This document shows, one piece after another, positions 1 through 47,448 of a stretch of 47,448 bases of DNA. Positions within the stretch are counted from its first letter, which is position 1. Every line of letters starts with the position of its first letter. The notes below the pieces were generated by a model, which worked only from the letters and a program-made list of their open reading frames with translations, made no database searches and was not told the origin of the DNA. Made by a program: the position numbers and the translations under genes. This stretch comes from Zancudomyces culisetae (lineage: Eukaryota; Kickxellomycota; Harpellomycetes; Harpellales; Legeriomycetaceae), in assembly GCA_001969505.1 (NCBI GenBank), contig LSSK01000051.1, positions 1-47,448 of the forward strand. The letters are read 5' to 3'.

Positions 1-848
1 GCTGGAGTTGCTGCTGCTGGGGCTGCTGAGACTGGAACCGCTGATGCTGCAGTTGCTGCTTGAGCTATTGATGAAACTGTTGGCGAAGCTGCTCCAATAG
101 CTACTGTTGAAAGCCCTCCTATTTGCACCGGCTCTGCTAGAGTTTGTGAGACTACTTGCCTATTTTCTCTGGTGAGCAGCGCAATCAAATTGTTAACAGC
201 TTGCTGGATGATGTTCATAAGATTGATGTCATTGAATATTGTGTTTACGAGAGTGTTCACGCTGGTTGAATCTGTGTTGACAAAACTTAATGTATTTTGC
301 TGTTCTAACTGGCTGAGCTTGATTCTTATTTGTGTTTCAAGATTCTCAACGAATGTTTTGAGTGCATCAGGAGTCATACTGAGAATTTGTCTCTTATGAT
401 TTCTAGAAATTCCTCTTTTCATGAATCTCTTGGTAAGTAACTTGGCAACTTTTTGAACTCCTAGAGTGCAGTCACTATTCGAGCAAATAGTGTCACCACG
501 CTTAGAGTATGCTTTGGAATCTGCATGAGATGAAGGGGTTGAATGCTTATGTGTAAGGGTTTGTGGTTGTGCGCATTCAACAGAACCATCGCCTTTGTAA
601 GCATGAAGTTTTTCGTAGCTTGAATATTGTTCATTAGACTGTTGCTTGTTTGTACGTCTTTTGTATTTCTGCTTCTGCAAATATGGGTAGGAATAGGGTG
701 GTGGTGATGGTGGAAAGAAGGAAGGAGTAGTTTCCTTGTTCAGTTTCAGATCGTAGGATTTGTCGTTTTGGACTTTTCCAAAAGCTTTGGCTGGGTTGAA
801 ACTTTCTATCGCTAACACACCAAGTAGAATTTGAAATCTAACCTTCAT
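1..848 (-). CDS. Secreted precursor-like protein with multiple KR sites (partial, 3' end outside window)
   Basis: The frame runs without a stop from the ATG at 848 (minus) to the window edge, giving 282 residues and two further bases. The N-terminus (MKVRFQILLGVLAIESF) looks like a signal peptide. A proline/tyrosine-rich stretch follows at about residues 43-56. Dibasic KR pairs, candidate Kex2 sites, lie at about 64, 117, 141, 145 and 153. Between the KR at 117 and that at 141 is a short segment with two cysteines (122 and 127). The downstream part is helix-like, with leucine and isoleucine heptads, and then becomes Ala/Ser/Thr/Pro-rich, as in fungal cell-surface proteins. I recognise no named family. 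It diverges from the gene at 1716. The missing C-terminus could hold a GPI signal or further repeats. Confidence 0.7.
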   Translation of the reverse strand, partial: MKVRFQILLGVLAIESFNPAKAFGKVQNDKSYDLKLNKETTPSFFPPSPPPYSYPYLQKQKYKRRTNKQQSNEQYSSYEKLHAYKGDGSVECAQPQTLTHKHSTPSSHADSKAYSKRGDTICSNSDCTLGVQKVAKLLTKRFMKRGISRNHKRQILSMTPDALKTFVENLETQIRIKLSQLEQQNTLSFVNTDSTSVNTLVNTIFNDINLMNIIQQAVNNLIALLTRENRQVVSQTLAEPVQIGGLSTVAIGAASPTVSSIAQAATAASAVPVSAAPAAATP

Positions 849-1715
849 TTTAAATAAAAACTTAACACTGTGGTTTGGCTTATTTGATTGTTTTTGTATA
901 AAATACCAGTCCTAATGAATGGGTTATGTTATAAAAACACTTGTTTCTGTGCGTGTACTTTGAACTTTTTTTTAGTTTTCGAGGTTGATATTTATATCTT
1001 TTTTGTTTTTTTAAGAATTCTAGCATTCAACTACGTTAATAGTGTAATATCTACTATCATTAGTACTGGTCTGATTATTGTGTACACATACAAACTCATA
1101 AAAAGACAAAATGTTAATAATTAACCAATATCAAATTTTAGCAATGTATAGCAAGGTGAAATATGCTGCAATATCGATCTAATAAAACAGGGAATGGTGT
1201 GAGACCCATGATGGTTTTAGATACGCAAATGGTAATATTAAAGTCAATACGATTATAACGGCAGCCGTATATTAGTAAACATTGATAGTTGAAGAGCAGT
1301 TTGTGTAAAGATAGTTATAAATTTGAGGTATATACTGGAATCTATCTTGGAGGCTATATAATAGCCATGGGCTTCAACTCGGTGAATTAAACTAAAACAA
1401 TAAAATTGATGTATTATTAGTGCTGAACCAATTTATGAGCAATGTTCCCTGTAAATATTAACTTTAGATATTAATAGCTGTTAGTTCGGAAGTATGGCTA
1501 GGTATGGCTAGTAACTTCAAATGAGGCTGTGAATATTGAGCGAAAAATATATGTAAAGCCAGGCTGACAAAACAAAAAAAAATGCTATGTTATACCACCC
1601 GATAATTGGGCCAGTTAAATCAAAAGTGTGAATTGCTTTTGTTTTTTGTTTTTTTTTCCATTTGATTACTACAACAAAATAGAAAACGTGTATAACACAG
1701 AGTGTATATGAAACA
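849..1715. other. Divergent intergenic region (867 bp)
   Basis: AT-rich spacer between the secreted-protein gene (minus) and the gene starting at 1716 (plus). It must hold both promoters. A short plus-strand frame at 888-1124 starts at TTG and shows no coding character. I see no RNA gene. Confidence 0.6.
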
Positions 1716-3529
1716 ATGCTGAACAGACAACAGGGGAATAACAAGATAAAAAAAAGATTCAATTCGCTAAGTGAATTGCGACAGCATTTGAAAGGGCAGA
1801 AGGCCAAAAATAGCAATGGTAAAAACGAAGACGCTGTTACGAGTGAAATAGGAAAAAATACACAGGAGCGAGTAAATGACTTTTTTCTGAGCAAAAAGAC
1901 AAAGCAAACAAACGACGAAGAACACAACTCAATAAATAGTGTATCTGTGCACGAAAAAGTGCAAGAGCGAGCAAAAACTGATTTGCAAAAAAGCGAGAGA
2001 AAGGGAGAGGGTGAGGTGGAAAATAAGAATCCATTTTTGTTTGCAACGAATGCAAGTACTCGTGGTGCAGGAACAAGAAATGTGGCTATAAATAGGAGTG
2101 GGAGCGTGGGGAGTATATGTAAGGATCCGTTTGAAATTGTGGAATTTGTGGGAGCGAGTATTCAAAAAGAGGATAAAATTGATGTGAAAATCGATATTGA
2201 TATTACTATGGATACGGATATATATACCCTCAAGAGAAAGGCTGACTTCACACATCAAAGCGATAGTGCAGGTGAAGGTGAAGATGAAGGTGAAGAAGGA
2301 GATGTGGATGGGCATGGGGATGAAATGCTTGAGGATGCTAGCATGTATCGAGTAAATATGAGCGTTGTATCGAGTCTTAGCACGGACATGAAAACCAAGG
2401 AGGCGTATAGTACAAAAAAGGCAAAAAAAATTGAAAAAAATCTGGCTGTAGAGGTACTGAAATACATACTAGTAGAGAGTATTTGTAGAATATATACTAA
2501 CCATATTGACATAATATAAATGGGAAATAGAAAGCAGACAAGAGTAATGAAATGTATATAGATATTACTACAAAAAATAAAAGTGAGAAAAAAGAGGATA
2601 ATGAAGGGGAAAAGGGAAAAAACAGAGAAAGATATAGTGATAGTGATATTACTGACGTGGTTGGCGTAGTGGGAAACAATTCAATGGTGACAGAGATAAT
2701 ACGATTTATAATAAGCGAGCCAACACAAGACCTTTTGGAGATGACACAAGAACACGCAATATTAAAATACGGCAAGTACTATCAAGAGCGTGGCAACAAA
2801 TGGACGGATAAAAAGTCAGAAGCGATTGGAGAGATTTTGAATAAGCTGTGTGTATTCTATTATCAACAGGAAAATAGGGATAGAGCTGGATATGGAGGAG
2901 GGGTGATAGAAAAGGAGGAGGATGAGGAGTGGGAGGAGAGTATCAGGATGCTGGATACAATGATGAAGAGGAAGGTGGAACAAGAGAAAAGTAAATATGG
3001 AAATAGTGATAGAAATGGAAATGAAAATGAAAATGAAAATATAGAGATAAATGGAGGTGGCGGTGATGAAGAGATGTACTTTGTGGTACTTGTTGACGAT
3101 ATCGGGTATGAGTTTAAAAAATTGAAGGATAAGAGAAGGGTAAGAATATATGGGAGGGGAGTAGGTGGAGGATATATGAAAGTGCTTAGTAAAAAAGGGA
3201 TAGTGTATAAGCAAAATACGAAAGAAAGAGAAGAGGGAAAGAATAGGCGGGTGAAGGAGATAGAGAAGGAAATAGAGTTGGAAGTGGTTGGAGAGCAGAG
3301 TATTGCAAGAATTATAGAGTCCGAGATACTAAAAAGAAGAGGAAAAATGGGAATCGGGAGGGAGATAATCAGCAACGAACTATTTGTTAATGGACAATAT
3401 AAAGTACCAAAAATCGAAATCAAAAGACAAAAGACGAATTATGGTAACAAAGAATATAGAGTCGAGATAAGTAAATTAAAGATAATGAGAGATAAAGAAA
3501 AGGAAGTGATTAGTAGACATATGGAATGA
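1716..3529 (+). CDS. Unknown charged protein with a PIP-box-like motif, two exons
   Basis: Two consecutive plus-strand frames, 1716-2519 and 2552-3529, are best read as one gene. A perfect TACTAAC branch-site motif lies at 2495-2501, and the second frame is open from exactly after the acceptor TAG at 2530. Donors consistent in phase are GTACTG (2454) or GTAGAG (2472) with acceptor 2530, or GTATTT (2479) with the CAG at 2537. The product is about 578-585 residues. Near residue 50 is Q-E-R-V-N-D-F-F followed by basic residues, which fits a PCNA-interacting (PIP) box with Val at the usual Ile/Leu/Met position. The rest is very rich in Lys, Glu, Asn and Gly, with a short NENENEN repeat from 3018. 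I recognise no enzymatic domain. A replication or repair role is only a guess from the motif. Its 3' end overlaps the sterol reductase gene. Confidence 0.65.
2454..2530 (+). other. Probable intron (exact donor uncertain)
   Basis: TACTAAC at 2495-2501 with acceptor TAG ending at 2530. The donor may be 2454 or 2472. The pair 2479/2537 also keeps the frame. The two alternatives with acceptor 2530 differ by six codons. Confidence 0.5.
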
Positions 3530-4983
3530 GCTTGTAAGGGACACGGCGGCAGTATTCGTCCCAGTAGACCCCATACTTGAGGCGACAACGATCATTATCA
3601 CGGGAGATGCGGTGGACGAGGAGAACAGTCATGTAGAAGAGGTAGTAGAAGGGGATAAAGTCAAAGGAGGCGCAAGAGGCACCGAAGGCGAAACACATCA
3701 GTAGATCACCGACGTAGTTAAAGTGGCGGGAGAGACCCCAGAATCCGCAGGTAAGTAGGATGGATTTGTGGGGTTTTCCATCAGCAGTGCGATACTCGGC
3801 GCGGATAAAGGTAGGTGGTTTGCCGAAAATGAGGCAACGGCCGTTTGTTTTGCGAACAATATCCTTTTGATTGTTTGCGTTGCGGAAGATATAGTAGCCT
3901 ACAAGACCAATGGAGAGAATGAGGATAAAGTAAGGAGTGGAGAGATCGACTGGGTTGCGGAAGATGTAGAATGATTGCAGAGTGTAGGTGAAAGGTAGCC
4001 AGACACAGTCTCCCCATGCTAGATAGTAACCAAAGTGGTCGTGGGCAATGTCGATTGTGCGTAGGTACCAGTCTTCAAAGTAGAAAAAGTCGACAACGTA
4101 TATTGCGTGCAAAATGTTGAGCAAGACCATCGCATTGGTAACATAGCCAAGCTGCTTGTACTGTGCAGCACCAAAACTAAAGTTGATGAGTGTCCAAGCA
4201 ACAATACCTGGTCGGCCGTTAAATACTAGCTTGAAGTCGAACCATTGGCCAATTCGTGGGTTTAGTTCAATTCCCATACAGTAGTCGTAGATTTTTGAGC
4301 CCGAAAACTTGCGGTCTTCTGGATGTGATGGTGCGATATGTGCCTTCATGTATACAAACAGCGACAACGCCAACCCAACAATATTAGTAGCTACCAAGAA
4401 ACCTCCCCAGTGCACGCAGATGTAGTCCAACCCATATGCCTCGTTTGACAGCACGCTACCAGCTATATATACCACATGTGTGGCTATCCACACATATAAC
4501 CCATTGATTCTGTATTTCAACACATGACCAGCTGGTGTGCTTTGTCCGAGCCCAATCTTGCGCACCGGGAAGTACAGGTACATTGCAAAGTTATACACGA
4601 GCCAGCACAAATATACACATAGTGCCTCGCGGTCAGCTAGTACTACATCTGTAAAGATCTTGTATACTCCTGCTCCAATCATTTCAATCAATCCTCCATT
4701 CGTGCTGCTAACAATCTCGTCTTGGAAATTCTGCACTACGTTGAAGAAGTCCACTATTGGACCCGTTGTTATTGAACACTGGTAGTATGTGCAGCTAGCC
4801 CACAAATACGCTGCCCAAAATGGTGCAAAGGCGAACAGCCCGAGTGTCAAAGCGATTGTGATCACTGTTGCGTCTATTAGCCAGGATATTCATATTATAG
4901 CTGTTACTTTGCGAAAATTCGGGGTACTTACCTGTTGCTCTTCCCCAAAGCTCCAACTTTTTCTTTTCCTGATTCTTTGCCAT
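3510..4983 (-). CDS. DHCR7: Sterol delta-7 reductase (7-dehydrocholesterol reductase type)
   Basis: Reduces the C7-C8 double bond of sterols with NADPH; a multi-pass ER membrane enzyme of the ERG4/ERG24 family. Exon 1 is 4983-4932 (17 codons and one base) and exon 2 is 4864-3510, giving 468 residues, close to the 475 of the human enzyme. The alignment to DHCR7 recalled from knowledge is close throughout: MGIELNPRIGQWFDFK at about 214-229, then FNGRPGIVAWTLIN, WYLRTIDIAHDHFGYYLAWG and FWGLSRHFNYVGD. The family signature LLVHRISRDNDRCRLKYG lies near residue 432 and the end is PYVY. These stretches match DHCR7 rather than the delta-14 (ERG24) or delta-24(28) (ERG4) reductases. Ergosterol keeps its delta-7 bond, so this enzyme is unexpected in a yeast. 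A TATA-like GTATATAAT lies about 75-80 bp upstream (5057-5065). The 3' end overlaps the convergent gene by 20 bp. Confidence 0.93.
4866..4931 (-). other. Intron in the sterol delta-7 reductase gene
   Basis: 66 bp. The donor is GTAAGT at 4931 and the acceptor CAACAG ends at 4865. The likely branch site GGCTAAT (4882-4876) lies very close to the acceptor. Removing it joins exon 1 in phase to the conserved start of the membrane domain. An upstream TAG (4875-4874) would add three in-frame residues. Confidence 0.85.
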
Positions 4984-5665
4984 GTTTGTTTTTCTCTTTG
5001 AATTAAAAATCCAATTCAAAAAACTTTTTTATTTTCGCTTATTTTAGCAAAGAAATGTATATAATTTTTTTTATTTACTGATTTTAGATTTTTGTTTACC
5101 TTTTTATCACATTTAAAGCTGCAATAGAAAACAACATCACTCTACAACCTGAGACAAAATTCAATCAATCAGTTTCAACTAAAAGAACAAAAAAAAAAGA
5201 AAATTCTACCAATATGATTTTGTTCCATACTTTTTCCAACGTTCTTCATCGTCACCTTCCCCCCTCCCCCTTCCCCCACTTGATATATATCACATTCTTT
5301 AATACACCAAATTCTTGACGTTTGAGCCAAAAATAACCAATACTTTTCTTGTCCACCTATTCTTCACCATCGCTTTTTGGTCTTGTAATAGTACCTTGTT
5401 GGGCAATACCAATTATTTCACGTAAACCCATTCCCCAAACACACTCAAAAAATCAAAAAGAGTGCGGCGTTACAAAAAAAGGCAAAACCGAGCCTCTTTC
5501 ATTGGATGTTATCTGATATCTCAAAATAACTAGAAATGATGTCATTGATCCCAACTATAAAAAAAAAACATACAAACAAATAACGTTCGCTTTATTAGCC
5601 CATTTTCTTAGTATAGATTTGTTAATATTACAATACAAACTTAAGCTAAATAAATAAATAATTTC
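4984..5665. other. Intergenic region upstream of the sterol reductase (682 bp)
   Basis: Lies between the start of the sterol reductase gene and the 3' end of the phosphatase gene, both minus strand. It contains poly-A/T tracts, a C-rich patch near 5258-5280 and the TATA-like site at 5057-5065. I did not see a Upc2-type sterol element (TCGTATA or TCGTTTAG). Confidence 0.5.
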
Positions 5666-7411
5666 TTAGAGGTTTCGTGATTTCTTGAACTCTGTAAAGT
5701 TAGCAACTGGATCAAAAATGTTTGGGTTGTTCTTGGCATTAATATGTGCCTGAGTTTCCAGCACCTGTTTTTCGGCTATTGCTCCCCCACCTATACCATT
5801 TTCGGGTTTGTCCTGTACTTGGTGATCATGCGCATCTCCGGGCTCATAGCTGAGCTGAACAGATTCACTCTGCACGCTTGATTCTTCTTTATCACCCGAG
5901 ATAATTGATGCACCAGGATAATCTTTTTGAGACTCAGACAACTCTCTCATTCTCTTAGAATACTTGCCTTCGATCCGTGCAAGTACATTCTGCACATTAT
6001 CGATCAGTGGCTTCAGCACCTGGAACGAACACAACAGGTTCTCATCTACAACCATCATCGCCGCCGAGTTGTCAAATTCACCACAATAGTTGGGGGCGCT
6101 AAATATTGTTACTAGTTGCCGATCTGCAAAGAACTCGTAGCCGTCTTCAACGACCATATGTGCACGCACAACCAAATCGTATCCGAAATCCAACAAGAAC
6201 TTTGTAACCACTGCAGCACTGAAGCAGTATGATACGCCACGCTCGTTCGCATCCCAGTCAAGTGCCGATTCTGACGGGTCCGACCACAACAAGTCGTTCA
6301 GCACTCCCTCGTTGGGTACCTCAGTTGGCCGGCTGAGCTCACGCAGCTGCTCAACGTTCTTGAGTGATGGTGACAACCCGCCGTGTACACAAAATATGCG
6401 ATCATTGACAACCGCTGCCACTGGCAATCGATCAAACAAGTCGACAAACGCTTTCCATACCTTGATATTGCTGCGCCGTTTGCATTCATCAAAGAACCCA
6501 TACACCTTAGTTACGCTACTACTCTCGTGGTTGCCGCGCAACAAGAAAAAGTTGTTTGGATACTTGATTTTGTAGCTCAACAGCAGTAGTATTGTCTCAA
6601 GCGACTGCTTGCCTCTATCTACGTAGTCGCCTAAAAATAAATAATTTGAACGTGGCGGAAACCCACACTTGTCAAATATTCTAATCAAATCTGCATACTG
6701 TCCATGAATGTCACCAACAATTTTAACAGGCCCAACCAACTCCAATAACATTGGTTGACTCGAAATGGCTGCACTTGCGTTGGCGCATATAGACTCGATT
6801 TCACTACTCTTCATGTTAACTTTTTTGTTGATTTTTCCCGAAAATCCATCCGAGAGCAACCGGTTGATAATTTCGTCAATATTTATTGCACTTGGCTTCT
6901 TATCGTTTGACCCACCTCCGTCTTTTCCGCCCCCACCTCCTACCGTTCCAGATGTAAGTGATCCCAGCCATGTTTTTCCCTCGGTTAGCCTCCTCCCGAA
7001 CCCCTGGGACTCCTTTTCTCCCCCTTCCCCCTCCCCTTCCTTCTTTCCCTTCTCTGCCAAAAGGTTCAATCCCGTGTCTGTGCTCATCGATCTTTGCTTG
7101 GGCTCAGATCCTCCCGCATTTTGCGCTCCGAAATTTGTCTTCTCGCCCACTCCTGAATCCATCCCTGCGCTTCCCCCTTGCTCCACTTTCCCCTTATTGT
7201 TAAATTGCAATTGTTGGAACATTGGATCTACACTGCTCAGCTCCGAATCTCCATGTGATGATTTTGCTTTCCTTAAATTGACTTTGCTGAAAGGATTGTT
7301 GTTTTTTTTTCCTGCCTCCCCTCCTTGGAGAGATTTTGTTTTATGCAGTGCCAAGGAATCTGCTCTCTTGACGCCACCACCAATTCCATCCTTAGCTGGT
7401 GTATTTCCCAT
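5666..7411 (-). CDS. PPZ1: Ppz-type serine/threonine protein phosphatase
   Basis: A PP1-related metallophosphatase; in yeast Ppz enzymes act at the plasma membrane in salt tolerance, potassium transport and cell integrity. The 581-residue protein starts MGNTPA, fitting N-myristoylation at Gly2, followed by a low-complexity Gly/Ser/Lys-rich region to about residue 175. The catalytic domain spans about 178-470 with metal and active-site motifs GDIHGQ (233-238), GDYVDRG (261-267), GNHE (293-296), HGG (343-345) and RAH (416-418), then [24 protein letters not shown] has Met where PP1 has Gln, as in Ppz proteins. Two oddities: GNHE is followed by Ser where PP1 and Ppz have Cys, and about 110 residues follow the catalytic core, longer than in typical Ppz. 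The N-terminal half is not conserved enough to exclude a related fungal PP1-like group. Confidence 0.88.
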
Positions 7412-9705
7412 TTTTTTTCACCCTTTCACTCTTTCTTTCCCTTTTTGTTTGCTTGTTTACCTTTGACTTTATTTGCTAGTTTCCTCATACATTTGCGGCT
7501 CACGCTTGCAATGACGTTTGCAATAAGTTTTCAGATCCTCTTAATTTAACTTTTTTTTATTTCTGTATATGTTTACTGAGCAGCTTTGAAATTCTTGGCT
7601 CGCATTTACCTAGCACCTCATTTATTCTATAGCTATAACTATCGAACTCCAATTATATTAGTACTCCCAAATCCTGTCATTCAATCTAAATACACTTAAT
7701 TGCTCTTTATCTATCTTTGATAAAAAAAAACCAGTGTAGATTTTTTATCGTTCTGATATTATAAATGTTTATATCCCTATTTCGGATCTATTTGTGTTGC
7801 TTTTATAGCTATGTTTGTAGCACTCCAAAAGCTAGTACACTGGTGGCTAGAATTAAAATTTATAATTCGAAATTAAATGGTCTGATAACTTATTAATAAC
7901 TTTACTAATATTCCAAAAGCATATATGCACTCTCTATACACTACTTTATTTCAATTTTGTTTTTTGGTTTAGGTTTAGGTAGTTTTATTTTTTCTTTTGC
8001 TTCATAATTGGTGGCAGGTTTTCATTTTAAATTATTGACCATTGACTATTCTGCTATTTGCTTTGCTATTTCTGCCCATTCACTAATAAAATGCGAAATA
8101 TCAAATGCGATTCGAAATTCAATTTAGCTTCATCTCGTGGTCTACAATCTCCTTTCTTTGAACCCACTCCCCCAAAATTATCCAAATAATGTTATCAAAT
8201 CTTGAAATTTAATACAAAAAAACAGGACCAGCAGATAACCAGAGGCAGTGTATGGTGTTTACAAAGATAAAAATGTGCCTGTGTATGTTTTCAGAGGTCG
8301 GGTAAAGAAGAGCAAGAGCTACCTATCTCGCTCTGTGGATAGGCAGATCCAGACTGGTGGTGAATATCTTTGTTGTAAGTAGGGTGTACCTAAATTCATG
8401 CACCACAAGCTGCCGTTTTCCTCTCCCAGGATTGATAAAACACAATCATCCCTTTATTTTATTTTATTTTACAACCAAACGCTGCAAACGATAATACTTC
8501 CAGTTACATCTTGGTTCTGTTTGCCCTTTTGATAGGAAAGCGCCTCGGACTGCTGTATCACTTACACGCTTTTCCCCCATTTTCAAAAAATGTTGAAATC
8601 AGAAAAAAATAAATAGGTAAATCAGATATCACGCCTTTTTTTTTTGTTCAACTTTTTTATTCAAGCCTATTAGTGCTCTGTTGTTATAAATTACTAGTAA
8701 ATAAATAAACAAATGCGGATATTTGAACAAATAACCTGTGTGTTCGCGGGACTGATATCGAATAGGATATGGTTTGTATACTCAGGCTTAAAGTTGTCAA
8801 ATAAACGTGCATTTAAATCAAATGAAGTAAAGTACATTTATAATTCGACTATGGAGCCCCGCCAATTCTGCAATTCACGCATAAGAAGCGAACCTAAATG
8901 TTAAATGTGTTTCCGCCCTGAAATTTCTCCGCATCCATTGGGCAAATAATCCTAATGCCTGTGAAGTCAACAATCGTGCTATGCGTTTTATCTGTTTTTC
9001 TGTATTTTATTAAGCTGGCAAAGATAACAACAAAATATTCGACTCGATTAAACGTGCCATGCAATCAAGTCATCCACCTTATCCCTGCATCAACTTTTGT
9101 TTTCGCTCATTCACACATCTTGATCTGTGTTATACGTTGCATAACACAAGCACGTACCGTGTGGGAACACAGGTGTCCTCCTCCTATACCCCTCCCTCAT
9201 TACATTTTCCTATTCCACACAAATATGTGTACACTTTTTTTAATTTTTTTTTACTGTTTTATCTAATTGCAAGCATAGATGAAGTTCTCTTAAATAACGA
9301 GCCAAACTTATCCAGTTCAACTTTTGTGATTATCACATGACAGCATTTCTTGTTCCATTTTAGCAAATCGGCCAGTTGTAGATGAGTTTGCGAATAATTA
9401 TAGGCGCCATTGTTGATGATAATCTTGTTTCAGTGTTGACAGTTTAAACCTATCTGATTTGATTTTGTTTACACCACCTCCCCCTTTTTTTGAAGGCTTT
9501 CTGGTACAGATTCTCTGTGTAGATATTCTCCGTTTAAAACCACATCTCATCCTGTATTAAAGTAAATAAGGTCTATAAAAATAACAAACCGAAAACTTCA
9601 CCGCTTTGCAAATCCATATACAGTGCTAAGCGATTTCAGTCTTTAATATACGGTTTTCATGCTCAATAAATTAATCTTTAATAAAATACGAATTTATATT
9701 TGACA
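7412..9705. other. Divergent intergenic region (2.3 kb)
   Basis: Separates the phosphatase gene (minus) from the Tda10-like gene (plus). It is AT-rich with pyrimidine tracts. Open frames at 8713-8904 and 8955-9266 look non-coding. A small hairpin, CCTATC (8322-8327) with GATAGG (8338-8343), lies in a slightly GC-richer patch. I see no tRNA or other RNA gene. Confidence 0.5.
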
Positions 9706-10946
9706 ATGAGAAGTGCAGCAGAAAACATAAGATACAAAACAAACATAATTGTGGATTTTATTCTCGAAAACCTTGCAAAAAACAAACAAAAAGGTTATGT
9801 CTCGGGGATAAGTAGAATTGGGGACGGAAATATCGGCATCGGTCCGAATAAACATAAAAAGGCATTGATTGTCGGGTTTTCGGGTCCACAGGGTTCAGGT
9901 ATCAATAAATTAAAAATGTATAGTTGAAACTAACATGTCGAGTAATATACCAACTAATCAGCTAACACACTCACTTTGGAATTACAATAGGAAAAACCAC
10001 TTTGAGCAGTAATGTTGCTAGTACTCTGAATAAAGAGCATGGTTTAAAGTGCATAGCCTTCTCGTCAGATGATTTGTACCTACCATTCGTAGAGCAACTC
10101 AAAGTTGCACAAGTTAATGCTGGAAACAAATTACTAGAGTATAGAGGAAATGCTGGTACAGTTGACGCGGCCTTAGGGAGAGAAATATTGCTTAAACTGA
10201 AAGGGGAAACAGAAAAACTCGGTGGCGATAATAATAGTGGCAACCAAGAAGGTGGCAATTTAATTGAAATTCCAAGATACGATAAAGGGCTTAATCAAGG
10301 TAGAGGTGATAGAGCACCAAAAGACCAGTGGATTAAGGTGGAGACTGGAACCGGAGGAGCTGGTGTGAGTACTGATGTAGATGTGGTTTTGTTTGAGGGA
10401 TGGAATATGGGCTTCTTGCCTGTGTCTGATTCTGCGGTGGAAAAAATATTTGCAGATAATCACAAAGCCAAACAGACATCCAAGAATAAAAGTGAAAATA
10501 AGCAAGTAAATGAGAATGAAGGTGGAAATGAGGATGGGGATGAAACGGCCTCAGAAATTGAAAATCCTTACCACTACACTCTGCAACACAAACTACAAGA
10601 CATAAAAACAATTAACAACAATTTGAAGCAACATCAGCAAAAATGGTACGGGCTCTTTGATTTATTCGTGTATATCAGGACAGACAATCTAAATAATATC
10701 TACGAATGGCGAATTGAGCAAGAAAAGCAGTTGCTAAAACAGAAAGACAGCACGAACCGTGGTGCAATGACGGATGATCAAGTCCAAGAATTTGTAGCGC
10801 GCTTCATGCCGTGCTATGAAGTTAACGGTACAGAGCTGTCGCGCGTGGGTCGTGTTACGGGTCCAGAAAATGCACATCACCCTCCACCAATCCTGACACT
10901 GGTTTTTGACAAGTTTAGAGACCTAGTTGCGTCAAGTACCGCATAG
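9706..10946 (+). CDS. TDA10: Tda10-like ATP-dependent P-loop kinase (YGR205W / glycerate kinase-like family)
   Basis: A small-molecule kinase of the fold shared by yeast Tda10 (YGR205W), pantothenate kinase and plant glycerate 3-kinase; the substrate in yeast is not established. Exon 1 is 9706-9898 and exon 2 is 9991-10946, giving 382 residues. The intron splits the Walker A motif, which becomes GPQGSGKT at 60-67 only after splicing; this is strong evidence for the gene model. Further family features are the FSSDDLYL segment, the IPRYDKGLNQGRGDR substrate loop, VVLFEGWNMGF (Walker B region) and the late YEWRIEQEKQL and VQEFVARFMPCYE segments. It is longer than the roughly 290-residue yeast protein because of hydrophilic insertions, mainly a Lys/Asn/Glu-rich one near 10470-10560. 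The frame could be extended to a TTG at 9700, but ATG 9706 is the eukaryotic start. The 3' end overlaps the next gene. Confidence 0.9.
9899..9990 (+). other. Intron in the Tda10-like gene
   Basis: 92 bp. The donor is GTATCA and the acceptor ACAATAG. GCTAAC at 9961-9966 is the best branch site because no AG lies between it and the acceptor. AACTAAC at 9928-9934 is another candidate. Splicing restores the P-loop. Confidence 0.9.
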
Positions 10947-11850
10947 AATATTCGAAACACACAAACGTGGCTGCATTTGCTGGTGCCGCCCTAAGAAGGC
11001 ATGGCACAAGCCCTCTATATAACCCGCGTATTCCCTCAGTCTGCAGAGAGCTTCTCAAACATGCCATGGTTGAGCTGTACTTCCTGTCCTTTCCTTGCAC
11101 GAATCCGTCTGTTTGCAATTTACTCTTGATTGCATCAACCGGATACAATAGCAACCACAAGGCATATCCGGCACATGACCCAAAGGCACTGAGCTCAAGG
11201 GTTGACAACTTGTCTCTACCTGATAATCCCTTTTGCTTGATTTGTCTCTGTACCAAATATTCATATGTCGCAAAATAAACTCCATACCCGAAAAATTCTC
11301 TGTACATTGTTGCAACTTGCCCCTTGTACACACCCTTTAGTCCATGTTCGCTGTATATTTTCCTAACACAGTCAAGAGTTCCCTTGTACTTTGATTCTCC
11401 TTCGGCAGCGGCTGTTTGTACTTGCATCCGAACCCTGATGTGCTCCACTGGTCCTGAAACCACACTGTTTAGCACACCTGCTGTGGCACCTGCAATAAAC
11501 AGCTGCGAGACGCTAAGCTCATCTGGCTTATTTTTCCTTCGGTTTTGTTCATAGAAGCGCCGCTTCATCGCTTCAAGTCCAAAAAACTGGATCGAAACAC
11601 ATAACCCTACTCCCATCAGTGGACTCATTGTACCCTTGTATAGACCTAGAAGCCCGTCATTTTTTACGGTCTTTTTCAGACAGTCCAGTGGCCCCTTGTA
11701 CATGTCACTTTGTGTCTGTAATCGAACCTTTATTGTGTCAAAGGGTTGACCTGCCAAAACCTGACCTATTCCACCTATCCATCCTGCAGCCAAATCTAGT
11801 GCAACCTGATTCCCGCCCGAACTCGCTTTCTTTTTGTCTGTGGCTTCCAT
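10915..11850 (-). CDS. YMC1: Mitochondrial carrier of the Ymc1/Ymc2 type
   Basis: An inner-membrane solute carrier of the SLC25 family, 311 residues, about 300 being usual. Three repeats are visible, each with a PxDxxK-like signature: QPFDTIKVRLQT in the first, GPVEHIRVRMQVQ in the second and YPVDAIKSKLQTD in the third. The SGPVEHIRVRMQ and FGYGVYFATYEYL segments and the LRAAPANAATF end match the Ymc1/Ymc2/Crc1 branch, whose members carry glycine, other amino acids or carnitine. Ymc1 is the closest by recalled motifs, but I cannot decide the substrate. ATG 11850 gives MEATDKKK; an in-frame TTG at 11865 is not a likely start. The stop lies inside the coding end of the convergent Tda10-like gene. 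A CACGTG lies about 395 bp upstream. Confidence 0.9.
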   Translation of the reverse strand: MEATDKKKASSGGNQVALDLAAGWIGGIGQVLAGQPFDTIKVRLQTQSDMYKGPLDCLKKTVKNDGLLGLYKGTMSPLMGVGLCVSIQFFGLEAMKRRFYEQNRRKNKPDELSVSQLFIAGATAGVLNSVVSGPVEHIRVRMQVQTAAAEGESKYKGTLDCVRKIYSEHGLKGVYKGQVATMYREFFGYGVYFATYEYLVQRQIKQKGLSGRDKLSTLELSAFGSCAGYALWLLLYPVDAIKSKLQTDGFVQGKDRKYSSTMACLRSSLQTEGIRGLYRGLVPCLLRAAPANAATFVCFEYSMRYLTQLGL

Positions 11851-12457
11851 TACAGTCCTGTTCAAAATATTCTCTTTTTTTAGATGTTACCTGGATTTAA
11901 AGTTGAAAGAATGGGAAATATGTAATGAGACAAGGCGGAGTAATATATATTTACCTCCTTTGTTGTGTTTTTTTTTTTGGAGTTATCAAAACGTTTCCCC
12001 TATTTGTTGAAAAAATTGGTTTTTGTTTTTTTTTTTTCACCTGGTGGAAAAGAAGCCCGCCTTTGTGTTGCAAAATTTTCGTTTCCACTCTTTAAAAAAG
12101 CCTAAGACAAACATCAATTTATAACCTGTATCTGGGCAACTTTTTACAAAAGCATAGATTAAAACTCCACATTGATTTGTACATTTGCACTATTTTCAAA
12201 CTGCTCTTGCGGTTTGAAACACCCCAAGGTAGCCCTGTATACAGCACGTGTGGGCTTTAAATTTTCAAATAGAGCAAAACGTACTGACCAGTGCACTAAA
12301 AGGGAGAATCTACCCTAAATTGGAGCAATAATGATTAAAGACGCAACTATGAGTTTTGTCTATGTGGTACATATTTCTTTTTTTATTTTATTTATGGATA
12401 TAAAGTAGTAGAAACTAAGATTCTTTATGAGCAAGCATAGCAAAACCACTATTCCCT
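11851..12457. other. Intergenic region (607 bp)
   Basis: Promoter of the carrier gene and 3' region of the next minus-strand gene. It holds several long poly-T runs (near 11970 and 12031) and a palindromic CACGTG at about 12245-12250, the core of Cbf1/Pho4/Tye7-type sites. Confidence 0.5.
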
Positions 12458-14254
12458 TCAACTTAAGCTGCCAACACCCTCAGTATTGACAGTGTTATCG
12501 ATGCTGTCTTCGTTTAGCGGAATAGCTATGACCACAATATACTTGGTCTTATAATTAATTTGAATTCCTCCACTCTCCAGGATTTTCTTGCTCTCATCAA
12601 TAATGTATGATACAATATCCTTCTGCTGAAGGATATCGTCATTATTGTCATCTGATACTATTTGAAATACGGGAACGAGTACGTTTTCATTACTATCGTT
12701 GAGGTTGGAATCAGAGAAATCAGAGGAGCCAGAAGATGATTGGGGATTTTCTGTAGAAACTGATAGCTTATCGTCGTCACTAGAGCCTGATAAGCCGGTG
12801 TTAATAGCAACATCCAATATTGCCTTGATAATCTTATCAATGGTTGATTTTTTTATGTTTGTTTCAGTACGCTGTGAAGCTCCAAGACCATTGGTATTAG
12901 CGTTACTGTTAGTAGCGTAGAAGGTATTGGACTCTTCACTAGCCTCGAAATTTGTAGCTGCTTCGTTTAGCAACGACAAGTTTTTTTTTATAAACGCAAT
13001 GACGTCGTCCGCTATTTTACTTAAATCGAGCTCTATAACAGTACCATCCGGTGCGATGGGTTCTGGAGAAGAATTTCTGTTTTCTGTACCAGTTGATTCG
13101 GATAGCATGCTAGCACCAGATGTAGATAAACGTGTAGATTGGTCCGCTAAGGGCGTCTTGTGTAGCGGTTGAATGTTTAGACCACCTGGTGTTGTACCTG
13201 ATAAATTCTGTAACACGGGTAAAGTAGATACAGCTGGTGAGCTCTGTGTAGCTATTGGCATGAGTTGTGAGGGTTGTGAGGGTTGTGCATATGGCAGTGA
13301 TGCTTGAGTAATGGTGTTGGTCCTGGGCTCGACAGTTGGTTTTTCGTTATTTTTTAACATATCTTCTATTAGCTGAGTGAGAAAAGATATAGCACTACTG
13401 GCTCCACTTGGGTTGAATTGGCTATTTAGATTTTGACTTGAAGAAGTAGTAGGTGTTGGGGTCCGCGGATCATCAGAGCCAACCAGCCCCCCTGTTTGTA
13501 CTGGGTTTTGAGGTATCAAATCATTAATATTCATACCTGGAGTGACGCTAGCTAACTTCAATAGCAGCGACATTGGCGTTTCTTCAACATTTACGCCAGA
13601 TGTGGAATCAGCTCTTAGACTCTCGTTAGGTACTGCTGAAAGTGCACCGCTGCTGGGTAACGATTCCATAGGTTGTGTGCTGGCTTTCATGGGATTTTTT
13701 GTGGTTTCCAATGTATTTTTTACTGCTTCAAGTATGCTTGATAGTATACCCTCTAGAACGTATAGCAATATACCGGTCATTTGATTGTTTGAGACTTCAT
13801 TAGCTGTGTTTGTTTGTGTAGTTAATGTTATATCATTGTTGTTTTTTTTCTGAGTGAGTTCTTCCAGCAGCTTTGACTGGGTTTGTTGTTGGGATGAATC
13901 CATCACAGTGGATATACCAGGCTTTTCAAGAACAGTTGTAGTGGGCGTAGCCGATAGGCTTGTAGGGTTTGCACTGTTTACATTTACTCTTTGTAAATCT
14001 TGAATGACTGGTTCCAGTAGATGAAGTACGTTATTTGATGCAGGATATGTCGCATCTTCAGGTTGCGCGACTACTTGATTTGGGGACGGAATTATATTAG
14101 ACCCACTTTGCAAGTCTGCTTGTGGCTTCACCACTGCATTTACAACTGTTCCTGCATCGCTTGAAATTATTTCAACCTGACCTTTTGAAATTTGCACGTT
14201 GTTCCGTGAAAACACGCTTAAAGCTAGAAAGGCACTCACTGCTATACTTTTCAT
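12458..14254 (-). CDS. Ser/Thr/Asn-rich probable secreted protein
   Basis: 598 residues from ATG 14254. An in-frame TTG at 14278 would only add ten residues ahead of the signal peptide. The N-terminus MKSIAVSAFLALSVFS resembles a signal peptide with cleavage near residue 16-18. The body is dominated by Ser, Thr, Asn, Gln and Pro, suggesting heavy O-mannosylation. Short amphipathic helices (for example LLYVLEGILSSILEAVKNTL and IAFIKKNLSLLNEAA) are spaced along it. There is no hydrophobic C-terminal tail, so a GPI anchor is unlikely. I recognise no family. It resembles the gene at 1-848 only in style: a signal peptide with low-complexity and helical segments. It may be a lineage-specific surface or matrix protein. 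Confidence 0.75.
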   Translation of the reverse strand: MKSIAVSAFLALSVFSRNNVQISKGQVEIISSDAGTVVNAVVKPQADLQSGSNIIPSPNQVVAQPEDATYPASNNVLHLLEPVIQDLQRVNVNSANPTSLSATPTTTVLEKPGISTVMDSSQQQTQSKLLEELTQKKNNNDITLTTQTNTANEVSNNQMTGILLYVLEGILSSILEAVKNTLETTKNPMKASTQPMESLPSSGALSAVPNESLRADSTSGVNVEETPMSLLLKLASVTPGMNINDLIPQNPVQTGGLVGSDDPRTPTPTTSSSQNLNSQFNPSGASSAISFLTQLIEDMLKNNEKPTVEPRTNTITQASLPYAQPSQPSQLMPIATQSSPAVSTLPVLQNLSGTTPGGLNIQPLHKTPLADQSTRLSTSGASMLSESTGTENRNSSPEPIAPDGTVIELDLSKIADDVIAFIKKNLSLLNEAATNFEASEESNTFYATNSNANTNGLGASQRTETNIKKSTIDKIIKAILDVAINTGLSGSSDDDKLSVSTENPQSSSGSSDFSDSNLNDSNENVLVPVFQIVSDDNNDDILQQKDIVSYIIDESKKILESGGIQINYKTKYIVVIAIPLNEDSIDNTVNTEGVGSLS

Positions 14255-14350
14255 ACTTAAACTATATTTAGAGCACAATATGTATTATTGAATAGAAAAG
14301 AGGGGATAGTTCGGTCTTTGTCTACTTTATGTTGGGTGAAAACTGACTTC

Positions 14351-14358
14351 TTTATATA
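14351..14358 (-). promoter_or_regulatory. TATA box of the secreted-protein gene
   Basis: TATATAAA on the minus strand, about 100 bp upstream of the ATG at 14254. An AGGGG stress-type element (14300-14304) lies between it and the start. Confidence 0.45.
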
Positions 14359-16031
14359 GGGTTTTGTTGGTTTGTTAAATAATATACGTATTAATCTTTT
14401 AACGTTCCCTTAGAATATGCGTGTAAGTTTGAGCATGTATATAAAGCTTTAGTTATAATTAACACTTCACATCAACGAAAACAAGAAATGGGTAGCGTGT
14501 ATTTACCCATCGGGTGAAGGGGGGGGTATATTTTGCCATCAAAAAGGCAATAGTCATAATATTGTGGGTTTTTCATTTAATGTACACGCACGTATATCCT
14601 GTTATGAGCTCCTGATATACTAAAACATGTACTTTTACTCACAGTATATTAACTTGTTTTCGCCTGCATCATTTTCGAAATACTTTCTCATGAGACGCAG
14701 AGTTTAATATTCCCTGCAAACTACATTTTCTACAAAAAAAAATAGGATGTGGAATAGTACACGTGTAAGCTGATAGAACCAAAGTATTACTTTTTTTTAT
14801 TTTGGGTGGTCGTGTTATATTACAATTAAAAAATATCAAACAAAACCCTCTTATATTTCTTCATACTCCGAATATTTTTTTTAGCTGACCCATAGCACTA
14901 CATTACTTGCCATCTGCTATTAGGATGGACTTACTAGTTGTGCATTGGTGGTAATAAATAAATTGCTACACAAGAAACACGTTTAAACTCCGACTCAATA
15001 ACAGGACAAATTTGTTCCAAATTCAAAGTATGTATTCGGTGGATCTAAATAATGCATGTTTTCATCATTACTTATAGGCAGAAGATGTAAATGACGAGGG
15101 CCCAACATAATTACCCACCCATCTCCACTCTGGGTTGCAGAATGCTTTCAAAGTGAGCCCAAATCAGCACTTACAAATATTTCTTCGTTTGGCAAAGCTA
15201 CCCTAGATTCAGGTGTTAGAGCAAAAAAAAAGTTTATATGCTTGGTGTTAAAAGGGACATATCAGATATCAGATATTGGTATCTGTTTTACGGGGGAAAA
15301 AGCGAAAGAAGTTATGAAAAGACGGTATTAATGGTTCTGATTGTAACTTTTATTTTTAACACTTTAGTACCAAAGGTTTTGAAATTATGCTTGCTATATT
15401 TATCTCTGTTCGTGTTACAACCGACACTCTTTAATATATCCAAAAGCGACTATCATATATACAAATTAATCGCCCCAAACCACAGTTTAAGCATGCATCT
15501 GATGGTCCCTTTAATTCACATAATCGCTGATACAGGTCACAGCATATTGCTGTTTTCGAATTTTCAAAAACCATATGATCTAATTGTAAATGCATTTGCG
15601 AAGCCAGTACAACCCCTCTCCTCACGCATGTAAACGTTGGATCTAAGTATATTGGCTGTGTAAGTGCGCTAATTTTTTTTTTTTTTTTTGGCTGAAGATC
15701 CAAAATTTGAAAATCAATGGAGTATGTAAATCCAAGGGAAAAAATATTCACATGGCGTTTGATAGGCTGTTTTACGACCCCTACTCTCTAACATTTAGTA
15801 GCTCGCTATCTTGGGACCATAATGCTTCTGAAAGAAATACAAAATAGTACCCATAAAACAGGCAACATTTATCTTTCAAACAATTTCGGTATTTTTTCTC
15901 CACATTCGTGATACGTATGAAGAATGGTTACATTTACTTTATGAAACCTCTGTCTTGATTTTAGGGGGACAAGAAAAAAAAAAGAAAATCGATAATGGCT
16001 TGAAGTGTGATACAAAAGTCAATCTTTACAC

Positions 16032-16058
16032 TTGATACCATTGATACCATTGATACCA
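16032..16058 (+). repeat. Tandem repeat, 9-bp unit TTGATACCA, three copies
   Basis: Three exact copies of TTGATACCA in direct succession, followed by a poly-T run. Confidence 0.9.
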
Positions 16059-16185
16059 TTTTTTTTTGCCAAAGTGTGTCAGTATCATCTCTTGAAGCAA
16101 CATTTTTTGCTATTTTGCATTTCTAAAGTGTAGATCGCTTCAAATTGAATTTAAGCGTCAAAACCATACTCGACTATTCCGGCGG

Positions 16186-16245
16186 ACCATACCATACAAT
16201 ACCATATCATACCACATCATACCATATTATATTAAATCATATCAC
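16186..16245 (+). repeat. Imperfect CATACCAT-rich repeat
   Basis: Several degenerate copies of a CATACCAT/CATATCAT unit follow one another. The ATACCA core is shared with the tandem repeat 130 bp upstream. Confidence 0.75.
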
Positions 16246-16905
16246 GCACTTTTTTCATTATTTCGTTCCCCCCCCCAATAACTGGCTAAAAAAGGGTGCT
16301 ATAGGTTGTATTTGTAGGGAGGGGGTGTAAGTAAGTTTACTTGAATACTCTTAAGATTTGATCATCAGGGTTGTAGTTATTTTTGGTGCAGGAGTAGTAA
16401 AGTGTGACTCTCATAAATAAATAGATGAGGTTCTAGAAAAATAGTCAATGGTTTATTGATATTTCGACAGCACTGGTAAGCGAGTTGGATATGTGCGCCT
16501 TTGATGTTAAAAGCCTAAGGGTTTAGCATGTGTGGTTTTGGAAAGGTACTTTTGCTGCTATTTCAGCCTCTAATGTGCTCAATATAAAATAACCATTGTA
16601 GATAGGATTAGCAAATTATGAGCTAGTTGTTCAAAAAAGTAGTATTCGGAATAGTTTGGTAAATATTTTCAACTGATACCAACAATCAAATCGTCTAAAA
16701 TTATCAAATTAATTGATGTTAATTAAAAGACTATTAAAAATGCGAGTAGCGGAAAAAATGGTTTTATACTACCTAGGTTGGGGGGGGTTTAGCGAGATAT
16801 TCCAATTGGTTTACTGAAACCAAGTAATTTTTGTGCAGAAAATGGTTTAATTGAACAGCGCTTTATAAAGCAAGTTGAGTTTTGTTAATTTTCATAAATT
16901 ACACA

Positions 16906-17105
16906 GGTTCTAATTAGTGGGGACGTGACACCAATAGATTTTTTTTGAAAATAGAATAGTATAGCCATAACAGTCTTTTCATTTGTGTCTAATATTAATA
17001 TGTAATTTAGAATTTTTGATGATGTGGAGATATTTATTATAATTAATTAGAACCTCCTCTATTATTTTTATTCAAGGAGTTAAGGATACATATGGTTTCA
17101 CGTCC
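16906..17105. repeat. Two motif pairs in inverted orientation
   Basis: GGTTCTAATTA (16906-16916) recurs inverted as TAATTAGAACC (17044-17054). GGACGTGACACC (16921-16932) recurs inverted, with one mismatch, as GGTTTCACGTCC (17094-17105). The order is not nested, so this is not one simple hairpin. Confidence 0.7.
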
Positions 17106-19114
17106 GCACTAGAAGCAACCACGAACACATCCCCAAACGGATATATTTCGATGAAACTAGAGTATATGCTTATGGTTGTTGATTCATAAGTGTAAAGGGG
17201 ATTAGTTCTCATTCTTTTTCAAAAATACTCGAGTGAGGATTTTTTGGACCAAGCGAATACAGCTCTAAGCTTTACACGCAAACGCTGGATATTTTTTTAT
17301 TAACTCAAGCACCATGCTGAAGACTGAAGGCAGACAGTGCGTTCTTAAGTGCGAATATACTAGGTGTGTGTACGCACGGATTGTACACTGGCACAAAGCA
17401 TAAATTGTAGATCCAAACGCTTTTATCAAGTAAAAGGTAGAGCATAGCTATCTCCCTTCCACATAATTTTTTTAATGAAATTTTGTTGTGGTACAAATTT
17501 CCAAAAATATATATATAAATTAATCCTAAAAGGGAAAGATTTGTTCAAAAAACTCGAAATTCATCAATAAATTAAATGCCAGAAAAATCATTTTTATATT
17601 TATTTTTTGGTTACATGACCATTTTATTCTCTAACCTGAAAAGCCGCATTTGCGATAAAACCTAACAAACACTAAAAGCGAAAAAAACAAACTTGATAAC
17701 TTTTATAGATTACAATTTACACTGGAAAATAAAGTAAGATTTGGACGCATATGTGAATTTTTCCCTAGTACACGTCAGTTGTTTTTAACTACGAATAACG
17801 TTTAGCCAAAAGTTAGCATCTCTCCATTTCAATGCTGTCATGAGGATAGCAAGAGAATCAAAAGTGCAGGAAGCATTCCTTTAAGGCAGCCACGTAGTAA
17901 CAGAAAAGGATACTGATTAAATTCTATTTATATCTAAATTCATTGGTAGCGACCTTGGTAATACTTATTTTACACTAAAATAAAAGGGGGGATGCCTTTT
18001 ATCTGGAAAAAATGTTTCGCAAGTAAAAAGTACACTGGATATCCAAATCATGTACAAGAGCATCTATTGTTACTTTGTACTACATAGGATACACAATTCC
18101 AACAACATTAATTAACCACATTTATCCAAAAAATCGATAACTGTTATTATTCTTCTTATACATGTAACCTAGTTGTGCTTTAAAGCCTAAGTCCTTTATA
18201 CGTAAAAGGTAGTATTGACTGACAATAATAAATGGTATAGTGCTTTAGGAAATATTGAGCTCTATAACTATCTAGTGTACAAGATAGCGGAGGTGCATCA
18301 TAGCGAACCTTTCTTTTTTTTTTAAAAAAAACGACGCTTGCAACTGGTAGTTAATGGTTTTAGCTGTGGGTGATATCGGAAAGTCATGCAAGTGTTAATT
18401 TAAGTGCTGCCTTTTGGTATGATTCGCTGAATTGAAAGATGCGCCGTTCTTGTAACGTTGATGTCAAAGTACGCCGCGGTTCGGCAGTTCAATGGTTTCA
18501 ATATATTTATATACTTTTTTTTGTTTGGCATTAGAATGAATGTGGTATACCTATGCGCGGATGGAAGATAAAAAATGATAAACGCCCAGAAAGATTCCTT
18601 ATTAGCCTTTTTATTATATCCCTGTTTCTACAAGCTAGCGCGTTATGTTTTGCAAAAGTACTCAACTAAAAAAAAACAACTTGCAAGATCTGAAACTGAA
18701 ACATGAAACCTCCTGGGTGATTTCGAGTGAGTAACACTACAAATTGTTATAAACATATCCACGAGTAAAATAGAGAAAGATGCAATGTTTACTTCTGCAT
18801 AACTACCAAAAAAAACCACATTAACCGGTGCAAAAGGTTATATAAAAAGCATACTCATTATGGATCTTATAGTTCGATAAGGGTATTCACTTAAGCTGCC
18901 TCCAGTCAAGCGCCAGCTCTATACTGTGATCATTTTACATAAAGTCGAATAAAAAGAGGGGGGACAGCGGTCTATTACACTTGAAAGCCTTTGTATTTAT
19001 AGAAAAGACATCACGCAAAGTACAAATTTGCTTTCTTTAAAAAAGAAAAAAAGGTAGCCGAGTAACCAAGTGTTAGGTATTCAGCCCACAATTTATAACC
19101 ATTTTATATGCTTT

Positions 19115-19127
19115 GGGGGGGGGGGGG
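19115..19127 (+). repeat. G13 homopolymer
   Basis: Thirteen consecutive G in otherwise AT-rich DNA, the longest of several G/C runs in the gene desert. Confidence 0.9.
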
Positions 19128-19658
19128 TTGAGGGGGAACTACTGGTTCTAAATTTCAATTAATAGGGAGTAAAAGTGTTTAAAATGGTATATATATTTAT
19201 TACTAGGTGCTGCTGCTGAGTTGCCACTATATATCTATACAGAGCTTATGATGCATTTGTTTAAATCCACCAAGTAAAAAAGAATGTCTACACTAATGGG
19301 ATGGGTAGCATTCAAGGAAGAAAAGTACGTTTTGCAAGTGCTGTATTAGGCTGAGTTGTACCTCTGAGTAAAGAATCTTTGCTTCCGTCTGGGGTATACT
19401 GTAGCTCTTTAGAAACCCTTCAAAAATAGCTGAGTCAAGTATTTAATTAAAAGTTGGTATCTATATTAGCAAACTCAAAAATGAGCAATAAAAACAGCAA
19501 TGTATTTGATTTGTAACTGCCAGGACAATAAACAATATGTCATGTGTTAGAACTTTTTTTTTTTTTGGAAAAGACTGGTTTCTAGATTACCAGTAAGCCC
19601 TTACTAAAAATATATCCACAAAGCCCATCCTCCTCATACCTTTTTTTGAAGAACAATG

Positions 19659-19822
19659 TGACTCATGGACAATAAACTAGACTTCGGAAAAAATGGTACA
19701 AACCAGACAAAGTCAGGGTCGGAAATACTCCAGACTTCAAGCGAATGACCTTGGGTTCTCTCGGGTTTGGTTTTGAAGAATAACCCTCTCACCAACACTG
19801 CGATTGATGTGGTGATGACTCA
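19659..19822 (+). promoter_or_regulatory. Pair of TGACTCA (AP-1/Gcn4-type) sites
   Basis: TGACTCATGG occurs twice, with cores at 19659-19665 and 19816-19822. TGACTCA is the classical Gcn4/AP-1 bZIP site. The sites lie about 3.5 kb upstream of the zinc-finger gene; function is inferred only from the motif. Confidence 0.35.
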
Positions 19823-21010
19823 TGGTTTCTGACGACTTTATTGAAAATTTTGTTCTTTGGCGACCAATCTCAGAGGTTTTCACAACATTAAAAAAAATTT
19901 TGGGTTCACACCATCACCATCTACACAGGTCAGAATTATATAAAAATCAGTTTATTTTGATACTGAGATGAACTGTCATAACTTAACGCTGTTGGCCAAA
20001 AACAAAAATAAACAAAGTGAAATAAAGGATTTAACTTCAACAGAATTCTACATATTTCAGTCTAACAAAAAAGAATAGCACTGTTCTAGAACTATGGAAT
20101 TATAATGTATGAGGATTATTACGCATCTTTTGAAACATATTCCGACTCTGGTTGTGTAAAATCAAACAGGCCAAAGTAACATTAAAAATTCATAAAAAAT
20201 ATGATGCACCTTAGTTGAGTAATTTTTGTTATTGCTAGCACTCAATCAAAAATGCTTTAGGTCAAGATACTAAATGGATTAGCCAATACATCACAATAAA
20301 TTAAACACTGTTTATATAGTCGATATTTAAATACAGTCATGAGCTGGGTCCTGTTACAGCGAGGCTTAAACTACTTAATAGAGCATACACCAGCATAAAA
20401 AGTAAAGTATGGTTAATTTAGATGCGACCACTATTCGACTTTCAAGACTTATAGTAACAGTTGCGCTATAAACATGAGATAAAGTCAAATATTCGTTGTA
20501 AACTTTAATTTAATTTTACTCTTGTGAAATAACCACAATAGAAAAATATTTTAATATGCACAAATGTGGGAATGTTGAATCGTTAGCCCGCTATTATGAA
20601 GCTCAGCTTTGTTTTAAACGGCAGTAGATGTACCTACATGACAAAATAAATTACAAGCGGCTGAATCATCATCTTTGCACCATCTCCTGGTGGATATATG
20701 GAGTGCCATAGACACAAGAGAGGGATTGGTCGGGTAAACGTTATTTTGAATTTTTTTTGAGCACTACGTGGTGGATGTTTGATAACTTCATTATATAAAA
20801 AAAGGGTGATGGAGTGTCACTTCTAAAATTCTAGTGCTAGAATTATTGTGCTTAATGTTACAAAAAACGTGTGTTCAGTGTTTTTTATTTCCAACTAACA
20901 CTATACCATTATTAAAGCGCACGGTAGAAAATAATTCCGTAAACGGATGGTGGTAGTGGTGATAGAGTGCTTTTTATAAATATATAAGATTATGGTTGAC
21001 GAGTTTTTTT

Positions 21011-21018
21011 TGACGTCA
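21011..21018. promoter_or_regulatory. TGACGTCA (CRE/ATF-type) palindrome
   Basis: A perfect eight-base CRE palindrome about 2.3 kb upstream of the zinc-finger gene. It is a candidate site for Sko1/Aca1-like bZIP proteins. Confidence 0.35.
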
Positions 21019-23255
21019 GTTTCTAATGACAGTAAATGATCAAATAAACATGAATTGGAATGGTGTCTGACATACTTTCCAACACATTAGAAAATACAGT
21101 TAAATATTCAACAATTCAATGTCTAGCTAAGCTGACCTGGATTTAATAAACGGGGGTCGATGTAAGATTACATTTTTACACCTACTGATAAAAAAAAATA
21201 CAAGTCAAATCCAAACTGACCACAACATGAAATAATAACGTGACTATAAGGGTACTTCCATAAAATATACTAGATAGAAAAGAGGTCTCAACTCGGGACA
21301 AATATAATGTTAAAAAATACATGGCATAAATTAGTGACAAAAGGTTACTGTGTTGTTACTTTCACGTAAATGGGGGTTAGATATCTCGATTCCAAGATAT
21401 AGGTCGCATACGTATTATCGTTTTTCTTAAAAGGAGCTAAACTTTTTTAAGACAAGAATACAGGTAGTAAACTAGAATTAGAATCACGATTTTGATTACA
21501 TACAAAAAGGGATTTGGGCTTAGATGTTGTGTTTCAAGTACAGATGCAAAAATCAAACGTACAAGGAGGGACAATCACATCAACTCGGGGTTCGCGAATG
21601 AGCTATATAACATATCTTGGTTCACTATGCGATAGTAAAGAAGAAAGGGAAAGAAAAAGGGAAAGATGAGAAACGGAATGATTAACATCCATTAGCCTAT
21701 GGGATAAGATCGAGATAGTTTATAGTGTGTTTGAGGATATATGAGGATTAAGGGTCTTTTCTTAAAAAAATAGTAAAGGGGCAGTTACATCTAGGCACTC
21801 TTGTAAGGGTGAAGGCTAGCAAAGCTGACTTGAATAAACTGATACCAACCCGTAAAAATAGGCCGCGGTTTGTATTTTTTTTTAGTTCGATTTTTGACAT
21901 GATATCATTGTATTCCTTTTATTCAAATAAAAAATTTGTGAAGATGTAACGATTCCTAAATATACCTACAAGTTAATTGCGCTGATATTCGCTTTGGATA
22001 ATTGAGCACATCAAAAAAGGTAAAATGAAAAAAAATGGCGCAAATTACAAATAATTCTCGCATATAAGTAAGCTCAATGATGTGGTGGTTGAGTGTGATT
22101 TTTAATACGGATATATTTGAATTAGTAAAAAAAGTCTGAAAAGCAAAATCTTCGATAGTTTGTTTGGCCAAAATTTGGCCATAATAAGATCGCAATTAGA
22201 ACAAAACTGGTGGGGATTCAGATGTAGTGAATTAATCACCTTATTAAATTTAGACGGTTATTAATTAAATGTGTAATACTGAGGCACATAGTTTGAGAAA
22301 AAAAATAGATTCTATTTCGAACAATTTCATCAATTAATTTTTTTTCCTTTTTATTATTTGTATGGCAAAGGCGAAGCTGGAGCATCTAATAGGGCTAAAC
22401 GTGAAAAGATCAGCTTTAACATAGAAAAAAGGTCGATAAAAAAAAGAAACCAATAAACAAAATCGTTACAAAAAAAAAGCAGCTCCAAAAAAAAAGAAAT
22501 AAAAGTAGGGAATATGAGAAATGCAGGCTTTTTTAGCAGACCGCCAGGATGGGATGTAGATGCGAATGAACACATTACCTGTTCCAATTTAAATTCCAAC
22601 AAATTTTCTTTATTTTTTTTTATGTGCAGTGGTTAGAAGGCGGATATTGTAAAAACAATGTATTAAAAAAAAGGCTTGACAACACAAACTGACTAGGTTC
22701 ACTTTGAATGGTTATTACCAAAATGATATAAAAAGTTGGTGAGAAGACAAGATGCAACCCTTTTACAAAAAAAAACAACAAAGTAAATATCGCTTTTCAG
22801 CAAGTATTTTTGCATACTACTGTTAGTTATTGTTAGCCGATATATTTAGTAGATAACGTTATCACTGTCACACATAAAGTGTTACTTGTAAATATTCTTT
22901 CATAATCGATTAGCCGTGAAAAGCATTGAGTAAATTGGATTTACACCATTTTAACGTGTTAGTGAAGGATTACGAACAATATATAATATTAAAGAGTTTT
23001 TTAGGGCATCGCTTGATAAACGTATCTCTAGAAAAGCGTTTTGTGAATAATACAGCTTAAAAAGAATAATAAAAAGTAAGACCGACGTCTTCAAGATAAA
23101 AAGTAAAACCTAGCCACCACGAATTTGAATAAAGGAATAAGATTGCGTATAAGCATTGAGCCTAGAGACAAGCATTAACGATAATCCAACAAGGAAAATT
23201 AAGATATAGTCACCATCGAAGTTTAGCCACGGAAAAAAAGCATCTGAGAATTTAA

Positions 23256-24770
<1,515 letters not shown>

Positions 24771-26330
24771 CCTTTTTCTATTGTATCTATTATTGTAATT
24801 CACACATTCTATGCTTATAACTTTTGTCATTTACTAAAATTATTATTTTGCATCACCCAATATTTGTGACAAATAAATGAAGAAAATTAAAAACAAGTTT
24901 TTGGATATCTTCTTTGTCTTGTGGGTTTCTTTTTTTTTTCGAGACCCGTTTTTCTTTTTCCTCGCCTGATCTAATCCACTGAAATTTGCACCCGAAGACT
25001 ATCTGCCATAAAATTTCCCTTACTCCTGCATACGTCGTTATTCATTCGCTTTGCATTTTTGACTATGCCTTGGAAATTTCAAAGCCATTCAGGATTCCTC
25101 AAATAAACTCACTTTACATTCTACACATTTACCAGAAAGGAGAAATAAAAACATACACTGTTCATCAAAGCCGTTAAAGCTAGGTTAGTAAATTTGACTT
25201 TTATAAATGTACGTGGTAAATAGTAAGTGTCAATCTGGATACGAAGTCTTATCTACGCTGATTTTCCGCCTACATGTTTCATTCCATACGCTTCAGATGC
25301 ATTTTAACTGCAGCATATCAACGTTATTTGGCTCTACTACATTCCATCTCTTTCACTACACGTCCTTTTATTATCCGTAGGGACACATTTTATCAGGATG
25401 ATGTGACATAAACAATGTGTGGGTTGTATTTGTCTATATATGATAATCTAGTGGAGGTAATAGTGCCGGATGTAGCAAGAGAAATAGATAGTATGATATA
25501 AACCTTTGATTTTTTTGTCATTTTTTTCTAGGCTCTTGCATAGACAAACAAAACATGCTCACAATAAACAACATATTTCCAAAAATAAAACATAAAAGTT
25601 TTATTTCGGATTAGACTATACTTTTTTATACTTTATACTGAACAGACCTCTCCCACCAATATACCGTATTTGGCCACGACATCATTACTGTTCTAGTTAG
25701 AGTTTCCCAGATAAAATAAAAAACACATTCTCCTATTTGAAGCTATTGAAGGAGTAGTGTTTCTCATTGTATAGATCTTTTGTTTTCGGTAGGTGATGTA
25801 CAAAAATACTTTTTCGCCTAAAACTACACTGTTCAAAAAAATAGTTCGAGTTTGAACAAACTTTGTTTATATATTTGGGTAAAAAAACATAGACTTTGCG
25901 ATGTTACCTTAAAAGGTTGCGTGATCCCTTTACTCACAATTACAATGCGAAAAAAAAACAAACAATTTTAAGTTATATCGATTCACTGTAACTTTTCAAC
26001 AGAAAAAAAACTGATCTGTGTAGCTAAAAAAAGGTAGCTATCTATTGCTAGCAGCTCATATATTCTGTATTTCTGGGCCTATTTGCAATTAATGGTACGT
26101 TGTTAATACTACATTACTTGGGCTTTATTGCTCAAAAACAATATGATCCATTGCTTAATTCATAATATTGGCGTACTATTACCCAAGAATAGGATTGTAT
26201 ACATACACATTTAATCCTGTCTAGTTTTAGAGATATAATACCCTCCATTATTCCTGATTAAAAAAATAAATACATATGCGCTTTAATCTTTTTATAAAAC
26301 GAAAAGCCATTCAAAAAAAAGTATACATAA
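24771..26330. other. Intergenic region (1.56 kb)
   Basis: AT-rich spacer between two plus-strand genes. It should contain the terminator of the zinc-finger gene and the promoter of the cysteine-rich surface protein. I see no gene; a small frame at 24986-25177 looks random. Confidence 0.5.
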
Positions 26331-27596
26331 ATGAGGTACCACGTATTATTCAGATACCTTATCTCCGTCACAATTATTTTAAATACTACAAATGGGCGAG
26401 CTCTAGATGGAGTCGTTAGTGGAAATATAGATGCGAGTATACATGTAACCCAGAAAAAGAGAAACCTTGATACTGATAAACCCGTCACATATTTATACTT
26501 GAAGGATGCACAAAAAAACCAACCCCGGAAAGAGAGGTTGAACACGCGAGCCTCGGAATTGGGCATGTTTTTTTCTTGTGGAAAAAAGTTTGGGTATGGT
26601 GTATTTTTTAATGAACAAATGTGTTCAAATTGCTACTGTGGAAAGCATGGTGTTGAATGTCCACTAGGAAACAGATGTAGCATGGGATCAGCAAATATAG
26701 CTAAAATAGATGGCAGTTCCTCGGATCCCACGTTTTGGGTAAAATATAACGCATGTGCTGCCGAAAATGGCATAGCCCCATTTGTTTCCACAGATACAAA
26801 GACAAGGTGTTACTGTACTACTGAGGGAAAAGTGTGCTTTCCTTTGGAGACCAAAGATCCAGGAGATGTAGCTAATCTATCGTTTGATGAGTGTGTTAAA
26901 GATCATGGAACAGACTTTTTTACTAAGGACGATGATTGCTCGATATGCATCTGTACAACTAATGGCCAAAAATGCTACACTAAACTTTGCAAAAGCAAGG
27001 GACGTGTCGTTGATGAGAAAGAGGAGGACACGAGTTCAAAACCACAAAAGACAGACAATGTACATGGGTTATCAGAGCTAGGAATGGGTTTCTGTGTGGT
27101 GACCAGCACAGAAATTGTTACATCTACGAGCATTCGATTTGTAGGGATGAGTTTGCCAGTAGTGAACACGGTGTTTTCAACCGTATTAGTTACAAAGACA
27201 AATACCGACTCTTTGCAGACAATTGACCCAGAGGAAGAAAAAGAGGAGGATATGGAGGAAGTAATAGAACAAGAAGTCGAGACAGAAACCAAAGCGGAGA
27301 TAACAACAACTCGTGCCCTTTTTTCTACTATTGACTTGAACGATATCCGCAGAAAAAATGCAGAATGGTCGCCAATAGACCGCCTGCAATCACGTTTGGA
27401 ATCCTCCACAGAACTCCTGCCTAGCGCTACGGCTGATTCAGGACCCAAGAAAGCACCAAGCGTGGATAAATCTAAAGAGTCAGCTCTACATCCTCGTTTA
27501 AAACGAAATCTACCTATTTCCAGTTCATCCATTGGACGGCGTTCTAGTTTTCTGACTAAAGCACTGCCCATCCTGCTCGTAAGCTTATTTTTCTAG
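26331..27596 (+). CDS. Cell-surface protein with three pacifastin-like cysteine repeats
   Basis: 421 residues. The N-terminus has a hydrophobic signal-like segment (about 5-20), then a KKR at 42-44 that could be a Kex2 site. Three cysteine repeats follow. Repeat 1 has C83, C98, C101, C103, C110, C116. Repeat 3 has C188, C203, C206, C208, C215, C220. Both have the spacing C-x14-C-x2-C-x-C-x3-G-x2-C-x4/5-C, very close to the pacifastin light-chain domain, a family of small serine-protease inhibitors known best from arthropods. Repeat 2 (C142, C160, C162, C169) lacks exactly Cys2 and Cys6, which pair in pacifastin. Next come a Ser/Thr-rich stretch, an acidic stretch and a Ser-rich C-terminus ending in ALPILLVSLFF, plausible as a GPI signal. 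Inhibitor activity is inferred from the fold only; other six-cysteine folds remain possible. Confidence 0.8.
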   Translation: MRYHVLFRYLISVTIILNTTNGRALDGVVSGNIDASIHVTQKKRNLDTDKPVTYLYLKDAQKNQPRKERLNTRASELGMFFSCGKKFGYGVFFNEQMCSNCYCGKHGVECPLGNRCSMGSANIAKIDGSSSDPTFWVKYNACAAENGIAPFVSTDTKTRCYCTTEGKVCFPLETKDPGDVANLSFDECVKDHGTDFFTKDDDCSICICTTNGQKCYTKLCKSKGRVVDEKEEDTSSKPQKTDNVHGLSELGMGFCVVTSTEIVTSTSIRFVGMSLPVVNTVFSTVLVTKTNTDSLQTIDPEEEKEEDMEEVIEQEVETETKAEITTTRALFSTIDLNDIRRKNAEWSPIDRLQSRLESSTELLPSATADSGPKKAPSVDKSKESALHPRLKRNLPISSSSIGRRSSFLTKALPILLVSLFF

Positions 27597-29230
27597 CCAA
27601 ACCAGCATTTATCAAGTATTTACAGATAATATCCGCCATCTTGACTGCGACTTTTTTCCGTGTTAGTTTGCACTTTTTATTATGTTGGCTTTTACTAATA
27701 TGTTATGTTATATGCAAGCTCCTTTTGGTTGCAATTATATTATAAATGTAGTGCAAATAAATTTATATTCTACAAAAGCAGGGCATAAACCCTTTACTAA
27801 AATTTGCCAACTGATATGCTAGCATATTCAAATACTACAGGTGGTAAATACCCTTCCTTGGTGTTTTATCATACTTACAGCCTGCATTTGGAAGTTTACA
27901 TCTCCCAGAAAAGTAATACCCAATGAAAAAAAAAGAATGCGAAGGTGAGAATTTTCAGCAAAATCTAACCTTTGCTTAGCTAAAATGTTTCTGAATATTT
28001 ATGTATTTTTACCATATTTATATTACTTCAGATAAAAACGAGAGATTCACTATTCAAAAAATTAGGCGTTTAGACTGTTGAAAGATTCCTCTTGTACTCT
28101 GAAAAGATCGATTAACTAAAGGTTATTTAATGATGTTACCGGATTTTAAATCAATATTCTCTTCATTCAGAACCCCAGAGGACGACCAAACTATTAAGGA
28201 TGAGGCACACCGAAAATTTATACTTTTTTCAGTAGCTTCTGTTCTTTTGATTAGCATTTCTAGGTTTAATAATATAAAATAGAAAGGCAACAAGAAGTAC
28301 GAAAAAATGCTGCGTGCAAGGAAGAGATCTATGGCGGTGTTACTTGTTTATGTTTCCAGCGAGTTTTACGAATTCTTGAATATACAACGTAAAAACGAAG
28401 AGCAAACCAATAGCCCGCTTCATTCTTCATGTTCCGTGCTGTATTTTGGAGTAAAATTCCACTAGAAAGGACGAATCCGTACTGTCTAAGCTGAAAATGA
28501 TGAAAGGACAACACTCCCCAGCCCTAAAACATTCAATCAGACTTTTTTAAGAAAAAAAAACTCCAGCTCTTTAAGGAAAGTCGTAACACGGCTCTGCCTT
28601 TTTACGACTCTTATGGCTTGCGACTAGAGTCTCAACTTAAGAGAATAACTACCAAATAACAGCCCAAAAATGGCTTTTACTATCCTACATATAGATATAT
28701 CTTTAAAAACCCGATTTCTCTTCTTTTTATGATAGTTTCATTTTATTTCAATGTTACAGGGGTTATGTAAATACAAGTTTGTGGTATTCAGACTCAAGCA
28801 CAAAATAAATATGACTAGCCAGTGTCTTTGCGATCTCCGCTTGAATTTTGCAAGTACCAATATCTGGAAACGCCCTTAAGCTGTGGCAGATGTGAGAAAT
28901 TGAACCCATTATCTGGTTTTGGCATCAACTGAATAGTGTTATAGTCAGCAAAGAAATATTGTTCCAAGTGATTTTGAAGGGACTAAAAATGTGCACCGAA
29001 TCCAGTGAAGTCAGATACTACTACCTAAAGGTGGAGCTGAGTAAACCTCATATCTAGATGGGTTCCTTACTTTCCTGTATTAGAACAACTCGAATTTGCA
29101 GCTTGTCTTTTCATATTCTGGTTCAAACATCCAGAGAAACAAGCGATTATTTTTCAGAAAAAGGGAGTATATATGCGTGGTGTAGTGAAAAACACCAAGC
29201 CTGTCTGCCTCATCTTTACCCCCCCCCCCC
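27597..29230. other. Intergenic region left of the assembly gap (1.6 kb)
   Basis: AT-rich, with no convincing coding frame on either strand. It ends in a run of 12 C directly before the Ns. Confidence 0.5.
29219..29230 (+). repeat. C12 homopolymer at the edge of the gap
   Basis: Twelve C immediately precede the N run. A long C run is a likely reason for the assembly or sequencing break. Confidence 0.85.
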
Positions 29231-29642
29231 NNNNNNNNNNNNNNNNNNNNNNNNNNNNNNNNNNNNNNNNNNNNNNNNNNNNNNNNNNNNNNNNNNNNNN
29301 NNNNNNNNNNNNNNNNNNNNNNNNNNNNNNNNNNNNNNNNNNNNNNNNNNNNNNNNNNNNNNNNNNNNNNNNNNNNNNNNNNNNNNNNNNNNNNNNNNNN
29401 NNNNNNNNNNNNNNNNNNNNNNNNNNNNNNNNNNNNNNNNNNNNNNNNNNNNNNNNNNNNNNNNNNNNNNNNNNNNNNNNNNNNNNNNNNNNNNNNNNNN
29501 NNNNNNNNNNNNNNNNNNNNNNNNNNNNNNNNNNNNNNNNNNNNNNNNNNNNNNNNNNNNNNNNNNNNNNNNNNNNNNNNNNNNNNNNNNNNNNNNNNNN
29601 NNNNNNNNNNNNNNNNNNNNNNNNNNNNNNNNNNNNNNNNNN
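29231..29642. other. Assembly gap (412 Ns)
   Basis: Unknown sequence. Reading frames that cross it are meaningless. The stated length may be an estimate. Confidence 0.98.
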
Positions 29643-31748
29643 GATTTGCTCCCCCGCCACTTCCATCGCTTTTTAAATGAGTAAAAAATGTGCAAAGAAA
29701 AGCAAGAAACTTGGGGGTGGATTTATTCGATTTCATGTTCTAGACTTAGTTAGCTCCGCCCTTCTTTTTCAACACTCAAGCCGCCAATGATGGTCAACGA
29801 ATCCCATCAAAATGAAAGAGACCGGGCCCACGCTATTAGCCAACCACATGCTTATTTTCACATATATATAGTTTTCTGTATATCATTTGTTTTTAGTATT
29901 AATTTCTAGTAAATCCATCAAAACATAAAATAGCAATATCAATAAATGAAAATCGTCATGTTCATATCAACAATTATTAAAGTGTTTACATTTCCTTTTT
30001 TCATTTGTAAAGATGGTTCTAGAACTTCGAATGTAAATCAGCTAACACAAATTATAGAAGTGGTAGTATCTTTATAAGGATAGAGATGTGGTAAATATGA
30101 CGATGGTTATGGATAAATGAGCATTGTGAAGGGAGCATCAACATTGATTCTGGGAGGTCTTTATAGAACCGTTCTACTTTTTACTCCTTTTCAGAGGTCC
30201 ACATTTTTACTTTTCGATTTTTCAGATCCCAACCTTTATCTACGTGTGTGGAAACATCAGTAGTTGCTCTAACTTTTATGTTCCTCTGCTTTGCTACCCC
30301 CACCTGTTTCAATTAGTCATTTTTCATCACACCATCCTTCCCCCGCCCACCCTTCCCCTTCCCTCCCATAAAATTAATGTACGACTATCATCTTTTTCCA
30401 GAAAAACATATAAAGTCAAAAATACCGAATATTTGCAATTTTGAACAATTAATCTCGCTCGCAACTCTGTAACACTATTTGAAGCACACTACGCTTAAGG
30501 CAATCCTTGTAAGCCTATTAAAAATTCACTACTAAATTTTGCTAAATGAGTCTGTGTTAATTTAACTACTTTGGATTCAATATATTAGCTAATGCAAATT
30601 GTTACTCAATTAGACAATCAGGTGGTATACAGTCTCTAAATCTCATCAACCTACTTTCCGAAAAAGAGAATGAGATGCTTTCAGAGAAAAGCTGAACCAG
30701 CCACAGGTATTTGGTATAAACAGCATCAAACAAAAAGAAAAAAGAATTAATTCTTCAAAAAACTGGGTACTTGCGGCTACGCAGATGGTTTCCATAGAGT
30801 ATATTCGTTTTAGCCATATTGGTTATTTGAGCTTTTCGTACAAAGCTTCACCTTTGCATTCGCGGATTAGGCTTTATCCCTTGATATAAAAAATATTAAC
30901 TTTTCTAGTCAGTTTAGCTCGACTATCCTGTCATCATTTTCACTAGAATTAAACGGCTAGCTTACGAGTGAGTGAGTGAATAGGTAGATGGATTGATTGA
31001 ATGAAGACCACAGTTTTCTACTACTGGCCACCAAGAATCAAGTTATGTTAAACTGACAGAGTGATTGAAAAAAAAAAGATAATGTAACTATTAGGTTCGG
31101 ATTTAGGCATCGTAGAAGTATACAGTATTATGTGTTGCGGCAGTAGGCGCAAGTTTAGAGTCTATTATTTTTTAATGTCGACAAGAAAGGGTTCCAGAGC
31201 ATAGGTGATTTTGACCATAGGAGGCCAAAGTCCTATAGTATCTGTGCTATTACAATATGCTTTTTTACAGACTTAATATTCAGTGGTGTGTTTTGTGCGC
31301 CAGCATCTTTCGTTTTCGATTTATGATGTTGGTTTACACATTGCTGATATAGACACCCCATGGTTATGCAGTGGAAAAATGCGATTGAAAAAAAAAGTAA
31401 GCGGCACTCTAAAAAAGAAAAAGTGATGAATGGCTTTAGACTTTTGCATACTACATACAACAGCCATATTTACCGCTTTGCGAGATGTAGTCTATTGATG
31501 GTGGCAGCAAGTTCCATAATTTGTTTATTCTGGGGAACCTTGGATGTTGATGTTTTTATTAGTGTGAACCTTAGTGTTTATATTGATTTTTTTTTACACC
31601 TTAACAACTGTTTGTTATTTGGAGTTTGCAATTTGCAATTTGCAAATAAAAAAAGTGGAAATTAATTGGCAAGTAATGTGTATAAAAAATAAATTGGTTT
31701 GATCTTTTTATATGGCAGAATACCACACAAGAAAAAATAGGTATAAGC
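29643..31748. other. Intergenic region right of the gap (2.1 kb)
   Basis: AT-rich upstream region of the cofactor D gene. It holds a GC-richer patch near 29755-29850 with a CCAAT box (about 29791) and a pyrimidine-rich patch near 30330-30370. The frame 31360-31665 looks non-coding. I see no RNA gene. Confidence 0.5.
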
Positions 31749-34700
31749 ATGAATGTCGAAGAAAAAGAGGAGGGGTTTAAAGAGAAGGATGAGTATTTTG
31801 AGCTGACAAGCGAGCTGTTGACAACATTAAAGACCAATGAGAAGCAGAATGATGGTGAAAATGCCGGAGGTATTAAAGCCGACGCGAGAATGAAAAAAGT
31901 TGTCGAAAAGATAAGCAACATTGTATCAAGGTACCAGGAAAATCCAACGGTCCTGGATAAATACATAGAGAAGATGACAATTGAGCTGATCAAGAGTGTG
32001 GATATTGTGAATTATCGCCGCTTTGGCAAGCACAATGATACTATATTTACAATTTTAGCATGTTTGGGAAATGTCAGGGGAATGAAAACTATAGTTAAAT
32101 TTTTTGGGAGCGAGGTAGATAAAATAGAAAAATTGATAAAATACACCAGCTACTTGGTTAAAAAAGGGGGTGAGCAGGGTTGTTGGGAAAGTAGGTATGT
32201 CTGCTTGAGTTGGCTCGGGCTTTTGGTTTTGATCCCGTTTGATTTCAGAATAATTGATAGCAGTAAGTACAACAACCAGAATATAAACAAAAGTGGAAAC
32301 GAAGAAAAAGAAAATCCAAAGGAAGAAAACGATGGGGTGGGGGAATTCGAGATGAAAGAAATAGAAAATAAGCTCAAAGTAAAGTTTGATTGGATGAACA
32401 GCAGAGATTTGATAGGAGAAATGTTAATAATTGCAATGTATACAAGCTTGACAAAGCATGGGAAAGAAGCGGAAGCTGCAAATGTTATGCTTGGTAGAAT
32501 GCTTACTCGGAAGGAATGCAAAGACTACTACAACGATATCGCAAGAGCAATAACAAAAAGGCAATTTGAACGAGAAACAAAGAGCGGTGGGGTCGGAATT
32601 GGGATATTGAAAGAAATAAGTAAAGTTGCAAATCGAGATCAGATAGAGGTGTTTAGAGAAATAGTAAACATATTGGTTGAGCAGGATTCGGATAGGAAAG
32701 TCGAGGAAATAAAATTACTAGGAAGAATAGGGTTGGTGTTAGGGGGGGAAGTAGAAGGCCGTGGTGACGAAGAGTGTATGGGTAAAATCATGGACTATTT
32801 ACTATGTGGAATACGAGACAAGAATACAAAAATCAGGTGGGGGTCAGTGAAATATGTCAGTAGAATAGCAAAGAATATTAATGTCGCAGAAACAACGGCA
32901 GCGATAATCGACGAAGTGATAGACGAGTTGGAGGAGGATCTGATTGTTGATGGTAAAGACTACAGCCTGGTCAACGAGCATAGCTGGCATGGAGGGATTT
33001 TATTGTTGGCAGAATTAGCCAGGCTGCGTTTGGTACAGGGATCATTAATAGACAAAATTGTCGGTGTTGCCAAAAAAGCGTTGCGATACGAAGTAGTGAG
33101 AGGAAATAACTATGCGGTGGGTGCAAACATAAGAGACGCAAGCTGCTATCTGGCATGGACAATCGCACGAACAAGTAGTCTTGGTGGTGAGGAATTGGCT
33201 GGTGAACTCCTTTTACGAGCCGTGTTTGACAGAGAGGTGCATGTTAGACGAGCGGCTTCTGCGGCATTTCAAGAATTAGTAGGGAGAAACCGGCAGGTAA
33301 AAGATAAAGGAGGGCTGGATTTGCTCCTAGTGATTGACTACTATTCTATAGGAAACGCCCGAAGTATAAAAGATATGGTTTCCAAGATTATCAAAATTGG
33401 TGTCCCGTCTTATAAAAAGCTGATTGAGGAATACATATTTGAGGTTGGTATTTACCATTGGGATATTAAGTGTCGAATCGATACGCTAGATTCCATCGAG
33501 GTTCTCATTGATTTGCTCTTCAACAATAGCCTTGACTTATTGCACGCAAAATACTACACTGCGATTGTTCAGAATATTAACAGTCCTCAGCTAAGAATTC
33601 GCCATGGCTGCATTCTGACGCTCAAATACTTCAATATAGATGTCATTAATCTCATTCCAGGTCTGATTTCAAAAAGATATTTGGATGGCTTTGGTGCCGA
33701 GGATACGTTAATGGCTATTTACGAGCTGTCATCAACCGTAGGCAAATTCAATGCAGCTGATTCACATGAGTACGATGCCTCCACTTGTGCTTGGTGGCTA
33801 AATCTGTACTTTTCCCAGTCAAAAGTTGTTACTGATTTACCAAATAAAATCAAAATTGCCGCATATTTTACAGAATTTATAGCTGCTCTATACAATAAAA
33901 ATAGGAACAACAAGGGCGAAAATGATGAAAAGCATACTGATGAGGACTTTACCGCCAAGCTATCTGGCCTTTACAACCGGATTGTCGAGACTCAAAACAT
34001 TCTTTTTATGCAATGCTTTATAAAATTCGCGGAAAATACCGATTTACTAAAAAGTGCTATAAACTTCTTACTGGACATAACCACAAACTATAAATCTCCT
34101 ATAGAGCACCAAAACCAAGCCTTAATCGCTCTTAACTATGTCATAGATCGATTTTCTCTTACTCCTCAGCTAGCCGCCCAACTGAATATTTCTGGCATTC
34201 AGAAGGTGTTGGTAAAATACGGACTGTTTAATTACAAGGTGGACCACCGAGGTGATGTAGGCTCTTGGGTTCGTCTGCAGTCGCTCTCTTGCATATACTC
34301 CCTATTACCTTTTATTAACGCATCTGAGAATTTATTCAATAGCGACTATGAGGCTCTACTTTCAACGGTTCTGGGTCAATTGCTTTCTACCATTCCTAAA
34401 ATCAGACAACAATCTTTTATTTTGCTCTCCAAGCTTTCTGAACTTTGTCCCCCATCCTCCTTCTACTCCACAACTATTTTTAATAACTTGACAGCCCTTG
34501 ACGATTTTGGTGCCTACTCGAGGATTCTTTCTATTCCACCACCACGATCCTATACGTTTTTTTTCGCCAACTTTGTCTATCTCGCTTCTCCATCCTCGCC
34601 ATCATCCCAATCCACAAAGACTCTTGCCTTTGATGCGCTAGTGGATTACTATTCTTCAAATCCACTGATGTACATACCTCATTTATCTCGCCTCTTGTCT

Positions 34701-35318
34701 CTAACTATCTCCTCAGCCACTACACATAAAAATAAGTTTTATTCTAGATTCTTGTCACCAACGATCACCTTTATCGATTCCTCTATTCCATTTATCAATA
34801 GTATTGATCCCTCCAAGTATCTGGTCTTGTTGGATATTTTGAAACTACTGTTGGCTCCAGTGAGCCCAGCTAGTCCAGCGGATATAGCCTGTACCTCTGA
34901 GACAAACAAAAATACTTCCTTCAACGCTAATACAACCAATGCAACCAATACAACCAATACAGCCAACCAAAGAAATCTTACTACCAAACTTTCGCTCGCA
35001 CTATTGAAATCCTCCATCTCCTGCTATTTCAATATATTGTCAATTAACTATAATATTAATTATTTACACTTCATCCTACCATACCTCAAACATAAATCGT
35101 TTCCGGTTTTGCGTCAGTTTACAGCAGATTGCTTATACAACCTAATGATGTGCTCGTCTTTGCAAGTAGACGAACATGATGTTATTGGTGAGAACGAGTC
35201 TACCAGTACAGATAGCCATTGTTATGTAAATAACGTGCTTCTGGAAACCGACTGGGCTTCAATAAACGGATTTGAGCTGGAAAAGGCATATGAGCAGCTG
35301 TTCACCCTTTTTTCATAA
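31749..35318 (+). CDS. CIN1: Tubulin-folding cofactor D
   Basis: 1189 residues, the usual size for the family. Cofactor D captures beta-tubulin and, with cofactors C and E, assembles the alpha/beta-tubulin dimer; yeast Cin1 and fission-yeast Alp1 are the homologues. It is an all-helical HEAT-repeat protein. Recognisable conserved stretches include TKIRWGSVKYVSRIAKNI, the HSWHGGILLLAELARLRL segment, YEVVRGNNYAVGANIRDASC, and FDREVHVRRAASAAFQELVG followed by a GLDLLLVIDYYS segment. A hydrophilic insertion lies near residues 175-200. A small Asn/Thr repeat (near base 34930) lies close to the C-terminus. A single exon is sufficient. The next gene, Tim54, follows 278 bp downstream in the same direction, but a shared transcript is not expected. 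Confidence 0.93.
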   Translation: MNVEEKEEGFKEKDEYFELTSELLTTLKTNEKQNDGENAGGIKADARMKKVVEKISNIVSRYQENPTVLDKYIEKMTIELIKSVDIVNYRRFGKHNDTIFTILACLGNVRGMKTIVKFFGSEVDKIEKLIKYTSYLVKKGGEQGCWESRYVCLSWLGLLVLIPFDFRIIDSSKYNNQNINKSGNEEKENPKEENDGVGEFEMKEIENKLKVKFDWMNSRDLIGEMLIIAMYTSLTKHGKEAEAANVMLGRMLTRKECKDYYNDIARAITKRQFERETKSGGVGIGILKEISKVANRDQIEVFREIVNILVEQDSDRKVEEIKLLGRIGLVLGGEVEGRGDEECMGKIMDYLLCGIRDKNTKIRWGSVKYVSRIAKNINVAETTAAIIDEVIDELEEDLIVDGKDYSLVNEHSWHGGILLLAELARLRLVQGSLIDKIVGVAKKALRYEVVRGNNYAVGANIRDASCYLAWTIARTSSLGGEELAGELLLRAVFDREVHVRRAASAAFQELVGRNRQVKDKGGLDLLLVIDYYSIGNARSIKDMVSKIIKIGVPSYKKLIEEYIFEVGIYHWDIKCRIDTLDSIEVLIDLLFNNSLDLLHAKYYTAIVQNINSPQLRIRHGCILTLKYFNIDVINLIPGLISKRYLDGFGAEDTLMAIYELSSTVGKFNAADSHEYDASTCAWWLNLYFSQSKVVTDLPNKIKIAAYFTEFIAALYNKNRNNKGENDEKHTDEDFTAKLSGLYNRIVETQNILFMQCFIKFAENTDLLKSAINFLLDITTNYKSPIEHQNQALIALNYVIDRFSLTPQLAAQLNISGIQKVLVKYGLFNYKVDHRGDVGSWVRLQSLSCIYSLLPFINASENLFNSDYEALLSTVLGQLLSTIPKIRQQSFILLSKLSELCPPSSFYSTTIFNNLTALDDFGAYSRILSIPPPRSYTFFFANFVYLASPSSPSSQSTKTLAFDALVDYYSSNPLMYIPHLSRLLSLTISSATTHKNKFYSRFLSPTITFIDSSIPFINSIDPSKYLVLLDILKLLLAPVSPASPADIACTSETNKNTSFNANTTNATNTTNTANQRNLTTKLSLALLKSSISCYFNILSINYNINYLHFILPYLKHKSFPVLRQFTADCLYNLMMCSSLQVDEHDVIGENESTSTDSHCYVNNVLLETDWASINGFELEKAYEQLFTLFS

Positions 35319-35596
35319 ATTACAGTTCACATATACTTCCAAACTCCCATCACTTTTCTTGCACCACCGTTTTTTTTTTTTTGCTTGGCTGCATTTCACT
35401 TACCCGCTAATTCTGTTGTTTGTTATTTCCAACAATCTGTTTTAGCTAACCAAAAAAACCGAGCTTAGATTTTTTAAAAAAAATTTTTTAATTCTTGATT
35501 CGCACTTTTAATTTTGTTCAACCTAGAAATTAAATGATAAAAAGCTACTAATATAACGCGATAGAGTATTCAGCCAACAATCCAATTAAAAAGACC

Positions 35597-36844
35597 ATGA
35601 ATGCAAAGAAACGATCCAAACTACCCTCCCGGAACACAGTAATTTTTTGGTCTGTATTGGGTTCGCTGACCGCGTACAAATTCTATAACAATCGGGTGTG
35701 TGCTGATTACAGACGGCAGGCCAAATTGCGACTTTCTCAAAAGTATGCAGATTTACCCGTAGTTCCACCAACGAAGCAATTCCCACAGCTTCTAGTGATC
35801 CTAACAAACATGCCGGGTGAATCGACTCTTTACAAGACCCGCGAATATTTTAACGAGTATGTATTGCCTTTACTCACAAGTGCTGCGATTGATTACGAAA
35901 AAATTGAAATTATCAATAATAGCGAAGCAGACACTGAAAATTCAAATAGAAGCGACGAAAGCAAATTAGGGTTTATGAATGGCAGGGTTCATGAATACAT
36001 CAAGCTTCTAACATTCCAGTATAAGCGCAACCTGGCACAGCTAGAGCTTGCGCAAGAAGAAATTGGCAACATTGATCCATCGAGAATTGTGACCGATCCC
36101 AACAGCAACCACAACGCTGATCATAACGATTCCGCAAACGAAAATAATAGCAACATGAAAACGAATAAATTTTCAAAATATCTTCCACCTGAGGTTACTA
36201 TTGACACACAGTTTTACAAATCAAATTATTACAATGCATTGAACCCTTGTGAACAGCTTTCTCGTGACATTTTGGTAATTGGTAGAAATTCCTACGCAGA
36301 AACCATTAATGGATTTTATGACGGATTAATAACAACATCCTTGCACATAGAAAAACCGGAAAGTGTGCTTAAAGCTGTTGAAAATGGTGACGAAATTGTA
36401 GAAACAAAAAACGATGATGAAACAAAAGTTGATGCTAAAGGTGAAGTTCCTACTGTTATTCCAGAAAATATGGGGAGTGATGATCATATTACATCGCCAC
36501 CACGCACACAGGTTTCTGAAAAACTGGAATTTCCCAAGATAGGATATTTGGGTTTCAACAACATCACGGGATTTGTTAATGTCCCGAAGCGACTATATAA
36601 CTGGTTCAATAACTACAGCCAAACAAAATACTGCACAGATCGTCTAGAATATCTAATTGACCAGTTCCATACACAACCTACCTCCTCCTCTACACCATTC
36701 CCTAGTTCTGCAGATACAGCGCACAGAATTGACTACAAGTTAGTTGGTCAGTGGGAGGAACTAAACCTTGCAGGTTTCAGTGGTAAAGAGTGTACTTTTG
36801 TCGATTTTGATCAGGAATTTATAGACAAACTAAATGTTCTCTGA
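35597..36844 (+). CDS. TIM54: Mitochondrial import inner membrane translocase subunit Tim54
   Basis: 415 residues. Tim54 is part of the TIM22 complex that inserts carrier proteins into the inner membrane, and supports assembly of Yme1. The N-terminus has the family hallmark LPSRNTVIFWSVLGSLTAYK, a single membrane segment directly after a short basic matrix end (compare LPSRNWLIFWTVLG in baker's yeast). The intermembrane-space domain starts with FPQLLVILTNMPGES, followed by the YFNEYVLPLLTSAAIDYE stretch. Acidic low-complexity insertions lie at about 172-195 and 250-300. The family is fungal, which helps place the organism. The mitochondrial carrier at 10915-11850 would be a client class of this complex. 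Confidence 0.88.
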   Translation: MNAKKRSKLPSRNTVIFWSVLGSLTAYKFYNNRVCADYRRQAKLRLSQKYADLPVVPPTKQFPQLLVILTNMPGESTLYKTREYFNEYVLPLLTSAAIDYEKIEIINNSEADTENSNRSDESKLGFMNGRVHEYIKLLTFQYKRNLAQLELAQEEIGNIDPSRIVTDPNSNHNADHNDSANENNSNMKTNKFSKYLPPEVTIDTQFYKSNYYNALNPCEQLSRDILVIGRNSYAETINGFYDGLITTSLHIEKPESVLKAVENGDEIVETKNDDETKVDAKGEVPTVIPENMGSDDHITSPPRTQVSEKLEFPKIGYLGFNNITGFVNVPKRLYNWFNNYSQTKYCTDRLEYLIDQFHTQPTSSSTPFPSSADTAHRIDYKLVGQWEELNLAGFSGKECTFVDFDQEFIDKLNVL

Positions 36845-37031
36845 GCGGTTTCTCCCTTTTCTTTCTTTCTAGAAGACACTTTATTTAAATAAAATAACAT
36901 TTATACAAATACTTTGCTATGAGTATTTACTTTGTACATAATCTACAAGTGATTGGGAATATTTTTTACAAAACCTACTCTGAAGTAATACGCACAACCC
37001 CTTCCCAATAATACACAACTATTATCTTTGA

Positions 37032-38441
37032 TCATCTTATTATAGTTTCTATTTTCTTCTCTTCTTCCACCTCCTTCTCACTACTTAGAATAACCACAGA
37101 TTCGCGCCTAATTTCATGATGTTGTTGCTCAAGTTCTCTCATGAGTAGTTTGCGCTTGTATCTTCTATTTAATTTTGGCAAGCACAAAGCAAACACACCA
37201 CCAATGACAGTCGCAAGAAAGGCTAAAATAGTTAGAATAACAAAACCTTCCTTGTTGATGTAGTTGTATCCACCGGCTTCTGAATCATTAAAAATGGTGT
37301 AATTTACTGTTGGAATAAAGACGAGTATATTGATGGTAAGAACCAGTAGACCCGTAACGGAGGGCAGTCGAACTGGTCCAAACATTTGTAATATAGATGC
37401 AGGTATAACTGACCCAAGCGTACCATTACTTATTCCAGCTAGAACCAACACAATATAAATCGGCCAAGTTGTGGGTGAAATTACTTCTGGCATGCCTGGT
37501 GTTAATGATGACGAAGGTATAATTATAGCTAGTAATAACAATACTGAGATAGCAAATACAAACATCGAGACGCCAATAAATCCGATATATCCTGTCCTAT
37601 CCGATAAATACCCACCACCAATAAATCCCAATAATTGCGATACCACCAAAACGATACATGTAGCTACCCCATTACCTCCGCCATGTTGTATGTTTATCAT
37701 AAATAGCAGCGTTGATGTCAACCAGCTGAACATATACCTACCCAATCCGGAAATTAGTGTTGCTGATGCAAGTACTAGAAACCTGGTATCACTAATAATT
37801 TTCCAGTCAAAAAATCCTGCTTTTTTGCTTTTCAGGATATGCATCTTTATTAATAGGCTGGACATCAAGCATCCAACAATAATAATTATTCCCTGTATTT
37901 GCATCGCCTTTACGTGCCCGTAATTTCTGATTACCGAGTTATTGATGATGCTAAACACTAAAGTACCAAGCGCACAGCCGCTCAATGATATACCAGTCAT
38001 TAATCCCAGTCTTTTATGATACCATTGTGCTAGAATAGTATAAGCGGGAATATAATTAAGGGATATTCCTATTCCAAGTACTATTGCTTGAATTATCATT
38101 ACAACGCCACTCTCCGCCATGCCACTAGACATGCTGGGTAGAAATAGAGTAAGAGCCATTAGCAATCCTCCCAACATTATTGTAATGGTATAACTAGTTA
38201 AGTGACCCAGATATCCTGGAATCCCCAAAACACCTGTTACTCCACAAGAAATCATCATTATACCATAATTCAGAATAATTTGATTGAGCTGCGATCTGTT
38301 CATACCAAAGTTTTTATCTTTTTCCCACTCAACTACATTTGTGATAGATATTGAAACTGCTGCCGCGGCAAGCATGCTGGTAGCAAAAAAATGAATTAGA
38401 AAACTACCCAAAGCAACTTTAATACCCTTTTTGCCATCCAT
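37032..38441 (-). CDS. Monocarboxylate-transporter-like MFS protein (Mch family)
   Basis: 469 residues with about 12 hydrophobic segments, separated by a basic central loop near residues 200-210. The start MDGKKGIKVALGSFLIHFF corresponds to the DG-x-x-G entrance motif of the MCT/SLC16 family, although the usual tryptophan is missing. AQWYHKRLGLMTGISLSGCA corresponds to the family's QYF-KRR-GLA-G segment before helix 5, and GYLSDRTGY to the loop 8-9 motif. Yeast relatives are Mch1-Mch5 and Esbp6, of which Mch5 carries riboflavin; the substrate here is unknown. A TTG-initiated extension to 38492 is open, but ATG 38441 places the entrance motif right at the start, so the short cytosolic N-terminus may be real or an upstream exon may be missing. 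The C-terminal tail is basic then acidic. It converges with Tim54 (187 bp apart). Confidence 0.85.
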   Translation of the reverse strand: MDGKKGIKVALGSFLIHFFATSMLAAAAVSISITNVVEWEKDKNFGMNRSQLNQIILNYGIMMISCGVTGVLGIPGYLGHLTSYTITIMLGGLLMALTLFLPSMSSGMAESGVVMIIQAIVLGIGISLNYIPAYTILAQWYHKRLGLMTGISLSGCALGTLVFSIINNSVIRNYGHVKAMQIQGIIIIVGCLMSSLLIKMHILKSKKAGFFDWKIISDTRFLVLASATLISGLGRYMFSWLTSTLLFMINIQHGGGNGVATCIVLVVSQLLGFIGGGYLSDRTGYIGFIGVSMFVFAISVLLLLAIIIPSSSLTPGMPEVISPTTWPIYIVLVLAGISNGTLGSVIPASILQMFGPVRLPSVTGLLVLTINILVFIPTVNYTIFNDSEAGGYNYINKEGFVILTILAFLATVIGGVFALCLPKLNRRYKRKLLMRELEQQHHEIRRESVVILSSEKEVEEEKKIETIIR

Positions 38442-38708
38442 TTCTGTATATTCTACTATTTCTTTTATATTCGTATTAAAACTGATTCCCAAAGTCTTTG
38501 TTAATATGTATGCCCACGACTTTTTTTCTGCTGTATCTATATTTGTAGTAGTTATTTACAAATAAAGTTGTGTTGGTGAATACATTATCAGTACGTATTT
38601 AAGGAACTATAATTTCATACAGACACACGCATACACATAAACACACAAATATCCAGAAATGCTAATATTAAAACGTATCAACTCTGACTTTGTCATGTTG
38701 TGTAGTTA

Positions 38709-39428
38709 TTAATACAACTTACCACTAGTATTCTGTTCATCTTTCTTTAGATCACTTTCAGTATAGCTCTGTATTTCATATGCATTAATATTTGCAGGTA
38801 TCCTTCTACCCTTTTTTTCGTTTTCGCTTTTTTTTTTAAACAAAGCATTGAGTCCTGGTGGATCTTGAACCTTATTAAACTCATTCATATCGAATTTTAA
38901 TATTACTTGCCGGTCATACTCAGTTATCTGAGGTGAGCCTTCACTCTTGTTACTGTGCGTCTCATCCTGATCCTCAGTTTCACCTCTATTTACTGTTGAT
39001 ACTGCGCGTAGGTTTGGGCTATACTTCGTACGTAAATCTTCAACTCTTTCTTTTTCTGACTGGCGTTTATTGCGATCATTTTTACCATTGGACGAACCCG
39101 GGATGGCTACACCCCCACCATCTATACTGGCCTCATCGGTTGTATCTGGTCGTTGATTACGATTTATTTCAAGATCTGTGTCATCACCTATTTTTTTCTT
39201 CTTTTTACCTGGAAGCGTACTTGCCGTCGATTTTATTCGTCGTAGTACTTTTGGAATACCCATCTTGCTACTAACGATATTTTCTTTTAACTTTGCTAAC
39301 CGGTTTGACTTTTTCGCTTCATGTTCAGTATTTCCTCTTTCGTTGCTTTTCGATTCTCTATTGGTATTCTTGCCCCCATTGTCGGGGTTATCGCTTCTCG
39401 CACTTTCTCTTTCGTTATTATCGGACAT
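38709..39428 (-). CDS. Charged hypothetical protein
   Basis: 239 residues from a good ATG. Rich in Asn, Lys, Glu, Asp, Ser and Arg, with no hydrophobic segment, so probably soluble and largely disordered. Three stretches look more ordered or possibly conserved: a basic one at about 43-80 (SNRLAKLKENIVSSKMGIPK, then a KKKKK run), a middle one with LRTKYSPNLRAV, and a C-terminal one, ITEYDRQVILKFDMNEFNKV followed by PPGLNALF. I recognise no family. It lies 267 bp upstream of the transporter gene in the same orientation. Confidence 0.65.
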   Translation of the reverse strand: MSDNNERESARSDNPDNGGKNTNRESKSNERGNTEHEAKKSNRLAKLKENIVSSKMGIPKVLRRIKSTASTLPGKKKKKIGDDTDLEINRNQRPDTTDEASIDGGGVAIPGSSNGKNDRNKRQSEKERVEDLRTKYSPNLRAVSTVNRGETEDQDETHSNKSEGSPQITEYDRQVILKFDMNEFNKVQDPPGLNALFKKKSENEKKGRRIPANINAYEIQSYTESDLKKDEQNTSGKLY

Positions 39429-41609
39429 ATCTTCTTATTATCGGTTTTTTTTGTATATCAGATCAACAAACTCAAGGTGTATCAACTGATATGTGTTTGG
39501 CTTCGTATTAATCGATATTTCTACTCGAAACTAAATCCATAAGCATACCAATATTATTAAGAGTTCTGTGTTGACTTGGTCAGATATTATAATTGCTTTG
39601 TTATCAAGTATGTACATTTATTAGCTTAATGATATTATAAAAATACTTTATCATATATTTTGGTGTTAACGAGATTTTTTTTGCCTCGTATACCGCGTTT
39701 TAAAGTATTAAAAGGATTCTTGTACTGTATTAGCAGGGGTTTGTAGCAACTATATTATAGTGTTGATATTACGTGTTTTATATTTATATGGTCTATAGTT
39801 GACCTTGATTATGATGGACCGTGATAGAGATTTCCTGGTGTTTACTAGAAATATGTTTTTCAAGCTACTATAAATTTCTTCATAATTTATTATGTTAACC
39901 AAAAACACCAAAAAAAAAAGAGTCAAGTCAAACAATCTAGTAGCACTGTTCCAATATTATTTCCCTCCTCCCTCCTTTTGTTTACTGGTGATTTTGTTAC
40001 TTTTTAATAGGGCGGAAATATTCGAAAGCTCTAAACTGCACACAAATAAAAAACAAAAGCCATAGAGTTCATTCAAAATAGTTGAAGCCGTCAACTCCTA
40101 ATACTTCCTATACAAGAATTGCTGTTGACTCTATGGTTGTAATTCATAACTTATTTTTTTTTTGTAAAAAAATAAAAACAAGAAGCTGGAATGATAGGAT
40201 ATGTAACCCTCAACTCTGCTGAAAGATCTTTCACAAATTGAAATACACAATAATAACCCATAGATTGCTTGATACCAATCATCTGTTTATTTACTAAGCT
40301 GTTTGTGACATTTCTTATATATAAAAGAAAAACCAAATCCCAGAAAGTAAACCTTTGTCGATATACTACATTTACAAGGGGCGCGAGTAACAGAATGTTA
40401 GAGAGGTGCTGATAAAAAATAGCTGTGTCAACTTACACATAAAAAGTTCTAGCGATCCTCCACGAGCGCTGGATCAAAGGCAGCGATTGCGTAGCCATTT
40501 ACAAAACGAACCTATTGAAAAAAATATATACACTGGTTGTCTTTTTTATGGAGGCGTCGAGCATTAGTGTATACAAATCATATTCTTTATTTTAAAGTTG
40601 TTTTGGTCTTTGCTTTTAGTTTTCAAACATTGTAAATAAAGCCTGGTCGTCATTATAAAGTTATTCAACCTTTAATTGCTCAAATGTTTTTTCTATTTTG
40701 TGAGGGGGAATTTAGCCTTAAATTGATCGATCAAGTTCATTTATTTGACTGATTTGGTTGACACATCAAAATATTTTAAACCACAAAGTAGAAAAGTGGC
40801 TGAATTAAAATTCAGGTTAAGTTGGCAATCGAAACCATGAGAAAGCCAATAAACGCTACGATTGCAAGGCACACAGAACTCAGTGAAAAATGGTATATCT
40901 GGGGCACAAACCCAGCAGCTCGAAAGGTGCTCTAGCTGCAAAGACTAATTACGCAAGCTGGGTGTGGTACGCCAAAGCATGAATTTTTTTTTTGTTAGAT
41001 GAATTTATTAAGTAAATATCACATAAAACTACAAAAAATAATCCTACATAATATCTACTTAACCGATTCCCCTCCGTCGCTCTAGGGACTCCATACCCAC
41101 CGGGCGTTGGTTCAAGGAGGTTGTTTCTACTTTAAGTTGGTCTAAGATTTGCATCCTCGTTCGACATATTCCGTCCAAAAATTGTGCCGTTACCAGCTCA
41201 ACCAAAGACGGTACTTCGGTTTCTCTCTTCTTAGTGGAGAGAGTAACCATTCTTTTTGACACCCTTCCAAGGAATCGAAGTATTAATGTCGATTTCTTAA
41301 AACTCGAATATTTTTTTTTGCTCAGAGTAATATATGTACATGAATACATGCGTGTTTTATTATATCGATATGCCTATTAGGCTTGTGGACCTTTTTGGAG
41401 TTTATAACGCATAATGCACACAAAATACTTTGGTTTACAAATTTTATTCTGAGAGCAAAGCAAATATATAAAAAGCAATCGGATAATACTACTTAAAAGA
41501 GGCGATTCGTGCGTCGGTACAGCTTTAAATAGAGCATTTTCCATCGATATATAAAAGAAAAAAAGCAAAGGCTGAGTAAAGAAGGTAAAATATAAACAAA
41601 AAAAATCAT
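39429..41609. other. Interval between the hypothetical gene and the kinase gene (2.2 kb)
   Basis: Apart from the possible multi-exon gene at 40449-41349, it is AT-rich and shows no gene. The part at 39429-40448 should include the promoter of the minus-strand hypothetical gene. The frame 41377-41613 looks random. Confidence 0.5.
40449..41349 (-). CDS. Possible small multi-exon gene (model uncertain)
   Basis: Three islands of more balanced base composition sit in AT-rich DNA on the minus strand. The first (41349 to about 41060) holds a 96-codon frame with internal ATGs at 41349 and 41250 and a hydrophilic, helix-like segment (VPSLVELVTAQFLDGICRTR). The second is about 40945-40800. The third (40511-40449) follows a good acceptor, CAATAG, and encodes VRFVNGYAIAAFDPALVEDR then a stop. 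CTAAC/CTAAT branch-like sites precede islands two and three, and a pyrimidine-rich CAG acceptor lies at 40936. I could not find one splice combination that joins all three with confidence, and I recognise no family. The first frame could also be a complete short gene, or the islands may be non-coding. Confidence 0.3.
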
Positions 41610-44600
41610 TCAAAATTCAGTATCTTGGATAAGCTCCTTGATATGGAAAAGCAGCTTTTCAAATTTGTTGGTACAACCCTTTAATCTTGTGATTGTTATT
41701 GCATATTTGTTACTATTTCTAATCAGCACTTTTTTCTGTTTTAACTGTACAAGTTCCACCTTTATCAAAATTGAATGATGATCCATCACATCTATCTCAT
41801 CCAACTCGGAGGGGCCTGTACCGTATTGAGCCAATAAACAACTTGTCGGGTAATTAACAGGGTTGATGACCTTTGTTATTCTCTCGTTATTATTATTGTA
41901 ATACACCTGTTTTTGGGTGTGTAAATCGCTTGTTCCAACATCTCTACTTCTCTTTTGACCGTGAGACTCTTCGTTGCTTTCTTTATTTTTACTGGAAAAG
42001 AGTTTTTCAACGATGTTCTTATTTTGAGCAAAGTATGCAGAGTTTTTTTGCTTGAGGCTCATGACGGCTTCAGTACTTATGTTTACTTTTCTTTGTGAAA
42101 AACTGCTTCTTCTGAGCTCGGTCGACTTTTTTATCATAACTCTCCTTTTCTTTCCTCTGACGTATCTACTAGCCCAGGTAAACCCATATGGCAATATTTT
42201 TTTTCCTATCTGAATATCAATAGAGTCCATACTATCACTTTCTTCAGGTGAGCAGTAGCAGCAGTATACCTTTTTTTCAAACTTTTCCTTTAAGAGCTCA
42301 TCTATACTGCCGGATTCCGTTACATTCTCGTTTTCAACACATTTCTTTCGAGAAAAGGTGTTATTGCTTGGTATGAGTGAGAAATGGTCGAATGGTTTTG
42401 TGCTTTTACCCTTCAGCGTGTCTTTTTCAACGGCTGCTATGTGTACTGATTGTGATGTATTTAGATACTCTTTAAAGTTTACGTATACGAGCTCCGGAAA
42501 CTGACTCCCGCAGTAATCTCCAAAGTTGCCGAGAGGTTCCCCATGGTTACTTATTTTTCCTAGGAGCACATTTGGAAGACATTCATCTTTTATATTACAT
42601 TCCCTAATGCTGGATTCGCTTACGTAGATGCATGAAAGATCGTTTTCTTCTAATATGTTTTTTACCTTTGCCAAGATGGATTGTATCAATTCAGCTGGTG
42701 TTTGTTTACGTTTCCTGTTTTTTGCCGCTTGGTAAATATCGATCCTGTTGACTATACGATCTGTATTCTCAATTTTTCTCAATTGTTGATGATTCGGCTT
42801 GTACAATAATAGTTGACTTTTTTTTGAAGAAAGTTTATTTTGTGAATCATAAATGGCAGAGTCCACGATATGAGCTTTTTTGAAAGCTGTATCGTTATAC
42901 TGTTTGTATTTTGTGTTATAAAAAGTATCGCTATAAAAAGGCTTTTCACTGTGAAATCCACCTTCAATATTGTTGGTGCTTTTGAGTTTTAGGCTCATGT
43001 TGTAATACAATGTTGGAAGCGTTGAAAAAAGCTTGTTAAAAATCCCAAGTTTCAAAAAGTACCTGCTTTTAACTTCTGGATTTCCATTTAAATCAAACAG
43101 TATCTTTGACTTTTCGCCAAAGCTACCAGTAAAGGTGGACTCTTGCACCATAACTCCTTTTTCTTTTTTTGTGTGTACTTTTAGATTACTTTTTTTCAAA
43201 TTCTGCGTGTTAGAGGGGTCAGTACACGATAACAATGGCAGTTCTTCCAGCCATAGTACTCCATTCTTGGTTCTGTACAGCTGAGAAAGTAGTAGATTAT
43301 AAAATTTCAGAATCACAAATGCTCGCAAATCCAACACACTGCTATCGCCATTGAAAGTGTGTTTTACGCTTGCATGTCTTGTAAGAGATTTTGAACCTTT
43401 AGATATACCTGCACTAGATCTGGACAAGATACTGCTCAAGGTCAAAACAATTAGCTCAATTGAGATACCCAAGCAATCTGATACTGCTTTTACAACGTTA
43501 GCGTTCAAGGGTTCTTTTATTTCCATACTGTTACATTCTTCGGCCATACCCGTTTTTTTAATATTTTTAAAAGAACAGTATTTACAACAAAGTCCCATCA
43601 TTTCCTCTTCGTTGCTAGAAATCTCCTTGTAGACATCAGAAACGCATCTAGCATTCTTTAAGGGTGAATCGATTTGGGAGTAAGGCGCATTTTCAATCTG
43701 GTATATTTCAAGCGATTCTTCCCTAAACCACCTGTGGTTAAGAATTTGTTTGGAATTGTATCTTCTTGTCTTGTTTGGCTGAATCATATTTTGAAGTAGA
43801 TCAACTACATCCTGGCTCATATTTGGGTAAATCTTAAACTCACCTTTCTCAATTTTCTTAAAGTTTTTTGGCTGTGTAGGGTCCGAAAAAGGAAACTTTC
43901 CTGTTAGCATAACATATAAAAGCACACCTAATGACCATATATCTATTTCAGGTCCACTATATGGCTCACCTTTTAAAATCTCAGGTGCAGTATAGGGCAT
44001 ACTGCCACAAAACGTATCTAAAGGTCCATTAAGTTTGTAGAAGTTTGCCAACCCAAAATCTATCAGTTTGACGCATCCTATTGGACTGTATTTGCCTCCA
44101 TGACCTTCATAGCTATATCTTGAATTGTTTTGTAAATTTTGTGACTTTGAGGTTTCTCGTTTGTGTTTATATTCCGTTCTTTTTAGTCTAACATCATCAA
44201 GCTTTTGTGCTTCAGAGTAATCGATCAATATGTTTTCCAGTTTAATGTCTCTGTGTACAATGAAATTCTTATGACACAATGCTATTGTTTCAACTAATGG
44301 TCTTAAAATTTGTTTTGCCTCTTTTTCATCAATTCCATTTTCACCAACACGCTCAGCTAGTGTTGGGCCGTTTATGTGCTCGTAGAATAAGTAAAAGTGT
44401 GTTTTTGTCATTTTAAAATCATACAAAGGTACAATATGTGGTGTAATTTTCCCCATAACTGCGCTCAGATTTGCCTCTCTGAGTATTCTCTTGTCAATAA
44501 CTTTATGTTTTTTTTCATCATTATCATCCTTATTTATGGCATATCTTTGAACAACTTTAACCGCAAACACTTGTTGTGTTAGTGTATTTCGCATCAAAAT

Positions 44601-46667
44601 CACTCTTCCATAACTTCCTTTTCCCAAATTCTTAATGATTTTATACTCGTCCAACGGGGTATTGAAAACAAATGTTTTTGCACAAGAACTATTGGTATTA
44701 TTAGTGTACTCAAACTCCCTTTTGGTATTGGTTTCTTTGTTGCTCTTTGAGTTTTTCTTTGCCTTAAATCCTGTTTTTAAAATTAAACTCAAATCTGAAC
44801 CTGAACTCAATTCCAAAGTATCTGGCATCGTTTGAAACTCTTCACTGCACCCTGAAGTTTGTTTATTTTCAGCATATCCTGAATACTCGTTGTTTGCATT
44901 TCTGGTACTTTGTATAGGCTGGCTTTTGCCTTGATTATCTAGGAAAACCTTTGAGTCTGATATCAACTCTCGCTTTTCCATAGTGGTTTTGTTAGTCCCG
45001 CTAGTTAATCTTGTGCTTGGTTTTTTTATACTAATGTCATTCTTCACTACCCTTATCTGTTCTGGATGCCTTCTACTGGTCCTTTTAGTATCCATATTTA
45101 TTACTCCGTCTTTTAGTTTTAGCAGCTTATCAGTAGATTTTGGTTCAGTCACTGGGTTTGCATCAGTAAACTCGGTTGTGTGTACACCGGAAGCTTTGTA
45201 TTCTTTATACTCGATGTTGAGTGGATCTCTGTGTGGTGGAAAATCCTCATATCGAAATAAATCCTCATTATACAATATCCTATTTCCCACGCTAGTCTCT
45301 TGTACAGTATTGTGTATAGCATTTTCCACAACACTTTCAATAAGAGGCTGTATGTCATTTTTTGCAGAGGTTTGTATAACACCAGGTTTACTTTCTTTTC
45401 TATTAGTGCGTTCGCCACACTGTAGATTATATGTATTGTCTGAACTGTTATTTTTTTTACTTGGACAGATTCCTTCGCCATCTTTGGTAGTTTTTTTCAG
45501 TGTAATGAAGTCATGTTCAAGTTGTTTTTGATTCGAGTCTTTTACACTTCCTGTAGAACTTGTCAGGCTCGCCTTGTCTGCATTCGGTGATGAAACTTTT
45601 ACTGATTGGGCTATCTCAGCATCAGCGGTATGGTTTTTAAAACTGATACTATTGTTGCTCTTAGGTGTGAAGTCAAGGCAATTATTTTTTTTGCTTTTTA
45701 ATGAACCTAATAGTGAGCTTTTCCTTTTCGAAATACATATTTTATTATTCACTTTTTTTTTTGGTGTCAAATTTTTAGAACCATCTTTTGTGTTAACTCT
45801 ATACTCTTCTTTCTTAAAATGGTGTTTGTCATTTGTACTATTTCCTCCCAGTTGTTCGTATGTATATACCGTTTCTTGACCACTTTTTGACATTGCATCT
45901 TTGATTTGTTTTGAAAAAAAATCATCTCTGTGTTGGATGTTCTCGAAACCAATTTTCAAATTAAACTTTTCTGCATCTTCACCATCCTTATTATTCAAAA
46001 ACCCATCGTTTAGCCCAAGCAAATTAGTATACCCACCTTGGTTATTAATGTCTTTTTTCTCCAGAATATTCTCCCAATCAGCTTTCTTTTCTCTGCTACT
46101 TAGTCTTCTTCGATATCCTCTTTTTTTGGTTCGCCTCATAGATGTACTGGACCGTCCATTATTTGACACATGTGGATGTGGATGTGGATGTGGGTGTGGA
46201 TGTGAATTCATGCTCGTGTATATATGCATAGATTGGTTATTGGTACATGGGGCACTACGCATTCTTCGGGATGAATTGTACCTCTTTTCTGGGTTTAAAT
46301 ATGCAGATGCTAACAGCCTTTTTTCAGAGTGACGGTTTGAAATTACTTTTTCTTTGTTAACGCCACCTGGTTTTGTCTCACCATCGGCAATTCTCTTGAT
46401 AGCACTAGTGCCTTTAGAATTAATGTTTATGTACACATCCTTTGCACTATTTTCAAACAAAAACGATTCCAGCTCGTTTGGTTTGATTTTTCTGATGTAC
46501 TTGTGTTTTTTGATTTTATTTTGAGCCGAAATGCCTATGTTTTCTGGGAGGAGTACACTGTTTTCTAGAGGCTGAAAGCCTCTTGGTTTTTTGTTATTAA
46601 ATCTTTTTTTTACCAGATCCAGATTACATTCAAGCACATTGACACTACTTATAGTTCCCTTTAGCAT
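41610..46667 (-). CDS. Very large serine/threonine kinase, Kin1/MARK-like
   Basis: 1685 residues in one exon. The kinase domain spans about 667-980: glycine loop GKGSYGRV, Lys in AVKVV (about 701), catalytic loop HRDIKLEN (about 804), DFG within LIDFGLANF (about 869), then CGSMPYTAPE and an ending near NHRWF. CGS-x-x-Y-x-APE, the GPEIDIWSLGV segment and HFYLF-x-Y fit the CAMK/AMPK-related group, closest to Kin1/Kin2. After the kinase, LNANVVKAVSDCLGIS resembles the UBA-like segment of these kinases, and the last 50 residues resemble a KA1 membrane-binding domain. In yeast, Kin1/Kin2 act in exocytosis, polarity and the ER stress response. Odd features are about 50 extra residues between HRD and DFG, a 665-residue N-terminal region with a His-Pro repeat at about 157-167, and an overall length well above Kin1. 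Confidence 0.85.
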   Translation of the reverse strand: MLKGTISSVNVLECNLDLVKKRFNNKKPRGFQPLENSVLLPENIGISAQNKIKKHKYIRKIKPNELESFLFENSAKDVYININSKGTSAIKRIADGETKPGGVNKEKVISNRHSEKRLLASAYLNPEKRYNSSRRMRSAPCTNNQSMHIYTSMNSHPHPHPHPHPHVSNNGRSSTSMRRTKKRGYRRRLSSREKKADWENILEKKDINNQGGYTNLLGLNDGFLNNKDGEDAEKFNLKIGFENIQHRDDFFSKQIKDAMSKSGQETVYTYEQLGGNSTNDKHHFKKEEYRVNTKDGSKNLTPKKKVNNKICISKRKSSLLGSLKSKKNNCLDFTPKSNNSISFKNHTADAEIAQSVKVSSPNADKASLTSSTGSVKDSNQKQLEHDFITLKKTTKDGEGICPSKKNNSSDNTYNLQCGERTNRKESKPGVIQTSAKNDIQPLIESVVENAIHNTVQETSVGNRILYNEDLFRYEDFPPHRDPLNIEYKEYKASGVHTTEFTDANPVTEPKSTDKLLKLKDGVINMDTKRTSRRHPEQIRVVKNDISIKKPSTRLTSGTNKTTMEKRELISDSKVFLDNQGKSQPIQSTRNANNEYSGYAENKQTSGCSEEFQTMPDTLELSSGSDLSLILKTGFKAKKNSKSNKETNTKREFEYTNNTNSSCAKTFVFNTPLDEYKIIKNLGKGSYGRVILMRNTLTQQVFAVKVVQRYAINKDDNDEKKHKVIDKRILREANLSAVMGKITPHIVPLYDFKMTKTHFYLFYEHINGPTLAERVGENGIDEKEAKQILRPLVETIALCHKNFIVHRDIKLENILIDYSEAQKLDDVRLKRTEYKHKRETSKSQNLQNNSRYSYEGHGGKYSPIGCVKLIDFGLANFYKLNGPLDTFCGSMPYTAPEILKGEPYSGPEIDIWSLGVLLYVMLTGKFPFSDPTQPKNFKKIEKGEFKIYPNMSQDVVDLLQNMIQPNKTRRYNSKQILNHRWFREESLEIYQIENAPYSQIDSPLKNARCVSDVYKEISSNEEEMMGLCCKYCSFKNIKKTGMAEECNSMEIKEPLNANVVKAVSDCLGISIELIVLTLSSILSRSSAGISKGSKSLTRHASVKHTFNGDSSVLDLRAFVILKFYNLLLSQLYRTKNGVLWLEELPLLSCTDPSNTQNLKKSNLKVHTKKEKGVMVQESTFTGSFGEKSKILFDLNGNPEVKSRYFLKLGIFNKLFSTLPTLYYNMSLKLKSTNNIEGGFHSEKPFYSDTFYNTKYKQYNDTAFKKAHIVDSAIYDSQNKLSSKKSQLLLYKPNHQQLRKIENTDRIVNRIDIYQAAKNRKRKQTPAELIQSILAKVKNILEENDLSCIYVSESSIRECNIKDECLPNVLLGKISNHGEPLGNFGDYCGSQFPELVYVNFKEYLNTSQSVHIAAVEKDTLKGKSTKPFDHFSLIPSNNTFSRKKCVENENVTESGSIDELLKEKFEKKVYCCYCSPEESDSMDSIDIQIGKKILPYGFTWASRYVRGKKRRVMIKKSTELRRSSFSQRKVNISTEAVMSLKQKNSAYFAQNKNIVEKLFSSKNKESNEESHGQKRSRDVGTSDLHTQKQVYYNNNNERITKVINPVNYPTSCLLAQYGTGPSELDEIDVMDHHSILIKVELVQLKQKKVLIRNSNKYAITITRLKGCTNKFEKLLFHIKELIQDTEF
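46173..46206 (-). repeat. Coding hexanucleotide repeat (His-Pro dipeptides)
   Basis: Near-perfect repeats of GGATGT on the plus strand encode alternating His and Pro in the kinase N-terminal region. One unit carries a silent-type variant. Confidence 0.8.
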
Positions 46668-47448
46668 CTATTTATAAATTTTTTTGCATCATGTTAGTTA
46701 CCATTAAAGAAGTATAACTCGACAAGTATATTGTAGTCATATGTAATCACTAATATATTTTGTTTGCTAGGTACATCTCTTTTTCCTCATTTTTTTAATC
46801 GCAATTCGCACTAATACTCGAGTGCGTGAATGTATTTTAAATTTATTAAATATTAACGGTTTTGACTTTTGACTTTTATTTTACCATAGTTTTGTAAAAA
46901 CTAGGAATAATATCATAATGTTATCATACACAATACCAATGAAACCTGCATACCAGAAAATATTGTTTTCAGGGATAGAATGTTTATCAGCTTAGGAATA
47001 TATATTGGTTTACCTTTATGTACTTGTTAATACCAACTCTTCTGGGTATATTATTTTATTACTTTATCTCTTAGTAGAGCAATGCGTAAAAGATATTCTC
47101 CTGTGCTTTTCAAATGAAGATTCTCGGTGTTCTTTTTGTAAGATTTGATCCTTGATGAGTTTTCGTCTAAGAAAATTATTCGGCTATAGGTCGTATAATC
47201 CTTGTTTAAAGTTTGCTGTAAATTTATTCGACTTTTATACTGCTTCCAAGTAGCCGGATGCGTGAAATGTAGTGATATATTAGTATGTGTCTCGCTTTCT
47301 TCTCACTCTTCACATTTATATTTTAGAAGAGTATAGAACATTGATGAAAATAGAAGAAATATATTAAATGGTTTTATGCGTCCTTTTATTGCGTGCGCAT
47401 ATGAATGTATATGTGTATGCGCGTAATCTTTTTTTCTTGGTCATTAAA
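46668..47448. other. Upstream region of the kinase gene (781 bp)
   Basis: AT-rich promoter region. No gene is visible up to the window end. Confidence 0.5.

What the first reader, a model, noticed from the sequence alone, without database searches (positions are those of the whole stretch)
3510..4983. A DHCR7-type sterol delta-7 reductase in what looks like a yeast
Seen: DHCR7-specific stretches and both ERG4/ERG24 family signatures, in a spliced gene set among ordinary fungal genes. Known: ergosterol keeps its delta-7 bond; DHCR7 is typical of animals, plants and some early-diverging fungi or protists. Inference: this organism may make delta-7-saturated sterols (brassicasterol-, campesterol- or cholesterol-like), or reduce sterols taken from a host or diet. 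The gene may be an ancestral retention or a horizontal transfer.
Basis: partly seen in the sequence, partly recalled or inferred. Interest (0 to 1): 0.78.

Follow-up and report, generated by a model that had tools for sequence, protein, structure and literature searches.

The report
Sterol Δ7-reductase in mosquito-gut fungus
The gene looks like a genuine, intact sterol Δ7-reductase of the animal/plant (DHCR7) type, but it belongs to a mosquito-gut fungus from an old fungal branch where such genes are usual, not to a yeast; its main interest is that it predicts which sterols this insect symbiont makes.

Summary
Window 3510-4983 (- strand) encodes a two-exon, 471-residue DHCR7-type sterol Δ7-reductase (468 residues if a splice acceptor 9 bases further on is used). 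The host does not hold: the window is a contig of Zancudomyces culisetae (Harpellales), a gut symbiont of mosquito larvae, and NCBI already names the protein 7-dehydrocholesterol reductase. DHCR7 is reported from most early-diverging fungi; the tree puts this copy with five Smittium orthologues in a weakly supported Zoopagomycota group, which favours ancestral retention over horizontal transfer. In the held, incomplete assembly (23.1 Mb) I found ERG9, oxidosqualene cyclase, CYP51, ERG24, ERG25, ERG6, EBP and ERG3 homologues, but no ERG2, ERG4, ERG5, DHCR24 or squalene epoxidase. That set predicts Δ5 sterols, chiefly 24-methylenecholesterol, not ergosterol. Kickxellales, several of which are reported with the Δ5,7 sterol 22-dihydroergosterol, gave no DHCR7 among the listed hits. 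A 2010 survey lists Harpellales with 22-dihydroergosterol in its abstract, yet its text says none was analysed. Against: Dimargaritales and Zoopagales carry the gene but are reported with Δ5,7 sterols. Sterol GC-MS of axenic cultures would decide. Ordinary gene, modest testable lead.

The parts
4932..4983 (-). DHCR7 exon 1 (ATG at 4983-4981)
4874..4931 (-). 58-nt intron, GTAAGT...TAG; acceptor giving the 471-aa protein
   Evidence: product identical to P0001; spacing matches Smittium orthologues
3510..4873 (-). DHCR7 exon 2 with stop TAA at 3512-3510; sterol reductase domain PF01222
4254..4301 (-). first ERG4/ERG24-family signature GSKIYDYCMGIELNPR (residues 209-224)
   Evidence: pattern from memory, loosened; coordinates calculated from the exon map
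3570..3620 (-). second ERG4/ERG24-family signature LVHRISRDNDRCRLKYG (residues 436-452)
   Evidence: pattern from memory; coordinates calculated from the exon map

Best explanation
A native, vertically inherited sterol Δ7-reductase (DHCR7 orthologue) of Zancudomyces culisetae. It most likely reduces the C7=C8 double bond of Δ5,7-sterols with NADPH, at the end of a sterol pathway that runs through CYP51, ERG24, ERG25, ERG6, EBP (in place of ERG2) and ERG3. With no ERG5, ERG4 or DHCR24 found, the predicted main product is a Δ5 24-methylene sterol (24-methylenecholesterol), or its 24-methyl form if an unfound reductase acts. Shown: gene, family, lineage, gene inventory of the held assembly. Inferred: activity, substrate, product.
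For: PF01222 at 2.4e-87; 116 of 120 near-invariant DHCR7 columns kept and 22 of 23 type-specific columns of DHCR7 type; 53% identity to the Mortierella alpina row P0021, a species whose DHCR7 was shown to act in desmosterol production (reported in PMC10629195, passages; that P0021 is that very enzyme is assumed). DHCR7 rows separate from ERG24 rows at 100/100 and the query sits with five Smittium rows at 100/100. Inventory: ERG24, CYP51, ERG25-like and ERG3-like, ERG6, EBP, oxidosqualene cyclase, ERG9-like. Deleting ERG4 and ERG5 and adding a DHCR7 or DWF5 is the design used to make Yarrowia produce 24-methylenecholesterol (PMC12507675, passages).
Against: No squalene epoxidase was found, so de novo synthesis is not complete in the held sequence. 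Weete 2010's abstract gives Harpellales 22-dihydroergosterol, a Δ5,7 sterol, though its text says no Harpellales was analysed. Dimargaritales and Zoopagales also have DHCR7 but that paper reports them with Δ5,7 sterols, so gene presence does not always match the reported chemistry. The held assembly is 23.1 Mb against 27-29 Mb published, so absences are weak. The query departs from 4 near-invariant columns (median 1; 17 of 95 rows have 4 or more).
Confidence: 0.78

Rival explanations
1. The enzyme works mainly in salvage: the fungus takes up sterols from the larval gut and reduces Δ5,7 ones (for example ergosterol of ingested fungi), rather than finishing a pathway of its own.
For: Squalene epoxidase was not found by PF08491, by a yeast Erg1 query or among PF01494 matches. 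[quoted passage not shown] Phytophthora species, sterol auxotrophs, keep a DHCR7 gene reported to have several functions (PMC8984297, start of abstract in the search listing).
Against: Homologues of ERG9, oxidosqualene cyclase, CYP51, ERG24, ERG25, ERG6, EBP and ERG3 are all present; an auxotroph would be expected to lose most of them. The assembly is incomplete, so the missing epoxidase may lie elsewhere.
Confidence: 0.15
2. The gene is expressed little or acts only on a minor flux, and the end product is 22-dihydroergosterol (Δ5,7), as the abstract of Weete 2010 states for the group.
For: Abstract of PMC2878339. Dimargaritales and Zoopagales have DHCR7 rows yet are reported with Δ5,7 sterols.
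Against: The same paper's text says no Harpellales was analysed; sequence constraint on the protein is high; Kickxellales, several species of which were measured with 22-dihydroergosterol, gave no named DHCR7 row among the listed hits. 22-dihydroergosterol also needs a C24(28) reduction, and no ERG4 was found.
Confidence: 0.1
3. It is an ERG24 (C14) or ERG4 (C24(28)) reductase misnamed as DHCR7.
For: Same Pfam family; the two PDB relatives found are both named Delta(14)-sterol reductase.
Against: 0 of 23 type-specific columns are of ERG24 type; tree 100/100; the genome has a separate ERG24. ERG4 rows were not put in the tree.
Confidence: 0.01
4. Horizontal transfer into Harpellales, or contamination of the assembly.
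For: In the 62-row tree the Harpellales rows join Massospora and Neoconidiobolus rather than Dimargaritales at 99/97.
Against: That branch falls to 82/53 in the 39-row tree, and a Harpellales+Dimargaritales clade is not rejected (p-AU 0.329); five Smittium species carry orthologues; the gene is spliced and its contig bears genes with eukaryotic domains, among them Tim54 and a tubulin chaperone.
Confidence: 0.02

Closest known systems
7-dehydrocholesterol reductase / sterol Δ7-reductase of early-diverging fungi (e.g. Mortierella alpina; P0021)
   Same: Same family, length and conserved columns; 53% identity; same clade against ERG24.
   Different: Longer branch in the tree; 4 departures from near-invariant columns; activity untested.
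DHCR7 of Smittium species (P0002-P0006)
   Same: Orthologues, 58-61% identity, one clade at 100/100.
   Different: Only sequence divergence seen; their genomes were not examined.
ERG24 sterol C14-reductase (same genome: contigs C427 and C460)
   Same: Same family PF01222 and shared invariant residues.
   Different: Separate clade and 23 type-specific columns.
PDB 4quv (bacterial sterol reductase MaSR1; name and source recalled)
   Same: Best solved relative, E 7.3e-67.
   Different: Deposited as a Delta(14)-sterol reductase.

Membership tests
DHCR7 sterol Δ7-reductase | PF01222 domain over most of the protein | tested here: met
   E 2.4e-87, profile positions 53-432 of 432, from exon 2
DHCR7 sterol Δ7-reductase | Groups with DHCR7, not ERG24, in a tree | tested here: met
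   51 DHCR7-type rows (query included) against 11 ERG24 rows, 100/100; ERG4, plant and animal rows not included
DHCR7 sterol Δ7-reductase | DHCR7-specific residues | tested here: met
   22 of 23 type-specific columns; the columns come from hits of the query itself and of the genome's ERG24
DHCR7 sterol Δ7-reductase | Conserved cofactor-end residues shared by the family | tested here: met
   K354, R358, W396, R439, Y451, Y458 are among the shared invariant columns; their equivalence to MaSR1 NADPH-site residues is recalled
DHCR7 sterol Δ7-reductase | NADPH-dependent reduction of the Δ7 bond | not testable with these tools
   needs expression and sterol analysis
ERG24 C14-reductase | ERG24-type residues at type-specific columns | tested here: not met
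   0 of 23
ERG4 C24(28)-reductase | Groups with ERG4 rows | not tested
   I saw no row named as a C24(28)-reductase among the listed hits and put none in the tree
Ergosterol pathway in this genome | ERG5 (CYP61) and ERG4 present | tested here: not met
24-methylenecholesterol-type pathway | ERG6, ERG3 and DHCR7 present; ERG4, ERG5 and DHCR24 absent | tested here: inconclusive
   pattern met in the held 23.1 Mb, which is not the whole genome

The most novel reading that the evidence does not exclude
Z. culisetae is by nature what was built in yeast for honeybees: a fungus without ERG4 and ERG5 but with DHCR7, making 24-methylenecholesterol, the Δ5 sterol that dominates in honeybee pupae. As a gut symbiont of mosquito larvae, which like other insects cannot make sterols, it could supply its host with usable sterol, and the ergosterol-type entry for Harpellales in the literature would be wrong.
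Probability: 0.15. Interest if true: 0.6.

Novelty: already known. Interest (0 to 1): 0.3.

Why it matters
The gene by itself adds little: NCBI annotates it, and DHCR7 in early-diverging fungi is in print. What it adds is a prediction about an order whose sterols are, according to the text of a 2010 survey, unmeasured. If Harpellales make Δ5 sterols while the related Kickxellales make a Δ5,7 sterol, gain and loss of one gene could explain a split in fungal membrane chemistry, and a symbiont of disease-carrying mosquitoes would make sterols of a kind that insects can use. It would also mean that ergosterol cannot serve as a biomass marker for these fungi.

Tried and rejected
Yeast host: rejected by the contig match and name. 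ERG24 identity: rejected. Horizontal transfer from or with Entomophthorales: suggested by one branch, not held up (82/53; p-AU 0.329). An alternative squalene epoxidase of the fatty-acid-hydroxylase family: the 9 PF04116 matches read to me as ERG25-like (4), cytochrome-b5 fatty acid 2-hydroxylase-like (3) and one ERG3-like gene in two pieces (Pfam run on 5 of the 8 genes). The PF01494 matches are two kynurenine-monooxygenase-like genes by my reading, not squalene epoxidase. FAD_binding_4 matches read as D-2-hydroxyglutarate/glycolate-oxidase-like and lactone-oxidase-like, not DHCR24 (NCBIfam on one of them, below cut-off). The ERG2 search gave nothing, but nothing rang in its controls either; the yeast Erg1 query had no control. 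NCBIfam did not name the P450s or reductases. Rfam, tRNA and tandem-repeat scans of the window showed nothing bearing on the gene. Paper searches pairing Harpellales, Smittium, Trichomycetes or Kickxellomycotina with sterols or DHCR7 listed no study of this; most of the papers listed were seen as listings only. Horn and Lichtwardt 1981 on nutrition of Aedes larvae with Smittium culisetae was seen only as a citation; that it touched on sterols is my recollection. Starr et al. 1979 on sterols of cultured Trichomycetes is recalled only; a search for part of its title found no paper. Not run: structure prediction, the third protein search.

Full report
What is there. The gene lies on the - strand at 3510-4983: exon 1 4983-4932, a 58-nt intron 4931-4874, exon 2 4873-3513 and stop 3512-3510. 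The product of 471 residues is identical to NCBI protein P0001. The gene's 3' end overlaps by 20 bases the end of a convergent + strand open frame that stops at 3527-3529.

Whose it is. The best hit is '7-dehydrocholesterol reductase [Zancudomyces culisetae]' on a contig of 47,448 bases, the length of the window; it is listed at 99% because I searched the 468-residue form. NCBI taxonomy places the species in Harpellales, Kickxellomycotina. The published Illumina draft is 28.70 Mb (PMC5954228, passages) and a HiFi assembly 27.2 Mb (PMC12611240, outline, a third of one section and passages). The genome held here has 23.1 Mb in 859 contigs. The window's GC is 36.4% against about 35.5% published for the genome. 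It is not a yeast. Neighbouring genes bear eukaryotic domains (serine/threonine phosphatase, mitochondrial carrier, tubulin chaperone D, Tim54, a kinase).

What family. PF01222 matches at 2.4e-87; the closest solved structures are 4quv (7.3e-67) and 9l5r (3.3e-48), both named Delta(14)-sterol reductase. To tell DHCR7 from ERG24 I aligned 95 of the 120 listed hits (length 440-520, the query's own protein included) with 107 of the 120 listed hits of an ERG24 search (length 420-520). Of 120 columns that are at least 95% one residue in the other 94 DHCR7-type rows the query has that residue in 116; of 23 type-specific columns (at least 90% in one set, at least 70% in the other) it has the DHCR7 residue in 22 and the ERG24 residue in none. 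It departs from 4 near-invariant columns; the median row departs from 1, and 17 of 95 rows from 4 or more. In a tree of 62 rows chosen by hand (51 of the 120 DHCR7-type hits, 11 of the 120 ERG24 hits) the two types separate at 100/100. No plant, animal or ERG4 row is in the tree.

Where it came from. The query groups with five Smittium rows at 100/100, inside a group of Harpellales, Dimargaritales, Entomophthorales, Basidiobolus, Zoopagales and one unnamed row, supported only at 80/71 and 92/95. This is what vertical descent in Zoopagomycota would give. One branch does not fit the named groups: Harpellales join Massospora and Neoconidiobolus at 99/97. In a 39-row tree, from which I dropped the ERG24, Dikarya, slime-mould and aphelid rows and five chytrid or blastoclad rows, it falls to 82/53, and holding Harpellales with Dimargaritales is not rejected (p-AU 0.329). 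I take it as weak resolution. Of the 120 hits, 70 carry an organism name, and none of these names is of Kickxellales; of the 120 hits, 25 are Kickxellales by name (both counted by eye from the listings). A Kickxellales DHCR7 should have ranked above the 463 bits of row 120, so loss in Kickxellales is likely; but only 120 of 897 hits were shown and 50 of those bear no organism.

The rest of the pathway. Found in the held assembly: ERG9-like (C389); an oxidosqualene cyclase, closer to human lanosterol synthase (1.2e-107) than to squalene-hopene cyclase (7e-25); CYP51 (4.8e-136 to 5v5z); ERG24 (3.8e-96 to 9l5r); ERG25-like genes on C503 (two), C573 and C117, and an ERG3-like gene on C846 (assigned by my reading of the motifs); ERG6; four matches to the EBP (EXPERA) family, one of them at 2.2e-43 to human EBP (the other three may have other functions). 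Not found: squalene epoxidase (PF08491, with two control genomes ringing; yeast Erg1, without control; PF01494 gave only two kynurenine-monooxygenase-like genes); ERG2 (no control rang); ERG4 (PF01222 gives only DHCR7 and ERG24); DHCR24 (what the matches are); ERG5 (25 P450 matches; best match to yeast Erg5 over 100 residues or more 25%, over 132 residues; the CYP51 locus 20% over 536).

How it most likely works. ERG3 makes the Δ5,7 diene; DHCR7 removes the Δ7 bond with NADPH, giving Δ5 sterols. ERG6 adds the 24-methylene carbon. With ERG4, DHCR24 and ERG5 not found, 24-methylenecholesterol is the expected main product. The same combination - ERG4 and ERG5 deleted, DHCR7 or DWF5 added - was used to make Yarrowia lipolytica produce 24-methylenecholesterol, which makes up 60-70% of the sterols of honeybee pupae (PMC12507675, passages). 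Insects have lost sterol biosynthesis (PMC11591786, start of abstract in a listing). Activity, product and any use by mosquitoes are inferred.

What is known. PMC11323496 (passages) says that most early-diverging fungi lack Erg5 and harbour DHCR7, citing Weete 2010 and Amses 2022, and that mucoralean genomes do not encode it. PMC10629195 (passages) reports DHCR7 in Glomeromycotina, Mortierellomycotina, Blastocladiomycota and Endogonales. Amses 2022 is not held, so whether it scored Harpellales is unknown to me. Weete 2010 (whole main text; [quoted passage not shown] It gives several Kickxellales 22-dihydroergosterol, and Entomophthorales and Basidiobolus 24-methyl cholesterol. Set beside the named hits, DHCR7 presence agrees with Δ5 sterols in Entomophthorales, Basidiobolus, Mortierellales, Glomeromycota, chytrids, Blastocladiomycota (one of three analysed species accumulates lanosterol) and Protomyces; its apparent absence agrees with Δ5,7 sterols in Kickxellales. 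Two groups disagree: Dimargaritales carry the gene but are reported with 22-dihydroergosterol (abstract) or, as most of their clade, ergosterol (text); Zoopagales (Syncephalis) carry it but are reported with ergosterol. Both are mycoparasites (recalled), so host sterol may explain it; this is a guess. A few Dikarya (Saitoella, Protomyces, Coleophoma, Botryobasidium) also appear among the hits.

Verdict. The sequence observation is right, the host wrong, the gene ordinary for its lineage and already annotated. What remains is a clear, untested prediction of the sterols of a mosquito symbiont, and one gap, squalene epoxidase, that the held data cannot close.

Noticed in passing
G000 (own genome): No squalene epoxidase in the held assembly although ERG9-like and oxidosqualene cyclase genes are present; no COQ6-like gene among the PF01494 matches either, by my reading. 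Missing sequence or a real gap.
   Followed up: partly
L017-L031 and L034 (P450 loci): Sixteen loci fall in one divergent P450 family by BLASTP linkage, the longer frames 534-607 aa; a heme-like motif WGxGxRxC was seen in 9 of the 14 loci scanned, L017-L030.
   Followed up: partly
L009/L010, L038/L039, L040/L041, L045/L046, L051/L052, L019/L020, L022/L023: Seven contig pairs, picked because they looked alike, are 98.9-99.9% identical over about 2.9-3.9 kb, as allelic or recently duplicated copies would be. DHCR7 was found once.
   Followed up: partly
G000:C503, C573, C117: ERG25-like sterol 4-methyl oxidase genes: two on C503 in the same orientation about 2 kb apart, plus a near-identical pair of contigs.
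   Followed up: no
window 3510-3529: Convergent overlap of 20 bases between the 3' ends of DHCR7 (-) and a + strand open frame that runs to 3529.
   Followed up: no
window 29231-29642: A run of 412 N, which explains the cluster of spurious open frames there.
   Followed up: yes
PMC2878339: Abstract and text of the fungal sterol survey disagree on Harpellales: listed with 22-dihydroergosterol, then said not to have been analysed.
   Followed up: yes
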